Under the pieces are notes generated by a model. That model worked only from the letters and a program-made list of their open reading frames with translations. It was not told where the DNA came from and searched no databases. The position numbers were made by a program, and so were the translations under genes. A stretch of DNA of 64,000 bases from Beggiatoa alba B18LD. Its GTDB lineage: Bacteria > Pseudomonadota > Gammaproteobacteria > Beggiatoales > Beggiatoaceae. Position 1 is the first letter of the stretch. Each line of letters starts with the position of its first letter. Location of the stretch: the NCBI RefSeq assembly GCF_000245015.1, contig NZ_JH600070.1:1814637-1878636 (forward strand), in the 5' to 3' direction. Positions 1 to 64,000 of this stretch are shown here, in pieces.

Positions 1-5
1 CTGCA

Positions 6-605
6 TTACTTAAACCCCTTATTAGGACACAACACCCTATCGACCTCATCCAACAACCGTAAAATCTTCTCCAACTTAGGACGTATATTTACTAATACCT
101 CATCATCCCGTCGTGACTGAATCAGCTCCTTAACCTGCTCACAACGTTCACCCCAAGACTGATAAACCGCCTGAGCCTTAACCAACGGGTCAACCTCAAC
201 GGCAAGTACAGCCTGAACCCGTTCCGCTGTCACCTTTCCAGACTGACAAACCGTTTCCCACACCTCCCGCTGTTTCTCAGGGGGTAAACCCACTAACGGT
301 CTAACCTGCGCCTCATTCTTTGGCATGTCACCAACTGAGGACAAATTACGCACAACCGCGCTTGCATTAATCAAACGATGTGCATGTTGTCGGTGCATCT
401 TCCACACCTCAACGCAATACGCCTCGAAATTCTCATAACCCTTTAACCGATATAACCGCTTATCCCGAATCTCCACTAACGCATTTCCAACCCGATAAAA
501 CGCGCTTAACTCCTTTTCAATAACCTGTTCCAACTCCTCAAGCCGCTCATCCATTTTTCCTTTGATGGGTAATCCCCCTACCCAGTCCGCTTGTTCTAAT
601 TGCAT
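6..605 (-). CDS. Helical plasmid/phage-type protein, unnamed family
   Basis: A protein of 199 residues, unnamed as far as I can tell. It starts with a predicted helical stretch (LEELEQVIEKELSAFYRVGN), then EIRDKRLYR and GYENFEAYCVEVW, a pattern I associate with proteins on plasmids, prophages and cyanobacterial accessory DNA that act near ParB-like or replication genes. The middle reads like a helix-turn-helix (HAHRLINASAVVRNL), so DNA binding is possible but unproven. I chose the ATG at 605 rather than the in-frame TTG at 617 because a GGGGGTAGG purine run sits just before the ATG. A rho-independent terminator lies directly upstream, so it is probably transcribed separately. The 3' end lies almost at the window edge, so downstream partners cannot be seen. 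Confidence 0.6.
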   Translation of the reverse strand: MQLEQADWVGGLPIKGKMDERLEELEQVIEKELSAFYRVGNALVEIRDKRLYRLKGYENFEAYCVEVWKMHRQHAHRLINASAVVRNLSSVGDMPKNEAQVRPLVGLPPEKQREVWETVCQSGKVTAERVQAVLAVEVDPLVKAQAVYQSWGERCEQVKELIQSRRDDEVLVNIRPKLEKILRLLDEVDRVLCPNKGFK

Positions 606-615
606 ACCTACCCCC

Positions 616-640
616 AAAAAAAAGGGCGGTAAACCGCCCT
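616..640 (-). terminator. Rho-independent terminator
   Basis: On the minus strand an 8-bp perfect stem AGGGCGGT/ACCGCCCT with a 2-nt loop (623-640) is followed at once by a run of T (616-622). It ends whatever was transcribed from the remnant at 647-918 and separates that unit from the gene at 6-605. Confidence 0.75.
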
Positions 641-646
641 ACTGAC

Positions 647-918
647 CTACCCCTTTAAAGCCCGCTTAACCTGAGTTGCCTTCTCTTGGCTCATACCTAG
701 ACTCATATAACTACTCTCTACCTTTACCTGCCCGAATTGGGGTATCAACATCCCAAGTAGAATCTTTACCCAATTTCTCTACCCAATACTCCACCCCCTT
801 ACTCTCCCGCTTATCTCTTTCTTCATTAGGTAGCGTTTCATCTTCATCCGTTAACATACCTAAATGAGTAGATTCCTCTAACCCCTGATTATCCCTATCA
901 ATACTCCTACCTAATAAA
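647..918 (-). pseudogene. 3' remnant of an accessory gene plus a tiny ORF
   Basis: On the minus strand an open frame without a start codon runs from the edge of the repeat at 921 to a stop at 711. It contains the acidic stretch LTDEDETLPNEERDKRESK and then GVEYWVEKLGKDSTW. Right behind it, a 19-codon ORF (706-647, MSLGMSQEKATQVKRALKG) ends 7 nt before the terminator at 640. Codon use looks real and the terminator supports a former transcription unit. The 5' part appears to have been replaced by the MITE-like element at 921-1223. I do not recognise the family. Confidence 0.4.
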
Positions 919-920
919 CG

Positions 921-1223
921 TGAGTTCGGCGAGTTTTATAAAATAAAACAGAGACCTGCTAGGTTTTCAAAACCTAGCAGGTCTGTCGGAACACGCGAAA
1001 AGGGTTGAAGGACTGGCAGAGGTTACTCTCCTGTTTTTCATTGGGATTCATCAGACAAGATTAAAACATTATCTGAATCAGGATTAACAGAACTAGCAGA
1101 ATTTAAAACCCTCAAACCAAAAAGTCAGGTGAATGACACTTTTTAATTCTGCTAATTCTGAAAATTCTGTGAATTCTGATTCAGGCAAGCCGTTATCTTT
1201 TCTTAAAAAACTCGCAGAACTCA
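921..1223. mobile_element. MITE-like repeat with TGAGTTCGGCGAG ends
   Basis: A 303-bp non-coding element. Its ends are inverted copies of TGAGTTCGGCGAGTTT (left 921-936, right 1208-1223 with one mismatch). Inside are a near-perfect hairpin GACCTGCTAGGTTTT/AAAACCTAGCAGGTC (952-984) and a larger imperfect inverted repeat made of CAGAATT/AATTCTG words (about 1050-1190). Related copies occur at 28802-29021, 29868-30152, 40942-41436 and 50353-50496, so it is a dispersed family. No ORF is present; mobilisation in trans by a transposase is inferred. Confidence 0.75.
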
Positions 1224-1228
1224 GTTTT

Positions 1229-1879
1229 TTAGCCAACCAGTAAAACGTGTAATCGTCTAGGGCCATGTGCACCTAATTGAATGGTTTGTTCAATATCGGC
1301 AGTGCGTGAAGGTCCTGTAATAAAATTGATGGTGCGAGGAATATTTGCATGGGTTTGTCGCAGTTTTTCCCAAACTGATTCGATATGAGGTAGTAAATCG
1401 TTGAGTGATAAAACAACGATATGTACATCTGGTAAAAAATTTAATGTTGTTGGGCTAGCAGGGCTAGATAACATTACGATGCTACCTGTTTCAGCAACTC
1501 CCGCAAAGGCTTGGGTGACGCTGATGACATCATCTTGTTGTGCCGTGCGATAGGCAACGTTTAAAAAGGTACTTTCCCATGCTAAATGCTTGAGATGAGC
1601 ATCCATCACTAATTGCGCGGGTAAACTTTGTGTACTTAGGTAACGACTGATACAGGCAGGGATTTCTTGCTCGTGGGCAATTTGTTCATAACTTCCCGCC
1701 ACTTTTTCCAATTGATAGATAAATTTATCGCGTAAAGAAAGTTGTAACGTAGGTTGTTCATGGATGGAATGTTGTTGCAAGCGATTTTCTAACCGTTGTT
1801 GGGTTAATTCATCAAGAGCAGTTTGCCTACCTAAAGAGTGGCGAATTTGAGTAAAAATAGTGTCGCGGGCGGTTGTCAT
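1229..1879 (-). CDS. lutC: LutC-like LUD-domain protein (lactate utilisation protein C)
   Basis: A 216-residue LUD-domain (LutC/YkgG family) protein. In Bacillus, LutABC oxidises L-lactate to pyruvate through an iron-sulfur complex at the membrane, and LutC is the small non-Fe-S subunit. The family's C-terminal signature is visible: AFAGVAETGSIVM around residue 130, then LPDVHIVVL and the FITGPSRTADIEQTIQLGAHGPRRLHVLL block that closes LutC proteins. It overlaps lutB by 4 nt, which indicates translational coupling. No LutA-like CCG-domain gene follows or precedes, so the complex is either split in the genome or uses another partner. Confidence 0.88.
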   Translation of the reverse strand: MTTARDTIFTQIRHSLGRQTALDELTQQRLENRLQQHSIHEQPTLQLSLRDKFIYQLEKVAGSYEQIAHEQEIPACISRYLSTQSLPAQLVMDAHLKHLAWESTFLNVAYRTAQQDDVISVTQAFAGVAETGSIVMLSSPASPTTLNFLPDVHIVVLSLNDLLPHIESVWEKLRQTHANIPRTINFITGPSRTADIEQTIQLGAHGPRRLHVLLVG

Positions 1880-3303
1880 TGATTAAACCCTTTTTGTAAG
1901 CGTTTCCAGTGAGACATAAAGGTTTCTCCTTGAGGGGCGGGCATATCACGACTGACAGTCCAAGCACTGGCAAAGGGTAGCTGTTGAAAATAACCATGTT
2001 TTTTTCCGAAAAAGCGTAAAATTTTTGCTTTTATGGCTGTTCCTGCATGATATAAACGGGGGTGTTTTGCAAAGAATGCCCAGAGGGTTAATGCCCAGCG
2101 GGCGCGACCGTGTACTAAGCCTTGTTTATATTGGCGAATACGGTGATGGCGTAGCATGGTTGGTAATGGAATGCTCATCGGACAGACTTGTTGACAGCGT
2201 CCATTGAGTGTGCAGGCGTTGGGTAAATCGCCTGCTTCTTGTAATCCTAGCATAATCGGTGTGAGTACCGAGCCCATAGGTCCTGGGTAAACCCAGCCAT
2301 AGGCATGTCCACCAATTGAGCCATAGACTGGGCAGTGGTTGAGACAAGCCCCACAGCGGATGCAACGTAGCATGTCGTGGAATTCATTGCCTAACATGCG
2401 TGAGCGTCCATTATCAAGTAGGACAACGTGAAAGGCTTCCGCGCCGCTGATATCGCCTGTGCGTTTAATCCCTGTGGTTAGGGTGGTGTAGGCAGTCATT
2501 TCTTGCCCTGTCGCGCTGCGTCCTAAAAGACGAATGATAGTTGTCATGTCTTCTAACGTGGGGATAACTTTGTCTATGCTCGCAGTGACGATATGCACAC
2601 GGGGTAAGCAATTGGTTAAATCGCCATTGCCTTCATTGGTAACAATGACGGTAGAGCCTGTTTCTGCGACAAGAAAATTCGCGCCTGTAATGCCTACATC
2701 AGCAATTAAATATTTTTTACGTAACACTTGGCGAGCTTCATTGACGAGTGCCGCGCGTTCTGTTTGTTTTTCAGTGAGTCCATATTGTTGATGATGCTGA
2801 TGGAATAATTCGGTAATTTGTTCGCGGGTTTTGTGTACCGCAGGGGCAATGATATGGCTTGGCGGTTCTTTGGCGAGTTGAATGATATATTCGCCTAAAT
2901 CAGTTTCTACGACTTCAAATTGTTCTGCTTCTAAGGCTTCATTGATGGCAATTTCTTCGCCTATCATTGACTTACCTTTAGTAATAACTTTGGCATTGGC
3001 ATCTTTACAGAGTTTGACGATGATATGACGTGCAGTCTCGGCGGTGTCTGCCCAGTGGACTTGCCCACCGCTTGCAACCACTTGTTTTTCAAATTGTTCT
3101 AAATAGAAATCTAAATACTTGAGCGTATGCTCTTTAATTTCTTTTGCACGTGTCCGTAAGGCTTCGAATTCTGGTAATGCTTGTACAGCAAGACGACGTT
3201 TGTCGATGAAACCTGTTTTAGCATTTGCCATTGCTTTTTGTAACTGCACATCACGCAAAGCAGCCGTTGCACGCTGTTTAAAATCATGGGATTGGGATTG
3301 CAT
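1876..3303 (-). CDS. lutB: LutB-like iron-sulfur protein (lactate utilisation protein B)
   Basis: About 475 residues. The N-terminal two thirds are a LUD domain (SMIGEEIAINEALE, GITGANFLVAETGS, PRVHIVTASIDKVIP). The C-terminal third holds two ferredoxin-type clusters, CIRCGACLNHCPVY and CTLNGRCQQVCP, the usual 4Fe-4S arrangement of LutB/YkgF. Its role is electron transfer during L-lactate oxidation. I chose the ATG at 3303, preceded by CGAGGAG, over an in-frame TTG at 3327. It is cotranscribed with lutC. The expected third member LutA (two CCG domains) is absent from both flanks. Confidence 0.9.
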   Translation of the reverse strand: MQSQSHDFKQRATAALRDVQLQKAMANAKTGFIDKRRLAVQALPEFEALRTRAKEIKEHTLKYLDFYLEQFEKQVVASGGQVHWADTAETARHIIVKLCKDANAKVITKGKSMIGEEIAINEALEAEQFEVVETDLGEYIIQLAKEPPSHIIAPAVHKTREQITELFHQHHQQYGLTEKQTERAALVNEARQVLRKKYLIADVGITGANFLVAETGSTVIVTNEGNGDLTNCLPRVHIVTASIDKVIPTLEDMTTIIRLLGRSATGQEMTAYTTLTTGIKRTGDISGAEAFHVVLLDNGRSRMLGNEFHDMLRCIRCGACLNHCPVYGSIGGHAYGWVYPGPMGSVLTPIMLGLQEAGDLPNACTLNGRCQQVCPMSIPLPTMLRHHRIRQYKQGLVHGRARWALTLWAFFAKHPRLYHAGTAIKAKILRFFGKKHGYFQQLPFASAWTVSRDMPAPQGETFMSHWKRLQKGFNQ

Positions 3304-3551
3304 TATAGTAAAAACTCCTCGATCCAATCTCGTTACGGGGGGATGTCGTTTGCATCTCTCAACATCTGAGTATGGTCACTCATTATTTTAAGCATAGATG
3401 CGAATCGATTCACGGGAAAAATAGTCAGGTGTATTTATATCAAGTTTGAAGCAATACTGAAGAAACATTGCGGTTTGTAACAGTAGGATGAATGGGGGTT
3501 AAAACCCCGTTCAGAATGGCGGGAGATTAGAAAGCGTTGGGTCGCTAAAAA

Positions 3552-4094
3552 TTAGCTTTTTAGTTTTTTTAATAATTCCTCTGCTTCTAATGATAAATCA
3601 ATATCTTTTAATTCTTTTGTGGTTTTTGGCGCGGTTTTTGTGATGTGTGTTGGGGCATAACGCGCGTGTTCTAAGGCGTGCAATTCGCTTTCTAAACGTT
3701 CAATTTCTTGTTGATCACGTATCTCGCTGTAATCAGTTTGTTGTGTTGTGACTATGTTCTTTAGTTGATTTATTTCAGAAAGTTGAGCTTCTAGCTCTTT
3801 GGTTTTTTCGGAAATTTCGCGTGTTATTTGCGCTTGATGCAATACCTTTAAATTCTCGTTGGCAAAGGTATTTAACGAGTCTTGGTAGAGTAAATCTGCT
3901 TTTTGCAGAATATCATTCATCCATTCATCGGTATGTGCTGATTGTTGGTGAAAATCAACAAGGCTTCCTTTAAGTTGTTCGGCAACTAAACGGAATTCTT
4001 TTAATTCACGTGACAAGGTCGCTTGTAATTGATTTTCAACGGCAACAATTTCATCTGCTTGTGTCGTAACATCATGAGGAGTTTTATTAGCCAT
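3552..4094 (-). CDS. Coiled-coil protein of unknown function
   Basis: A 180-residue, highly charged, mostly alpha-helical protein without signal peptide or membrane segment. Long heptad-like runs (ENQLQATLSRELKEFRLVAE, KTKELEAQLSEINQLK, IERLESELHALEHA) indicate a coiled coil. The C-terminus is Lys-rich (LEAEELLKKLKS). It is single, with 140-250 bp gaps on both sides, and I recognise no family. A structural or cytoskeletal adaptor role would be guesswork. Confidence 0.6.
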   Translation of the reverse strand: MANKTPHDVTTQADEIVAVENQLQATLSRELKEFRLVAEQLKGSLVDFHQQSAHTDEWMNDILQKADLLYQDSLNTFANENLKVLHQAQITREISEKTKELEAQLSEINQLKNIVTTQQTDYSEIRDQQEIERLESELHALEHARYAPTHITKTAPKTTKELKDIDLSLEAEELLKKLKS

Positions 4095-4236
4095 ATTATC
4101 ATCTAGGGTGGTCGTTATTCTTCTGGTTCTTATTGTTGCAAACAGCGTTCCAGTTAGTTGTTTTTATACGCAAGTATGCATTGCTAACCCATTGTTATGA
4201 GAGTAACTGTAGATGAAAAATCAAGGCGGTCAACCG

Positions 4237-5388
4237 TTATTGATTGATAGTGACTTGAAATCCTAAGCCTTCTAATTGATAGGCTAACGCAAGTTTTGTC
4301 GCAGGTAGTTGGATAGTCAACGAAGAAAATTCACGACGTATAGGATATTGCTTGCGTAATAGGTCAAACCATTCACTGGGGTCATCGGTATAAATACCCC
4401 GTCGTAATGCGTCAGAATCTCGTCGAACATCATAAACGCTAGTGACGGCGGTATAAATCGCTTGATTGTCTTGCACGGTATCGCTGAAACGGAGGCGTAA
4501 TAAGGCAGGATCGGCTAAAGATTGTTGGGCTGACCAGTATTTAGGTTGTGCAAAGTATTGACAAGCCGCGTTATAAATCATTTCTGTACCATGCACTTTA
4601 CCGTCAAAACTATAGCCTGCAATATGCGGTGTACCGAAGACTGTTCTTTGTAAAAGCAGTTGATTAATAGCAGGTTCTTCTTCCCATACGTCTAAAATTG
4701 CAGTCATATTGGGATATTTAACGAGGCGTTGAATCAATGCAGTTTCGTCAATGACATCACCGCGCGACGTGTTGATTAAAATCGCGTTGGGATTTAGGCG
4801 TTGTAAAAAGTGACTGTCAATTAATTGCCAAGTTGGATAAGCACCTGTTGTGACTAATGGCACATGAATTGTGATGATGTCAGCTTGACTCACATCGTGC
4901 ATATTGACATAGCCCATTGTGCCTGTTTGAGTCTGTAAGGGGGGGTCACAGACTAAACAGGTGACACCCAAGGCTTGCAATTTTTGTAAAACACGAGAGC
5001 CAACATTGCCACAGCCGATAATACCAACGGTTTTTTGTGCTAATTGAAATCCCTGTTGTTGGGCTAAAACGATTAAGGCACTGATGACATATTCGGCCGC
5101 AGAGGTTGCATTACTTGCGGGTGCATTGGCGAAACCGATATGTTGTTGTGCCAGATAATCCATATCGATATGGTCAGTGCCTATCGTGCTAGTGCCGACG
5201 AATTTAACAGGCGTGTCAGTTAATAAAGCGGCTGTCACAGGTGTGACAGAACGAACTAATAAAATATCTGCTTCAAACGCTATCAAGTCACTTTGTTTTA
5301 AACTGCGCCCAACAACTGTTTTTACATCGCCTAAAGAAGAAAAGGCTTCAACAACATAGGGAATATTTTCATCAGCAATAATTTTCAT
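4237..5388 (-). CDS. pdxB: Erythronate-4-phosphate dehydrogenase PdxB
   Basis: A 383-residue D-2-hydroxyacid dehydrogenase that oxidises 4-phospho-D-erythronate in the DXP-dependent pyridoxal-phosphate pathway of gammaproteobacteria. It opens with MKIIADENIPYVVEAF, typical of PdxB. It has the NAD-binding fingerprint VGIIGCGNVGSRV near residue 120, the catalytic Arg region NTSRGDVIDE, the Glu region DVWEEEP and the His in GTPHIAGYSFDGK, which includes the PdxB-specific FDGK. Its C-terminal extension gives it the family's usual length (~380, against ~320 for SerA-like short forms). Monocistronic by spacing. Confidence 0.93.
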   Translation of the reverse strand: MKIIADENIPYVVEAFSSLGDVKTVVGRSLKQSDLIAFEADILLVRSVTPVTAALLTDTPVKFVGTSTIGTDHIDMDYLAQQHIGFANAPASNATSAAEYVISALIVLAQQQGFQLAQKTVGIIGCGNVGSRVLQKLQALGVTCLVCDPPLQTQTGTMGYVNMHDVSQADIITIHVPLVTTGAYPTWQLIDSHFLQRLNPNAILINTSRGDVIDETALIQRLVKYPNMTAILDVWEEEPAINQLLLQRTVFGTPHIAGYSFDGKVHGTEMIYNAACQYFAQPKYWSAQQSLADPALLRLRFSDTVQDNQAIYTAVTSVYDVRRDSDALRRGIYTDDPSEWFDLLRKQYPIRREFSSLTIQLPATKLALAYQLEGLGFQVTINQ

Positions 5389-7281
<1,893 letters not shown>

Positions 7282-7313
7282 GCCTTACGTCACCACGGTA
7301 TTAGCGTGCGCTC

Positions 7314-7346
7314 CTAAAAACCCGTCATTAATGGCGGGTTTTCTTT
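7314..7346 (+). terminator. guaB rho-independent terminator
   Basis: The stem AAAACCCG...CGGGTTTT, extended inward by TCAT/ATGG, is followed by TTCTTTTT. It sits 33 nt after the guaB stop and before lysC. Confidence 0.85.
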
Positions 7347-7507
7347 TTCTAAAAACACACAAGTAAATTGTGGTTTTTTGCAAGACAAAATCTTAAAAAC
7401 CCGCGAAAAAAATTTCTTAATACCCAACTTTACACCCTCAAATAAAATAGTGTTTAATGGCAATTTACGCTGATGTTTCAGTTTCAGGAGATTATTAAAA
7501 ACAAATT

Positions 7508-8740
7508 ATGGCACTCATTGTACAAAAATATGGTGGCACTTCTGTTGGCTCTGTTGAACGCATCCAACACGTTGCTGATAAAGTCATCGCAGCCCGCAAA
7601 CAAGGACATGATATTGTCGTCGTTGTCTCTGCTATGAGTGGCGAAACGAACAGACTCATTGCTTTAGCAAAAAGTGTGAATGACCCACCAAAACCCCGAG
7701 AATACGATGCCCTCATTGCGACAGGGGAACAAGTGACTATCGGTTTATTAGCCATTGCCTTAGAAGCAAAAGGCTGCCCCGCACGCTCCTACACAGGGGG
7801 ACAAGTGCGGATTTTGACTGATAACGCTTTCACCAAAGCGCGGATTTTAGAAATTGACGACAAAGCCATGCGTCATGACCTTGCACAAGGCACTGTTGTT
7901 GTCGTTGCTGGATTTCAGGGGGTCGATGCGGATGGCAATATTACAACGTTAGGACGTGGTGGCTCTGATACAACCGCTGTTGCATTAGCAGCCGCGTTAA
8001 AAGCCGATGAATGTCAAATTTATACAGATGTTGATGGGGTTTACACCACCGACCCTCGCGTTGTTCCAACCGCGCGACGGTTAGACAAAATCAGCTTTGA
8101 AGAAATGCTCGAAATGGCAAGTTCAGGGTCAAAAGTTTTACAAATCCGCTCTGTAGAATTTGCGGGCAAGTACAACGTTCCGCTTCGAGTTTTATCGTCA
8201 TTTGAGGAAAATAGTAAAGGTACGTTAATCGCGCCAGAGGATGCTTCAATGGAACAAGTTTTAATTTCAGGTATCGCTTTTAACCGTGATGAAGCCAAAT
8301 TAACCATTTTAGGCATTCCTGATAAACCAGGGATTGCTTATCAAGTGCTTGGCGGTATTGCTGATGCGAACATTGAAGTCGACATGATTGTGCAAAATAT
8401 TCGCGCAGGCAGTGACACCACCGACTTAACGTTTACCGTTCATCGCAATGATTACAAAAAAGCCTTAGAAATTCTGCAAGTCATTGCAAAACAACTCAAT
8501 GCAAAAGAAGTTCAAGGGGATGAAAAAATCGCCAAAATTGCACTGGTTGGGATTGGTATGCGTTCACATGCAGGTGTTGCGAGCAAAATGTTCAAGACAT
8601 TGGCAGAAGAACGCATTAATATTCAACTCATTTCCACCTCAGAAATTAAAATTTCTGTTGTCATCGACGAAAAATACTTAGAACTGGCTGTACGGGTTTT
8701 ACATCAAGCTTTTGATTTAGAAAAAATCCCTACCCTCTAA
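7508..8740 (+). CDS. lysC: Aspartate kinase
   Basis: A 410-residue monofunctional aspartokinase of the alpha/beta type (ask_LysC). It phosphorylates aspartate to open the lysine/threonine/methionine/DAP pathway. The kinase domain shows VQKYGGTSVGSVERI at the N-terminus, TLGRGGSDTTAVALAAAL and the EIYTDVDGV-like CQIYTDVDGVYTTDPR. Two ACT domains fill residues ~265-410 (ILGIPDKPGIAY, VGIGMRSHAGVASKMF), the usual feedback sites. Its place just upstream of csrA matches many gammaproteobacteria. Confidence 0.95.
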   Translation: MALIVQKYGGTSVGSVERIQHVADKVIAARKQGHDIVVVVSAMSGETNRLIALAKSVNDPPKPREYDALIATGEQVTIGLLAIALEAKGCPARSYTGGQVRILTDNAFTKARILEIDDKAMRHDLAQGTVVVVAGFQGVDADGNITTLGRGGSDTTAVALAAALKADECQIYTDVDGVYTTDPRVVPTARRLDKISFEEMLEMASSGSKVLQIRSVEFAGKYNVPLRVLSSFEENSKGTLIAPEDASMEQVLISGIAFNRDEAKLTILGIPDKPGIAYQVLGGIADANIEVDMIVQNIRAGSDTTDLTFTVHRNDYKKALEILQVIAKQLNAKEVQGDEKIAKIALVGIGMRSHAGVASKMFKTLAEERINIQLISTSEIKISVVIDEKYLELAVRVLHQAFDLEKIPTL

Positions 8741-8746
8741 GTTACC

Positions 8747-8778
8747 TATGCGTTACCTAAACCGTTAGGTAACGCATA
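8747..8778 (+). terminator. Perfect 14-bp hairpin after lysC
   Basis: TATGCGTTACCTAA and its exact complement TTAGGTAACGCATA flank a 4-nt loop, 6 nt after the lysC stop. No T-tract follows (it continues ATCCCC), so it is a stable 3' hairpin or an inefficient terminator that may leave read-through into csrA. Confidence 0.65.
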
Positions 8779-8842
8779 ATCCCCTCCCCATTCTGGCAAA
8801 AAGATAGCTATACTAGACAATGAGCTTTGTGTAAAAATGCTA

Positions 8843-8985
8843 TTGGCTTATTGTATTCTTAAATACTTGTATAATAATTAAAAGCGACTAAATTACATTG
8901 TAGTAACACGAAGGAAGGAGAGGTTACAGAGGGGTAATGATGTAACCTGACACCGTATGGAATAGCTTGGAACAGGAGAAAATCT
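8843..8985 (+). promoter_or_regulatory. csrA promoter and GGA-rich leader
   Basis: A TATAAT box at 8870-8875 is the best -10 element; no good -35 is evident. The leader that follows holds several GGA motifs (AAGGAAGGAG at about 8910-8919, GGAAT near 8958, GGAAC near 8970, and the Shine-Dalgarno AGGAGAA near 8974-8980). CsrA binds GGA motifs and represses its own translation in E. coli. Overlap of one motif with the Shine-Dalgarno site suggests the same loop here. Confidence 0.5.
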
Positions 8986-9174
8986 ATGCTGATTTTGACA
9001 AGGCGTGTTGGGGAATCACTGATGATAGGGGATGAGGTCACAGTGACGGTGTTAGGTGTGAAAGGCAATCAAGTAAGGATAGGGGTCAATGCTCCTAAAG
9101 AGGTTGCCGTTCACCGTGAAGAGATTTATCAGCGTATTCAACAAGAGAAGTCTGGTACAGACGATTCGCATTAA
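8986..9174 (+). CDS. csrA: Carbon storage regulator CsrA
   Basis: A 62-residue RNA-binding dimer that controls translation and stability of mRNAs for carbon storage, motility and biofilm. The sequence [18 protein letters not shown] is nearly invariant in the family, as is [17 protein letters not shown] with the RNA-contacting Arg. Length is normal. It lies downstream of lysC, as in many gammaproteobacteria, but the tRNA-Ser gene often found after csrA is absent; the convergent DUF2062 gene follows instead. Confidence 0.97.
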
Positions 9175-9208
9175 CATATCATCTATTACGTGATGTGTTG
9201 TAGCTTCT

Positions 9209-9757
9209 TCAATCAGCCATCACGTTCCCATTTAAACCATTCGCCTCCCGACGACGACGGCGTTTCTGCCATTCACGCGCAACTTGTAAACGCCATAAAC
9301 CACGCACCGCAATATAACCTACCCCAGAAAAGACGCAAGCCAACACAAGCGAACCTAAGTACAAAGGCAACCAAATATTATCCAGTGCGTCAATAAACCA
9401 CTCAACCGACATTTGAAACGAATCATATTCAGCAGGACTGCCTAACAGCAAATTGCCCAATTGATAAGCTAAATACAGAATAGGTGGCATTGTAATTGGA
9501 TTAGTAATCCAGACTAAACTCACGGCTAACGGTAAATTTGCGCGTAATAAAACCGCAAAAATCGCAGCAGGTAGCATTTGAAGTGGCATAGGAATAAAGG
9601 CGAAAAACAGCCCGATTGCCATCCCACCTGATAGGGAACGACGGTTGAGATGCCATAAATTGTCATCGTGCAATAGCTTACCCAAAAACTGTAGATTAGG
9701 ATGATTCTTGACATGATGTGCTTGTGGCAACCAACGTTTAAACAGATGTTTTGCCAT
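9209..9757 (-). CDS. DUF2062 family inner-membrane protein
   Basis: A 182-residue membrane protein of the DUF2062 family, whose function is unknown. Hallmarks are the N-terminal region with HPNLQFLGKLLHD, then SGGMAIGLFFAFIPMPLQM, and WITNPITMPPILYLAYQLG, where the NP-x-T-x-PP motif is typical. Two to four hydrophobic segments are visible, with a basic C-terminus (EWQKRRRRREANG). It converges on csrA with 34 bp between stops. Confidence 0.85.
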   Translation of the reverse strand: MAKHLFKRWLPQAHHVKNHPNLQFLGKLLHDDNLWHLNRRSLSGGMAIGLFFAFIPMPLQMLPAAIFAVLLRANLPLAVSLVWITNPITMPPILYLAYQLGNLLLGSPAEYDSFQMSVEWFIDALDNIWLPLYLGSLVLACVFSGVGYIAVRGLWRLQVAREWQKRRRRREANGLNGNVMAD

Positions 9758-9867
9758 ATCAATGTGTTAAAAACGTGGTGATGATGAGATGTGTTGCAAG
9801 CTCAATGATGAGCCTGCATTTTTACTGCGAAAAGCCTCTTGGGCGAAATTGCCTATTAAAATAGACC

Positions 9868-10098
9868 TTAATCCCCAGTTGTCGCTGTTTTGCTTGCAGA
9901 ACTATCCGCTTTCTTATCCCCTTTAAAATCAGTTGCGTACCAGCCTGTGCCCTTTAATTGAAAACCAGCGGCAGAAATTAATTTGACTAAGGTTTTTTGA
10001 TGACAAGCGGGACACTCTTCTAAAGGGTCTTCGCTCATCTTTTGCAATACTTCTAATTCATGACTGCAACTTTCGCAACGATATTCATAAATAGGCAT
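9868..10098 (-). CDS. FmdB-family zinc ribbon protein
   Basis: A 76-residue protein beginning MPIYEYRCESC, with two CxxC pairs (CESC, CPAC) forming a zinc ribbon. The family takes its name from a putative regulator of formamidase; in most bacteria the function is unknown. The ATG at 10098 is preferred over an upstream in-frame start because the family always begins MP(I/L)YEY and an AGGAGAAG site precedes it. The tail is Ser/Ala/Thr/Lys-rich and probably disordered. A second zinc-ribbon gene of this general type lies at 55299. Confidence 0.88.
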   Translation of the reverse strand: MPIYEYRCESCSHELEVLQKMSEDPLEECPACHQKTLVKLISAAGFQLKGTGWYATDFKGDKKADSSASKTATTGD

Positions 10099-10257
10099 TT
10101 TTCTTCTCCTGCACACAAGCACATAAAAATAGACAATTAAAAGAATAAACTGCCTTACAAAGTATGTTTAAATGTTAAAAATACAAGTTTTATCTGCAGT
10201 TCACGCATTTTCGTTAAATTTTACGAGTATTTATATCAATACTCAAATTATGTCCAT

Positions 10258-13200
10258 TTAAGCAAGCCCGTTATAATCCTTCGGCTCGTCAAAGAGGTCT
10301 TGTGTTTCAGCACGTTCAGTCAACAAATTTTTAACATACAGCTCGTGTTGCGGGTAAGACATACGAATACCTGCTTGTTTTAACGAATCCCAGATTTTCA
10401 ACGCAATACGATTACGGCTTTGTAACACACTATTAGTCCGTACATTAATATGATAATCCACCCGAAATACCATCCATGAATCGCCAAATTCCCATAAATT
10501 GACTTGAGAGAGGGGCGGTTCTGGCACAACATCAGGACTTTCTTTTAACACCTTTTTTAAAATCTCAATGACCTGATGCGGGTCACTGTCATAGCTGATA
10601 CGCAAACGTAGCGTAAAACGTACAATATCATCAGAATGCGTCCAATTGGTAAAAGAACTGGTGATAATATCAGAATTTGGTACGATAACCTCTTGATTAT
10701 CCCACTTTCTGACAACAAGGGCGCGAATTCCAATATTAGCAACCTCACCCTCATATTTATCCCCAATATTCACCAAATCCCCTGTTTTTAAAGGACGTTC
10801 AGCTAATAAAATAATACCACTGATAAAATTATTAAAAATCGTTTGTAAACCAAATCCCAAGCCAACCCCTAGCGCGCCTGCAAATATGGTTAATGTCGTT
10901 AAGTCTAGTCCTAACACCTGAAAAACAACCATTAAACCGATAAGAACAACAACATATTGGGTAAAGACCGATAAACTATGTCTTACACCTAAATCATTAA
11001 TACCTATATAAATCCAACGGTAAGTAATTTGCCGCGCCCAGCTCCCAAACCAGAACACAAACCATAGGGTAATTAAAGCAATCATAATCACATTAACCGT
11101 GATTTTTGCCTCATTAATGGTGAACAAAGGATAAGCTAAGACAGTTTCTATCGTGCTACGTACTGCAAAATCGGTGTACCAACCATTAAGCAAGAATAAA
11201 GCAAATAACATTACTAAGAACAGAATAATAAACACGATTTTCTGGACTAAGGGAATAATATCTTGTGTCCACAATAAACCCCATTTACTGTGTTTTAAGG
11301 CAAGATTTTTTAAAACATTAGTAAAATCTATCAATAAACCACGAATAGTGAGCCAACCAACGATAACTAAAAGAGATAAGGTTAAATGTTTTGCAACATA
11401 CCAGCCTAAATTGAGATAACCTAATAAGCCTAAGAGAGAAACAGCAATAATTGCTAGGGGAGCTAATAAACTACTAAAGCGAATAACTAAAAGCCAATAC
11501 CCTTTAACCATGTTTTCCAATAGACTTAATAGGACTGAGCGAATATGCATTGTTGGGATTAATGCCACTGATAAAAACAGCATAAAGCCTGTATCTAATA
11601 AATCGCGTGTGACTGAAGTAATCGGCAAGATATGCCCTAATGAAGTAATAACAGCAACGATGGCAAAAAGAATAATAAAAATGCGTAACTGTTGATAAGT
11701 TTTTGAACGGTTAGGTGTTTTTGTTAAAAGCTTACTAGAAAGTAATAACCATAAAATATTAATCGGAACTTTAATACCAAACCATAAAAAGACAAAACTT
11801 AAGCTCACTAAAACAGTGTTCGTGGTTGGTTGCGTCAGCCATAACAATAGGAAAAAAATACCTGTAATCGCAATACCAATGGCATTGAAATGCAGTAACC
11901 GTAAGCCTGTTAAAAAAAGATTTGCAGCAAAACTCCGTTGACCTGTTTCAGTCAATTGATTGAAAAGACGGAATAAGACTTGACGAATCCAGATAAATAA
12001 GGTTAGCCAAACAGTAACACCGAGAATTAATAAACTCCAGCGTTGGAGTGGTGTTTGTTCAAAAGTTCGATGAAAACCTTGTATTGTTAAACGATATTCG
12101 GCAAGCAACAGGCTAGGAATTCTACTGAAATCCGTTAATAAAGCTTGCCATTCTGCGGAGGAATCGGGCAAATTGCGTTGCCTGAGCAATAAACGGGTGA
12201 CACTACTTTGATACACGCTGGTTAATTGCGTCATTAACGTTTCTGCGGTTTGCAATAAAACCCCCATTTCCACAGATTGCTGTTGAAACTTTTCCGCTAA
12301 GGCTTTAATCAACTTTCCCGCTTCTTGATTATCTTTTAATGTCTCACCTTTTAACGTTTCATTTCGCTTATTAAAAATCTCCATTTGCTGCTGTAACAAT
12401 TTAACTCGCGTTTCTAATGATTGTTGAATACCTCTTAATTCCGCTTTTATCTTCTCAGTTTCTAACAACATTTCGCGCAAATTGGCTTCTACAATTTCAG
12501 AATCATCTTCAGTAAGATTTTTAGTTAAATACTGGTTAAATTGTAAAATTTCTTTATGTAGGACGAGACGACGAAAATCATAGACGACATATTGCGTCAT
12601 TTCGTCCGCCTCCTGTAGTTTTGCTTCTAAAGCAAAATTAGATTTAAACGGGTCTAACTCTTGTTTTTTAGTTAATTGCTGACGTAACTCTACAGCAAGA
12701 GACTGATAACGCTGTTTATTCTGCTGTAACTGAGTTTCTAAGCTAATTTTTTGCCGTTCTTGATAGACTTTATTTAACGCATTATGCCATTCTGCTAATA
12801 AGCCTAAACGTGCCTGTGCAATGTTGACACGCTCTTGCATGACTTTTAAAAATTCTTCTTCTACTTCAATCGTGGCACGTTGTGCTTCTGCCTGAGTTCT
12901 TAACTCAGAAATTTGTTGTTGTTGGCGTTGAATTTCATCAGGATTATTTAAAGGGGTTTTTTGTAACTCAGCCAATTGTTGATTGACTTCACGATGTGCA
13001 TTTTTTTGTGCAAAAATGGTTTCATCTGTCGTTTTATATTCCTGACGAATTTTTTCTAATTCTATGCTGGCGGCATCTTTATCAATTTCCGCACTTTCTA
13101 ATAACGGTAAGGTAATAGATAAACTATCTAAACCATTTATTTTTGTATCGATTTGTTTTCTTAAAACAGCGATTGCATCATGACTGTATCGCAATGCGGT

Positions 13201-13386
13201 CCAATTATCCTGAATGACTTTTTTGCGTTCTGCGACACCTGTAGTGGTTAACACAGGAGGAAAGTTTTGCATTTTGGTCACGCTGGTTTCAGTGGGGAGT
13301 GGTTGCGGGGGTGGTGATGGCTCTGCACTGGCTAAGTGCATAATCGCAAACAGTAAAAGATAAAACACAGCGTGATAACGGAACAT
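10258..13386 (-). CDS. mscK: MscK/KefA-type mechanosensitive channel
   Basis: A large channel of about 1042 residues. From the N-terminus it has a signal peptide (FYLLLFAIMHLASA), a long periplasmic coiled-coil region of some 400 residues rich in Gln/Glu/Leu, about ten membrane segments, and the MscS pore domain. The pore helix GALGVGLGFGLQTIFNNFISG and the beta domain (LAERPLKTGDLVNIGD, VIVPNSDIITSSFTNWTHSD) are diagnostic. It opens on membrane tension during hypo-osmotic shock; MscK also senses K+. I chose the ATG at 13386, since AGGAG lies 9 nt upstream and the signal peptide then starts properly; an ATG at 13425 is in frame but has no Shine-Dalgarno site. Confidence 0.9.
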   Translation of the reverse strand: MFRYHAVFYLLLFAIMHLASAEPSPPPQPLPTETSVTKMQNFPPVLTTTGVAERKKVIQDNWTALRYSHDAIAVLRKQIDTKINGLDSLSITLPLLESAEIDKDAASIELEKIRQEYKTTDETIFAQKNAHREVNQQLAELQKTPLNNPDEIQRQQQQISELRTQAEAQRATIEVEEEFLKVMQERVNIAQARLGLLAEWHNALNKVYQERQKISLETQLQQNKQRYQSLAVELRQQLTKKQELDPFKSNFALEAKLQEADEMTQYVVYDFRRLVLHKEILQFNQYLTKNLTEDDSEIVEANLREMLLETEKIKAELRGIQQSLETRVKLLQQQMEIFNKRNETLKGETLKDNQEAGKLIKALAEKFQQQSVEMGVLLQTAETLMTQLTSVYQSSVTRLLLRQRNLPDSSAEWQALLTDFSRIPSLLLAEYRLTIQGFHRTFEQTPLQRWSLLILGVTVWLTLFIWIRQVLFRLFNQLTETGQRSFAANLFLTGLRLLHFNAIGIAITGIFFLLLWLTQPTTNTVLVSLSFVFLWFGIKVPINILWLLLSSKLLTKTPNRSKTYQQLRIFIILFAIVAVITSLGHILPITSVTRDLLDTGFMLFLSVALIPTMHIRSVLLSLLENMVKGYWLLVIRFSSLLAPLAIIAVSLLGLLGYLNLGWYVAKHLTLSLLVIVGWLTIRGLLIDFTNVLKNLALKHSKWGLLWTQDIIPLVQKIVFIILFLVMLFALFLLNGWYTDFAVRSTIETVLAYPLFTINEAKITVNVIMIALITLWFVFWFGSWARQITYRWIYIGINDLGVRHSLSVFTQYVVVLIGLMVVFQVLGLDLTTLTIFAGALGVGLGFGLQTIFNNFISGIILLAERPLKTGDLVNIGDKYEGEVANIGIRALVVRKWDNQEVIVPNSDIITSSFTNWTHSDDIVRFTLRLRISYDSDPHQVIEILKKVLKESPDVVPEPPLSQVNLWEFGDSWMVFRVDYHINVRTNSVLQSRNRIALKIWDSLKQAGIRMSYPQHELYVKNLLTERAETQDLFDEPKDYNGLA

Positions 13387-13537
13387 TGAATAAACACTCC
13401 TGACAACAGGCGGATGGTATTGCATGATGATGGCAAAATTTTTTGCCTTAATGGGTAGGGAATTCGAAAAATTAAATAATATAGGGTTAGTAAAATAGAA
13501 ATAAATTAGCGGTTATGCAATCTTGTCTGTTATTTTT

Positions 13538-13729
13538 AACGCTAGTTCGGCGAGTGGCGAAAACCTTTTAGAATTTTTCAACTAAAAAATGTAGTATGGT
13601 GGAATAGCAAAGCGTATTCCACCATACAATTTATAATCTGTTTTTGCTCAGTTTTTGCAGAATTTCAAGGTGGAATACTACAACATTCAAGCTGTTGTCT
13701 TTTTAAAAGAAAATCGCCGTACTCGCGTT
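13538..13729. mobile_element. Small TIR element with internal GGTGGAATA hairpin
   Basis: A 192-bp non-coding element bounded by AACGCTAGTTCGGCGA (13538-13553) and TCGCCGTACTCGCGTT (13714-13729), which are inverted repeats with two mismatches. Inside is a strong hairpin, GTATGGTGGAATA...TATTCCACCATAC, at about 13594-13627, and a further GGTGGAATACTAC at 13670. The ends match those around the IS982 relic (29059/29831) and resemble the TGAGTTCGGCGAG ends of the 300-bp repeats. It lies between mscK and the end of the Rhs island. Confidence 0.6.
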
Positions 13730-13798
13730 GGAGTAGCATTAGAGCTAGAGTTGCATATTCCGCCACAAGCTGCTTTTGCAACAAATGTTTTACAGTTA

Positions 13799-14053
13799 TT
13801 AGTCAATAGATCGTGAGGATTCTTCTGGTAAAGGCTTTCTGACTGTCTTTACAAACTCTACTTTTATTGCTCCGAATTTGGCAAAATTCTTTTTAGCCTC
13901 ATTCAAACAAACGCCATTAGCACCACCTTTACGGGTTGGATTATCATTTTGAATATTATCATCTTCCCAATAACAAACTGGGCAGATTTCGAACGAACCA
14001 CAAGGTTTCTCATCAAATGTTAAGTAACCACAACATGGACAGGCATAGTTCAT
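13799..14053 (-). CDS. Cysteine-rich CPCC-family protein, putative immunity protein
   Basis: An 84-residue protein with the CPCC signature near its N-terminus (MNYACPCCGYLTFDEKPCG) and FEICPVCYWEDDNIQNDNPT, typical of the cysteine-rich CPCC family. Four paired cysteines suggest a zinc site. Members are frequently found as orphan immunity genes in polymorphic-toxin loci. Here it follows a short Rhs tip remnant and closes the Rhs island, which supports that role. The family match is fairly sure; the immunity function is inferred. Confidence 0.75.
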   Translation of the reverse strand: MNYACPCCGYLTFDEKPCGSFEICPVCYWEDDNIQNDNPTRKGGANGVCLNEAKKNFAKFGAIKVEFVKTVRKPLPEESSRSID

Positions 14054-14067
14054 TATTTATTTTCCTT

Positions 14068-14129
14068 TTACTGTTCATTCCAGTAATCAATCCCGCCTGC
14101 TGGACTATTCCCGTTCTGGTTTCTGAGAG
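14068..14129 (-). pseudogene. Remnant of an Rhs toxin tip
   Basis: About 20 codons without a start (reading RNQNGNSPAGGIDYWNEQ then stop) lie 14 nt upstream of the CPCC gene. Position and composition fit the last residues of a toxin tip whose Rhs core has been lost. Too short for a firm identification. Confidence 0.3.
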
Positions 14130-14150
14130 GACTAGTGCAAAAACACACAC

Positions 14151-14591
14151 CTAACGCACTATTCTATACTGGCTAGATTTTTTCTTTTTCAACTGATACC
14201 CATATTTTTCTGCGTTTAAAATTCCTTTAGATACCATTTTTTCTAAAATCATAGTAATTTCATTTTGGGTCATATTGTTATTAACTGACTCTAAAAACAA
14301 GAATAACCTCCAACTATCTATATAATATGGATTTGTAAAACAAGTATGCATGTCTACTACATAATTTGGCTGTAAAGATTTCCTTCTAAAATACAGACCA
14401 AGTCCATGTTTTCTGAATTTCCACCGTTCAGTACGAATATTAACTACTCCTTTTCTGGGGAAATCTAGTAACAACTCAAAATCATTAATATTAGGAAATT
14501 TTCTTGTAAATGCACGAAGTAATTGTCTCTGTAATTCAATAAAAAAAGATACATGGACTATAAAACATGCAGTAGAAATTTTCTTACGCAT
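14151..14591 (-). CDS. Putative immunity protein of cassette F, DUF6896-like
   Basis: A 146-residue soluble basic protein. The start ATG lies 2 nt after the stop of the Rhs fragment at 14594, the tight spacing seen for toxin/immunity pairs. It has an N-terminal helix with FIELQRQLLRAF, a motif GLGLYFRRK, then VDMHTCFTNPYYIDSWRLFLF and a C-terminal MTQNEITMILEKMVSKGIL. This resembles small DUF6896-type proteins found in toxin loci, from memory and not verified. Immunity function is inferred from position. Confidence 0.5.
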   Translation of the reverse strand: MRKKISTACFIVHVSFFIELQRQLLRAFTRKFPNINDFELLLDFPRKGVVNIRTERWKFRKHGLGLYFRRKSLQPNYVVDMHTCFTNPYYIDSWRLFLFLESVNNNMTQNEITMILEKMVSKGILNAEKYGYQLKKKKSSQYRIVR

Positions 14592-14593
14592 AA

Positions 14594-15070
14594 TCAGTAA
14601 TCTCTAACTCGTGTTTCAGCAGTACGTGTCATTAGTTCATCACCAAACTCTTTCGTCACATCTGTAACATTTACAGGAACTTCTTTTACTCCTGCCTTAA
14701 TTGCTACTAATGTGCGATGATGACCATCAGTAATGAGTAGCTTCCCATTAACATTTACTTCAATAGGAGGTGATTCTGGTTTATAACCATCTTTGTCTGA
14801 GTACCAATCGGAGATAACGCGATAAGTATTGCCGTTTTTGAGAATGTAATCAGGGATGTTTGCTTTTGAGGCATAGACAAAACGAGCAACAATTTCTCCA
14901 TGACCGTCTAATTGCGCAACGGGTTTGAGTTTGCCTTGATAAATAAACCCTTGAGTCAGAACACCATTGACTTTTTTACCGACTCGGCGGTTTTTGGCAT
15001 CGATAACGTATTCAATGGTTTTGTTGGGTTGTTGGACTTGGCGGAGATTACCTAGGATATCATAATGGTA
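14594..15070 (-). pseudogene. Rhs cassette F: core end plus ParB-like toxin tip, no start
   Basis: An open frame of 158 codons with no usable start. It begins at the shared core position ([15 protein letters not shown]), continues through [20 protein letters not shown] and [14 protein letters not shown], and then, before the usual [11 protein letters not shown] part, switches to a new tip. The tip holds LLITDGHHRTLVAIKAG, resembling ParB/sulfiredoxin-like nuclease tips that carry a G-H-H-R motif, and ends TRTAETRVRDY. The switch point lies inside the core, unlike the other cassettes. It is preceded by a 7-bp palindrome and followed by its immunity gene. It cannot be translated alone, so it is silent unless recombined. 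Confidence 0.7.
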
Positions 15071-15071
15071 A

Positions 15072-15088
15072 GGTGGGCGATGCCCACC
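15072..15088. repeat. Cassette-junction palindrome (E/F)
   Basis: GGTGGGC-GAT-GCCCACC, a perfect 7-bp stem with a 3-nt loop. It lies between the stop of the ankyrin gene (15152) and the first Rhs-core codon of cassette F (15070). Equivalent elements mark the other junctions. Confidence 0.8.
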
Positions 15089-15151
15089 CTACTTGGTGAA
15101 ATAATTCAAAAATCGGTGCGTTATGGTGCGAAAATATGCATTCTCATTACA

Positions 15152-15751
15152 CTATTTATTAATTAGCTTAGAATAAACCTCTTTACATTGTCTTTGGGCT
15201 ATATCCTTAGCAGTGCTAAAGGGGGTTGCCGATGTATCTTTTATCGAGGTATCCGCGTTAAAGTCGAGCAATAGTTGCACTATATCCTGATAACAATGAT
15301 AGGTAGCTAACATTAAGGGAGTGTACCCATTTACTGTTTGAAAATTTACATTTGCCCCACTATTCAAAAGAAGTTCAACGGTTGCTATTCTCCCCTGATA
15401 AATAGCTGGTATTAAAGGTGTCTCTTGTTGTTTGTTGCGAATATTAGGATTTGCTCCGTTTTTCAATAAAAGATTAATAAAATCAGTGTTTTCAACCACC
15501 GTATGTTTTAAGGACGTTCCTAATTGCCTTAATTGACGTTCAGAGTCTTTAAGCCCCAATCCACAAGCATAATGTAATGGCGTATTTCCATAGGTATCTT
15601 GCGTATTGATATCAAAACCTTTTGCTAGCAACTTTTGCATTTCTGTGGTGTCATTAAATATAGAAATAGTTTCCCAGTCTGCTTGGGGCATAGAACATCC
15701 CATTAAACTTAAACAAATCACAAAAATTGAAAAATATCTAAGGACACCCAT
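15152..15751 (-). CDS. Ankyrin-repeat lipoprotein, putative immunity protein of cassette E
   Basis: A 199-residue protein with a lipoprotein signal ([10 protein letters not shown]; lipobox LMGC with Cys at about residue 19) followed by four to five ankyrin repeats ([56 protein letters not shown]). It should sit on the periplasmic side of a membrane. It overlaps the 3' end of the Rhs cassette E gene by 14 nt, the layout of a toxin/immunity pair. A periplasmic ankyrin lipoprotein would imply a toxin acting in the periplasm or envelope; this is inference. Confidence 0.8.
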
Positions 15752-16508
15752 GTCTTTTTGCCCATTCTTCTAGCTCAGTAATACCACACTTTTTGGGATT
15801 AAACGGAGTGGCAGGATTTTCATGATTGTTTTCCCATATAAAGTCATCAGCCGCTGGACTCCATTTACTAGTATAGTTAGCTCCTCTACATATACCAACT
15901 AAACCATCATCCTTCCAATAAGATTGAGATTCTGTTCCCCGAAGTTTGTCTGGTATTGCATTTGGTTCTGGCTTTTTACATGAAAATTCACATGACCATT
16001 CTTTGTATCCACCAATCCAGTCTTTTTCTTCACGCTCCGTGTTATAAACTTTTGAGTTTATGTTAGCGACACAAGAACAACTTGGGCTTGTTCCTAATAA
16101 ACCATTCTCATCCACCCAATTAACAGGGTCACTGTCAACATACTCAAATAAATTAGCACTCCCGCCTTTAAAATTAATCGGGTCTTTACTCGTCCACCGC
16201 CCCGTCTCCGCTTCATAATCCCGTGCGCCAAAGCGTGTTAGTTTCGTATCAACATCATACAACCCACCCGCAAATCCAAACGGTTGAAACTCAGGATTGG
16301 TATCTTCAAGGATATTGCCAAACGCATCGTACTCTAAACGTTGAACGATTACGCCTGTTTGTACATCGATGATTAAGCGCGGACTGCCTAAGTGGTCGGA
16401 GATAACGCGGTAAGTATTGCCATTTTTGAGGATGTAATCAGGGATATTGGCTTTTGAAGCATAAACAAAACGAGCAAGAACGAGAACCTGCGACCGTGAC
16501 TGCTTCAC
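15738..16508 (-). CDS. Rhs cassette E: partial core with Cys-rich toxin tip
   Basis: A 256-codon frame; the apparent GTG start at 16508 lies in foreign sequence fused to the core at LARFVYASK, so the product is a fragment. The core runs through [40 protein letters not shown] and [17 protein letters not shown]. The tip of about 120 residues is Cys-rich ([41 protein letters not shown]), suggesting disulfides or a metal site; I do not recognise the activity. The ankyrin lipoprotein overlaps its end. The upstream fusion includes a terminator and 41 codons in another frame. Confidence 0.7.
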
Positions 16509-16563
16509 GAACCGCTTTTAATTTTTGATTCAGCGTTTCATATCCCTGTATTTTAATTTGCAT
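16438..16563 (-). other. 41-codon ORF of foreign sequence fused to Rhs core
   Basis: ATG at 16563 begins [20 protein letters not shown], read in a different frame from the Rhs core into which it runs out after about 41 codons. The sequence before about 16490 has no match in the other cassettes, so an unrelated gene start was joined to Rhs here. The start vaguely recalls small phage morphogenesis proteins, but that is a weak impression. Confidence 0.3.
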
Positions 16564-16576
16564 TGTTTTCTTCCAT

Positions 16577-16615
16577 AAAAAAAGCCATCTACCAATTATG
16601 ATAGATGGCTTTTTC
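16577..16615. terminator. Bidirectional terminator in the Rhs island
   Basis: AAAAAGCCATCTA and TAGATGGCTTTTT form a 13-bp stem with a 10-nt loop, and have A/T runs on both sides. It would stop transcription from cassette D before cassette E, which argues that the cassettes are not one operon. Confidence 0.85.
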
Positions 16616-16626
16616 TTTAGTTATGA

Positions 16627-16643
16627 GGTGGGCGATGCCTATC
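16627..16643. repeat. Cassette-junction palindrome (D/E), degenerate
   Basis: GGTGGGC-GAT-GCCTATC: the left arm is intact and the right arm is mutated. It lies 28 nt past the stop of the cassette D immunity gene, at the same relative place as the other junction palindromes. Here it is followed by the terminator and foreign start rather than directly by core. Confidence 0.55.
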
Positions 16644-16671
16644 CTATGCTTGCTTGGCTATGTTGGTTTGA

Positions 16672-17061
16672 TTATCTTTTATTTTTCAACCTTTCAATAT
16701 AAATTGCATTGAAAATAGATATCACAAAAATAATTGATATTAGCAAAGCATTCATCAATCTATTCTCAAGTGGAGGTAATACCACGGCAGAATCAAAATT
16801 ATCAAATAACCCAATATTGTATGGGGTAGATACAAACCAAATGAAGAAAGCTACTATAGCAGTAATTTGTCCTGCCCAATAATACATATTGAGGTGACCT
16901 ACAGACTGAATGATGAGACAGAGAAAAACTAGCCATTTACTAAAATTGTCAGCGTTCGAATTAAACACAAGAACAGCACCAATCAGGTAGATAGTTGAAT
17001 AGAAAAAATTTACCACCCACATTACCTTCTTGAGAATTAAAGGCTTCATTTTGTAGAACAA
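16672..17061 (-). CDS. Four-helix membrane protein, putative immunity protein of cassette D
   Basis: A 129-residue integral membrane protein with four hydrophobic segments ([65 protein letters not shown]) and a basic C-terminus. It overlaps the cassette D Rhs gene by 16 nt. A membrane-embedded immunity protein would fit a tip that acts on or crosses the inner membrane. No family recognised; the role is inferred from position. An internal ATG at 17049 is an alternative start. Confidence 0.55.
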
Positions 17062-17982
17062 CTCCTTTCATTATCTAATCCGAATAATGCATCGTTTGCT
17101 CCTTCAATTCCAGCTTCTAGACTATCCACAGTATTTATAGTATAAGTCCAAGGGGAATCAATAACGCCATAATACTCAGCAATATTTGTCCAAAATTTAA
17201 GAAAGTCATAACCAACCGTTGCAGAATGCATTAATCCCCAGTTATATGATGATTCTTTAACCTTTAAATAACTATAAAGGTAATGCTCTGCGTTTCTCCG
17301 TGCTTCAGATTCAGTACCAATGACGATAGATTTATGATTTCGTTCAACTTGTATCACATACCAAGCCATATCTTTATGTTTCATAAGATAGCTAAGAGCT
17401 ATATCTTTTCCAAGAAAATCAAGTCCAGAAGGGTCAACCCAATTAACAGGATTATTCCCCACATACCCAAATAAATTACTATCTCCACCTACAAACCCAA
17501 TTGGGTCTTTACTCGTCCACCGCCCCGTCTCCGCTTCATAATCCCGTGCGCCAAAGCGTGTGAGTTTGGTATCAACATCATACAACCCACCCGCAAATCC
17601 GAAGGGTTGAAACTCTGGATTAGTATCTTGGGTGATATTACCAAACGCATCGTAATTTAAGCGTTGGGCAATTGTGCCTGTTTGCACATCAATGATTAAG
17701 CGCGGACTACCTAAGTGGTCGGAGATAACTCGATAAGTATTGCCGTTTTTGAGAATGTAATCAGGGATATTGGCTTTTGAGGCATAGACAAAACGAGCAA
17801 CTAAATTCCCTTGTCCGTCGAGTTGAGCAACAGGTTTTAACTTACCTTGATAAATAAACCCTTGTGTTAGTACACCATTGACTTTTTTACCGACTCGACG
17901 GTTTTTGGCATCGATGACGTATTCAATGGTTTTGCTGGGTTGTTGGACTTGGCGGAGGTTGCCTAGGACATCGTAGTGGTGA
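17046..17982 (-). pseudogene. Rhs cassette D: core end plus unknown tip, no start
   Basis: The core is open from about 17979 ([14 protein letters not shown]) to the stop at 17046; the first ATG-like codon in frame is only at 17687, inside DVQTG, so the gene has no proper start. The core ends [20 protein letters not shown] and [11 protein letters not shown]. The tip of about 120 residues includes [40 protein letters not shown] and [21 protein letters not shown] do not know its activity. The immunity candidate overlaps the last 16 nt. The tip itself is open with no lesion visible. Confidence 0.7.
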
Positions 17983-17999
17983 GGTGGGCGATCCCCACC
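17983..17999. repeat. Cassette-junction palindrome (C/D)
   Basis: GGTGGGCGATCCCCACC, a variant with six pairing bases per arm. It lies between the stop of the cassette C immunity gene (18023) and the first core codons of cassette D. Confidence 0.75.
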
Positions 18000-18022
18000 C
18001 TACAGAACTTGCTTAGTTAGAT

Positions 18023-18463
18023 TTATGTTTCTTTTGATGGTCTGCATTCAGGAAATCCCATTTCTTCATCTATCTTTTGTTTTGCGGTTGCAAAAATGGT
18101 TAGCGCATATTCTTCTCTCTCAAGAAGGTTATTATGATGAGTCTCATCTAAAACTAATTCTTTATATCCCCAAATTGCATGTATCATATATCTATATGAT
18201 TGTAAGTATTCTGAAAAATACCACTCCGTCGGCAAACGACTATCAATGACTTTAAATAGAGTAGCGGGATACCAAGAAGGTAAAGAATAGTAATAACTAG
18301 GAGATATTAGATACTCTAGTGCATTTTTATACACACATATTCCATAAACGTTATATAAGCGACCTATGGTAAGCTCATCAAATCGTACTTTTGGCGAATA
18401 ACCTCGCTCAGAATAAAATTCAGGAAGAAATTTTCCATGTTTAACAATATTCTCTACCATCAT
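18023..18463 (-). CDS. Putative immunity protein of cassette C
   Basis: A 146-residue soluble acidic protein rich in Tyr and Trp (FLPEFYSERGYSPKVRFDEL, SPSYYYSLPSWYPATLF, LPTEWYFSEYLQSYRYMIH). No signal peptide, no membrane segment, and no family I can name. The intended partner tip ends at 18604, 140 nt upstream, and the gap contains two hairpins. It has GGGAG 10 nt before the ATG, a good ribosome binding site of its own. Position between a toxin tip and a junction palindrome makes immunity the likeliest role. Confidence 0.5.
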   Translation of the reverse strand: MMVENIVKHGKFLPEFYSERGYSPKVRFDELTIGRLYNVYGICVYKNALEYLISPSYYYSLPSWYPATLFKVIDSRLPTEWYFSEYLQSYRYMIHAIWGYKELVLDETHHNNLLEREEYALTIFATAKQKIDEEMGFPECRPSKET

Positions 18464-18490
18464 AAAAATGATACTCCCTACAAAAACCTG

Positions 18491-18551
18491 ACCGTATTTA
18501 CATACGGTAAAATGTCATACTAGAGTAAGCCTGCCAGAGCCAATCTGGCAG
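18491..18551. terminator. Two consecutive hairpins before the cassette C immunity gene
   Basis: ACCGTAT-TTAC-ATACGGT (18491-18508) and CTGCCAGA-GCCAA-TCTGGCAG (18531-18551, 8-bp stem) lie between the toxin tip and its immunity gene. No T-run follows either on the minus strand, so they may be attenuators, mRNA stabilisers or repeat relics rather than terminators. Confidence 0.45.
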
Positions 18552-18603
18552 GTAAACATTTTGTATAAGCAAGGAAAAATATTATATGTTTTGATAATGA
18601 GTC

Positions 18604-19621
18604 CTACTTATTTTTAAATTTAAAGTCATCCGCCATTCCACATAGCTTACTATAGGGATTAGTATTATAGGTGTAGTGAATTTCTATACCATTATCAAAA
18701 GTTTTGCTCATTTTTACCCACCCATCTGTACCAGGCCAACGTATATCTGTCATTGGTACAGGAATGACCTTACCAGCACTCTGTACCAGGCCAACGTATA
18801 TCTGTCATTGGTACAGGAATGACCTTACCAGCACTAGGATTACTCATTATTTCTTTCATTGCCAATTGCTCATATAAATTGTTAGCTTCTGTCCTTGCAC
18901 CTTTAGAATGACCGCGACCTAAGTTAGTAGGTGATGGTAAGGCTTTTGGTAATTCAGGTATAGCCTTTCCAACTTTTGTAATACCAGCAGGAATGCCAGG
19001 AATAAGCATTGCAACTGAATCTATGGCGGCATCACCCCATTCTCCATTCGCAATATCCCAAGCTACATTCGCAACATCCCATACAGTATCAACGATAAAT
19101 CCAGAGCTATCTGTATAGTTGATAGGATTTTCATTGATATAAGAGTATAAATTTGCTTGTTTACCCGCAAAATTAATCGGGTCTTTACTCGTCCACCGTC
19201 CCGTCTCCGCTTCATAATCCCGTGCGCCAAACCGTGTGAGTTTGGTATCAACATCATACAATCCACCTGCAAAGCCGAAGGGTTGAAACTCAGGATTAGT
19301 ATCTTGGGTGATATTACCAAACGCATCGTAATCTAAACGTTGAACAATTACGCCTGTTTGCACATCAATGATTAAGCGCGGACTGCCTAAATGGTCGGAG
19401 ATAACGCGATAAGTATTGCCGTTTTTGAGAATGTAATCAGGGATGTTTGCTTTTGAAGCATAGACAAAACGAGCAACTAAATTGCCTTGATAAATAAACT
19501 CTTGTGTCAGAACACCATTGACTTTTTTACCAACACGACGGTTTTTCGCATCGATGATGTATTCAATGGTTTTTGTGGGTTGTTGGACTTGGCGGAGATT
19601 GCCTAGGACATCGTAGTGGTA
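18604..19621 (-). pseudogene. Rhs cassette C: core end plus tip broken by a 55-bp duplication
   Basis: The frame opens at the shared core position near 19620 and runs to a premature stop at 18770. The core has an in-frame loss of 11-12 codons (FIYQG joined to NLVARF) that looks like deletion between two CAAGGCAA repeats. The tip has a helical pre-toxin region ([36 protein letters not shown]), [18 protein letters not shown], and [15 protein letters not shown] 55-bp tandem duplication then shifts the frame. Removing one copy restores the tail GWVKMSKTFDNGIEIHY and ADDFKFKNK to a stop at 18604, an ending common in Rhs tips. The effector activity is not identified. Confidence 0.75.
18726..18835. 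repeat. Exact 55-bp tandem duplication inside toxin tip
   Basis: 18726-18780 and 18781-18835 are identical, both beginning CTGTACCAGGCCAACG. Since 55 is not a multiple of three, the duplication frameshifts the tip. Perfect identity indicates that it is recent or maintained. Confidence 0.95.
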
Positions 19622-19622
19622 A

Positions 19623-19639
19623 GGTGGGCGATGCCCACC
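19623..19639. repeat. Cassette-junction palindrome (B/C)
   Basis: GGTGGGC-GAT-GCCCACC, identical to the copy at 15072-15088. It lies 13 nt after the stop of the gene at 19653 and immediately before the core of cassette C. Confidence 0.8.
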
Positions 19640-19652
19640 TTATTTGGCTGGG

Positions 19653-20279
19653 CTATGTTCGTTTGTTAATATGAATGTATTCTTCATAAATTATACTAGT
19701 ATTTGAGCAGGAATCAGTTTGATGATGAGTGGGATTTACTAAAGGAGTACAAATACAAATTGCTGATATTTTAAAGAGCTTGCTTCTAACATATTCCACA
19801 ATGATATTGCTCCCTAATGGGTCTATTCCATCAAGAGAAAATATGAGAATATCAGAATGGCTACAAGCTATCTCAATTTCAATCAGAAAGCGTTGTGTGC
19901 AACTCAAAAATCTAACCATTGTAGATGGAAAAATATTTATGCTACATAATATTTCTTCAGATTGGTAAATACTTAAATTTGCAAATGTCTTCAAATAATC
20001 AAGAGCTGTTTTTTTATACCATTTATATCTAAAGAACAAAGAATCATTTAAAAATAACAATACCCCTACTCTTGATGGGTTACCAAAAATTTTTAAACTA
20101 TTAGTGCGATACTTTTTAAGTAAAATATTAAAGATAAGATTTATTTCTACTGGGCGGATACTTTTTGGTAGTTTCATGCATAGTATTTTATTCTCATATA
20201 AAGTAAATGCTGGTATCACGATATCTCCAGTAACTACACCACTACATACTATCTTGACACCAGCATCTGATAACACCAT
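19653..20279 (-). CDS. ABC-ATPase-like protein lacking Walker A, cassette B
   Basis: A 208-residue protein. Its C-terminal half follows the order of an ABC transporter ATPase: TALDYLKTFANL like the helical domain, then MVRFLSCTQRFLIEIEIA in place of the LSGGQ signature, then SDILIFSLDGIDPLGSNIIV in place of Walker B and D-loop, where DEP is replaced by SLD. No GxxGxGK(S/T) P-loop exists in the N-terminal half, so it should not hydrolyse ATP. It starts 11 nt after the end of the cassette B tip, so it sits in the immunity-gene position. The likeness is judged by eye. It could be an immunity protein derived from an ABC ATPase, or a decayed one. Confidence 0.5.
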   Translation of the reverse strand: MVLSDAGVKIVCSGVVTGDIVIPAFTLYENKILCMKLPKSIRPVEINLIFNILLKKYRTNSLKIFGNPSRVGVLLFLNDSLFFRYKWYKKTALDYLKTFANLSIYQSEEILCSINIFPSTMVRFLSCTQRFLIEIEIACSHSDILIFSLDGIDPLGSNIIVEYVRSKLFKISAICICTPLVNPTHHQTDSCSNTSIIYEEYIHINKRT

Positions 20280-20290
20280 GATGATTTACC

Positions 20291-21247
20291 TTATCTTCCT
20301 AAAGGACAACTATTAATCTGCATTCCGTATGAGAGTTTATCCCATTTACCCTCACGGATTAAACTCCACACAGGTTCTGGATTACCTGTCTCCTTCCAGT
20401 GCGGCTGTCATTCTATGATGCCCCTCAGTCACATAGTATTTGCCATCATCTAAGTACCCAGCTATTTGCGCTCGCAATTCAGAATAGTTGAAATTACCAT
20501 TCAGCATATCATTTTTAATCTGATCAACCAATTCAGGATTACGTAACCCACGCTGTGTCCCCTTAATAATGGGTAATACATCTGCAACAACGGAAACAGC
20601 TGTGGTTCCTATTCTTACCGCAGATACCGTTGCACCTAAAATATCACCAGGTCCCAAGCTTGGTACAATCGCATCATTTTCATGCCCTGCTGGTAAAGTT
20701 GGGGGTACAACTATATCGTAAATAGTGAGTGCAATAGCTATAATGGGAGCAACAAACCAAGCAAGCTTACCTGTCGGGTCAATCCAATTGACTGGGCACT
20801 ACCGACATACTCAAATAAATTAGCACTCCCGCCTTTAAAATTAATCGGGTCTTTACTCGTCCACCGCTCCGTCTCCGCTTCATAATCCCGTGCGCCAAAC
20901 CGTGTGAGTTTGGTATCAACATCATACAATCCACCTGCAAAGCCGAAGGGTTGAAACTCAGGGGTGATATTACCAAACGCATCGTAATTTAAGCGTTGGG
21001 CAATTGTGCCTGTTTGCACATCAATGATTAAGCGCGGACTACCTAAGTGGTCGGAGATAACTCGATAAGTATTGCCATTTTTGAGGATGTAATCAGGAAT
21101 GTTTGCTTTTGAAGCATAGACAAAACGAGCAACTAAATTGCCTTGCCCGTCTAATTGCGCAACAGGTTTGAGTTTGCCTTGATAGATAAAGCCTTGTGTC
21201 AGTACGCCATTGACTTTTTTACCGACACGACCGACGGTTTTTCGCAT
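20291..21247 (-). pseudogene. Rhs cassette B: core plus ParB-like tip with two frameshifts
   Basis: The core begins inside NRRVGKK, after a hairpin, and lacks four codons (NITPEFQPF against [13 protein letters not shown] elsewhere). At about 20800 one base is missing in the SDPVNW region, so the frame ends at 20738 with an unrelated tail. Adding it back gives [18 protein letters not shown], then LGPGDILGATVSAVRIG, RGLRNPELVDQIKNDML and YYVTEGHHRMTAALE, a ParB/Srx-like G-H-H-R tip. A second shift near 20395 hides ETGNPEPVWSLIREGKW, which ends at 20291. The tip therefore looks like a nuclease-type effector that is inactive in its current form. Confidence 0.7.
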
Positions 21248-21256
21248 CGATGCTGA

Positions 21257-21281
21257 GGGGGGTATCGTAACGATACCTCCC
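21257..21281. repeat. Junction hairpin (A/B)
   Basis: GGGGGTATCGT and ACGATACCTCCC pair as an imperfect stem of about 11 bp. It differs in sequence from the GGTGGGC palindromes but sits at the same place, between an immunity-position gene (stop at 21293) and the start of a repeated Rhs core. Confidence 0.65.
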
Positions 21282-21292
21282 TGCTTGGCTTG

Positions 21293-22126
21293 CTATTCAC
21301 AAAAGACAGGTTGCTTATGACACAACCAAACATGCCAAAAAAAGACTCTTTCTTTACGTATCTCTTCAGTCCCCTCATTATAAAGCTCACTGCCCGCTCC
21401 TGTTATTACTCCCAACATCGTATCGAGTAAATCAATGACTAAATCTGGAGAATAGTGAGTAATACCCTCAACACTTCCATCATCAAAAACATGCGGGGAA
21501 TTAAGTGCTAACCCTGGATAAGGTAATACTCTCCTATCGTCCATGTATTTAATCAACGCAGGAGCAATGCTGACATCTCGTGTTTGGAGTTGATCACAGG
21601 CTTTATGTACTTTTTCTTTATCAAAAATATCCACTAAAAATTGTTTTACTGTTAACTCTTCATTCAATGAATTTCGATTTAAATAATCGTGAACTTTTTT
21701 TACATCAGTTACTTGTTGGAGAATTTCTTGTTTTACCATTTGAGTGAAAGCTGTCTCTTTGGAAATGTTTATGATAGCTTTTGACCAATCAAGAAGAAAA
21801 ATCCAATTAGAATCATGTGAGTCATCCAAAAAAACCATACAATCCTGCTTAAGACAGTTCTTAAGTAGGCTTTTATGTTTTTCAATATAAAAAGTGACTT
21901 TTCGGTCGTCTTTAATACTACTACCTTTAAGTATGCTAGTTATTTGAAAATCTGCGGTAAATGAATTATCAGATTCAGAAAGACTCGTTACTTTCCCTAT
22001 GACGATAACATTAGCATATACAACTGCTTTCCATAATGGCATATCTATTGGTTGTTCAATCTTGGGGGGTAACAAAAAAGTGAAAACTAACGTTGTTAGG
22101 AGTAAGTTTGTCATGTTTAACACCAT
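21293..22126 (-). CDS. Exported protein, putative immunity protein of main Rhs
   Basis: About 277 residues with an N-terminal hydrophobic segment (MTNLLLTTLVFTFLLPP) that looks like a signal peptide or anchor. The next part (AVVYANVIVIGKVTSL, FTADFQITSILKGSSIKDD, VTFYIEKHKSLLKNC) reads as a small beta-rich domain. The C-terminal half is helical and includes SIAPALIKYMDDRRVLPYPG, which looks like a HEAT-type repeat. I do not recognise the family. Start is uncertain: ATG at 22126, ATG at 22114 or TTG at 22141, none with a clear Shine-Dalgarno site. It follows the main Rhs gene, from which a small MITE now separates it. Confidence 0.5.
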   Translation of the reverse strand: MVLNMTNLLLTTLVFTFLLPPKIEQPIDMPLWKAVVYANVIVIGKVTSLSESDNSFTADFQITSILKGSSIKDDRKVTFYIEKHKSLLKNCLKQDCMVFLDDSHDSNWIFLLDWSKAIINISKETAFTQMVKQEILQQVTDVKKVHDYLNRNSLNEELTVKQFLVDIFDKEKVHKACDQLQTRDVSIAPALIKYMDDRRVLPYPGLALNSPHVFDDGSVEGITHYSPDLVIDLLDTMLGVITGAGSELYNEGTEEIRKERVFFWHVWLCHKQPVFCE

Positions 22127-22146
22127 GAAATGATTATTCAACTATT

Positions 22147-22231
22147 ATTAGGAATTACGCAGTTGAATAGATAAATTTTTGATTTAAAATCAAAATTAAT
22201 AAATTACAACTTCAACTGCGTAACTCCTAAT
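22147..22231. mobile_element. 85-bp hairpin MITE with ATTAGGARTTACGCAGTTGAA ends
   Basis: Left arm ATTAGGAATTACGCAGTTGAA (22147-22167) and right arm TTCAACTGCGTAACTCCTAAT (22211-22231) are inverted repeats with one mismatch, and an inner TTTTGATTT/AAATCAAAA palindrome completes a long hairpin. No coding capacity. Ends of this kind occur on miniature elements in cyanobacteria and sulfur bacteria as I recall. It lies between the main Rhs tip and its presumed immunity gene. Confidence 0.8.
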
Positions 22232-22247
22232 ATCGTTTTAATATCTC

Positions 22248-24228
22248 TTATTTTGGACAATTCCTTGTAATATTATTAATTCCGTATTTATTTTGCAGTA
22301 TATCTTCTATATCAATTTCCCATACCGTCCCAGAAGAACCATGCATAATATTGCCGAAAAACTTGAGTTTCTTTTCTCTTTTTTCTCTAGTATCGTCAGA
22401 TGGTTGAACATATCTATCGTCGATTCCCATAAGGTGTCCACTCTGATTCAGCTCGGATAAACATTTGGTCACGTTCAACTGATGTGAATCCTTCACGTCT
22501 GGTGTATACAACATTTATTATATTTCCACCTGATTCAACGGTTTGAACTTTCATTGAGGTAGTATACTTACCAAACTGACCACTCCATCCTTTTTGAACT
22601 TGGTTAATAAATCTCTGTTCAAACCCCCAAGAAGTTTCCCCTCGAAAAGTAACAGGTAGAATAATCTGTATATTATCCCCACATACGACTACATTCACAT
22701 ATAATCCTGTGGAATCAATAAAGTTTATTGGGTCATTACCTGTATAAACAAACACATTACTTTCAGCAACCAACCCAATCGGGTCTTTACTCGTCCACCA
22801 CCCCGTCTCCGCTTCATAATCCCGTGCGCCAAACCGTGTCAGTTTCGTATCAACATCATACAATCCTCCAGCAAACCCAAACGGTTGAAACTCAGGATTC
22901 GTATCTTGGGTGATATTACCAAACGCATCGTAATTTAAGCGTTGGGCAATTGTGCCTGTTTGCACATCAATGATTAAGCGCGGACTGCCTAAGTGGTCGG
23001 AGATAACGCGATAAGTATTGCCATTTTTGAGAATGTAATCAGGAATGTTTGCTTTTGAAGCATAGACAAAACGAGCAACTAAATTGCCTTGTCCATCGAG
23101 TTGAACAACAGGTTTTAACTTACCTTGATAAATAAAGCGTTGTGTCAGCACACCATTGACTTTTTTACCGACACGACGGTTTTTCGCATCGATGACGTAT
23201 TCGATGGTTTTTGTGGGTTGTTGGACTTGGCGGAGATTGCCTAATACGTCGTAATGATAGGTTGTATCATTTTTAGTCAGTAATTCGCCATTGAACGTAT
23301 AGCTGTAAGTGTTTGAACCATATTGCAACAAACGGTCTTGTGCATCGTACTGTGCGTTGTTGAGGCGGTTGCCATTGGCATCGTATTGATAGGTTTCTGT
23401 GATGATTCCATCTTGTTTGACTTCAATTAAGCGTCCTGCGAGGTCGTAGCTGTAATCAATGCTGTGGGTAATGCCTTCAATCGTTTCTAATTTCTGGGTA
23501 ATCCGTCCTGCTTTATCGTGGGTGTAATAAACCTGATACAGGGGATTGTTGGCATAACTCGCGGTTTCCGCGCTCAGTTCGCCAAAAAGGCTGTATTCGC
23601 GTTGGGTTACGACATTTTCTAGGGTGGTGCTTGTTAATAAACCATTTTCTGCTCGTCGGTTCAGTTGGATTGCACCAACTTGGCTTAATAATCCGTCGTT
23701 ATCGTATTGATAGCTGATAGTTTCCCCATTTACACGGGCTTCAGTGACTTGTAGGTTGTTGTTGTAACTTAATTCCACCGAACCATTCACTGTGCCTGTG
23801 CTGGTTTCTGAGAGGGCTAAAGAACCATCGTAGGTGTAACTGAGTGCGCTACCATCAACGGCGGTTAAACTGGTGACTCGTCCTTGTGGGTCATAACTTA
23901 AGTTTTGTGTGCCATTGGGCAGGGTTAAGTTGTTTAAACGTCCTTGCGCATAATTGAGCGTAACGGTTTGTCCATCGGGGCGGATAATTTGCGTGAGTTC
24001 TTTGTCCACATTCCAAATATATTGGGTTTGTGGCGCAGTTATCTCGGGTAAAACAGGCGGAATATAGGCGGTTTGATAATCCACCGCGTTGTAATCAAAC
24101 GTATGTTGGGGACGACTCGGTGGGGTAATTGCGGTGACATTGCCGTTGGCATCATATTGGTAATAAATCACTCTGCCATCGGTGAGTGTTTGCGTGAGTA
24201 GGCGACCGACAGCGTTTGAACATATCAA
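22248..24228 (-). pseudogene. Main Rhs/YD-repeat gene, 5'-truncated, tip frameshifted
   Basis: A 604-codon frame from a TTG at 24228 to a stop at 22445-22414. It has about ten YD repeats (GNVTAITPPSRPQHTFDYNA, YQYDANGNRLNNAQYDAQDR) that build the toxin-enclosing shell, then the core end common to all cassettes, through WTSKDPIGL and DPINFIDSTGL. The N-terminal half of a normal Rhs, including any secretion adaptor region, is missing; it abuts an XRE gene. The tip begins VVVCGDNIQIILPVTF and GWSGQFGKYTT. In the next frame the continuation reads SGHLMGIDDRY and FGNIMHGSSGTVWEIDIEDIL, resembling metallopeptidase-like Rhs tips, but the expected HExGH Glu/His appear as NQSGH. So the tip is shifted near 22440-22510 and probably dead. 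Confidence 0.75.
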
Positions 24229-24413
24229 ACATCAGTTTTTACGCCTAATAGAAGCTGTATTGGAATACATAAAACTTTAGATAATTCAATAATATTACTT
24301 AAACACCATGAGTCAATGTAATTTGGGTCAGATTCTACAGATTTTATTGCCCAAACATAAAGACCTGTTTTATCGCTTAATTCATCTTCAGATAAGCCTT
24401 TTTGTTCCCTCAT
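24225..24413 (-). CDS. Small XRE-family helix-turn-helix protein
   Basis: 62 residues with an HTH_3/XRE-like layout: QKGLSEDELSDKTGLYVWAI (first helix and recognition region), SVESDPNYIDSW, LSNIIELSKVLCIPIQLLL. It would bind DNA as a small repressor. Its stop codon overlaps the TTG start of the truncated Rhs by 4 nt, so it marks the breakpoint where Rhs lost its 5' part. It is divergent from the secreted-protein gene at 24472, 58 bp away, whose promoter it could control. It may itself be a leftover of another toxin/immunity cassette. Confidence 0.55.
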   Translation of the reverse strand: MREQKGLSEDELSDKTGLYVWAIKSVESDPNYIDSWCLSNIIELSKVLCIPIQLLLGVKTDV

Positions 24414-24471
24414 TTGCTTGATTAATACATTTCTACATTTATTCTTTTAGATAGCGTTTTAAGGACAATAT

Positions 24472-25176
24472 ATGCGTCAACAATTTGTAATTGCTTTTAC
24501 TACCATGTTACTTTTTCAATCTGTTGCCATTGCAGCGACCCCAGAAACATGGTTAGCTAAAATCAAAGAACAAGGTTATGAACCTATCCTGCAACAATCC
24601 TTTCAACAAGCAGGACAAGACAAACAAATGGTACTTGTCGCAAAGTCTAAGGGAGATGCTCATGCGGATAACAGCACCGTGTGGGCTACCGTTTGGACAA
24701 ATGAGAATAGCAACTGGAAAATAGAGGCAGAAACAAAAAACATCGATGCACCGGGTAGTGGTGGCGCGTATCCCAGCGTTACTTTTGTGAAAGTAGGTGA
24801 TGATAACTATGGGGCTATTTTAGACGGGGGCGGCACGTTCCAAGGCTACACGGTTTCAAATTCTACCGTTATCCTGCCAATTGGTAAAAAATTTATTATT
24901 GCCCTAGATCAAGAAACTTACAGCGACAATTTAGGGACTTGTGAACCAGATGCTCACCCCTTAGAGTGTTACGAATATGACCAAAAAATCAGTTTCGTCA
25001 AAGGGAATGATGCTGAATTTTATGATTTACAACTGACTGAAACAGGGACGAAACGTGCAAGTGAATCTGATAATACGATTATTCCTGCGACAGGCGAAAA
25101 ACGCTTAGTTTTTAACGGCGCATCTTATCAAGCAGAAGAAGCCAAAAAAACTGAGCATAAAAGCTCTTTTAAATAA
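24472..25176 (+). CDS. Secreted protein of unknown function
   Basis: A 234-residue protein with a clear signal peptide (RQQFVIAFTTMLLFQSVAIAA, cleavage about residue 21-22). The mature part is hydrophilic and probably beta-rich (DNSTVWATVWTNENSNWK, GSGGAYPSVTFVKVGDDNYG, DGGGTFQGYTVSNSTVILP). Two cysteines in CEPDAHPLECYEYDQK could form a disulfide. No family recognised. A strong terminator follows. It faces away from the Rhs island and does not share its base composition. Confidence 0.6.
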   Translation: MRQQFVIAFTTMLLFQSVAIAATPETWLAKIKEQGYEPILQQSFQQAGQDKQMVLVAKSKGDAHADNSTVWATVWTNENSNWKIEAETKNIDAPGSGGAYPSVTFVKVGDDNYGAILDGGGTFQGYTVSNSTVILPIGKKFIIALDQETYSDNLGTCEPDAHPLECYEYDQKISFVKGNDAEFYDLQLTETGTKRASESDNTIIPATGEKRLVFNGASYQAEEAKKTEHKSSFK

Positions 25177-25205
25177 GCGTATTTTGAAGTACTGCTTTAA
25201 ATAAC

Positions 25206-25243
25206 AAAGACCTGCTAAATTTTGGAAATTTAGCAGGTCTTTT
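25206..25243. terminator. Terminator derived from the ACCTGCTA repeat hairpin
   Basis: AAAGACCTGCTAAATTT and AAATTTAGCAGGTCTTT form a 17-bp perfect stem with a 3-4-nt loop, followed by TTTTTTT. The words match the GACCTGCTAGG hairpin inside the MITE-like repeats, so a repeat hairpin seems to serve as terminator here and again at 40942. Confidence 0.85.
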
Positions 25244-25257
25244 TTTGTCTGATACGT

Positions 25258-25953
25258 TTATACACCACCCCGTAGCCAAGGTTTGAGCAAGTGGCTGATT
25301 AAATCCCCCATATATTTCAATAAATCAGTGCCCATGCCTGCATGAAAACGGGAAACGTCATTGCTGCCCATAGCAAGAATGCCGTTAGCCTTAGGCACAC
25401 CCAAGGGAATTAAAACCGCTGAGGCAATTCGACTATTGGGAAATAAATAATCGGTTTGCACATGAGATAAACGCCCACAACTGGGGTGATTTGTACTTAA
25501 TAAGGTTTCAAATAAGGTAAAAACCTGCGCGTCATATTCCACAAATTCTTGTCTGCCCGCTAAGACAGGATTAGGAATATCAAATAGTTTCACCACAACG
25601 GCATCTGTTCCAAATTCTTTATGTAATGTACCGTACAAACGGTTAAAAAATTCATCCGCACTAATAGCCGCAGCAAGTACGCTAATTAAACGTTGAATCC
25701 GTTGATTTAATATCTCATTTTGCTTTGCAATGGCAATGAGATTATCTAATTTACGCTGAAGTTGTTGATTTTCATCGCGTAAAACAATTAATTGCCGTTC
25801 TACTAAGGAAACCGCAGAGCCTTTTTGTTGATGTGGAATTTCTAAAATAGCTAAAAGATTTTCATGACGCGAAAAAAACTTCGGATGCCGTCTTAAATAT
25901 TCAACAATAGCATCTTCCTCTGGCATTTCATCGATTAAGGTTTGTGTATTCAT
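25258..25953 (-). CDS. DUF484 family protein
   Basis: A 231-residue DUF484 protein (YigA-like). The N-terminal part has [26 protein letters not shown] and a short coiled coil ([17 protein letters not shown]); the C-terminal part is a GAF-like domain ([25 protein letters not shown]). Its function is not established. In gammaproteobacteria the order dapF-DUF484-xerC is common. Here it overlaps dapF by 4 nt, but no xerC follows. Confidence 0.92.
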
Positions 25954-26789
25954 AATTCTATTGTTCCCTCAAAAACACAGGTAGCAGGGCCACTCATATT
26001 CACGCTTGCTGAATCCGTCGCTGCCCATTCAATATGCAATTGCCCATAATGCAAGTGAACAATAACAGATGAGCCTAATAGTCCAGCACGTTGCCCTGCA
26101 ACAACAGCCGCACAAGCACCTGTTCCACAAGCAAAAGTTTCCCCTACACCACGTTCAAACACTCGTAAACGGATTTGATGTTTATCGACAATCTGCATAA
26201 AACCAACATTCACCCGCTCAGGAAAACGCGGATGTTGCTCAATTTCCGCGCCTAAGGTTTGTACAGGGGCATCACGAACATTGTCCACAATCAAAACGAC
26301 ATGGGGATTGCCCATAGAAACGACACTGACTTGATACGTTCGCCCCTCAACTTCTAAGGGGTAAAATAAAGCGGTTTCTTCAGCAAGAAATGGAATTTCG
26401 GCAGGTAAAAAACGCGGTTTTCCCATATTGACGGTAATATTACCATCAGGGCGGATATGCAATTGGATAATCCCTGACATGGTTTCGACATGTAAAATAT
26501 GTTTAGTCGTTAATCCTTTGTCATAGACATATTTTGCAAAACAACGTGCACCATTGCCACACTGTTGAACTTCCGAGCCATCCGCATTAAAAATACGATA
26601 GCGAAAATCAACCATCGCTTGGGTTGACGGTTCTACAACCAATAATTGATCACAGCCAATGCCAATATGCCGATTCGCAAGATAACGAATTTGAATAGGC
26701 GTTAGGCTAAAAGCTTGCTTCATGGCATTGATAACAATAAAGTCGTTACCAAGCCCATGCATTTTAGTAAAGGGAAGCAAAGTGCGCAT
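25950..26789 (-). CDS. dapF: Diaminopimelate epimerase DapF
   Basis: A 279-residue epimerase converting LL- to meso-diaminopimelate for lysine and peptidoglycan. The family start ([14 protein letters not shown]) is present. The two catalytic cysteines are in [13 protein letters not shown] near residue 73 and [14 protein letters not shown] near residue 220, both intact. [10 protein letters not shown] and ERVNVGFMQ are further hallmarks. Length is normal. It is the first gene of a two-gene unit with DUF484. Confidence 0.97.
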
Positions 26790-27055
26790 TGTGTAATAAT
26801 GTACGATTTATTGAAAAATAAGCGGAGTATCTTACCGATTTTATGAGATTTACCACGATAACACAAAATTCATTTTGTCTTATCTTCACAGATTCAATGC
26901 CCGTGACGAGTATTCGTTTTTTATAAAAAGACAGATTAAACTAATTAAACAGAATGATAAGCAATGCTTTTGAGTGGTTTATGAAAAACTCGCTTAAGTA
27001 TGCTTGTTAAATACAAATTAATGTTTAGAAAACAAATAAATTTTAAGAGAAAAAT

Positions 27056-27268
27056 ATGCAATTAGGCACAGAAGAACGGATAAAACTAGAACAGCATATT
27101 GAGGAATTAGAGTTAGAACACCACGATTTAGACGATGTTATTCATCGTTTATCACAGGATAAGCATATGGATCAACTTCAATTACAACGACTGAAAAAAC
27201 GAAAGTTGTATTTAAAAGATACAATTATGCGTTTAAAAAGTCAGCTTATTCCTGATTTAAATGCATAA
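27056..27268 (+). CDS. DUF465 (YdcH-like) small helical protein
   Basis: 70 residues, two helices separated by a short turn (RIKLEQHIEELELEHHDLDD, IHRLSQDKHMDQLQLQRLKK, RKLYLKDTIMRLKSQLIPD). The pattern HxxLDxxI and the basic RLKKRKLxLKD end fit DUF465/YdcH, a widespread family of unknown function. It sits 25 bp upstream of a PilZ gene and may be cotranscribed with it and lptG. Confidence 0.85.
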   Translation: MQLGTEERIKLEQHIEELELEHHDLDDVIHRLSQDKHMDQLQLQRLKKRKLYLKDTIMRLKSQLIPDLNA

Positions 27269-27293
27269 TTGCTGATAAACTGAGGGATTTCTT

Positions 27294-27674
27294 ATGTCCG
27301 AAAGAAGCAGTGTACGCAGACACTTGTTTTTATACTTAGATGTTATTAATAGAAAAAACAATGAATTACTAGGGTATTTAGGCGATATATCTGAACAAGG
27401 ATTAATGTTTATTTCTCAATTAAACATCAATCCTGACCAACTCTTAGATATTCGTATCGAAATGCCTGAGAATGTACAATATATCGATAAGCCTTATCTT
27501 GATATTCAAGTAAAAACTCGCTGGTCTGAACCGAATATTAATCCACAACTCAATTGTATCGGTTGTCAATTTGTCGAATTTGATAAAAAAGACCTACCGC
27601 TTATTCATCAAATTACTGATCTTCTGACTTTTGATGAAGGCTTTGAAATTAAACGGGTTCATCGTCCCTCCTAG
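27294..27674 (+). CDS. PilZ-domain protein, probable c-di-GMP receptor
   Basis: 126 residues forming a single PilZ domain. Both c-di-GMP contact motifs are visible: RxxxR as RSSVR (residues 4-8) and (D/N)xSxxG as DISEQG (around residue 31). The beta-barrel continues through LDIRIEMP and VKTRWSEPNINPQLNCIGCQF. It should bind c-di-GMP and relay it to an unidentified partner. A diguanylate-cyclase-like protein is at 52263, though that one has a degenerate active site. Confidence 0.88.
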   Translation: MSERSSVRRHLFLYLDVINRKNNELLGYLGDISEQGLMFISQLNINPDQLLDIRIEMPENVQYIDKPYLDIQVKTRWSEPNINPQLNCIGCQFVEFDKKDLPLIHQITDLLTFDEGFEIKRVHRPS

Positions 27675-27723
27675 CCCGTATAAACCCGCTGCTGACGCTT
27701 TATTGATTGGTTGATATGCCCGC

Positions 27724-28794
27724 ATGAGAAAAATTGATAAATATATCGGTTACAACGTTTTAATAGGCATTTTAATGGTTCTATTTATCCTCGTTGGGCT
27801 TTTTGTCTTTTTTGATTTTATTGACGAAGTCGATGACATTGGCAAACAACAATATGGCGTATGGCAAGCGGTTTTATTTGTCACGTTACAAACACCCCAA
27901 CATATTTATGAATTATTTCCAACCTCTGTTTTACTAGGCAGTTTATTGGGGTTGGGCGCGATGGCGACTAATCATGAATTAACCGTTATTCGTGCTAGTG
28001 GTGTTTCCGTCTTACGTATTGCCCGTTCAGTTTTACAAATTGCCCTACCTTTAACCCTGTTAGTCATGCTGATAGGGGAAACTATCGCTCCCGCTGGCGA
28101 CCAATACGCCTATAACATGCGTTCTGTGGCACAAGCCGACAATGAATATATATCCTTTCAAAGCCGTTACGGTTTTTGGGCGCGAGATAAAAATAATTTT
28201 ATTAATATCCGTACAATTCAACATGATGGCGGATTTGGTGCAATTGCGTTATATCAATTAGATGATAATTTACAATTAAAATCATTAGTGCTTGCAAAGT
28301 CTGCTTATTATGAAAATGGGGTATGGCAACTGCGCGATGTTCGCCGTGACACATTGAGTGCAGATGCTATTCGCTTGGAAACATTAGAAAAATTGGATTG
28401 GGGTGCGGTTTTAAATCCTGCACTGATTAAATCAGTGATTGTCAGCCCTGAAAAATTATCGTTAACTGGTTTATATAGTTATATTAAATACTTGCGTGAA
28501 AGCGGACAACGTGACGAGCCGTATCAATTGGCGTTTTGGCAACGGATTACCTATCCATTAGTGAGTTTAGCCATGATTTTCATCGCTATTCCCTTCGTGT
28601 TTGGCTCATTACGGACGGTTGCAATCGGGCAACGGATTTTAGTGGGCGCATTAATTGGCATAGGCTTTCATATTTTAAATCAAACAGCAGGCAATGTCGG
28701 CTTGGTTTTCAATATGAACATTATCGCTAGTGCCTTGTTTTCACCGATTTTATTTGTATTACTTGCCATTGTTTTAATGCGACGTTTGATTTAA
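27724..28794 (+). CDS. lptG: LPS export permease LptG
   Basis: A 356-residue YjgP/YjgQ-family permease. With LptF and LptB it forms the ABC transporter that lifts lipopolysaccharide from the inner membrane towards LptA. The six-helix, two-block layout with a large periplasmic beta-jellyroll is visible. MRKIDKYIGYNVLIGILMVL and ELFPTSVLLGSLLGLGAMATNHELTVIRASGVS (the coupling helix region) are typical, and the C-terminal block starts FWQRITYPLVSLAMIF. I call LptG rather than LptF from the N-terminus and the HELTVIRASGVS context. lptF is not adjacent, which is unusual since lptF-lptG are normally an operon. Confidence 0.88.
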   Translation: MRKIDKYIGYNVLIGILMVLFILVGLFVFFDFIDEVDDIGKQQYGVWQAVLFVTLQTPQHIYELFPTSVLLGSLLGLGAMATNHELTVIRASGVSVLRIARSVLQIALPLTLLVMLIGETIAPAGDQYAYNMRSVAQADNEYISFQSRYGFWARDKNNFINIRTIQHDGGFGAIALYQLDDNLQLKSLVLAKSAYYENGVWQLRDVRRDTLSADAIRLETLEKLDWGAVLNPALIKSVIVSPEKLSLTGLYSYIKYLRESGQRDEPYQLAFWQRITYPLVSLAMIFIAIPFVFGSLRTVAIGQRILVGALIGIGFHILNQTAGNVGLVFNMNIIASALFSPILFVLLAIVLMRRLI

Positions 28795-28801
28795 TTTAAC
28801 C

Positions 28802-29021
28802 TAAGTTCGGCGAGTTTCTTTTAAAAAGACAATAGTTTGTCTGAACCAGAATTCACAGAATTTTCAGAATTAACAGAATTTAAAACCCTTAAACCAAAAA
28901 ATTAAGGTGAATCATGCTTTTTTATTCTGCTAATTCTGTGAATTCTGATTCAGACAAAAAAAAGACCTGCTAGGTTTTCAAAACCTAGCAGGTCTCTGTT
29001 TTATAAAACTCGCCGAACTCA
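28802..29021. mobile_element. MITE-like repeat, TAAGTTCGGCGAG/CTCGCCGAACTCA ends
   Basis: A 220-bp non-coding element with terminal inverted repeats around TRAGTTCGGCGAGTTT. It contains the CAGAATT/AATTCTG palindromic region (28845-28962) and the GACCTGCTAGG hairpin (about 28963-28997). Compared with the copy at 921, the two internal blocks are in the opposite order, so it lies in inverted orientation. No ORF. Confidence 0.75.
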
Positions 29022-29058
29022 GGTTAGAACAAACCTAAATTCAATGATAAATTAATTT

Positions 29059-29831
29059 AACGCGAGTACGGCGAGATAATAGATATAAAACAGCGGATTA
29101 ATGATAAAAGCGGAATAAAAGGGGAATGGAAGAAATAAAAAGTTGTACCTAAAGGAAAAGTAGGAATAATGGAACATCACTAAACGTCCACCCCCACTTT
29201 CCAAAGGTACAACCATGGATATGATAACAATCCTGTTCTGCTCAATCGACGACTTTTGTAAATGGTTCATGCCTTTATGGGAACAAATGTTGTTAGAAGA
29301 AGGAAATCCCAAGAAAAGTCAGCGAGATGGGACAATGTCCCCGTCGGAAGTGATGACCTTACTCGTGTTGTTTCATCAATCTAATCAACGCCATTTCAAA
29401 GGATTTTATACCCACTATGTTCCTCAGGTACTCGGGGGGGCGTTTCCGAAACGGGTCAGTTATCAACGGTTTGTTGAGTTATCCCAGTCAGTGATGATAC
29501 CGCTCAGTGCTTACTTGCACAGTCGGCGGGTAAACTCTCGCGGGATTGCCTTCATTGACTCCACCCCGTTAAAGGTTTGCCACAATCGGCGAATTTCACA
29601 CCATAAAACCTTTGCAAACCTTGCACAGAGGGGGAAGAACTCTATTGGGTGGTATTTTGGCTTTAAATTACATTTAGTCATTGATGATAACGGTGAATTA
29701 ATCTCCTTTTTTCTCACCGCCGCGAATTTTGATGACCGCAAGGGCTTAAGGGCGATGACGCAATTTATTCAAGGTAAGTTATATGGCGACAAGGGCTATA
29801 TTTCTAAAGCATTTTTCGCCGTACTCGCGTT
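29059..29831. mobile_element. 773-bp unit with AACGCGAGTACGGCGA inverted ends carrying an IS982 relic
   Basis: Left end AACGCGAGTACGGCGA (29059-29074) and right end TCGCCGTACTCGCGTT (29816-29831) are perfect 16-bp inverted repeats. They enclose the transposase start and an internal inverted pair, GTTGTACCTAAAGG (about 29141) and CCAAAGGTACAAC (about 29201), just before the ATG. The right end lies inside the transposase reading frame, so these ends are not those of an intact IS982. The unit sits between two MITE-like repeats with related ends. Confidence 0.65.
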
Positions 29832-29865
29832 AGGTATTACTAAACAGGTAAGGTTGATAGGATAA
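29215..29865 (+). pseudogene. IS982-family transposase, C-terminally truncated
   Basis: 216 residues; intact IS982 transposases are close to 290. The N-terminal helical region (DDFCKWFMPLWEQMLL, SPSEVMTLLVLFHQSNQRHFKGFY) is normal. The DDE domain shows the first Asp in FIDSTPLKVCHNRR and the second in KLYGDKGYIS, but the sequence then leaves the family at KAF, runs through the TCGCCGTACTCGCG repeat end, and stops. The third catalytic acidic residue is lost, so the product should be inactive. Confidence 0.88.
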
Positions 29866-29867
29866 CC

Positions 29868-30152
29868 TGAGTTTGGCGAGATTTATAAAATAAAACAGAG
29901 ACCTGCTAGGTTTTAAAAACCTAGCAGGTCTGTCGGAACAGGCGAAAAGGTTTGAAGGACTAGCAGAGATTACTCTCTTGTTTTTCATCGGGATTCTCCA
30001 GACAAGATTAAAACATTTTCTGAATCAGGATTTTCAGGATTAACAGGATTTAAAACCCTCAAACCAAAAAGTCAGGTAAATCACGCTTTTTAATCCTGCT
30101 AATCCTGATTCAGACAACTTGTTGTCTTTTTAAAAGAAACTCGCCGAACTCA
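29868..30152. mobile_element. MITE-like repeat, TGAGTTTGGCGAG/CTCGCCGAACTCA ends
   Basis: A 285-bp non-coding element in the same orientation and order as that at 921-1223: terminal repeat, GACCTGCTAGG hairpin (about 29899-29931), a stretch with GGACTAGCAGAG, then the CAGGATT/AATCCTG palindromic block (30020-30117) and the second end. The two share long identical stretches, which marks recent spread. Confidence 0.78.
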
Positions 30153-30182
30153 GGTTATTTTATCAATCTCGCAAAACTGGGG

Positions 30183-31547
30183 TTAATCTGTAAAAAACCA
30201 TTTTCCCAGATAAAGATGGCTTAAATAAGTGGGTTCTGGATTTTTACGTTGATAAGCCATGATGGCATAAGTTATAAAGGGGGGTTCTCCTGCAATTTGA
30301 GCAACGCCTTTTGTATAAGGATGGATTTTATAAGGGCTATTTACGGTTGAGAATTGTTTAACGGTGATATTTTCCGCCCGTAATTGGGCTTTTAATTTTA
30401 CAAGGGCAATTAATCCTGTTAAATCCTGTAAGCGAAGGAAATAAATACTAAAATCAGGAACAGCAATATCACTTAAAATATGCCCAATAGGATTATAAAA
30501 CCATCGCCATGTTGCAACGGGTAATGGCGTTTCTTGTTGGCGAATAAGTGCTTGTCCTTCTTCATAGCTGAGTGTGTTTAGGGGAAGCAGGCGGGTATAA
30601 CGTGGATATTCAAAGTTAATTGTTGCACGAGGTTTAAAAGGAAGTACTTTCTCCCCCCATTGAAAGAGCAAGTTATCCTCTTCTGTGGTTAAAAAAGCCT
30701 GTGGTACGCTTGCCATTAATAAAAGTTGATTTGCCATCGCTCTAAATTCTGACCGCATCGCTAATTCTAAAGAAAGTTCAGCAGGGCTTAAGGTCGGAAT
30801 TTGGTTAATAGCGGTAATCACTTCAGGACTTAACTGGGGAATATCTAATAAATTACTATAAACATGCAGGGTTTGCGCGAGCGCACGCTCAGCAATCACT
30901 TTAGCAATTAGATTATTGCTCTCAGCAAGTAGTCGTTGATAAAAATTGAAATCTTGTTGTAATTGTGTCAACACCTCGTTGATTTGCCCGTTGTCGATGT
31001 GGTTGACAAGTGCCATATGGGAAAGGTTTTGTATTCTTAAAAGCTGGGCGTATTTTGGGATTGGGGTGTAAATCGTAAATAACGTGACATCATGAAAATG
31101 TTTGTATTGGTATAAATCCCGATAACGATTTAATAAAAAACGGTATTTTGTTATTAAGGCTTGTACATCGCTGTTTTTTTCCCGTAAGACATTAAAACAG
31201 TCTTGTTTTTCCCATTGACAGAGATTATCTAGCGTTATTTTAGAAAGTAAATCGTCAGCTGCTTCATTTTTATAGGTATTTTTTCCCGTTTTTAAATAGT
31301 GTTCTGCGCTCGCGCTAATCAGTGCGGCTTTTTTAAGTCCTTCTGCATGAGGGTTTTGCCCTTCTGGCACATCAAACGCTAATAAACTGAAATAGGCATT
31401 TTCTTCAGGTTTTGGCAGGTTGGTATTAGGGGCTAACCACGCGCTGGCTTCTGGGCTTAAGGATTCATCAGGCAATAAGTGTAGGGAAAATAAAAGAATC
31501 AGTGTCATAACACCGATAGATAAGATGATTTTAATCAAGGGTTTCAT
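30183..31547 (-). CDS. Membrane-anchored protein of unknown function
   Basis: 454 residues with one N-terminal membrane segment (IILSIGVMTLILLFSLHLL) and a long, mainly helical, probably periplasmic domain. Segments such as AYFSLLAFDVPEGQNPHAEG, LNRYRDLYQYKHFHDVTLFT and SELSLELAMRSEFRAMANQLLL-like stretches are visible; an early Cys is in WEKQDCFNVLRE. The layout recalls uncharacterised proteins of proteobacteria that begin with ENAY-FSLLGF-type motifs. I cannot name a family. It is monocistronic and flanked on both sides by repeat elements. Confidence 0.6.
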   Translation of the reverse strand: MKPLIKIILSIGVMTLILLFSLHLLPDESLSPEASAWLAPNTNLPKPEENAYFSLLAFDVPEGQNPHAEGLKKAALISASAEHYLKTGKNTYKNEAADDLLSKITLDNLCQWEKQDCFNVLREKNSDVQALITKYRFLLNRYRDLYQYKHFHDVTLFTIYTPIPKYAQLLRIQNLSHMALVNHIDNGQINEVLTQLQQDFNFYQRLLAESNNLIAKVIAERALAQTLHVYSNLLDIPQLSPEVITAINQIPTLSPAELSLELAMRSEFRAMANQLLLMASVPQAFLTTEEDNLLFQWGEKVLPFKPRATINFEYPRYTRLLPLNTLSYEEGQALIRQQETPLPVATWRWFYNPIGHILSDIAVPDFSIYFLRLQDLTGLIALVKLKAQLRAENITVKQFSTVNSPYKIHPYTKGVAQIAGEPPFITYAIMAYQRKNPEPTYLSHLYLGKWFFTD

Positions 31548-31589
31548 CCGCTTTCTCCGCCGTTTTTTAGTTGAATTAATCTTAACGCA

Positions 31590-31730
31590 TTTGTCTGATG
31601 TCTGAATCAGGATTCACAGGATTAGCAGGATTTAAAAGCGTCATTCATCCGCCTTGGCATCGTTTTATAGTACGTTTGCTATAGTTTTTGGTTTGGGGGG
31701 GTAATCCTGAAAATTTTGATTCAGATAATC
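31590..31730. repeat. Degenerate copy of the AATCCTG/CAGGATT palindromic block
   Basis: TCTGAATCAGGATTCACAGGATTAGCAGGATT (two parts, from about 31601) and a shorter partner TAATCCTGAAAATTTTGATTCAGATAA (to about 31727) flank a diverged centre. It lacks the GGCGAG ends. It occupies the spacer between two minus-strand genes. Confidence 0.6.
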
Positions 31731-31746
31731 GTGTTTTAGGCATAAA

Positions 31747-31783
31747 AAAACCACTGTCGCTTAAAAGGGCATACAGTGGTTTA
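31747..31783 (-). terminator. Terminator of the cytochrome c gene
   Basis: AAACCACTGT and ACAGTGGTTT form a 10-bp stem with a run of T beyond it on the minus strand. It lies 18 nt after the stop at 31801. Confidence 0.85.
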
Positions 31784-31800
31784 TTTTTTTAAAACAGTTT

Positions 31801-32652
31801 TTATTGGGCTTTAGAAACCATAAAGGCAACGGCTGCTTTGATGTCGTCATCGCTAGCCGTAGAACCACCTTTAGGGGGCATAATGCCTGCTTTACCTTGG
31901 AAACCATTGAGGGCATGACCAAACATGGTATCTAAACCTTGTGCAATGCGGTCTTTCCACGCGCTGGCATCAGCAAATTTAGGTGCGCCTGCTAACCCTG
32001 AATCGTGGCAAGCAAAACAGGTGGCTTTATAAACTTCTTCGCCTTTGGCTAAGTCATAAGCACTGACATCAACCGCACCTGTACTGGCTGTTGTTTCTGC
32101 GGGTTTGGTCGCTTCAGTTTGAGGAGCTGGGGCTGTTTCCGCTGGTTTAGCTTCTTCTGCTGGTTTAGCGGCTTCGGCAGGTGCAGGGGTTGCGGGAGCA
32201 GGTTCGGCAGCGGCTTCAGGTTTTTTACCTTCCGCATCTCCTATCATAAAGCGAACGGCTTCTTTCACTTCGTCATCGCTCAATTGTGCTTGACCACCTT
32301 TGGCGGGCATCGTGTTAAAGCCTCCAATTGCATGGGTATAAAGGGTATCAATACCTTTTGCAATGCGGGGAGCCCAATCGTCTTTATTGCCAAATTTAGG
32401 CGCGTTTAACGCACCTGTTGCATGACAGGCACTACAAACGTTTTTATAAACTTTTTCACCAGGGGCTAATTTTTCATCTTTTGCTTCAGCAACAACGGGA
32501 ACTGCTCCGATATTGACCGCGCTGATTGGTTTAACCCGTAATTCTACTGCGCCCGCTGGTTCTGGCGGAGTTGCTAAGTAATACTCCACACTTGCAACGA
32601 GACTAACCGCAACAATAATCCATAATGCTAATAATAAAGCTAAGTTCCTCAT
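31801..32652 (-). CDS. Membrane-anchored dihaem cytochrome c5-type protein
   Basis: 283 residues: an N-terminal anchor (NLALLLALWIIVAVSLVASV), a first cytochrome c domain with CSACH near residue 75 and an axial-Met region FNTMPAKGGQ, a Pro/Ala/Glu/Lys-rich linker of about 50 residues, and a second domain with CFACH and GIMPPKGGS. Both domains have the cytochrome c5 pattern (APKFG/APKFA, DTLYTHAIGGF/DTMFGHALNGF) and look like a duplication. Role: electron transfer at the periplasmic face, likely to a terminal oxidase or from sulfur oxidation. The partner is not in this window. Confidence 0.9.
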   Translation of the reverse strand: MRNLALLLALWIIVAVSLVASVEYYLATPPEPAGAVELRVKPISAVNIGAVPVVAEAKDEKLAPGEKVYKNVCSACHATGALNAPKFGNKDDWAPRIAKGIDTLYTHAIGGFNTMPAKGGQAQLSDDEVKEAVRFMIGDAEGKKPEAAAEPAPATPAPAEAAKPAEEAKPAETAPAPQTEATKPAETTASTGAVDVSAYDLAKGEEVYKATCFACHDSGLAGAPKFADASAWKDRIAQGLDTMFGHALNGFQGKAGIMPPKGGSTASDDDIKAAVAFMVSKAQ

Positions 32653-32816
32653 AGAAACACCACCTTGATTGCTCTCGTGAAACCCCTTTTAAATAAACAA
32701 ACTTGTTTAAATAAAAGCCGACATAATTTGAGCCTATCAGTATAACATAGGCTTTTATCTAAGCAGATAGACGGGTGTGATTAAATCATGTACAATTTAC
32801 AACTTCATTTCGCTAC

Positions 32817-32894
<78 letters not shown>

Positions 32895-32974
32895 TCTATC
32901 CCCTCTCCTTTTTATAGACGTTAAATCACGAAAGTTTCTATTTAATCAAGCTGTAGTATCGTCATCTAACGGGG

Positions 32975-33718
32975 CTATTCTGGCACATTTGCAGGCGTTT
33001 CGGTGAGTTTTTTCCATGCACATTTTCCCCCGCTGGCTTTATCAATGGCGTTTAAGCGTTGTTGATGGGCTTCGAGTTCTTCTGCGTTCGCTAGAATAAT
33101 GGGTAAAGCGGGGCGGTCTGTTGCTAAACGGCGAATTGTTTCTTGCGCGGGTTGATGGCGGTTAGTTTGTTGATTGCTATCAGTTGCTAGCAAGCTGGTT
33201 TGTCCGCCTGTCATGGCAAGATAAACTTCGGCTAAGAGTTCCGCGTCTAATAATGCGCCGTGTAATTCTCTATGTGAGTTATCAATGCCATAGCGTCGAC
33301 ATAAGGCATCTAAATTGGCTTTTTGTCCTGGGAAGAGGGTGCGTGCCATTTTTAGCGTGTCGGTGATTTGGCAATAGTGGTTTAAGGCTTGCCAATTTTG
33401 ACGCAGTAGTTGTAATTCATGATTAATAAAGCCTACGTCGAAATCGGCGTTATGAATAATCAATTCTGCATCGCGGATAAAATCCATAAATTTGGTGACA
33501 ATTTCGGCAAATTTGGGTTTATCTTGTAGAAACTCGCTTGTAAGACCATGTACAGCAACGGCTTCTGCTGATATTTCACATTCAGGATTTAAATAGCAGT
33601 GAAAGTGTTGTTTTGTAACACGACGGTTGAGTATTTCAATACAGCCGATTTCAATGATTCTATGCCCTTCTTTTGGTTCTAATCCTGTCGTTTCTGTATC
33701 TAATACTATTTGACGCAT
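32975..33718 (-). CDS. dnaQ: DNA polymerase III epsilon subunit DnaQ
   Basis: A 247-residue 3'-5' proofreading exonuclease of the replicative polymerase. Exo I (VLDTETTGLEP), Exo II (IIHNADFDVGFINHEL) and Exo III-epsilon (HGALLDAELLAEVYL) are all intact, with the catalytic Asp/Glu/His residues. The C-terminal segment after residue ~190 (ETIRRLATDRPALP) is the part that binds the alpha subunit. rnhA, its frequent divergent neighbour, is absent; the stop of mpl lies 9 bp upstream, so dnaQ is probably read from the mpl transcript. Confidence 0.95.
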   Translation of the reverse strand: MRQIVLDTETTGLEPKEGHRIIEIGCIEILNRRVTKQHFHCYLNPECEISAEAVAVHGLTSEFLQDKPKFAEIVTKFMDFIRDAELIIHNADFDVGFINHELQLLRQNWQALNHYCQITDTLKMARTLFPGQKANLDALCRRYGIDNSHRELHGALLDAELLAEVYLAMTGGQTSLLATDSNQQTNRHQPAQETIRRLATDRPALPIILANAEELEAHQQRLNAIDKASGGKCAWKKLTETPANVPE

Positions 33719-33727
33719 GATAATTTC

Positions 33728-35092
33728 CTAAAAAAATCCGTTAGGCGTTTTCTGATTCAACGCTTTTAATAGGCGTTGGTGAATATTTTCAAAACCGCCA
33801 TTGCTCATAATTAAAATATGGTCGTTTGGGCGGGTGAATTCGCACAGTTGCTGAATTAACGTTTCGGTATCGTGGCATAAATGACCATTTGGTACGGCTT
33901 TGGCTAGTGACCAGCCTAGTTGTGGGGATTGGTATAAGAAAATCGCATCGGCTTGTTGTAGTGCGGGCGCGAGTTCGTTTTGAAAATAGCCCATTTTCAT
34001 GGTGGCGGAACGGGGTTCTAACACGGCAATAATGCGTGCATCGCCAACCCGTTGTCGTAAGGCTTGCATTGTCACTCGAATCGCTGTCGGATGGTGGGCA
34101 AAGTCATCATAAACTGTGATTTGCTGCGCAACGCCACGACATTCCAAGCGACGTTTTACATTTTGAAAACGGCTTAATGCTTCACAGGCTTGTTGGGGTA
34201 AAATGCCAACATGTTGGCAGGCAATAATCGCTGCTAAGGCATTGTGTACATTATGTTCACCGCATAATTGCCAATGAACTTCGCCTTGTGTTTGTCCTTT
34301 GTGGGAGACTGTAAAGGCACTGCCATCAGTTGTTAATAAATGTGCTTGCCATGCAGAATTTGTTTGGGCAAATGTTTCCGTTGGTGTCCAACAGCCTTGT
34401 TTTAAAACGGTTTGTAAACTATTTTGTTGTCCGTTATAGACGATAAGCCCTTGACTGGGAACAGTGCGCACAAGGTGATGAAATTGGCGTTGAATCGCGG
34501 CTAAATCAGGATAAATATCGGCGTGGTCGAATTCTAAGTTATTTAAAATCAGAGTACGCGGGCGATAGTGGACAAATTTGGCGCGTTTATCAAAAAATGC
34601 GGTATCGTATTCATCCGCTTCTACAACAAAAAACGGCACGCTACCTAAACGGGCAGAAACGCCAAAATTTTCGGGCACACCACCAATTAAAAAACCGCAT
34701 TCTAAACCCGCATCAGTCAGTATCCACGCGACCATGCTACTGGTTGTTGTTTTGCCATGTGTACCTGCAATCGCAATGACCCAACGATTATGCAGGAGTT
34801 GTTCAGCCAGCCATTGTGCGCCTGAAATGTAGGGAATACCTAAATTTAACACGGCTTCTATTGCTGGATTACCCCGTGATAAGGCATTGCCAATAATGAC
34901 GCAATCGGGACGTGGGTTTAAATGTTCTGCTAAATATCCCTGTTTGCATTCAATCCCTTGTTCAGCTAATTGGGTGCTCATGGGTGGATAAATAGCGACA
35001 TCAGAACCAACAACGGTATGTCCTAATTGTTTTGCTAAGACAGCAAGCCCCGCCATGAAAGTGCCACAAATCCCTAAAATATGTATATGCAT
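33728..35092 (-). CDS. mpl: Murein peptide ligase Mpl
   Basis: A 454-residue Mur ligase that joins recycled L-Ala-gamma-D-Glu-meso-DAP tripeptide to UDP-MurNAc. It starts MHIHILGICGTFMAGLAVLA, the Mpl version of the Mur N-terminal fold (GTFMAGLA rather than the GSGMSGIA-like stretch of MurC). The P-loop is AIAGTHGKTTTSSM, and the central-domain motif VEADEYDTAFFDKRAKFVHY is characteristic. C-terminal YDDFAHHPTAI is intact. Length is normal. Confidence 0.95.
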   Translation of the reverse strand: MHIHILGICGTFMAGLAVLAKQLGHTVVGSDVAIYPPMSTQLAEQGIECKQGYLAEHLNPRPDCVIIGNALSRGNPAIEAVLNLGIPYISGAQWLAEQLLHNRWVIAIAGTHGKTTTSSMVAWILTDAGLECGFLIGGVPENFGVSARLGSVPFFVVEADEYDTAFFDKRAKFVHYRPRTLILNNLEFDHADIYPDLAAIQRQFHHLVRTVPSQGLIVYNGQQNSLQTVLKQGCWTPTETFAQTNSAWQAHLLTTDGSAFTVSHKGQTQGEVHWQLCGEHNVHNALAAIIACQHVGILPQQACEALSRFQNVKRRLECRGVAQQITVYDDFAHHPTAIRVTMQALRQRVGDARIIAVLEPRSATMKMGYFQNELAPALQQADAIFLYQSPQLGWSLAKAVPNGHLCHDTETLIQQLCEFTRPNDHILIMSNGGFENIHQRLLKALNQKTPNGFF

Positions 35093-35098
35093 GATTTA

Positions 35099-35623
35099 TT
35101 ATAATAAAGCGGTAATTTGTCCCAATAAAGTTGCAACTAAACTGAGCACAACAAAGGTAACAATGACACTGAAGAAGATAGTTAGATTGAGCGCGTGACG
35201 GAAAATGTGAATATAGATAGCCAATTGCCAAATAACCAGCGCGGTAAGAATTATTGCGGAAAATTCAACGGGTTCATTATTGGATTGTTGAACATAAATA
35301 AATAGGCTGATAGGCATACCAAGTAAGCCGAATAAACTCCCCGTTCCTGCAATGGCGGTGAGTGTTTGCACAAAGCGTGGTAAGAGCTTCACGATATATA
35401 ATAAACTGGCAACAACGAAGGCTAATAAAGCAATTTCTAAAAGGCTCAGTAATAGTGCTGTTGGGAAATCCAGTTGCATAGCGAGTAACGGGATATTGAG
35501 TAGCACATAACAGAGCATACAGCCCCAGAGTAAAACGGGTGAGTATGGGAGGTGTTGCGGGGCGATGCGAAAGCGACAGAGGTTGAAAAATAAAAGACCC
35601 AGTTGCAAAAGAGTGTTCGTCAT
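35099..35623 (-). CDS. Multipass membrane protein of unknown function
   Basis: 174 residues with about five hydrophobic segments (SPVLLWGCMLCYVLLNIPLL, LLSLLEIALLAFVVASLLYI, IAGTGSLFGLLGMPISLFIY, SAIILTALVIWQLAIYIHIF, FFSVIVTFVVLSLVATLLG). It ends 6 nt before mpl, so the pair is likely one transcript. It resembles small Yip1-like membrane proteins in overall layout only; no family is assigned. Confidence 0.6.
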   Translation of the reverse strand: MTNTLLQLGLLFFNLCRFRIAPQHLPYSPVLLWGCMLCYVLLNIPLLAMQLDFPTALLLSLLEIALLAFVVASLLYIVKLLPRFVQTLTAIAGTGSLFGLLGMPISLFIYVQQSNNEPVEFSAIILTALVIWQLAIYIHIFRHALNLTIFFSVIVTFVVLSLVATLLGQITALL

Positions 35624-35810
35624 AACGTGAGCATTGCTAATATCAAAAGAAAACGCGCTTTATAGGCTGGCAGTTTGGTGAGTGCTGGAACATAAAGCAG
35701 GGGATGAAAAAGGTGTTAAAGACTAGCAGTTTTCAATAAACGGTTAGTCTTAACACATCAAGTGAAATAATGACAGCTTCGTGATAACGCTAATAAGCAA
35801 TCGTGTTATC

Positions 35811-36341
35811 TTAAGCGGTTGGGCTGTTACCCGCAAAAAAACGACGTATCCAAGCATACCCTTGCGCAATAGCTTGTTTGCCTAATGCCCATAATGACCA
35901 AAATTCAAACGGGTGAATGTTCATCTTATTTTCAATCACGTTTGGCACGGCTTGTAAAGGCGAGGCAGTTGACCGCTGTATTAAGCCACGATGTAATTGT
36001 ACGTTAGTACGAACCAGCCATGTTGTATAAACCGAAAGCAGTTGATGATAACGCTGTGGTAAAACTACTTCATCACGGTGACTGCTTTCAACCGTCGGGC
36101 GGTAATGAGAGAGCATTAACCATTCATCTATCGCAAATTGTGCTTCTTCAATGGCAAGACGGAAAGACAAGCCTTGTTGCGGGTTTAGCTCGATACGAGT
36201 AGTAATGCGTTCCATCACTTGCTTTGTCACGAGAGCCTGTTCTGCTTCAGGCAATTTATACGTGTTCAAATAGGCTTGTAAGCGATTGGTAATGTCCACA
36301 GGGACAAGCACGCTATTGCCTACTTTTTCGTGGGGTTCCAT
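35811..36341 (-). CDS. Protein of unknown function downstream of opgG
   Basis: About 176 residues, soluble and helical, starting MEPHEKVGNSVLVPVDITNR. It includes INPQQGLSF-like LNPQQGLSFRLAIEEAQFAI and YHQLLSVYTTWLVRTN, and a C-terminal FEFWSLWALGKQAIAQGYAW. The start overlaps the end of opgG by about 22 nt, so the two are translationally coupled. opgH, which normally follows opgG, is not here, and this is far too short and lacks the membrane segments to replace it. No family recognised. Confidence 0.55.
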   Translation of the reverse strand: MEPHEKVGNSVLVPVDITNRLQAYLNTYKLPEAEQALVTKQVMERITTRIELNPQQGLSFRLAIEEAQFAIDEWLMLSHYRPTVESSHRDEVVLPQRYHQLLSVYTTWLVRTNVQLHRGLIQRSTASPLQAVPNVIENKMNIHPFEFWSLWALGKQAIAQGYAWIRRFFAGNSPTA

Positions 36342-37888
36342 TGATAACTCCATGTTTCGGTTAATACGTCATTCCCTCGTTTTAAAAATGCACGTAATTC
36401 AACAGGGTCTTGGTCTGCTACTTCTAATTCAAAAAACAAGCGATAGCCTTTTGTAAACGGGTTTTTTTGCACAACCTTATTGATGATTTTCCCTTTAGTG
36501 CTAGAGACGACACCATCTAATACCGTATCGATGGGTAAATTTTCTAAAGCATTACCACTGAATTCAATGACAAATTTCCGTTGTTTTTCATTTAAGCTAT
36601 CACTACCACCGCGTCCTATTCGTGTTGAAATCACTCGCCCGCCTGATTGTAATTGTTCATCATCACTCATGAAGCGAATACGATATTCAAATGTAACTTC
36701 GTCACCTTTTTCTATCGGTTTTTCAGGTACCCAGAATAAAACAATATTATCGTTACGTTCCGCATCGGTGGGGATTTCTACTAACTGCACAACCCCTTTA
36801 CCCCATTGACCAATGGGTTCAATCCACGCGCTAGGACGTTGATGATAAAAAGATTCTAAATCCTGATAGTTATTAAAATCCCTGTCCCGTTGCATTAAGC
36901 CAAAACCACGCGGATTGTCATCAGAAAAAGAGTTAATTCGTAAATCTTGCGGATTATTTAACGGTCTCCAAATCCACTCACCGCTGCCATTTGCCATCAA
37001 TAAGCCATCAGAATCATGCACTTCTGGGCGGAAATCATCTTGAAAACGGTCAGTATTTTCACCGTGATAAAACATACTGGTTAACGGAGAAATACCCAGT
37101 TTAGCGACTTTTTCACGGGGGAAAATGCTAGCTTTCACACTGATAACTGTGTCAATGCTGGGCGAAAGGGTAAAACGATAAGCCCCTGTAACACTTTTAC
37201 TCTCTAAGAGTGCATAAACAGTGATACTCGTCGCATCTTTATTCGGTTTTTCTAACCAAAATTCGCTGAAATAAGGAAATTCCTCATTATTTCCTGTATT
37301 AATGGCTAAACCTCGCGCGGATAACCCCCAATGCTGGTTTTTACCCACTGCGCGGAAATAACTTGCCCCAACAAATGAAGCAAATTCGTTAAAATTTTCA
37401 TCATTAATCAAAGGGTAAAATAATTGAAATCCTGCAAATCCTAAAGTCGCAGGCATATCAGAAGGTAATTCTGTTTTACCAAAAGTAAACAAATCACGGC
37501 TATATTCTAAAGGGGAGATAATCCCCTCATCGACGATATTAATCTTTACTTGTTTGTTGTACAAAAAACCGCGATGGAAAAAGCGTGCAATAAACGGTAA
37601 TTTATCTTTTAACCATAAAGATTTATCCGTGCGAAAACGCAAATCTCGATACTGGTCATAGCCCAAATTCACCAAATAATCAGGTAAAGCTGCTGAAGTA
37701 TCTTCTTTAAAAGGTTGCGTCGCTAATTCAGCCGCACGACGATGCACATTGGCAAAATTAAAACTATCTGCCACTTTAATCGTTTCAACAGAAGGGATTT
37801 CAGGGGTTGCATAACTATTGCTCATACTTAAAGGAGACACCGATAACGTGCTCGCTAAAGATAAGAGAAAAACCGTTCTTTTCACCAT
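36320..37888 (-). CDS. opgG: Periplasmic glucan biosynthesis protein OpgG/MdoG
   Basis: A 522-residue periplasmic protein required for osmoregulated periplasmic glucans, where it acts on the beta-1,2-glucan backbone. It has a signal peptide (FLLSLASTLSVSPLSMSNSYA). Family landmarks: AELATQPFKEDTSAALPDYL, LGYDQYRDLRFR, FGKTELPSDMPATLGFAGFQ, SFVGASYFRAVGKNQHWGLS, FYHGENTDRFQDDFRPEVHD and YQDLESFYHQRPSAWIEP. The C-terminal Ig-like domain is present. Length is typical. The glucosyltransferase partner OpgH is missing downstream. Confidence 0.94.
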   Translation of the reverse strand: MVKRTVFLLSLASTLSVSPLSMSNSYATPEIPSVETIKVADSFNFANVHRRAAELATQPFKEDTSAALPDYLVNLGYDQYRDLRFRTDKSLWLKDKLPFIARFFHRGFLYNKQVKINIVDEGIISPLEYSRDLFTFGKTELPSDMPATLGFAGFQLFYPLINDENFNEFASFVGASYFRAVGKNQHWGLSARGLAINTGNNEEFPYFSEFWLEKPNKDATSITVYALLESKSVTGAYRFTLSPSIDTVISVKASIFPREKVAKLGISPLTSMFYHGENTDRFQDDFRPEVHDSDGLLMANGSGEWIWRPLNNPQDLRINSFSDDNPRGFGLMQRDRDFNNYQDLESFYHQRPSAWIEPIGQWGKGVVQLVEIPTDAERNDNIVLFWVPEKPIEKGDEVTFEYRIRFMSDDEQLQSGGRVISTRIGRGGSDSLNEKQRKFVIEFSGNALENLPIDTVLDGVVSSTKGKIINKVVQKNPFTKGYRLFFELEVADQDPVELRAFLKRGNDVLTETWSYQWNPTKK

Positions 37889-38313
37889 CGTGCTAACTCA
37901 TCATTATTCAAAAGGGGTTACAGGAAGGATTAATCGTTAATCTGATGACAAACAGATTGTTTAACATGGTTATAGTATCTTCCTTTTACTATTCCATCGT
38001 TTATGAATTATAAAGTGCGTATCTTTTGGCAAAAGATCGAATGGATAGACAATAAAAAATCTGGGGGTTTGGTCATGTTCATCGCGCGGGAAATCAAGAT
38101 TGCTACAGCGCAACATTATATAGGATGCAAAAAACGACTGGTGAGTATTAAAAATAACAATGCTTACTCATGAGATTTTTACAACTTTAACGAGAAACAT
38201 ACAAACAGCAACGATTAAAATGCGACAATAACGCCTTATGCATTTTTCCTGACTTTGAAAATATGAAGCAAGCAGGTTAAATTAAACGACTCAATCAATA
38301 TTTAGGATTGTCT
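37889..38313. other. Divergent intergenic region opgG / DUF5691
   Basis: A 425-bp spacer that must carry promoters in both directions. A small palindrome, ATCTTTTGGCAAAAGAT, lies at about 38021-38037 and may be a regulator site. No ORF with good coding properties, no repeat family member and no RNA gene seen. Confidence 0.4.
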
Positions 38314-39852
38314 ATGATGCACCCACAATGGCAAACCTTATTAAAACACGCCATCTTAGGAACAGCACAACAACCTTACGCCGTTCCAACTGCAAGCGAT
38401 GATATTCTTTCCCCGTTATATCAACAACTCACCACAAAACCGACCGAAGAGCAATTATTGTCCACGGCTGCATTGTTGCTTATTTCCCAACAGGTTGGCG
38501 CACTTCCGCCAAAGGCAACTGAACCGCCCATTCCCACCTGTGAAGCAGAAACACGTCCACTATGTACACCTAAAGCGGCACATTACCTAGAGGCGATACT
38601 CTTAAAAGACATCAATAACTGGGAACTCTTACTATTAGAATGGGTTGCATTAGCACAAAAAAAAGCCTGCATTGTTCCCCCTAAATACTTACCTACTTTA
38701 TTAAATGTCATTCAAAGTAAACCTGAATTACGGGGACGGATTCCCAGCCATGTTGTTGGCAAACGCGGTGAATGGCTCTGCCAACAATCTTCTGCGTGGA
38801 AAGAATTATTAGTCAGCGTCGATATAAACGAAGAAAACTGGACAAACGCCTCACAAGCGTCACGGGTGCAATGGCTCGCCAACATTCGCGCAACTGACCC
38901 CGCAAAAGCCCGTCAACTCTTAGAAAACACATGGGGAAGCGAATCAGCAAAAGATAAACAAGCCTTTCTCCCCCTATTTTTCAAAAATCTAAGTTTAGAC
39001 GATGAGCCTTTTTTAAATCGCTGTTTAAAAGAACGCAGTAGCCTTGTTGTATTAATGGCAACACGCTTACTCAGTTGTTTACCCTCTGCACTGACACAAC
39101 AATTACTCAGTGTATTAGATAACTATTTACAAATTGAGCAAAAAACACTACGTCAACGTAAATTAATCGTCACTTTACCAGAGACATTTAACGACGATTG
39201 GAAAAAATGGGGCGTTCCTGAAAAAGATACGCCTTACGGCATGGGCGAAAAAATGGGCTGGTTATACCATTTACTCAGCCTAATCCACCCCAAGCAATTT
39301 CTACAACGCTGGCAAATAGACCTAGACACCTTTCTTGCACTGGCTAAAAAAACCGCATTTGCAGGAGCCTTAGAATCTGCGTTATACAACTCAATCAGTG
39401 GACATCAAGATGCTGAAAACGCAGTGATACTGATTAAAAGTACACACAAAAAAATCTATTTAGATCGCTTACATCACTTCGCAACAACTATCGACTTTTC
39501 TGATGCAGAACGCGAAGCCCTGCTAATGCACTACTTCACCGAAAAAAATACCGAAGCCTTTAACGACTATAGTATTTTGAATCCCATGAATGCCCTTATT
39601 AAAGGGCAATATTCTCCTGAAATGAGTCGTTACATCCTTAAACAGCTCCCCACATGGCTAAAAGCAGAACCCTACTATCAAATTACCTATTTCCTACAAG
39701 CTTTAGCATGTAAACTTGCGCCAGAAACCTATGCAGATATCAGCCCTGAACTACGACAATCCTTAACCGAAAAGCAATCCATTACAGGGGTTGAACTGTT
39801 TTTAAAATATTATGAATACCGTTTTCATAACCTACAGGAATTTAAGTCATGA
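38314..39852 (+). CDS. DUF5691 family protein
   Basis: About 512 residues of a mostly helical protein with the DUF5691 pattern: N-terminal MHPQWQTLLKHAILGTAQQP, then TAALLLISQQVGALPPK, and the later DWKKWGVPEKDTPYGMGEKMGW and LSLIHPKQFLQRWQID. DUF5691 genes usually stand beside a MoxR-type AAA ATPase, DUF5682 and a VWA-domain protein; function is unknown, with chaperone-like assembly proposed for MoxR systems in general. The ATG at 38314 follows TTTAGGATT; an in-frame TTG at 38308 is less likely. It overlaps the ATPase gene by 4 nt. Confidence 0.82.
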   Translation: MMHPQWQTLLKHAILGTAQQPYAVPTASDDILSPLYQQLTTKPTEEQLLSTAALLLISQQVGALPPKATEPPIPTCEAETRPLCTPKAAHYLEAILLKDINNWELLLLEWVALAQKKACIVPPKYLPTLLNVIQSKPELRGRIPSHVVGKRGEWLCQQSSAWKELLVSVDINEENWTNASQASRVQWLANIRATDPAKARQLLENTWGSESAKDKQAFLPLFFKNLSLDDEPFLNRCLKERSSLVVLMATRLLSCLPSALTQQLLSVLDNYLQIEQKTLRQRKLIVTLPETFNDDWKKWGVPEKDTPYGMGEKMGWLYHLLSLIHPKQFLQRWQIDLDTFLALAKKTAFAGALESALYNSISGHQDAENAVILIKSTHKKIYLDRLHHFATTIDFSDAEREALLMHYFTEKNTEAFNDYSILNPMNALIKGQYSPEMSRYILKQLPTWLKAEPYYQITYFLQALACKLAPETYADISPELRQSLTEKQSITGVELFLKYYEYRFHNLQEFKS

Positions 39853-40925
39853 ATGCACTACGGGAACATGCAGAACAACAATTTGCGGAAGAGATAGAAA
39901 ACTTAAAAAAGGTAGATAAACGTCATCGTCCGCCAAACTGGCATTTATCGCCGTGGGCAGTTGCCACTTATCTCATTGGTGGAAAACTAGAAAATAAATT
40001 TGAAATCACGCCAAAATACATCGGCAATCGTCGACTGGTAGAAATAGCCGTTGCGACCCTAACCACCGACCGCGCCTTACTTCTCTACGGCGTACCTGGT
40101 ACGGCAAAATCCTATGTGTCTGAACACCTAAGTGCTGCGATTTGTGGCGACTCCACCCTTTTAGTACAAGGCACTGCGGGCACGAGTGAAGAAGCCATGC
40201 GCTACGGCTGGAATTATGCTGAACTGCTCGCTAAAGGCCCGTCCGCTAAGGCTATCGTTCCAAGCCCCATGATGCGCGGCATGGAACTTGGCAAAATTGT
40301 ACGGATTGAAGAACTCACCCGTATTCCTGCCGATGTACAAGATACCTTAATCACCGTGCTTTCCGAAAAAGTCCTACCGATTCCAGAATTAAGTAGCGAA
40401 ATTCAAGCACAACGTGGCTTTAACGTCATCGCCACCGCTAATAACCGCGATAAAGGCGTAAACGAACCCTCTAGCGCGCTTAAACGTCGCTTTAACACCG
40501 TTATTCTGCCTCTCCCTTCAACGTTAGAGGAAGAAGTCAGCATCGTACAAAAACGTGTCAGCGAATTAGGGCGTGCCCTTGCACTACCTGCCGAACCACC
40601 CGCACTGGCTGAGATTCGCCGCGTTGTCACCATTTTCCGCGAATTGCGCAATGGCGTGACTGAAAACGGCAAAACCAAATTAAAAACTCCAACCAGTACA
40701 TTAAGCACTGCCGAAGCAATTTCCGTCATGAATAACGGCTGGAGTTTAGCCGCACACTTTGGCGATGGCACAATCGACGCGAGCGATTTAGCCTCTAGCA
40801 TCATCGGTGCAATCGTAAAAGACCCTGTACAAGATAGCGTCGTCTGGCGTGAATATTTAGAAACTGTCGTTAAAGAACGCAGTGATTGGAAAGATTTATA
40901 TCGTCATTGCCGTGAATTAAGCTAA
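39849..40925 (+). CDS. MoxR-type AAA+ ATPase linked to DUF5691
   Basis: 358 residues. Walker A is LLYGVPGTAKSYVSEHLS near residue 80; it uses GTAKS, as in MoxR relatives. The Walker B region is GKIVRIEELTRIPADVQD, in which Glu-Glu replaces Asp-Glu. Sensor 1 is FNVIATANNRDKGVNEPSSALKRRFN, including the arginine finger. It resembles the E. coli YehL group rather than classical MoxR. Its 4-nt overlap with the DUF5691 gene means coupled translation. The usual DUF5682 and VWA partners are absent; directly downstream are a terminator and repeats. Confidence 0.85.
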   Translation: MNALREHAEQQFAEEIENLKKVDKRHRPPNWHLSPWAVATYLIGGKLENKFEITPKYIGNRRLVEIAVATLTTDRALLLYGVPGTAKSYVSEHLSAAICGDSTLLVQGTAGTSEEAMRYGWNYAELLAKGPSAKAIVPSPMMRGMELGKIVRIEELTRIPADVQDTLITVLSEKVLPIPELSSEIQAQRGFNVIATANNRDKGVNEPSSALKRRFNTVILPLPSTLEEEVSIVQKRVSELGRALALPAEPPALAEIRRVVTIFRELRNGVTENGKTKLKTPTSTLSTAEAISVMNNGWSLAAHFGDGTIDASDLASSIIGAIVKDPVQDSVVWREYLETVVKERSDWKDLYRHCRELS

Positions 40926-40941
40926 TTCTATTCAATTCAAT

Positions 40942-40976
40942 AGACCTACTAAGGTTTTCAAAACCTAGTAGGTCTT
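40942..40976 (+). terminator. Terminator after the DUF5691-ATPase pair, repeat-derived
   Basis: AGACCTACTAAGGTTTT and AAAACCTAGTAGGTCT form a 16-bp stem with one mismatch, followed by TTCTTTT. It is a variant of the GACCTGCTAGG hairpin of the MITE-like family and lies 17 nt after the stop codon. Confidence 0.8.
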
Positions 40977-40981
40977 TCTTT

Positions 40982-41400
40982 TGTCTGAATCAGAATTCAC
41001 AGAATTTTCAGAATTAGCAGAATTAAAAAACGTGATTCACCTGACTTTTTGGTTTGAGGGTTTTAAATCCTGTTAATCCTGAAAATCCTGATTCAGACAA
41101 GGTTTTAATCTTTTCTGGTCAACCCTCTTTTGTCTGAATCAGAATTCACAGAATTTTCAGAATTAGCAGAATTAAAAAACGTGATTCACCTGACTTTTTG
41201 GTTTGAGGGTTTTAAATCCTGTTAATCCTGAAAATCCTGATTCAGACAAGGTTTTAATCTTTTCTGGTCAACCCTCTTTTGTCTGAATCAGAATTCACAG
41301 AATTTTCAGAATTAGCAGAATTAAAAAGCGTGATTCACCTGACTTTTTGGTTTGAGGGTTTTAAATCCTGTTAATCCTGAAAATCCTGATTCAGACAAGC
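40982..41400. repeat. 149-bp tandem repeat, three units, of the CAGAATT/AATCCTG block
   Basis: Units start at 40982, 41131 and 41280, exactly 149 bp apart, each opening TGTCTGAATCAGAATTCACA. Units 1 and 2 are identical as read; unit 3 differs by AAAAAG for AAAAAA and is cut short after ATTCAGACAAG. Each unit is a large imperfect inverted repeat (GTCTGAATCAGAATT... and ...AATCCTGATTCAGAC) around TGACTTTTTGGTTTGAGG. The array ends at a GGCGAG-type terminal repeat (about 41420-41436), so it is a MITE-like copy with an amplified centre. Confidence 0.92.
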
Positions 41401-41583
41401 TCTTATCTTTTTAAAAAAATCTCGCCAAATTTAGGTTAAGTATTGAGGAAATTCAAAAAACTCAATCTCACATTGCATGTAATCTCATAATGGCAATATT
41501 TTCCCCTCAAAAAACTGATTTAAACCTCATAAATACGATACAATTCTTTTTTTTGCGATTGCCACCTACTAAATCGATTTAGC

Positions 41584-43167
41584 ATGTCCACTCTGATTGA
41601 AGAAACGGCGAAACGCCGCACATTTGCCATTATTTCCCACCCTGATGCAGGGAAAACTACGGTTACTGAAAAATTATTACTGTTTGGCGGTGCTATTCAA
41701 TTAGCAGGCACAGTAAAAGGGCGTAAAGCTGCCCGCCATGCCACTTCCGACTGGATGGAGTTGGAGAAGCAACGCGGGATTTCTGTGACTTCTTCCGTGA
41801 TGCAGTTTCCTTATAAAGACATCATTATTAATCTGCTCGATACACCGGGACACGAAGACTTTTCCGAAGATACGTATCGCACTTTAACCGCTGTTGATTC
41901 TGCGTTAATGGTGATTGACTGCGCGAAAGGGGTAGAAGAGCGCACGATTAAATTGTTAGACGTGTGTCGTTTACGTGACACACCAATTATGACGTTTATC
42001 AATAAATTAGACCGTGAAGGTCGTCCCGCAATTGAGTTACTCGACGAAATTGAAAGCGTTTTAAAAATTCAATGTTCTCCCATTACATGGCCTATCGGCA
42101 TGGGGAAACGCTTTAAAGGCGTGTATAACTTACTTGACCATACCGTCACTTTATTTGAACACGGTAAAAACGCCGTTGCGAGTGAAGGTAAGCAATTTAA
42201 GGGCTTGAATTCGCCAGAATTAAACGAATTGATTGGCTCACATATGATTGATGAGCTACAAGAAGAATTAGAGCTTGTACAAGGGGCAAGTCATCCTTTT
42301 GATTTAGACGCTTATTTATCGGGAAAATTAACCCCCGTCTTTTTTGGCTCGGCGATTAATAATTTTGGTATTCAACACTTACTCGATGGATTTACTCAAT
42401 ATGCACCGTCGCCACAACCTTGCCCAACCACCACGCGCATCGTAGAAGCGACTGAAGATAAATTTTCAGGTTTCGTCTTTAAAATTCAGGCAAATATGGA
42501 CCCTGCCCACCGTGACCGCGTCGCATTTTTGCGGGTTTGTTCAGGACAATATACAAAAGGGATGAAAGTGCGCCATGTGCGTTTGGCGCGAGATGTGCAG
42601 ATTTCTACCGCATTAACTTTTATGGCGGGCGAGCGTGAGCATGTCGAGGAAGCCTTCCCAGGCGATATTATTGGCTTGCATAATCATGGCACGATACAAA
42701 TTGGTGACACGTTTACGCAAGGTGAAGAGTTGAAATTTACAGGTATTCCCTACTTCGCGCCTGAAATTTTCCGCCGTGCACGTTTGCGTGACCCCTTACG
42801 GATGAAGGCGTTATTAAAAGGGTTGATACAATTGAGTGAAGAAGGGGCAACGCAAGTATTCCGTCCTTTAAGCAATAATGATTTGATTCTTGGCGCGGTT
42901 GGAGTTTTACAATTTGATGTTGTTAGTTGGCGATTAAAAAATGAATATGGGGTTGAGTGCAGTTTTGAAAATGTGCAGGTTGCAACAGCGCGTTGGATAA
43001 AATGCAATGATGCGAAAAAGTTGGAAGAGTTTAATAAACGCGCCTTTGAATATTTAGCGTTAGATAATGCTGATCAACTGGTTTATATCGCACCAACAAA
43101 AGTGAATCTTAGCCTTGCTCAAGAAAAATGGGCAGATGTGCAATTTTTAGCCACACGAGAGCATTAA
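41584..43167 (+). CDS. prfC: Peptide chain release factor 3
   Basis: A 527-residue GTPase that removes RF1/RF2 from the ribosome after peptide release. G1 is [17 protein letters not shown]3 [17 protein letters not shown]4 [11 protein letters not shown]. The RF3-specific [24 protein letters not shown] is present. The C-terminal domain shows [18 protein letters not shown]. Complete, usual length; presumably driven from its own promoter in the 148 bp after the repeat array. Confidence 0.97.
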
Positions 43168-43174
43168 TGTCGGT

Positions 43175-43807
43175 ATGAGCGGTTTAGAGGCATCATTTAC
43201 GTTACTCGCTTTTAGCGTTGCGGCTGCATACCATCTTTACTTATACATCCGTATGCGTCACACCCCACACAGCGTGCGTATGGGACAAATTAATGCCTTG
43301 CGTGTGCTATGGATAGATAGCGTTTTAGGCGGTAAAAAAGATGTGATGGTTGTCCAAACCCTGCGTAACTGGATTATGTCTAGCTCTTTTCTTGCCTCGA
43401 CAGCAATTATCATCGCATTAGGCATATTAAATGTAACTTTAACCGCTGAACAACAGCATACCCACGAAGTCTTATGGGTGACTAAACTAGCACTGTTAGC
43501 GATAAATTTCTTTTTAGGCTTTCTCAACTTTGCGTTGGCGGTCAGGCTTTACAATCATCTGGCTTTTTTACTCAATATTCCCACGAACGACAAAACGCAT
43601 CATGATTTACGCCAATTTGTCATTAAAACCTTAAAACGGACTGCCTATTACTACAATATGGGAATGCGACACTACTATTTCTCGATTCCCTTAGCACTCT
43701 GGTTGCTAGGTAGTATTTGGCTACTACTGGGAATGTTGGGTTTACTATTTCTCCTTTACCGCCTCGATTTTGGCAATAACGATATACATTGGCTACAAGC
43801 CGACTAA
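43175..43807 (+). CDS. DUF599 family membrane protein
   Basis: 210 residues with four to five hydrophobic segments and an N-terminal region typical of DUF599: AYHLYLYIRMRHTPHSVRMG, VLWIDSVLGGKKDVMVVQTL and RNWIMSSSFLASTAIIIALG. The second half contains FVIKTLKRTAYYYNMGMRHYYFSIP. Function unknown. It starts 8 nt after prfC stops and its stop is 2 nt before the trmJ ATG, so all three may be read together. Confidence 0.85.
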   Translation: MSGLEASFTLLAFSVAAAYHLYLYIRMRHTPHSVRMGQINALRVLWIDSVLGGKKDVMVVQTLRNWIMSSSFLASTAIIIALGILNVTLTAEQQHTHEVLWVTKLALLAINFFLGFLNFALAVRLYNHLAFLLNIPTNDKTHHDLRQFVIKTLKRTAYYYNMGMRHYYFSIPLALWLLGSIWLLLGMLGLLFLLYRLDFGNNDIHWLQAD

Positions 43808-43809
43808 TT

Positions 43810-44565
43810 ATGTCCACCTCTTTAGATAACTTACTGCGTCGTTTACATATTGTTATGGTTGGCACGACTCACGCGGGCAATATAGGTTCTGCCGCACGTG
43901 CCATGAAAACCATGAATTTATCTCGCTTAGTCCTTGTCGAACCGCTCAAATTTCCTTCAGCAGAAGCGACTGCTTTAGCCTCAGGTGCTAGCGATATATT
44001 GCAACAAGCTCGTGTTTGCGATTCCTTAGAAGATGGCTTAAAAGACTGTCGAATCGTCTTCGGCTGTAGTGCACGTTTACGCAGTGTGGCATGGCCCATG
44101 CTTACCCCAGAAGCTTGTATCGAAAAAGCCTTAAATTCAGGTGAAGACTGTGCGATTGTTTTCGGACGCGAACATTCAGGCTTAAGCAATGCCGAATTAG
44201 ACCGCTGTCACTATCTCGTACAAATTCCCTCAAATCCTGATTATGCGTCGCTAAATGTTGCTAGTGCTGTGCAAATTCTCGCCTATGAAGCCCGTCGCCA
44301 AGCGATGCGTTTAACTGATATAAAAACCCCTGAAGTTAAAAATGAAATTCCGCTTGCGACATCGGAAGACCTTGCGCATTTATACGCTCATTTAGAACAA
44401 ACCTTAATTGATGTCGAATTTTTAGACCCAGCCAAACCAAGGCATTTAATGCGCAAACTACAACGTTTTTTTAACAAAGCGCATCCAAATCAATCTGAAG
44501 TCAATATATTGCGCGGTATTCTGACTGCCGCCCAAAAAAAAGCCCAAGTAAAGACAGAGACATAA
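43810..44565 (+). CDS. trmJ: tRNA (cytidine/uridine-2'-O-)-methyltransferase TrmJ
   Basis: 251 residues of a SPOUT-class enzyme that methylates the 2'-OH of nucleotide 32 in tRNAs. The N-terminus has IVMVGTTHAGNIGSAARAMK; the trefoil-knot SAM site is built by CAIVFGREHSGLSNAELDRC and IPSNPDYASLNVASAVQILAYE. The C-terminal extension of TrmJ (ETLEHLYAHLEQTL-like, LMRKLQRFFNKAHP) is present. I chose the ATG at 43810, since the family starts just before IVMVG and the upstream alternative lies inside the DUF599 gene. Confidence 0.94.
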   Translation: MSTSLDNLLRRLHIVMVGTTHAGNIGSAARAMKTMNLSRLVLVEPLKFPSAEATALASGASDILQQARVCDSLEDGLKDCRIVFGCSARLRSVAWPMLTPEACIEKALNSGEDCAIVFGREHSGLSNAELDRCHYLVQIPSNPDYASLNVASAVQILAYEARRQAMRLTDIKTPEVKNEIPLATSEDLAHLYAHLEQTLIDVEFLDPAKPRHLMRKLQRFFNKAHPNQSEVNILRGILTAAQKKAQVKTET

Positions 44566-44654
44566 AATTAATCAATAAATCGTAATGCAACGCCGTTATT
44601 TTTTATGTCATGTGCTTTTTATACAATAAAAATAATGGTGGTGCTAAACAAGTT

Positions 44655-44742
44655 AAGATTCACAGGATTCAAAACGCTAAAAACAAAAATAACGTGAATA
44701 AATCTTTTAAATCCTGAAAATTCTGATTCTGACAAACAAGTT
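44655..44742. repeat. Short degenerate copy of the CAGGATT/AATCCTG palindrome
   Basis: TTAAGATTCACAGGATTCAAAA and TTTTAAATCCTGAAAATTCTG flank a 30-bp centre, an imperfect hairpin of the dispersed family without its terminal GGCGAG repeats. It is the only recognisable item in the 262-bp gap between trmJ and the DedA gene. Confidence 0.55.
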
Positions 44743-44827
44743 TTACTATTTAGCACTATCTAAAAAAGAACAACATTCACGCGCTCAATTTCTCTATTTA
44801 TCACTCTCCTAATAAAAGGGCATCATC

Positions 44828-45490
44828 TTGGATTTAGAACAACTTATTATTAATTATGGTTATCTTGCTATCTTTATTGGTACTTTTTTAGAAGGCGAAA
44901 CAATCGTTGTATTAGGTGGCATTGCGGCACATATGGGATTACTTGACCTCCCGCTGGTTGCAGCTACTGCTTTCATGGGTTCATTTATGGGCGACCAATT
45001 ATTTTTCCAAATTGGACGCATTGGCGGAAAACGCCTACTGGCAACCCGCCCCGTCTGGCAGGAACGCATTGAATATATTGATGAACTACTGCACCGTTAC
45101 CGCTTCTGGCTCATCCTGACTTTCCGCTTTTACTACGGGCTACGCAATATCATCCCCTTTGCCCTTGGTACAATGAGCGTCCCCTTTAAACAATTCTTTA
45201 TCCTCAACTTTGTCGGTGCGATTATCTGGGCAATTATCCTGAGCTGTTTAGGCTATTTATTCGGACAAGCCTTTGAAGCCTTTCTTGATAAATATCAGCT
45301 TCCTGCGATTATCATTATTGTACTTATTCTTGCCTTCATCCTTTTCATGGTCAAACGACGCACGAAAAAGAAAATTATTCATAAGATTGAAGAACATCAT
45401 CACCATATACACCCAGATGCTCCAAACCCAGAGCATCCCCACTCAGACAACATCAACACGATAAATCATTCAAATAACACAAACCATTGA
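44828..45490 (+). CDS. DedA-family membrane protein with His-rich tail
   Basis: 220 residues of the DedA (SNARE-associated) family, membrane proteins linked to lipid flipping and envelope homeostasis. Typical parts: YLAIFIGTFLEGETIVVLGG, FMGSFMGDQLFFQIGRIGGK, and FWLILTFRFYYGLRNIIPFA carrying the F/Y-R-x(3)-R/G-x-R core. The C-terminus after the last helix is basic and then unusually His/Asn-rich (EEHHHHIHPDAPNPEHPHS), a possible metal-binding tail. The start appears to be TTG, with AAAGGG upstream. It precedes the CbbQ-type gene closely. Confidence 0.85.
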   Translation: MDLEQLIINYGYLAIFIGTFLEGETIVVLGGIAAHMGLLDLPLVAATAFMGSFMGDQLFFQIGRIGGKRLLATRPVWQERIEYIDELLHRYRFWLILTFRFYYGLRNIIPFALGTMSVPFKQFFILNFVGAIIWAIILSCLGYLFGQAFEAFLDKYQLPAIIIIVLILAFILFMVKRRTKKKIIHKIEEHHHHIHPDAPNPEHPHSDNINTINHSNNTNH

Positions 45491-45492
45491 CC

Positions 45493-46308
45493 ATGAACGC
45501 AGCGCGGACTTTTAAACCAGAAGAATACTACGTCGAACAAGAACCCTATTACGAAGCAATAGGCAATGAGGTAGAACTGTTCGAAGCTGCCTACCGCAAT
45601 CAACTCCCTGTCTTGCTCAAAGGGCCAACGGGTTGCGGTAAAACCCGTTTTATCGAATACATGGCATGGAGACTTAAACGCCCATTAATTACTGTCTCCT
45701 GTCATGACGACCTCACCGCCTCTGACCTTGTGGGGCGTTTTCTCATTCATGGCGGGAATACGGTTTGGGTTGATGGCGCGTTAGCCCGTGCAGTGCGTCA
45801 CGGCGCGATATGCTACCTAGATGAAATTGTCGAAGCGCGGAAAGATACAACCGTTGTGATACACCCACTTGCAGATGATAGGCGTGTTTTGCCGATGGAT
45901 AAATTAGGCGAATTACTTTTATGTCCGCCCGAATTTTGCCTTGCGATTTCTTATAATCCTGGTTATCAAAGTGTTTTAAAAGAATTAAAACAAAGTACTC
46001 GACAACGTTTTGTCGCGCTAGAGTTTGATTATCCGAGTGCGGAAGTTGAGCGTAAAATTTTAATCACCGAAACGGGGATAAACTCAGCTATGGCGGATAA
46101 ATTAGTAAAATTCGCTCAAATGACCCGCAATTTAAAAGGCAATGGCTTAGACGAAGGCGCGAGCACGCGCTTATTAGTCCATTGCGCTACGCTCATTGTT
46201 GCGGGCATTGCGCCCCTTGTTGCTTGCCGTAGTGCGATTACTCAAACCTTAACCGATGACCCCGAAATGTTAAAAGCGGTGGGAGAGTTAAGCAGTGCAT
46301 TGTTTTAA
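45493..46308 (+). CDS. CbbQ/NirQ/NorQ-type MoxR AAA+ ATPase
   Basis: 271 residues. Walker A KGPTGCGKTRFIEYMAWRL, the CbbQ-typical LITVSCHDDLTASDLVGRFL, Walker B GAICYLDEIVEARKDTTVVI, sensor 1 FCLAISYNPGYQ and arginine-finger region KQSTRQRFVALEFDYP are all present. CbbQ with CbbO acts as a rubisco activase; NorQ and NirQ mature nitric-oxide or nitrite reductases. No VWA-domain CbbO/NorD gene and no rubisco or nor genes lie nearby, so the client cannot be deduced. The ATG at 45493 follows the DedA stop by 2 nt. Confidence 0.88.
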   Translation: MNAARTFKPEEYYVEQEPYYEAIGNEVELFEAAYRNQLPVLLKGPTGCGKTRFIEYMAWRLKRPLITVSCHDDLTASDLVGRFLIHGGNTVWVDGALARAVRHGAICYLDEIVEARKDTTVVIHPLADDRRVLPMDKLGELLLCPPEFCLAISYNPGYQSVLKELKQSTRQRFVALEFDYPSAEVERKILITETGINSAMADKLVKFAQMTRNLKGNGLDEGASTRLLVHCATLIVAGIAPLVACRSAITQTLTDDPEMLKAVGELSSALF

Positions 46309-46332
46309 ATAATTTTATTTCTTTTTATCCTG

Positions 46333-47055
46333 TTATAAACGTGCACTGACAAGAGTTGCAAATCGTTGCAAAATACTTTGTGCATCAGGGGTGTCGATAA
46401 CTTGTTGTCGCGCTGTTGCGACATCTAAACCCTCTTTAATAAACACGGTTTCGCGTTCATTTAAATAGGTTTGCATGATATCTGCGTCAAATTCGGGATG
46501 AAATTGTACACCCCATGTTGTATTACCGACGCGATAGGCTTGGCAGGCTGTGTGGGCGTTGCTGGCAAGTATCACCGCATGTTCAGGTGGTGTTATCACT
46601 ATTTGACGGTGCATCGCATGAACTGATAAAGGGCTTGGCAAGGTATTCAGCAATACATCATCTTGACACGCATCCGTTAAATTCACGGTGACAACGCCAA
46701 TTTCAAACCCATTGGGATTATTTGCCACTTTCCCGCCCAGCGCGTGGGCAATTAATTGATGTCCATAACAAACGCCAAGTAAAGGGATTTGTGCTTGATG
46801 AACATTTGTTAGCCATTTCGCGGTTAATTCGCTCCAGCGTTCGCGGTCTGTGACCATCGCGGGCGAGCCTGTGACTAAAACGCCTGCGACTTCATCTAAA
46901 GTATCAGGTAACGGCTCACCGTCAAAAACGTCTATCAGTTCTTGTTGTGTCTCATCAAAAGGCAATTGTTGCGTAAACCATTGGTCAAAATCGCCACGTC
47001 GTTTTATTAAGGTGGGGAAGGTCTTGCCCGTTTTTATGAGAAATAGTTTTTTCAT
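46333..47055 (-). CDS. Class I glutamine amidotransferase-like protein
   Basis: 240 residues of the stand-alone GATase1 type annotated as GMP-synthase-like. The nucleophile elbow is PLLGVCYGHQLIAHALGG (Cys near residue 97); the His/Glu pair is in GVQFHPEFDADIM. GVLVTGSPAMVTDRERWSEL forms the oxyanion region. All triad residues are intact. Such proteins hydrolyse gamma-glutamyl amides or glutamine for an unknown acceptor; the synthetase domain of GuaA is absent. It converges with the CbbQ gene (24 bp between stops). Confidence 0.88.
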   Translation of the reverse strand: MKKLFLIKTGKTFPTLIKRRGDFDQWFTQQLPFDETQQELIDVFDGEPLPDTLDEVAGVLVTGSPAMVTDRERWSELTAKWLTNVHQAQIPLLGVCYGHQLIAHALGGKVANNPNGFEIGVVTVNLTDACQDDVLLNTLPSPLSVHAMHRQIVITPPEHAVILASNAHTACQAYRVGNTTWGVQFHPEFDADIMQTYLNERETVFIKEGLDVATARQQVIDTPDAQSILQRFATLVSARL

Positions 47056-47143
47056 GTGTTGCTCGCGTGCGTGAGGAAAACAGGTCAGTCTTGCATCAAA
47101 CGCGATATTATATAAAGTCTCAATCAGTGACGGCTATGATTAT

Positions 47144-47935
47144 CTACGCGGCAACAGTGTGTAATGTGTTATGTGTTGGGCGTGTAGCACGGTTGACAAA
47201 GTGCTTCATGTAGCGGTCTTGTAAGTTATCTAAATCAAGCAGGATAAAGACATCTGCAACTTTAAAATCAGCATCCCAATAAGGTTCGCCACAAATTTGC
47301 GCCCCTAAGCGTAAATAGGCTTTGAGTAAAGAAGGGGTGTCTAAATTAAAGGTATCTTCTTCTACCGTTTTCCGCAGGGGAATTTTAGGGGTAACGCGCA
47401 ATTGATCATTGCTAAAATAACGTTCGCGGAAGTGGTCAAATAAGCTATGGTGGTCGTCGGTTGGCATGGGAATACTGGCACATCCCATTAAGTAGTCAAA
47501 ACCCTCTTCCACCATAAAACGGGCAATCCCCGACCATAATAGAGTAATTACGCCACCTGTCCGATATTCAGGATGTACGCAGGTACGTCCAATTTCCATA
47601 AACCGCCCTTCTAGGCGTAAGACGCGGGATAAATCAAATTCTGATTCGGAGTAGAACCCGCCCGCCAGTTTGGCTTGCTCATTGGTTAAAATACGAGTAC
47701 AACCAACAACTTGATGAGTTATCGATTCACGGACTAAAACATGCTGACAATAATCGTCAAAAGCATCAATATCATAGCCTGATAAACTGGTATTGAGTGT
47801 TGCGCCCATTTCTTCGGAAAAGACTTGATAGCGTAGGGCTTGCGCTTGTCTCACTTCAGCTTTATTCGTGGTAATTGTGACGTAGCATTTTTGCTTGTCA
47901 TCAACGTCGCGTACAATCGTGTTGTTTGTATTCAT
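47144..47935 (-). CDS. OlsB-like N-acyltransferase (GNAT family)
   Basis: 263 residues of the autoinducer-synthase-like acyltransferase family that includes OlsB, which acylates ornithine with 3-hydroxyacyl-ACP to form lyso-ornithine lipid. Seen: EVRQAQALRYQVFSEEMGA, DIDAFDDYCQHVLVRE, FMEIGRTCVHPEYRTGGVI and FDYLMGCASIPM. No OlsA acyltransferase (PlsC fold) is adjacent, though it is often fused or neighbouring, so the product could be ornithine lipid or another acyl-amino compound. Confidence 0.85.
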   Translation of the reverse strand: MNTNNTIVRDVDDKQKCYVTITTNKAEVRQAQALRYQVFSEEMGATLNTSLSGYDIDAFDDYCQHVLVRESITHQVVGCTRILTNEQAKLAGGFYSESEFDLSRVLRLEGRFMEIGRTCVHPEYRTGGVITLLWSGIARFMVEEGFDYLMGCASIPMPTDDHHSLFDHFRERYFSNDQLRVTPKIPLRKTVEEDTFNLDTPSLLKAYLRLGAQICGEPYWDADFKVADVFILLDLDNLQDRYMKHFVNRATRPTHNTLHTVAA

Positions 47936-48095
47936 GCCAGAACCCCGTAAATATGCTGTGGATTCTTTAAATTAGCAAGGCAGAATTGCATTGTTTTGAC
48001 AGTGATATGACAATAAAATTAAAGTTTTATGTGTGTTTGATGACAATATGCCATTAAAGAATAATATGCATTAAACCCTCACTTTTATTAAATTT

Positions 48096-49115
48096 ATGCA
48101 GACTCTCCATGACCGAGGCTATAAAAGGCTATTCTCCAATAAAACCTTTTTCCGCCAACTCCTACAATCTTTCGTCCCTGAACCATGGGTTAAAGATATC
48201 GATTTCGAATCTGCTGAGCGTATCGATAAATCTTTCGTCTCTGAACACTACAAGGAAACTGAAAGCGATTTAATTTATAAAGTTAAATTTAAAGAACAAG
48301 AAGCCTATATTTATGTCTTGCTAGAATTTCAATCTTCCGTTGTATGGTTCATGGCATTACGGGTTCTACACTATCTCTGTAGTTTCTGGTTAGACTACGC
48401 AGAAACTCGTCCTAAAGTGAAAAAACTCCCACCGATTTTTCCTATCGTTTTATATAACGGCGAAGAAAAATGGACGAAGCCCACGCGATTACGCGATATT
48501 TTAGAAGAACCTGACTTATTAAAAGGCTATACCCCTGACTTTCGCTTTTTCAAAATTGCTGAAAATGAATACAGTCAAGAACAACTGTTACAAATTAAAA
48601 ATCTGGTTTCAACGCTATTCCTCGCAGAAACCTACCCCAACGATATAGAACTACTCATTGCACAAGTACTAAACTTATTTGAGACTGAGCAACAAGAAGG
48701 GGTTTCACTCTTAGCCAACTGGTTTGCGCAGTTAATGATACACGGACGACGCTCTGTAGAAGACTATCAAAGTTTGGAGCAGGTCTATCAAGATAAATAC
48801 GAGGTAAAAGCCATGCTAGACAATGCGATTCAACAGATACGGCAACAAGAAAGGGCTACAGGATTTGAAGAAGGCATTTTTAAAGGGAGAGCACAAGGAC
48901 TCGAAGAGGGGATTTTCAAGGGCAGAGCCGAAGGCATTTCTAAGGGCAAAACAGAAGCCCTAATTACCCTATTAGAAGCTCGCTTTATGCCTTTAACAGT
49001 AGAAGAAAAAGAACGCCTGTTTCAATTAACGGATGAAAAGATAACCGCTTTATTAATCCAATTCTATAAAATCGATAGTATAAGTGAGTTTTGGCAGGGT
49101 ATTGAGACACATTAG
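48096..49115 (+). CDS. Rpn-family nuclease/putative transposase with DUF4351, copy 1
   Basis: 339 residues. The N-terminal PD-(D/E)xK-type domain of the Rpn (recombination-promoting nuclease) family begins LHDRGYKRLFSNKTFFRQLL; its catalytic core is SDLIYKVKFKEQEAYIYVLL followed by EFQSSV. The middle is helical. Then comes a short internal repeat (EEGIFKGRAQGL, EEGIFKGRAEGI) and a C-terminal DUF4351 domain (LITLLEARFMPLTVEEKERL). Related proteins promote RecA-independent recombination, with DNase activity, in E. coli. Its stop codon TAG is directly followed by the ATG of the second copy. Confidence 0.88.
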   Translation: MQTLHDRGYKRLFSNKTFFRQLLQSFVPEPWVKDIDFESAERIDKSFVSEHYKETESDLIYKVKFKEQEAYIYVLLEFQSSVVWFMALRVLHYLCSFWLDYAETRPKVKKLPPIFPIVLYNGEEKWTKPTRLRDILEEPDLLKGYTPDFRFFKIAENEYSQEQLLQIKNLVSTLFLAETYPNDIELLIAQVLNLFETEQQEGVSLLANWFAQLMIHGRRSVEDYQSLEQVYQDKYEVKAMLDNAIQQIRQQERATGFEEGIFKGRAQGLEEGIFKGRAEGISKGKTEALITLLEARFMPLTVEEKERLFQLTDEKITALLIQFYKIDSISEFWQGIETH

Positions 49116-50123
49116 ATGCAAACGCTTCATGACCGAGGCTATAAAAGGCTATTCTCCAATAAAACCTTTTTCCGCCAACTCCTACAATCTTTCGTCCCTG
49201 AACCATGGGTGAAAGATATCGATTTCGAATCTGCTGAGCGTATCGATAAATCTTTCGTCTCTGAACATTACAAAGAAACGGAAAGCGATTTAATTTATAA
49301 AGTTAAATTTAAAGAGCAAGAAGCCTATATTTATGTTTTACTAGAATTTCAATCATCCGTTGTATGGTTCATGGCGTTGCGCGTTCTGCACTATCTCTGT
49401 AGTTTCTGGTTAGACTACGCAGAAACTCGTCCTAAAGTGAAAAAACTCCCACCGATTTTTCCTATCGTTTTATATAACGGCGAAGAAAAATGGACGAAGC
49501 CCACCCGATTACGCGATATTTTAGAAGAACCTGACTTATTAAAAGGCTATACCCCTGATTTCCGCTTTTTCAAAATCGCTGAAAATGAATACAGTCAAGA
49601 ACAACTACTACAAATCAAAAATCCGGTTTCAACGCTATTCCTCGCAGAAACCTACCCCAACGATATAGAACTACTCATTGCACAAGTACTAAACTTATTT
49701 GAAACCGAGCAACAAGAAGGAGTTTCACTCTTAGCCAACTGGTTTGCGCAGTTAATGATACACGGACGACGTTCAGCAGAAGACTATCAAAGTTTAGAGC
49801 AGGTCTATCAAGATAAATACGAGGTAAAAGCCATGTTAGACAATGCCATTCAACAGATACGGCAACAAGAAAGGGCTACAGGATTTGAAGAAGGCATTTT
49901 TAAGGGGAGAGCACAAGGACTCGAAGAGGGTATTTTCAAGGGCAGAGCCGAAGGCAAAGCGGAAGCCCTAATTACCTTATTAGAAGCTCGCTTTATGCCT
50001 TTAACAGTAGAAGAAAAAGAACGGCTGTTTCAACTCAGTGATGGGAAATTAATGGCGTTACTGGTCAAATTCTACAATATTGAGAATATCAGCGCATTTT
50101 GGCGAGAAATTGAAACTCATTAG
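49116..50123 (+). CDS. Rpn-family nuclease with DUF4351, tandem copy 2
   Basis: 335 residues, almost identical to copy 1 until about residue 285. Differences are mostly silent; at protein level L to P in the KNPVS segment, V to A in RRSAEDY, loss of four residues from the EEGIFKGRAEG linker, and a diverged end (DGKLMALLVKFYNIENISAF). The catalytic region is unchanged. The short repeat in the linker explains the length change by slippage. Behind its stop the sequence TAGATGCAAACGCT restarts as if a third copy began. Confidence 0.88.
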   Translation: MQTLHDRGYKRLFSNKTFFRQLLQSFVPEPWVKDIDFESAERIDKSFVSEHYKETESDLIYKVKFKEQEAYIYVLLEFQSSVVWFMALRVLHYLCSFWLDYAETRPKVKKLPPIFPIVLYNGEEKWTKPTRLRDILEEPDLLKGYTPDFRFFKIAENEYSQEQLLQIKNPVSTLFLAETYPNDIELLIAQVLNLFETEQQEGVSLLANWFAQLMIHGRRSAEDYQSLEQVYQDKYEVKAMLDNAIQQIRQQERATGFEEGIFKGRAQGLEEGIFKGRAEGKAEALITLLEARFMPLTVEEKERLFQLSDGKLMALLVKFYNIENISAFWREIETH

Positions 50124-50133
50124 ATGCAAACGC
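50124..50133 (+). pseudogene. Stub of a third Rpn copy
   Basis: ATGCAAACGC directly after the TAG of copy 2 repeats the first bases of copy 2 (ATGCAAACGCT at 49116). It then changes abruptly into the IS630 relic. This is the cut start of a third tandem copy, or the fixed junction left when an array contracted. Confidence 0.5.
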
Positions 50134-50346
50134 TATGAGATGCCCAGCGTCTCAAATCGCCCGCTGAATATCGCTACGTTGATGAAAAGTGGCGTTATCC
50201 ATGACAATTACAGAGTTTTGAGGGAGTTTAGGGAGTAACTCTTAGGTTATCCAAGCAAAAAAGACATCGGAATTAATCGCCCCAGAAACGAAAGAGACCG
50301 TTAATAAACAAAAATTGAGCAAAGCCCCGATGGCATTAGTACGTCC
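50134..50346 (-). pseudogene. IS630-family transposase fragment
   Basis: The minus strand reads GRTNAIGALLNFCLLTVSF, SGAINSDVFFAWIT, a TAA stop, ELLPKLPQNSVIVMDNATFH, QRSDIQRAI, a TGA stop, DAGHLI. PQNSVIVMDNATFHQR with its central Asp is the second catalytic motif of IS630-type DDE transposases. Two in-frame stops and loss of both ends make it a relic. It is wedged between the Rpn stub and a repeat end. Confidence 0.85.
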
Positions 50347-50352
50347 TTTAAC

Positions 50353-50496
50353 CTGAGTTCGGCGAGTTTCTTTTAAAAAGATAACAGCTTGTCTGAATTC
50401 TGACTTTTTGGTTTGAGGGTTTTAAATCCTGTTAATCCTGAAAATCCTGATTCAGACAAAAAAACCTGCTAGGTTTTAAAAACCTAGCAGGTCTGT
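50353..50496. mobile_element. Truncated MITE-like repeat
   Basis: It starts with the terminal motif TGAGTTCGGCGAGTTTC (50353), jumps after GTCTGAATTCTGAC to the TTTTTGGTTTGAGG centre and the AATCCTG arm, then ends with the GACCTGCTAGG-type hairpin (50463-50492). The first arm and the second terminal repeat are deleted. The hairpin may act as terminator for the Rpn region and the convergent regulator gene. Confidence 0.7.
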
Positions 50497-50551
50497 CTTG
50501 GGTTTACTTTTTTATTTAATTTATTAAATAACATATTCATTATGCCTTCTC

Positions 50552-51982
50552 TTATTGCAAATGAATATTTTCCCCCTTCTTCGCGTTTTCTTTCTCTTCT
50601 TCTAAATTTTTCATATAACGTAAAGGGTCTATAGCATGGTCACGCAATAGTTCTCTAAATTCATTGGGGTCACAACCTGCAACATGGGCGGCTTGGTGTA
50701 TGTCTCCTGCGACCATGTTCATTACACGTTGTAGATAATTTTTATCAAATTCTTTACGGGCTTGTGTAAGCGTTTGAAATTTATTTTCAGTATCGCGTAA
50801 GGCTTGTTTTACGAGTGATAATGGAATCATCGGCGAGGCAGAAAGAACGCTACATAATTCAATTACATTTTGTAATTGGCGCACATTTCCCGGCCAAGTC
50901 AGATTGATGATGTATTCCATTGCATCTGGTGAAAAACGCGGGGTTTGTTCTAGGGATTCGCGTTGGGCTTGTTTGTTTAAGAAGTGGTCGACAAGCAGTG
51001 ATATATCTTCGCGCCGTTGTGAGAGGGGCGGGAGATAGAGTGGAATAACATTGAGTCGATAAAAGAGGTCTTCACGGAATTCTCCACGGCGGACGGCAGC
51101 TTCTAGGTCGTGATGGGTGGCGGAAATAATGCGCACGTCCACAGTAACGCTATTGACCGCACCGACGGATTTAACTTGTCCATCTTGTAAGGTCCGCAGG
51201 AGTTTAACTTGTAGTGTTGCGGGCATATCGCCGATTTCGTCTAAGAAAAGTGTACCGCCGTTTGCTGCTTGGAAGAGTCCTAAGTTTTTGCGTACTGCGC
51301 CTGTGAATGCGCCTTTTTCGTGTCCGAATAGTTCGGATTCTAGGAGTTGTTCTGAGAGCGCGCCACAGTTGATGGCTAAAAATACTTGTTCTTTGCGGGG
51401 GCTTGCACGGTGAATGGCGCGGGCAAGCAGTTCTTTACCTGTTCCCGTCGCGCCTCCAATGAAGATGTTACTGCGGGTTTTTGCCACACGCTGTGCTTGT
51501 TTGAGCATGTTGGACATGATGGCACTGCGGTGAATAATTTCGGGGGCAAATTCGGCAGCTTCATCTTTGTTGGCTGTACCTACATGCGTGAGAGCTGATT
51601 GTACACAGCGCATGAGGTCTTCAGGGTCAACGGGTTTAGTGAGAAATTCAAAAACGCCTTGATGTGTCGCTCGTACTGCATCAGAGATTTGCGCACTACC
51701 ACTGAGCATGATGACGGGTAGCACGCTGTTGTAATCTTGAATTTGTTTAAGGAGTGCTATGCCATCCATGCCATCCATGCGTAAGTCGGTGATGACAAGG
51801 TGCGGACGGAAATTGGGAAGTTCTAACACGGCTTTTTCGCCGCTTTCTACGGTTGCAACTTCGTATCCTGCATCTTCAAGCCATGCAGACATCAGTGCAA
51901 GAATAAAGGTGTCGTCATCAACCAGTAAGATACGTAGCGGACGTACTTCTTCTTCTGTAGGGGTTATGGGTGTATCTGACAT
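50552..51982 (-). CDS. Sigma-54-dependent response regulator (NtrC family)
   Basis: 476 residues. A REC domain spans ~17-130 (ILLVDDDTFILALMSAWLED, phospho-acceptor Asp in LVITDLRMDGMDGIALL, Lys in FLTKPVDPEDL). The AAA+ domain spans ~150-390, with Walker A IGGATGTGKELLARAIH, the sigma-54 contact ELFGHEKGAFTGA and Walker B GGTLFLDEIGDMP. The C-terminal Fis-like region (AGDIHQAAHVAGCDPNEFRE) is weaker than usual. Domain order and GAFTGA suggest a GlrR/NtrC-type activator. No histidine kinase gene adjoins; the next gene upstream is a REC-GGDEF protein. Confidence 0.92.
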   Translation of the reverse strand: MSDTPITPTEEEVRPLRILLVDDDTFILALMSAWLEDAGYEVATVESGEKAVLELPNFRPHLVITDLRMDGMDGIALLKQIQDYNSVLPVIMLSGSAQISDAVRATHQGVFEFLTKPVDPEDLMRCVQSALTHVGTANKDEAAEFAPEIIHRSAIMSNMLKQAQRVAKTRSNIFIGGATGTGKELLARAIHRASPRKEQVFLAINCGALSEQLLESELFGHEKGAFTGAVRKNLGLFQAANGGTLFLDEIGDMPATLQVKLLRTLQDGQVKSVGAVNSVTVDVRIISATHHDLEAAVRRGEFREDLFYRLNVIPLYLPPLSQRREDISLLVDHFLNKQAQRESLEQTPRFSPDAMEYIINLTWPGNVRQLQNVIELCSVLSASPMIPLSLVKQALRDTENKFQTLTQARKEFDKNYLQRVMNMVAGDIHQAAHVAGCDPNEFRELLRDHAIDPLRYMKNLEEEKENAKKGENIHLQ

Positions 51983-52262
51983 GCTTTGTGGATTCCTTAG
52001 CGTTCATTCAACAATTATTTATTATGATAGGTCGTAGATAGTGAACTCTATATTCTAAAATTCAATCAGTTAATTTGAGTATTTTTAAACATCATTACTA
52101 TATGTGTCGTCTTGTTTAGCTCAGTTTGTTTTGTATTGAGTGTTTTCAGTAAATTTAGAATTAACTGTCATTGTCGCCGACTTTTTGGCTTGATGTTTAA
52201 CTTAATTATATTTTTTTGATTCTGTTATTAATTCAATTTTGTTAGTGCATAGGATAGTGTAT

Positions 52263-53942
52263 TTATAGGATAGTTTCTAATGAAGTTGCAACTACTTGAT
52301 TGCGCCCTCGTCGTTTGGCTTCTTGTACTGCTTTTTCGGTAGCTTGGAGAATATCGCGTTCACTATTTATTAGTGGTTCATGGTGTAAATGTCCTGGGTA
52401 GTAGGCAATGCCTGCGCTGAGGGTGAGCGGTATCAGGGTATTGTTCACTTTCACTTGGCTATTGGCGATTTCTTCTACAAGTTGTTCTAAGACTTGTTGG
52501 GCGGATAGCATGTCAGCGTCATTGAGTGCGATAACAAAGCAGTCGTCTTTGTAGCGTCCTAATAGGTCTCCGCGTCGAAAACGTTGGCGTAGCATTTTAG
52601 CGATTTGTCTTAATACGTTGTTGCCTATCCAGTAACCATATTCTTGATTAAGCTGTTTAAAGTTGTCTATATCTATCATTGCGACCGCAATCGGACTGCC
52701 TGAACGTTCTGCATTGGCAATACTGGAAAGTAGGCGATTGCGAAATGTGTTTGTATTGAGTAGTTGGGTTAAGCCGTCGTAGGCTTGTAGCGCGTTGAGA
52801 CGGTGTGCATGTTGAATACGTTTTAAAATGAATTGAATCACATATTCTGTTTGAGTCGGTGTATTGGGGATGGGCAGATAGTCTTCGTTACTCACAGCGT
52901 GATGTTGCCCATAGGATTGTAAATGATTGTCATCAGTTAATAAGATAACGGGCAGGGTGAGATAAGCATCTTCTTGTTTGAGGAGTGTCAGTAAATGTAT
53001 ACCTTGTTCTATCCCGATATTTAAGTTAATCAGCAGTAATTGCGGTTGTAAGGCGATTAGGGTGTTAATCATATCTGTTGCTGTGTGCACAATGTGGAGA
53101 TGTAATTGTGTGCTACGCAGTGCTTGGTGATAATTGCTTGCGGTATTTTCTGTTGTGTTTGCTTCTAACAGTAGAATATGTGGCGGGTTTTTAAATCGTG
53201 GGCTGATAATGTGTTCAAAGGCTGTTTGTAAATTGGCGAGTGTAATTGGTTTGGGTAAATAGTGTGTTGCGCCCGCAGCAATCGCAGTTAAACGGGTTTC
53301 AATGGTATCTTGATAAGAGGTAAAGAAACAGGGGGTTTTTGTCAGTAGGAAGGTTTTTAAAACCGTTCCTACTTGGGTTAGGTTGTGTGTCGTTAAGACA
53401 TCCATTAAAACGACATCAACCTGTAAGTTAGCAATAAGCGGTATTAACTCTTCTAACGTGGCGCACCATGTTATCTGATAGCCCATATATTCCATTTGTT
53501 TTACAAAGGCTTCATTCTCAGAATTACGGTTGTCAATATAGAGAATATGCTTTAACGGCAAGGGGGCAACGATGGCATCAAATAAGGATGAAGGGTTTGT
53601 ATTATGCTGTTCAGCATAAATAGTCAATAAGTCACAAAGCCGTTTTAAGCTAAGATATAAAGTGTTTTTATCATTGATAACTTCCGCTTTTAAAAGCTGT
53701 TCAACGGTATAAGCAAGCGAACTAATATCAGCAAACCCATAAACCCCCGCGCCGATTAAACGCACGACGATTTGCTCTAATTTAGCAACAGCATCCCCTT
53801 GCCAGTTTTGTTGCTCTGCCAATAACATCCCATTGATAAGCTCGGTACGCTTTTCAATCATAGAATGCAGATACAATTTTTGTAACTGGCTTTGTTGTTC
53901 AGAAATACTAGACATAAACCCTACCTTATCGTTATTTATCAT
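52263..53942 (-). CDS. Double-receiver GGDEF protein with degenerate active site
   Basis: 559 residues: an N-terminal helical region (~1-130), a first REC domain (~132-245, MDVL in VDVVLMDVLTTHN), a second REC-like domain (~255-370, ILLLEANTTEN, LLINLNIGIEQGIHLLTLLK, where Asn replaces the phospho-Asp), and a GGDEF domain (~385-545; DGLTQLLNTNTFRNRL, AVAMIDIDNFKQLNQEYG). The catalytic signature RYGGDEF is replaced by GRYKDDCFVIALND, so cyclase activity is doubtful. It is likelier a c-di-GMP or phosphorylation-responsive regulator. It may begin at the second Met (MSSISEQQ), since the first Met follows no clear Shine-Dalgarno site. Confidence 0.85.
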   Translation of the reverse strand: MINNDKVGFMSSISEQQSQLQKLYLHSMIEKRTELINGMLLAEQQNWQGDAVAKLEQIVVRLIGAGVYGFADISSLAYTVEQLLKAEVINDKNTLYLSLKRLCDLLTIYAEQHNTNPSSLFDAIVAPLPLKHILYIDNRNSENEAFVKQMEYMGYQITWCATLEELIPLIANLQVDVVLMDVLTTHNLTQVGTVLKTFLLTKTPCFFTSYQDTIETRLTAIAAGATHYLPKPITLANLQTAFEHIISPRFKNPPHILLLEANTTENTASNYHQALRSTQLHLHIVHTATDMINTLIALQPQLLLINLNIGIEQGIHLLTLLKQEDAYLTLPVILLTDDNHLQSYGQHHAVSNEDYLPIPNTPTQTEYVIQFILKRIQHAHRLNALQAYDGLTQLLNTNTFRNRLLSSIANAERSGSPIAVAMIDIDNFKQLNQEYGYWIGNNVLRQIAKMLRQRFRRGDLLGRYKDDCFVIALNDADMLSAQQVLEQLVEEIANSQVKVNNTLIPLTLSAGIAYYPGHLHHEPLINSERDILQATEKAVQEAKRRGRNQVVATSLETIL

Positions 53943-54157
53943 GGTATGGCTAGCTATTTATCGTTAGCAATTTTCTATGCAGTGTCTGCTCACGTATTAT
54001 TGACCTTTGACATATTTAAACGCATTCAAGAACAGTGAATTAACCGACATATTTTTATCACGTTATTTATTCAGTATAGTCGGAAATAATAGTTTCCCAG
54101 ATTAAAGCTGATTTCACGACGATGATTGACGAATTGCTAAGAAAAATTGTAGTTTTT

Positions 54158-54781
54158 CTAACGGTTAAGATACTCAATCGCGTGCCAATCTTTATGATAC
54201 ACAAGTTTGTGTACTGAGCCGTAATCCACCTTAAAACAAAAAGATTTTTGTAAGGGTATTTCTAACAGCAGGGCAATCAAGGCTCGAATCACGCCTGCAT
54301 GTGTCACGATAGTAACTCGCTGATAGTTTTGCTGAATCAATTCATTCCAAAAATCCTGACAACGCGCTGATAGCGTTTGATAACTTTCGCCCCTTGGCGG
54401 CGCAATGCGAATAATGTCATCTGTCCATTTTTGCAATTGCTCAGGATTAATATCGTTGAAATTCTTCATTTCCCACTCACCAAAATTCAGTTCCATAATG
54501 CGAGAATCGCTTATAACATTATTCCCCAAAATTTCAGCGAGTTGCAGACAACGACTTGACGGACTGCTGATGATTACATTGTCCTTGTCTAGTTCCGTTA
54601 ATTTGTGCTTAACCGTTTGCACGTCTTCGGCAAAACTGTCAGCCAGTGCAATATCAGATTGCCCATAGCAAACGCCACTTGAGACGGCTGGTGTAGTATG
54701 TCGAATGAGATAAATGTCCAAAATTCTGTCGTTATTGTGAAGTAGATAATTCTGTCTGTTGTTGGGTCGCACCCATCGCAA
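54158..54781 (-). CDS. Histidine phosphatase, CobC-like (alpha-ribazole phosphatase)
   Basis: About 207 residues; the conserved fold starts at IYLIRHTTPAVSSGVCYGQSD, so the true start may be later than 54781. The catalytic RHT motif is followed by GVCYGQSDIAL, characteristic of CobC. IISSPSSRCLQLAEIL and IMELNFGEWEMK fit the family, and the second His is in IVTHAGVIRALIA. CobC removes phosphate from alpha-ribazole phosphate in cobalamin nucleotide-loop assembly. No other cob genes and no visible cobalamin riboswitch lie nearby, so a general phosphatase role remains possible. Confidence 0.85.
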   Translation of the reverse strand: MRWVRPNNRQNYLLHNNDRILDIYLIRHTTPAVSSGVCYGQSDIALADSFAEDVQTVKHKLTELDKDNVIISSPSSRCLQLAEILGNNVISDSRIMELNFGEWEMKNFNDINPEQLQKWTDDIIRIAPPRGESYQTLSARCQDFWNELIQQNYQRVTIVTHAGVIRALIALLLEIPLQKSFCFKVDYGSVHKLVYHKDWHAIEYLNR

Positions 54782-55298
54782 TTGCCAGCATCCCCTCTAT
54801 TTTAATTAAAATAGTTTTTTAGATTCGTAAAGCGAGGGAATAACAGGAATTGCCAATAAACAGCCATAATTTGGCGGAAGCATAAATGATGCAACACCAA
54901 AGCAACGCAGATGAATATTATTAACTTAGGACTTTATGATAGGTTTTGTCCTGCCTATCCTGCCATTGTTGCATGTTTCTTTATGGTTGCTTTTACGATC
55001 GGGTTGGTGGCAAAACGGCTTACACCCTGTCCTGCAATGAATTGTTAGATGGTTAATTCAGGACATTGCCGTCGATACAGAAAATTTTAACAATAATGTT
55101 AAATTCATGCCAATACTACCGATAAACCACTGCGTACAATCAAGCTGTTAAGTCCCACCTGTTTTGCTACTGCGTTATTGTTTTATTTCATAAAATAAGG
55201 ACTGGCAATTCAAGCAACTACTCGATTGACCAGCCCTGTTTTACTCGTCATACAATGACAGGCAATGCTAAAAAGTGCGGTGTATTTAAGAATTAAAT
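54782..55298. other. 517-bp intergenic region, largely non-coding
   Basis: No convincing gene. A plus-strand ORF of 44 codons (about 54912-55046, MNIINLGLYDRFCPAYPAIV...) includes a hydrophobic stretch, ACFFMVAFTIGLVAKRL, and could be a tiny membrane peptide, but lacks a good Shine-Dalgarno site. Repeated words GGACTGGCAA/TTGACCAGCC (about 55199-55240) form a weak inverted pair. I see no cobalamin riboswitch core. Confidence 0.35.
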
Positions 55299-55553
55299 TT
55301 AATGTAACCCGCACATGCCCCCGCCACAGCCACCTGATGCACAAGCAGGCATATCAGGATTTTTTAACGCCCGACTACTCACAATTTGCCCACCCGTAAT
55401 TAAGCGCACAATCGGCGTATCGGCTGGCGTATTGCCCAAGGCTAACCCTGTATTAGCGCATAATTCGCCCCACGTACTTAACTCTTCATTCATCCCATGT
55501 TTTGCTTCTATCGTTTGCCCATTAGAAGCACAGTGATAATCATAAGTCGGCAT
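55299..55553 (-). CDS. Zinc-ribbon protein adjacent to aspS
   Basis: 84 residues starting MPTYDYHCASNGQTIEAKHG, like FmdB-type zinc ribbons, but the usual CxxC pairs are altered: single Cys at positions 8 and about 33 (GELCANTG), and a C-terminal Gly/Cys cluster CASGGCGGGMCGLH. Genes of this type commonly stand just downstream of aspS in gammaproteobacteria. Function unknown. It is separated from aspS by 85 bp and may share its transcript. Confidence 0.82.
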   Translation of the reverse strand: MPTYDYHCASNGQTIEAKHGMNEELSTWGELCANTGLALGNTPADTPIVRLITGGQIVSSRALKNPDMPACASGGCGGGMCGLH

Positions 55554-55638
55554 GATATAAACCTCATCTTGCTGGATTAACCAAGGTAAAGACTTTTACG
55601 ATTTAAAAAAAGTGACTTTACCCCGTTTTATAAAACCG

Positions 55639-57444
55639 TTAAGCCCCTGCTTTAACCGCTGTCACTTCTTTCGCTGCGGGCGTGCGTAAACGAATATGTA
55701 ATTCACGCAACTGCATTTCGCTCGCGGGTGACGGTGCAGCCGTCAACGGACAACTAGCAGTTTGCGTTTTCGGGAACGCAATCACATCACGAATAGAACT
55801 TGCACCCGCCATTAACATGACCAAACGGTCTAAACCAAACGCCAGCCCACCATGGGGCGGACAACCAAATTTTAACGCATCGAGTAAGAAGCCAAATTTA
55901 ACCCGCGCCTCATCCTCCGTAATCCCTAACAAACGAAATACCGCCGCTTGCATATCAGGGCGATGAATCCGAATAGAACCGCCACCGATTTCAGAACCAT
56001 TTAACACCAAATCATAAGCGCGAGACAAACACGCACCAGGGTTCGCCTCCATCTCCCCAATATCATTGACTTTAGGCGCGGTAAACGGATGATGTAAAGA
56101 CATCCAACGATTCTCCTTATCATCCCATTCAAACATCGGGAAATCCACCACCCACAACGCTTTCCACCCTGCTTGCGTTAACTTCAAATCCTCGCCTATC
56201 TTCAAACGCAACGCGCCTAAAGACTCATTCACAATCTTAGCTTTATCCGCGCCGAAGAAAATTAAATCACCCGTGTTAGCTTTTGTGCGCTCTAATAATT
56301 GGCTAATCACTTCATCAGGTAAGAATTTTAAAATTGGTGATTGTAAGCCATCACGACCTGTCGTGATATCATTGACCTTGATATATGCCAACCCTTTCGC
56401 GCCATAAATCGTCACAAAATCCGTATAAGCATCAATTTGCCCGCGTGACAAATCCCGCCCGCCATTCGGCACTAACAACGCAGCAACCCGTCCATTAGCA
56501 TCTTTAGCAGGCTGAGCGAATACCTTAAACTCCACATCCTGCATCAAATCGCCCACATCCACCAACTCTAACGGATTACGCAAATCAGGACGGTCAGACC
56601 CAAAACGGCTCACCGCCTCATGATAAGTCATACACTGCAAAGGCTCAGGAAACTCAACATTTAAAACCTCTTTAAAAATTCCCCGAACCATCTTCTCCAT
56701 CGTATCGCGCACAATGGTTTCATCGACGAAAGACATTTCCACATCGATTTGCGTAAATTCGGGCTGACGGTCGGCGCGTAAATCCTCATCACGGAAACAA
56801 CGCACGATTTGATAATACCTATCCATCCCCGACATCATTAATAACTGCTTGAATAACTGCGGAGATTGAGGCAACGCGAAAAACTCCCCGCTATGAGTAC
56901 GGCTAGGCACTAAATAATCCCGCGCCCCTTCAGGCGTTGCCTTTGTTAAAAACGGCGTTTCAATATCCATAAAACCGTTACTGTTCATATATTCACGTAC
57001 TAAACGGCTCACGCGCGTACGCAACTTCATCCGCTCCAACATCACAGGGCGACGCAAATCTAAATAACGATAACGCAAACGAGTTTCCTCATTCACATTA
57101 TTTTCATCCATTTGGAAGGGCAACGCCTCTGCGGTATTTAAAATTTCAATTTGTTTACCAAGAATTTCAATCTGTCCTGTGGACAAATCCATGTTTTCCG
57201 TGCCTGCGGGACGACGGCGAACAAGCCCTTGCATTTGTACAACATACTCATTTCTTAACCGCTCTGCCGTGTTAAAAGCCTCTTTTGTATCGGGGTCAAA
57301 CACAACCTGCACAACCCCCTCACGGTCACGCAAATCGATAAAAATAACCCCGCCATGGTCACGGCGACGATGTACCCAACCGCATAAAGTCACGGTTTGG
57401 TCGATGAATGCTTCATTAATCTGTCCACAATAGTGGCTACGCAT
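55639..57444 (-). CDS. aspS: Aspartyl-tRNA synthetase AspS
   Basis: A 601-residue class IIb synthetase of bacterial type. N-terminal OB-fold anticodon domain (residues 1-110, [20 protein letters not shown]). Motif 1 region [20 protein letters not shown]; motif 2 [23 protein letters not shown] insertion domain around residues 290-420; motif 3 [16 protein letters not shown]. Length and all motifs are normal. It charges tRNA-Asp with aspartate. Confidence 0.97.
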
Positions 57445-57930
57445 GGCGTTATCTTCCTTACTTGTTCAAGCAATAAAATTTCGTTTTATAAAATCTTGGG
57501 CAAAACTAAGCATGTTAAGCGGTGTCCTGTAACCGTGCAAGTTATCAGAACCAACCCAACAACAATTTTTTAAAAATGATAGCTAAAAATAAAATGTCAA
57601 TAAAGTTTATAACGCTAAGACAATAGATAAGTATTAAAGTATTAAAAATTTCATTAATAAATATATAGTTATCTAAATAAAATAAAAGTCTGACAGCTTT
57701 TTAAAACAAGTTAAATTTTTTCTTGTTACCAAAACACTGCTTGGCTAAGACTCAAACGCCTAAAACCATAAACATATATACTCAGCAAGCAAAATACAGT
57801 TAAAACAATAGCATTTTATCTATATTTACCGTGAAAAAAAGGAGAATAAGCCATATACTTAATGTCCCTTTTTTACACTGCTTTTTATCTATAATTTGTG
57901 AATATTTTTCTATGATTATGCGAGGTTATC
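57445..57930. other. 486-bp AT-rich spacer upstream of the NTPase/TPR module
   Basis: Non-coding; very AT-rich between 57570 and 57860. It must hold the aspS promoter (minus) and that of the 57931 gene (plus). Several TATAAT-like words are present but none has a good -35 partner. A Shine-Dalgarno-poor start (GCGAGGTTATC before the ATG) follows. Nothing else recognised. Confidence 0.4.
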
Positions 57931-58197
57931 ATGAGTGATACAGTGATTGTTGCTATTGTGCTTGGTGTTGTTGTCATTGCTGTTGCTGTTGTTTTTCTCT
58001 TAAAAGACCGTATTAGCTCGGCAAATTTCAAAGCCAGCAAAAAAGGGTTAGAAGGCGGATTAACCGCACATGAACAAGCAACTTCTAGCATTAGTCGTAA
58101 TAAAATCAAGGGTGATGGGAATACATTAAAAACAAGCAACGCTGGAAAAGTCGACGACAATGAGATAGAAGGAAATAAAAATAAATTAGGCGAGTAA
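57931..58197 (+). CDS. Small single-pass membrane protein with NxIxGxxN motifs
   Basis: 88 residues. Residues 4-24 form one membrane helix (TVIVAIVLGVVVIAVAVVFL). A basic linker follows (KDRISSANFKASKKGLEGG). The C-terminal third has two copies of the pattern N-x-I-x-G-x-x-N: NKIKGDGN (57-64) and NEIEGNKN (77-84), the latter within KVDDNEIEGNKNK. The next gene's product carries KIDNNEIEGNGN, so the two proteins share this element. The stop is 7 nt before that gene, so they are cotranscribed. Not a family I can name; a membrane partner that pairs with the NTPase through the motif is inferred. Confidence 0.65.
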   Translation: MSDTVIVAIVLGVVVIAVAVVFLLKDRISSANFKASKKGLEGGLTAHEQATSSISRNKIKGDGNTLKTSNAGKVDDNEIEGNKNKLGE

Positions 58198-58204
58198 ACA
58201 AACT

Positions 58205-58984
58205 ATGACAGAAACAATGGCGAATTATTACAAAGAACGCCAAGCCTTTTCCGCGCTGTGGCAAGCCCAATGTGAAAAGCGAATTGTGTTTTATCGGGGA
58301 GAGTCAGGCAGTGGAAAGTCAACATTATTAAAGGCTTGTCGGCGACAAGTTCCTGACTCCGTGCATAAAATCGTTGTGAATTGCGCAGATGCTGAAATTC
58401 GAGTTGTTGATATTTTTTCCTTATTAATTGATAAGTTAGGCTGGGAACGACTCGGCGCGTTTCGACAACAACTCGCTAGTTTAAGCCCACAAGTCATTGG
58501 CAAAATTGATAATAATGAAATTGAAGGCAATGGCAATATTATTCAACAGGTGATTAATATCGGTAGTCCTGAAGAGCGTAAAGACCGACAAGCGCATTTA
58601 ACAGATGCGTGGTTGCAGGATATGAAAAGCGTGGATAAGCCTTTGTTATTTATAATAGATACTTATGATAAAAGTATCGAAGAAATGCAAAATTTTTTAC
58701 ATCGGCTATTAACGCGAATGGTGCGCTTGCCTGCGTTGCGCTTGGTGATGGCGGGGCAAAGTGTGCCGAATGTAGAAACCTGTAGCGAGTGGACAGATTG
58801 TTGTGATTTGTATGATTTATATGGGGTAAAAGAAGCCGAACATTGGTTGCCTGTGGTAACGGAAATGAAACGACGTTTTCCTGATGGCATTGAGCCACAT
58901 TCTTATTTAGCAGGAATTTGTGGGGCATTTCAAGGTCGCCCTGCTGACATTAAAAAATTTATTGAATCTTTCCCACGAGTTTAA
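58205..58984 (+). CDS. P-loop NTPase with inserted NEIEGN motif
   Basis: 259 residues. Walker A is FYRGESGSGKSTLLKACRR (residues ~29-47); a Walker B-like strand is PLLFIIDTYDKS (~146-157), with a following RLVMAGQSVPN sensor-like strand. Between them, residues 100-120 hold KIDNNEIEGNGN and then IIQQVINIG, a low-complexity Asn/Gly/Ile segment placed as an insertion. The fold looks like AAA_16/STAND-type NTPases, yet the protein ends shortly after the ATPase (IKKFIESFPRV) without its own repeat domain, which is provided by the next gene 5 nt downstream. Proposed role: nucleotide switch of a signalling or defence module; inferred. Confidence 0.7.
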   Translation: MTETMANYYKERQAFSALWQAQCEKRIVFYRGESGSGKSTLLKACRRQVPDSVHKIVVNCADAEIRVVDIFSLLIDKLGWERLGAFRQQLASLSPQVIGKIDNNEIEGNGNIIQQVINIGSPEERKDRQAHLTDAWLQDMKSVDKPLLFIIDTYDKSIEEMQNFLHRLLTRMVRLPALRLVMAGQSVPNVETCSEWTDCCDLYDLYGVKEAEHWLPVVTEMKRRFPDGIEPHSYLAGICGAFQGRPADIKKFIESFPRV

Positions 58985-58989
58985 AAAAT

Positions 58990-60528
58990 ATGGATAACAA
59001 ATATTTAGAGTTTTTAACTCGTGTGCAAGCGGCGGATGAATCAGAACGCCCTGCTTTGCTTTTGGAATTCAGTCTTGCGCAATTATCGCCTAAAATCCGC
59101 GCCGCAGTTGAAGCAGCCGCCATTCCACATTTTTTTGATAAGCATTTTTTAAATGCCCTCTTAGCAGATTCTTTAACAGAAGCAGAATTTCAAGAATTAA
59201 CCCAACTTTCTTTTATTGAAGCCTATCCTAAAGATAGTTTTTTTAATGTCCATGAAAAAACTCGCCTTTTATTATTGGATAAATTATGGAAAGAAAATCC
59301 TGATAATTATCGTGAAATCAGCCAGCGTGCTTTTCAGTATTGCCAACAACAAGACCAAGAATCGACTACATGGCGAATTGAAACGCTTTATCATCAAGTG
59401 ATTGCAGAGCCAGAAATTGGGGTGGATGAGTTATATGAAACAGCACGCAAATGGAACAACCCTCCTAATTTTGCCTACGATAAAATAGAAGTTTTAACGC
59501 GTACTTTGCATGAACATATTGATGATAACCGATTAAATACTTTAGGAAAGCATACAGTTTTATATTGGGAAGGAGTTATTGATTCTATATATTCCCGTCC
59601 TTTTGATGCAAAGACAAAGTTGCAACAAATCAACTTAACATTAGAAACAAGAGACTATTTAAAAGCGAACTGCCTTTGGCGATTAGGCAATGTGCATCTA
59701 AATTTATCAGAGCTAAGGGAAGCGCGGGGACAGTATGAGCAAGCCCTGCCCATTTTTCGCCAGATTGGCAAGAAACTTGGTGAGGCAAACTGCCTGAAAA
59801 GACTAGGTGATATACATCTACGTTTATCAGAGTTAGGGAAAGCACAAGGACTGTATGAACAAGCCTTGTCCATTTTCCATCTCATTGGCGCGAAACTCGG
59901 TGAGGCGAACTGTCTTCAAGGTTTAGGCGATGCACATCTAAGTTTATCGGAGCTCGTGGAAACGCAGGGACTGTATGAACAAGCCCTGCTCATTTACCGT
60001 CTGATTGGTGCTAAACGCGGTGAGACACAGTGTCTGAGAAGTTTGGGCGATGTGTATCTACGTTTATCGGAGTTAGAGGAAGCACGGAGACTGTATGAAC
60101 AAACTCTGTCCACTTTCCGTCTGATTGGCGAGAAAATCGGTGAGGCGAACTGCCTTCTAGGTTTAGGTGAAGTATGTTTAAAACAAACTGAACTTGAACG
60201 AGCTGAAAAGTTAATTAAAGATGCACAATGCATTTATCAAGCGATTCATGAACCTGTTGGACAAACTGATAGCCTCAAAATGTTAGGATTACTCGCAATA
60301 CAAACAGGCGAATATGCCAGTGCACAGAATTACTTTGAGCAAGCACAACAACAATTTAAAAAAATTGCCAATCAAGAAGGTATCGCCGAAACCCTAGAAG
60401 CCTTTGCCGAATTGCACACTGCCCAAAATCACCCCGACACCGCCCGCGACTATTGGCAACAAGCGATTGCACTTTATGAAAAACTTGGCATGAGCAAACG
60501 CGCGGATAAATGCAGACAGAAAATTTAA
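58990..60528 (+). CDS. TPR-repeat protein, third gene of the module
   Basis: 512 residues. The N-terminal 210 residues are helical and unassigned (FLTRVQAADESERPALLLEF, YPKDSFFNVHEKTRLLLLDK). Residues ~217-420 contain five nearly identical 40-residue TPR units (GEANCLKRLGDIHLRLSELG, ...LYEQALSIFHLIGAK), repeated every 120 nt in the DNA (59667, 59787, 59907, 60027, 60147). Further TPRs complete the C-terminus (GEYASAQNYFEQAQQQFKKI). In NLR-like systems such repeats sense the trigger; here they would serve the NTPase in trans. The conserved unit length at DNA level allows gain or loss of repeats. Confidence 0.8.
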   Translation: MDNKYLEFLTRVQAADESERPALLLEFSLAQLSPKIRAAVEAAAIPHFFDKHFLNALLADSLTEAEFQELTQLSFIEAYPKDSFFNVHEKTRLLLLDKLWKENPDNYREISQRAFQYCQQQDQESTTWRIETLYHQVIAEPEIGVDELYETARKWNNPPNFAYDKIEVLTRTLHEHIDDNRLNTLGKHTVLYWEGVIDSIYSRPFDAKTKLQQINLTLETRDYLKANCLWRLGNVHLNLSELREARGQYEQALPIFRQIGKKLGEANCLKRLGDIHLRLSELGKAQGLYEQALSIFHLIGAKLGEANCLQGLGDAHLSLSELVETQGLYEQALLIYRLIGAKRGETQCLRSLGDVYLRLSELEEARRLYEQTLSTFRLIGEKIGEANCLLGLGEVCLKQTELERAEKLIKDAQCIYQAIHEPVGQTDSLKMLGLLAIQTGEYASAQNYFEQAQQQFKKIANQEGIAETLEAFAELHTAQNHPDTARDYWQQAIALYEKLGMSKRADKCRQKI

Positions 60529-60599
60529 GATTCACTCTTACCAATTCCTACGCTTCGGCTATTGCTTTTTTTTCCTTATCCTGATGAAGAAAAAATAAA

Positions 60600-60632
60600 A
60601 GGACTGGCAGTCTTTGAAAGATTACCAGTCCT
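60600..60632. terminator. Hairpin between the TPR gene and the peroxiredoxin gene
   Basis: AGGACTGGCAGTCTTT and GAAAGATTACCAGTCCT pair over about 16 bp with two mismatches or wobbles. It lies 72 nt past the TPR stop and between convergent genes. No strong T-tract follows. The GGACTGGCAG words also occur in other spacers (1011, 55199). Confidence 0.55.
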
Positions 60633-60708
60633 AAAATTACTTAATCATTTTTGTACGAATAAGCAGATTTTTAATCCTAAAAATCTTAATTCAAACAAAA
60701 AGATTTGC

Positions 60709-61311
60709 TTATAAGGCCTCAACATTTTTGCTTAAATAAGCGGCAACGCCTTCGGGTGAGCCTTTCATGCCAACTTCCCCTTTTTTCCAACCAGCAGGGC
60801 AAACTTCACCGTTTTCTTCGAAGAATTGTAAGGCATCAACCATGCGTAACATTTCATCAACGTTACGTCCTAAGGGTAAATCGTTGACAACTTGGTGCAC
60901 GACTTTGCCTTCTTTGTTAATTAAGAAAGAAGCGCGATAAGCAACACCACCAGCAGCTTCAATACCGTAGTTTTTAACGATGCTGTGATTGATATCAGCC
61001 ACTAAGGTGTATTTCACAGGCCCAATGCCGCCTTTTTCGACTGGGGTGTTGCGCCATGCTAAATGGCTGAAATGAGAGTCGATAGAAACACCAATGACTT
61101 CGACATTGCGTTTTTTGAATTCTTCTAAACGTTTGTCAAATGCAATTAATTCGGTTGGGCAAACGAAGGTAAAATCTAAGGGGTAGAAGAAAATAACGGC
61201 AGGTTTGCCTTTGATGGTGGCGGATAAGTTGAAATCTTCAACGATTTGACCATTGCCTAAAATAGCGGCAGCAGTAAAGTCTGGGGCGGCGTGTCCAACT
61301 AAAACTGTCAT
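60709..61311 (-). CDS. Typical 2-Cys peroxiredoxin (AhpC/TSA family)
   Basis: 200 residues. The peroxidatic Cys is in DFTFVCPTELIAFDKRLEEF and the resolving Cys in NGEVCPAGWKKGEVG, so it is a typical 2-Cys enzyme (Prx1/AhpC type) that reduces H2O2 and organic peroxides. GVSIDSHFSHLAWRNTPVEK and FLINKEGKVVHQVVNDLPLGR are family landmarks. No ahpF or thioredoxin reductase is adjacent; thioredoxin is the probable donor. A GGAG site precedes the ATG. Confidence 0.94.
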   Translation of the reverse strand: MTVLVGHAAPDFTAAAILGNGQIVEDFNLSATIKGKPAVIFFYPLDFTFVCPTELIAFDKRLEEFKKRNVEVIGVSIDSHFSHLAWRNTPVEKGGIGPVKYTLVADINHSIVKNYGIEAAGGVAYRASFLINKEGKVVHQVVNDLPLGRNVDEMLRMVDALQFFEENGEVCPAGWKKGEVGMKGSPEGVAAYLSKNVEAL

Positions 61312-61555
61312 TGTTCAAACTCCTTGATTATCGTTTGATGATAGGTAAAAATCAGGAAAAACCTTAAAAAATAAGGGATTTTTCCAAGCACTGTAATAAC
61401 ATCTATTATTGAGTCATTGTATCCAATTTAATCTGATTTAGATACAGTCTAAAAAATTTCTTTTTCGAGTGTTTGCCAATATTGTGACCTTGATGTTATT
61501 ACACAAGCCCTATTAAAAACATTCTGTGTTGTTTTTCCCCCGCTTTGATAGTTGT

Positions 61556-62383
61556 TTAGCCGAGAACTACGCGCCCGCCTCTGACAAAGCGTTTTGCATA
61601 GTAACCGCTAGCTAGGCTGTCCACAGTCACCCGTTTACCACGGGAAGGGGCATGGATAAAGCGATTATTGCCGACATAAATGCCAACATGACTAATTCGT
61701 TTAGCACGAGAGGTTTTAAAGAAAACTAAGTCACCTGGTTGTAAATTTTCGCCTTTCACAGGTAACGAGGCAAGATATTGATCATGTGCAGTTCGGGGTA
61801 GAGAAATACCGATTTTGCTGTGTGCGTAATAGACTAAGCCACTGCAATCAAAACCGCTGAGATTTTTACCACCAAAACGGTAGCGCGTCCCTAATGCTTT
61901 ATTTGCCTGTGCAAGCACTAAATTCATACGAGTTTTAAGCGGTAAATAACGGGCTTGTTCGTAAGAAATAGGATTATCAGCAGATTCTAAAAGTTGAGTA
62001 TCATCTTCTTCCGCTTCTGCCATTTGTCCTAAGGTGTCGACAAAAATTTCGACGACTTTGTCATAAGAGAAACTATTTTTAGTGCCTGATTGTTGTAATA
62101 CGTCTAAATAAGCAATAGAAACAGATTGTTCCGCTAAAGTGCTGACAACAGTGTCATAGGAAAAGGAGAAAGCACCGACAGGGTCAACTAATTTACTTTG
62201 TTGAAAATTAATAAGTTCTGTCTTTAAGTCATCTTGTTGAATAGATAAGTCTAAAGGTGCTGGTTGTAAATTGGCTTCTTTAACATCACTTAGTTGGCTA
62301 CATCCTGTCACTAACCCAACATAGGCTAACAATAGACAGGAAAACCCATTGATTTTTTTAGATTGAAACATAAGCGCTAGCAC
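61556..62383 (-). CDS. NlpC/P60 murein endopeptidase, lipoprotein
   Basis: 275 residues. A signal with lipobox GLVTGCSQ (Cys around residue 28) is followed by a variable region, then the NlpC/P60 domain from about residue 155. The catalytic Cys is in NLSGFDCSGLVYYAHSKIGI, the His in RISHVGIYVGNNRFIHAPSRG with the third polar residue (His) in FIHAPS. GDLVFFKTSRAKR is typical. It should cleave DAP-containing peptide cross-links from the outer-membrane side, like Spr/MepS. The ATG at 62371 (MFQSKK) is an alternative start with a more usual signal length. Confidence 0.92.
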   Translation of the reverse strand: MLALMFQSKKINGFSCLLLAYVGLVTGCSQLSDVKEANLQPAPLDLSIQQDDLKTELINFQQSKLVDPVGAFSFSYDTVVSTLAEQSVSIAYLDVLQQSGTKNSFSYDKVVEIFVDTLGQMAEAEEDDTQLLESADNPISYEQARYLPLKTRMNLVLAQANKALGTRYRFGGKNLSGFDCSGLVYYAHSKIGISLPRTAHDQYLASLPVKGENLQPGDLVFFKTSRAKRISHVGIYVGNNRFIHAPSRGKRVTVDSLASGYYAKRFVRGGRVVLG

Positions 62384-62540
62384 TGCTCCCTGTATTTAAA
62401 TTTATTATTTATGATTAGGTGACAACACCTATTGATTATTCTAACGATTCTTATTTACAAAAGATATATAATGAGTGAAATCTCATATTGTCTATTTATT
62501 CAACCAAAAATTCCATTTTCTTTATAGGAGTTATTCAGTA

Positions 62541-63053
62541 ATGCGTTTTTACTTTTCTGTTCTTTTAAGTAGTTTGTTGGTTTTACATAGCAGTATCAGT
62601 TTGGCGAAATCTGATGAAGCGGCGATAACTGAGGCAAATAGCATTGTAGATGAGTTAGTTGCGCTCACTAAACAAGGACGGGACATGACAGCTTTACGGG
62701 CAGAGGCTGATAAAACTGCTTGTAAGGCGAAAAAGGAAACCTTGCAACAAGCAAGCGAAGCTTTGTTAATTCGGGTTTATCGTTTACCTGATAATTTCAG
62801 ACCGCCTATGCAAAATGTGCTGATGGACATTTTTAACTGTGTTTCTTGTGAGGAAACAGCACTTCATTCTTGCGATTTAATGGATGAAGGTATCCCAAGC
62901 TTGCGTGAATTTTTAAAAGACCCAAGTGCTGTTAACCCTGTGAAAGAATTAACGGTATCTCCTAATTCAAAAACAGTGGTACAGCCTGCTACTTCTTTAG
63001 CAATTCAGCCAGCCCCCGAAGCCCCTGCGACAACAAGCACTGAGCAAAAATAA
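62541..63053 (+). CDS. Secreted small protein of unknown function
   Basis: About 170 residues from the ATG at 62541, which has TAGGAG 9-14 nt upstream and gives a clean signal peptide (FYFSVLLSSLLVLHSSISLA); the upstream in-frame start at 62475 lacks both. The mature protein is helical with four Cys (TACKAKKE, FNCVSCEETALHSCDL) and a disordered Pro/Ala/Thr tail. No family recognised. The terminator at 63089 ends the transcript. Confidence 0.6.
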   Translation: MRFYFSVLLSSLLVLHSSISLAKSDEAAITEANSIVDELVALTKQGRDMTALRAEADKTACKAKKETLQQASEALLIRVYRLPDNFRPPMQNVLMDIFNCVSCEETALHSCDLMDEGIPSLREFLKDPSAVNPVKELTVSPNSKTVVQPATSLAIQPAPEAPATTSTEQK

Positions 63054-63088
63054 GTTGTTATTGCGTCTTATTTGAATGTAGGAAATAG

Positions 63089-63122
63089 ATAGGGCAGGTA
63101 AGTAATCACTTATCTGCCCTAT
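63089..63122. terminator. Terminator of the 62541 gene
   Basis: ATAGGGCAGGTAAGT and ACTTATCTGCCCTAT form a 15-bp stem (one G-T pair) with a 4-nt loop, followed by TTGTTTT. It also lies just beyond the convergent ssb gene's stop. Confidence 0.82.
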
Positions 63123-63176
63123 TTGTTTTGACATTCTATCTATTATTTTGAAGCGGATTATATACTCAAGACCTTT

Positions 63177-63713
63177 TTAGAAGGGAATGTCGTCATCGAA
63201 ATCGCTAGGGGGCGGATTATTGTTCGTTGCGGCGGGTTGTGGCGTGCGGTTAGTAGCGGGCGCAGGGTTTGCACGGGGTGGGGTGTTGGATTGCATTGCG
63301 GGTGGTGGCGGTGGTGCATAATTACTATTATTGCCTTGTCCTTGACCATAATCCGCAGAATATCCTTCATTATTACGGTTATTACTTCCTAACATGGTCA
63401 TTTCTCGCGCCACAATTTCAGTGGTATAACGTTCTTGACCGTTATTATCTTGCCATTTACGGGTTTGTAATTTGCCTTCTACATAAATCAAAGAGCCTTT
63501 ACGCAGATATTCGCCCACAATTTCGGCTAGACGTTCAAAAAATACTACACGATGCCATTCTGTCTTTTCCTGCTTTTGCCCTGATTGTTTATCTTTCCAC
63601 TGTTCACTGGTTGCTAAACTAATATTTGCCATCGCAGAGCCAGAAGCACTATAACGTACTTCAGGATCATTGCCTAAACGACCCACCAAAATTACTTTAT
63701 TGACACTAGACAT
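63177..63713 (-). CDS. ssb: Single-stranded DNA-binding protein SSB
   Basis: 178 residues. N-terminal OB fold ([60 protein letters not shown]), then a Gln/Asn/Pro-rich flexible linker and the acidic tip DFDDDIPF that docks RecQ, PolIII chi and other partners. Complete and typical. uvrA, its common divergent neighbour, is not seen within the 287 bp left in the window. Confidence 0.96.
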
Positions 63714-64000
63714 TTATTATTCTCCTCAAAAAATTCAAATTGGCAGGTAGTTTGTATCTACAAGATAAATAAGCCATAAAATTATTGATAACAATATATG
63801 TTACACAATTCTGCCACTTCATAAATTCTCATTATAATGTATGAATAAACAGTATAAAACACTAGACCCAGAGAAATTAGCACGTAATATGCACAATATT
63901 TTTTTGCATTTTATGAGTCATGATGTTCACATTTAATATGCAGTAACTATAGGATTTATTTTAAATAAATGCTTTTATCATTATTTAATGAAATACCTTT
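63714..64000. other. Right-end intergenic region
   Basis: 287 AT-rich bases upstream of ssb. A plus-strand ORF of 31 codons (63841-63936, MNKQYKTLDPEKLARNMHNI...) is in the right size for a leader or a truncated gene start, but support is weak. No repeat family member or RNA gene seen. Confidence 0.35.

Follow-up and report, generated by a model that had tools for sequence, protein, structure and literature searches.

A three-gene locus of Beggiatoa alba encoding a split NLR-type ATPase and a small membrane protein with a shared short motif

Motif-coupled NLR and effector pairs

In the HET-S/NWD2 system the effector carries two 21-aa repeats and the cognate NLR a single copy, R0, and NLR amyloid signalosomes have also been proposed for filamentous bacteria (PMC7889193). 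The bacterial BASS/Bell-NLR pairs (Dyrka et al. 2020) are covered in that review mainly for actinobacteria and cyanobacteria (PMC7889193). RHIM and PP motifs have a G-phi-Q-phi-G core (PMC7885112), while EADs are small modules that link NTPases to effectors in multicellular bacteria including Beggiatoa (Kaur et al. 2020; PMC7159879).

A gene trio of Beggiatoa alba B18LD, located in a 64,000-nucleotide stretch of contig NZ_JH600070.1 (the window), encodes a small membrane protein (SMP), a STAND-type NTPase and a TPR protein. It resembles HET-S/NWD2 of Podospora, an HRAM system, in that the genes are neighbours, the effector C-terminus bears two pseudo-repeats (about 21 residues there, 20 in the trio) with a conserved glycine, and the NLR has a single copy along with superstructure-forming repeats. 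By this analogy the trio plausibly works like HET-S/NWD2. It differs in its effector, an SMP that matches no Pfam or NCBIfam family and has a single TM helix instead of a HeLo domain, in a receptor copy situated inside the ATPase domain rather than at the N-terminus and in an NLR divided over two genes; moreover, it is bacterial and an amyloid step in it is putative.

Compared with the BASS/Bell-NLR pairs as described in that review, the trio shares with them an adjoining small membrane-targeted protein, a C-terminal motif in common with the NLR and a filamentous bacterial host, but its motif lies within the NTPase and not at the NLR N-terminus, and its host family is gammaproteobacterial. The SMP, a short protein, gave no match to a Bell domain in Pfam, among whose entries no Bell profile could be recognised. 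The trio has in common with RHIM, PP and BASS3 a short motif that includes N and G residues and follows a hydrophobic/polar pattern, and an internal motif position is known for RHIM. However, the consensus of the trio, N-x-phi-x-G-x-x-N-x-phi, does not contain the G-phi-Q-phi-G core, on which RHIM membership is rejected, and Pfam returned no RHIM match; the RHIM-like character suggested in the initial annotation is thus not supported in sequence. The broader likeness to amyloid signalling between NLRs and membrane effectors, proposed at the same time, is strengthened as an analogy by the 20-residue double repeat facing a single NTPase copy. HELLP/PNT1, which couples a PP motif to an NB-ARC-TPR NLR, likewise pairs a TPR-sensor NLR with an adjoining membrane-acting effector through a common motif, and the trio departs from it in motif type, motif position and the split gene. 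EADs are folded domains, whereas the trio has a short repeat motif. By the features tested, with BASS compared by description, the trio is not a RHIM system and does not formally belong to BASS or HRAM.

Layout and distribution of the trio

The trio is flanked by genes for an aspartyl-tRNA synthetase (named from its sequence) and a peroxiredoxin and forms a tight operon, with gaps of 7 nt between the SMP and NTPase genes and of 5 nt between the NTPase and TPR genes. The three open reading frames are present as first described, all on the plus strand (Table 1). A promoter scan at the trio gave results no better than shuffled sequences.

Table 1 Features of the trio in window coordinates
Feature	Coordinates	Strand	Basis
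SMP, 88-aa small membrane protein	57931..58197	+	Open reading frame; one predicted TM helix
SMP TM helix, residues 5-24	57943..58002	+	Hydrophobic run in sequence; helix in AF2 model
SMP juxtamembrane segment F-K-A-S-K-K-G-x(6)-A, residues 33-46	58027..58068	+	SMP alignment
SMP repeat R1, NKIKGDGNTLKTSNAGKVDD	58099..58158	+	20-residue R1-R2 spacing in 4/4 SMPs
SMP repeat R2, NEIEGNKNKLGE	58159..58194	+	Repeat spacing; tail-NTPase match
STAND-type NTPase, 259 aa	58205..58984	+	Pfam AAA_16, AAA_22; orthologues in two trios
Walker A, GESGSGKST	58298..58324	+	Sequence; alignment
NTPase insert R0, GKIDNNEIEGNGNIIQQVIN, residues 99-118, between Walker A and Walker B	58499..58558	+	Motif alignments
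Walker B, LLFIIDT	58643..58663	+	Sequence; alignment
GxP (putatively GLPL-like) motif near NTPase C-terminus	58934..58942	+	P246 invariant in four homologues
Winged-helix-like + TPR protein, 512 aa	58990..60528	+	TPR match; orthologues in both other trios
Winged-helix-like region, residues 27-110 of TPR protein	59068..59319	+	Profile match to L033

Searches covered the order (43 genomes, 25 genera), the class (369 genomes) and a sample of the phylum (398 genomes); GTDB likewise counts 25 genera in Beggiatoaceae (PMC11172852). Two other genera of the family, represented by G021 (L021 4457-7359, minus strand) and G025 (L022 4867-7529, minus strand), contain the trio in the same gene order, so that it is conserved beyond B. 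alba and occurs in three genera and 3/43 genomes of the order. In G021 and G025 the start of the TPR gene overlaps the end of the NTPase gene by 4 nt, and throughout the three genera any gap between trio genes is shorter than 10 nt. The flanking genes differ between all three genomes. The NTPase family is found in 3/43 order genomes, always with adjoining SMP and TPR genes (3/3), and the N-terminal region of the TPR protein is full-length in the same three. The SMP is present in a fourth order genome, that of the sister species G001, as an orphan between fructose-bisphosphate aldolase and nif-type genes (L019 3694-3969); the order-wide search found no NTPase of the trio family in that genome.

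One further NTPase homologue was recovered from the class, in G215, and none was added by the phylum sample, where a single weak match (G113) is an unrelated regulator. Other weak matches (L005/L027, L006/L028, L011, L023/L026) are unrelated P-loop proteins, namely ABC ATPases and a SARP-type regulator, and matches on Kovacikia and Prosthecochloris plasmids have only a TIR domain or a generic P-loop in common. Relatives of the NTPase were absent from the viral contigs, plasmids and phages searched and those of the SMP from the plasmids and viral contigs searched, which gives no indication that such elements carry the genes. In PADLOC the trio fits no described anti-phage system, giving weak P-loop and generic TPR matches only.

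A split NLR-type receptor

The NTPase scores 34.6 bits against Pfam AAA_16, above the family cut-off, and shares 37-39% identity with its orthologues in the two other trios. Residues G32, S34, G35, G37 and K38 of Walker A are invariant in four homologues, and Walker A, Walker B and the GxP motif, which may be GLPL-like, are conserved in the alignment, as in P-loop NTPases of the STAND/NLR type. A PDB profile search with the NTPase returned generic P-loop GTPases and kinases only, and its single-sequence AF2 model (pLDDT 35.6) is not reliable.

The NTPase chain stops shortly past its GxP motif, and the winged-helix-like region and the sensor repeats are encoded by the next gene. The product of this gene matches TPR_12 (Pfam, E=3e-34) and begins with a conserved non-TPR region of approximately 210 residues. 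A profile of this N-terminal region matches L033 of the same genome (E=5.6e-5), a 772-aa fused AAA_16-TPR protein in which the matched region follows AAA_16 and precedes the TPRs; its position and pattern suggest a winged helix. As the NTPase ends after GxP and the N-terminal region of the next gene lies inside the fused L033, the two genes are, judged from their sequences, one NLR-type (STAND) chain cut between the ATPase and the winged-helix-like region. The two observations agree with the split NLR envisaged in the initial annotation.

The G215 homologue, from another gammaproteobacterial family, consists of a TIR domain fused to the same NTPase family (L020 5226-6572), and its contig ends at this gene, ahead of where a TPR gene could show. 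The motif core is missing from it and no SMP-like ORF lies ahead of its gene, which is what an effector provided in cis would lead one to expect. This single case would fit a swap between a cis effector and one recruited in trans.

The small membrane protein and the shared motif

The SMP has one predicted TM helix, in agreement with the membrane partner proposed in the initial annotation. The juxtamembrane segment accounts for 5/7 invariant columns of the SMP alignment, and the single-sequence AF2 model shows one long helix (residues 2-54) followed by no structure. The C-terminal tail should be cytoplasmic, because positive charges follow the TM helix (positive-inside rule).

The near-identical element noticed at the outset in tail and NTPase, GKVDDNEIEGNKN at 58144-58182 and GKIDNNEIEGNGN at 58499-58537, withstands a shuffling control: tail and NTPase align locally with a score of 57, where shuffled tails give 25.4±4.6 (0/1000). 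Among 97 proteins from the window and other loci of the genome, none matches the SMP tail as well as the neighbouring NTPase does. The weaker third copy that had been pointed out, NKIKGDGN, precedes the second by exactly 20 residues, and the starts of the two pseudo-repeats keep exactly this distance in all four known SMPs, with the pairs NKIKG/NEIEG (B. alba), NKIKG/NDVEG (G001), NLFLG/NKFVG (G025) and VRITG/VEITG (G021). The NTPases carry single copies, NEIEGNGNIIQQV in B. alba, NSLIGFKNRLQV in G025 and a partial NVAQWGNENQIHV in G021.

The motif is conserved beyond B. alba, but the refuting conditions set in the initial annotation give a mixed picture. The G025 tail matches its cognate NTPase with a score of 38 against 25.2±4.2 for shuffled tails (p=0.011), whereas the G021 pair scores 19 (p=0.95, not significant); in G021 the N..G..N signature has disappeared from the repeats of the SMP, while the NTPase insert keeps part of it (G-N-E-N-Q-I). 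Perfect covariation of tail and insert is therefore rejected, and with only three trios known covariation rests on few events. Comparison of the 13 motif codons between tail and insert gave 5 identical, 5 synonymous and 3 non-synonymous, and 5/10 conserved residues use different codons, which argues that the likeness is old or selected rather than a recent DNA copy. A profile of the SMP repeats only, which is underpowered, reached E=0.26 for the B. alba insert and E=10 for that of G025, and a motif profile found no match in the PDB.

The insert might instead be an ordinary variable loop whose likeness to the SMP tail reflects convergence of low-complexity N/G/K/E/I sequence. Both regions are rich in these residues and 12-74% of shuffled tails also match best in the insert; given this shared composition the match position is partly expected, and after the shuffle control it was downgraded, so that the score and not the position carries the evidence. 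Convergence is also favoured by the G021 pair and by the flanking N-Q-I kept in the TIR-fused homologue, on account of which the element may have a structural role in part. It is rendered less likely by three 0/1000 results, that of the B. alba pair and two more against the L066-type proteins described below, in two genomes. It also sits poorly with the 14 occurrences of the motif pattern against 0.65 expected by shuffling, in a protein set that is partly motif-selected. We consider convergence distinctly unlikely.

A second family of motif-bearing membrane proteins

A profile of tails and inserts retrieved a second family, comprising L066 of B. alba, L053 and L061 of G001 and L060 of G025. 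These proteins of about 135 aa consist of a coiled coil, the motif (INNNQINGNNNKIQIIVNQW), a TM helix and a Cys-containing tail. The gene is followed by one for a secreted TPR protein, the N-terminus of which resembles the Cys tail (≤1/1000 shuffles). The B. alba NTPase insert scores 56 against the L066 motif over 18 residues (shuffled 24.7±4.5, 0/1000), and the G025 insert 41 against L060 (shuffled 23.1±3.9, 0/1000). Full-length L066-type proteins and signature-bearing SMPs occur in the same 3/43 genomes (B. alba, G001 and G025), a suggestive co-occurrence in which two of the three genomes belong to one genus. The L066-type protein is probably linked to the motif network of the SMP and the NTPase.

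The L066 module spans 1498-3405 of its locus (contig C2, near 2520238). In L066, L053, L061 and L060 the tail and the secreted TPR N-terminus have a common G-x-C-N-x-[VL]-[VI] element, which could possibly be a motif pairing outside the cytoplasmic membrane. G021, whose SMP has no signature, encodes in place of the L066 type a protein with trypsin, TM and Cys tail parts beside a TPR gene (L068 853-2311); here and in L067 of G029 a trypsin-like peptidase replaces the coiled coil and motif, the TM and Cys tail module is seemingly the same as in the L066 type, and L068 directly adjoins the secreted TPR-type gene. Many proteins of these genomes (L073, L075-L084) start with a recurrent coiled coil, LMQEKLxxLExAxxLETDPxxKFxLKHQIEELKxQI, for which the scans gave no specific Pfam model. 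It is joined to TIR (L076), STAND NTPases (L083, L084) and an EAD7 domain (L075), and is followed by related short elements such as VGAVITGDGNTLNISI (L073 554-1758, L075 1501-2010, L077); the gene neighbouring L073 bears a similar VVATGDHLNINVHLHQ stretch.

The SMP might belong primarily to the L066-type pathway of secreted TPR protein, TM protein and motif, with the NTPase-TPR pair recruited secondarily. The orphan SMP of G001 is accompanied in its genome by two L066-type proteins but by no NTPase of the family, and the common distribution of SMP signature and full-length L066-type proteins points in the same direction. Against this, the SMP adjoins the NTPase in three genera and, in the loci read, adjoins no L066-type gene. 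This order of recruitment seems improbable.

The main rival is a stoichiometric membrane tether, in which motif copies pair one to one, as strands or a beta-hairpin, and so hold the NTPase-TPR complex at the membrane, and the SMP acts as tether or sensor with neither amyloid nor killing. An SMP with charged tails and no recognisable effector domain would suit such a role, as would the position of the motif beside a TM helix in the L066-type proteins as well. A simple contact nevertheless leaves unexplained why two equally spaced repeats face one copy and why the same motif appears in three protein types, and the tether is regarded as possible, if rather doubtful.

A model for motif-coupled signalling

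To the reading of the trio as a split NLR/STAND ATPase and winged-helix-like/TPR sensor coupled to the SMP by a homotypic beta-type motif we assign an even chance. It is proposed that the TPR half would sense a cue and that the ATPase, judging by its family, would then oligomerise. The clustered R0 inserts could act as a nucleus on which the SMP tail with R1-R2 is templated, as the repeat layout suggests. Least certain of all, the clustered TM helices might permeabilise or depolarise the inner membrane, with an outcome of the abortive-infection type.

This signalling module is favoured by the recurrence of the trio in three genera with dissimilar flanks, by the tail-insert scores, the 20-aa spacing and the residues kept despite codon divergence, and by the matches of the inserts to L066 and L060 together with the same-genome co-occurrence. 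The restriction of the NTPase, within the order, to genomes where SMP and TPR genes adjoin it, the motif-less TIR fusion and the HET-S/NWD2 precedent speak for it as well. Counted against it are the internal receptor copy, since bacterial amyloid motifs are described at NLR N-termini, the abundance of K, E and D in SMP tails, which is unusual for an amyloid core, and G001, which keeps the SMP without an NTPase of the family, as well as the small number of trios, the non-significant G021 pair, the low scores of the SMP-repeat profile and the N-Q-I of the TIR fusion. A bolder reading, which we think unlikely, is that of a new amyloid-type motif family with the receptor copy inside the STAND ATPase domain, where the nucleotide state would expose or hide the seed. 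The same motif would tie the TM protein and its secreted TPR partner to the SMP, forming a network from outside the membrane to a cytosolic NLR.

Significance

The gene layout, in which the NLR is split, the motif sits within the ATPase and the putative effector is an 88-residue protein with one helix, is without description in the literature cited here. Its parts are small enough for direct study of peptide seeding, ATP gating and toxicity, and the trio would bear on the question of what role bacterial amyloid signalosomes play. If the proposed coupling is true, motif templating between NLRs and effectors would extend to filamentous gammaproteobacteria.
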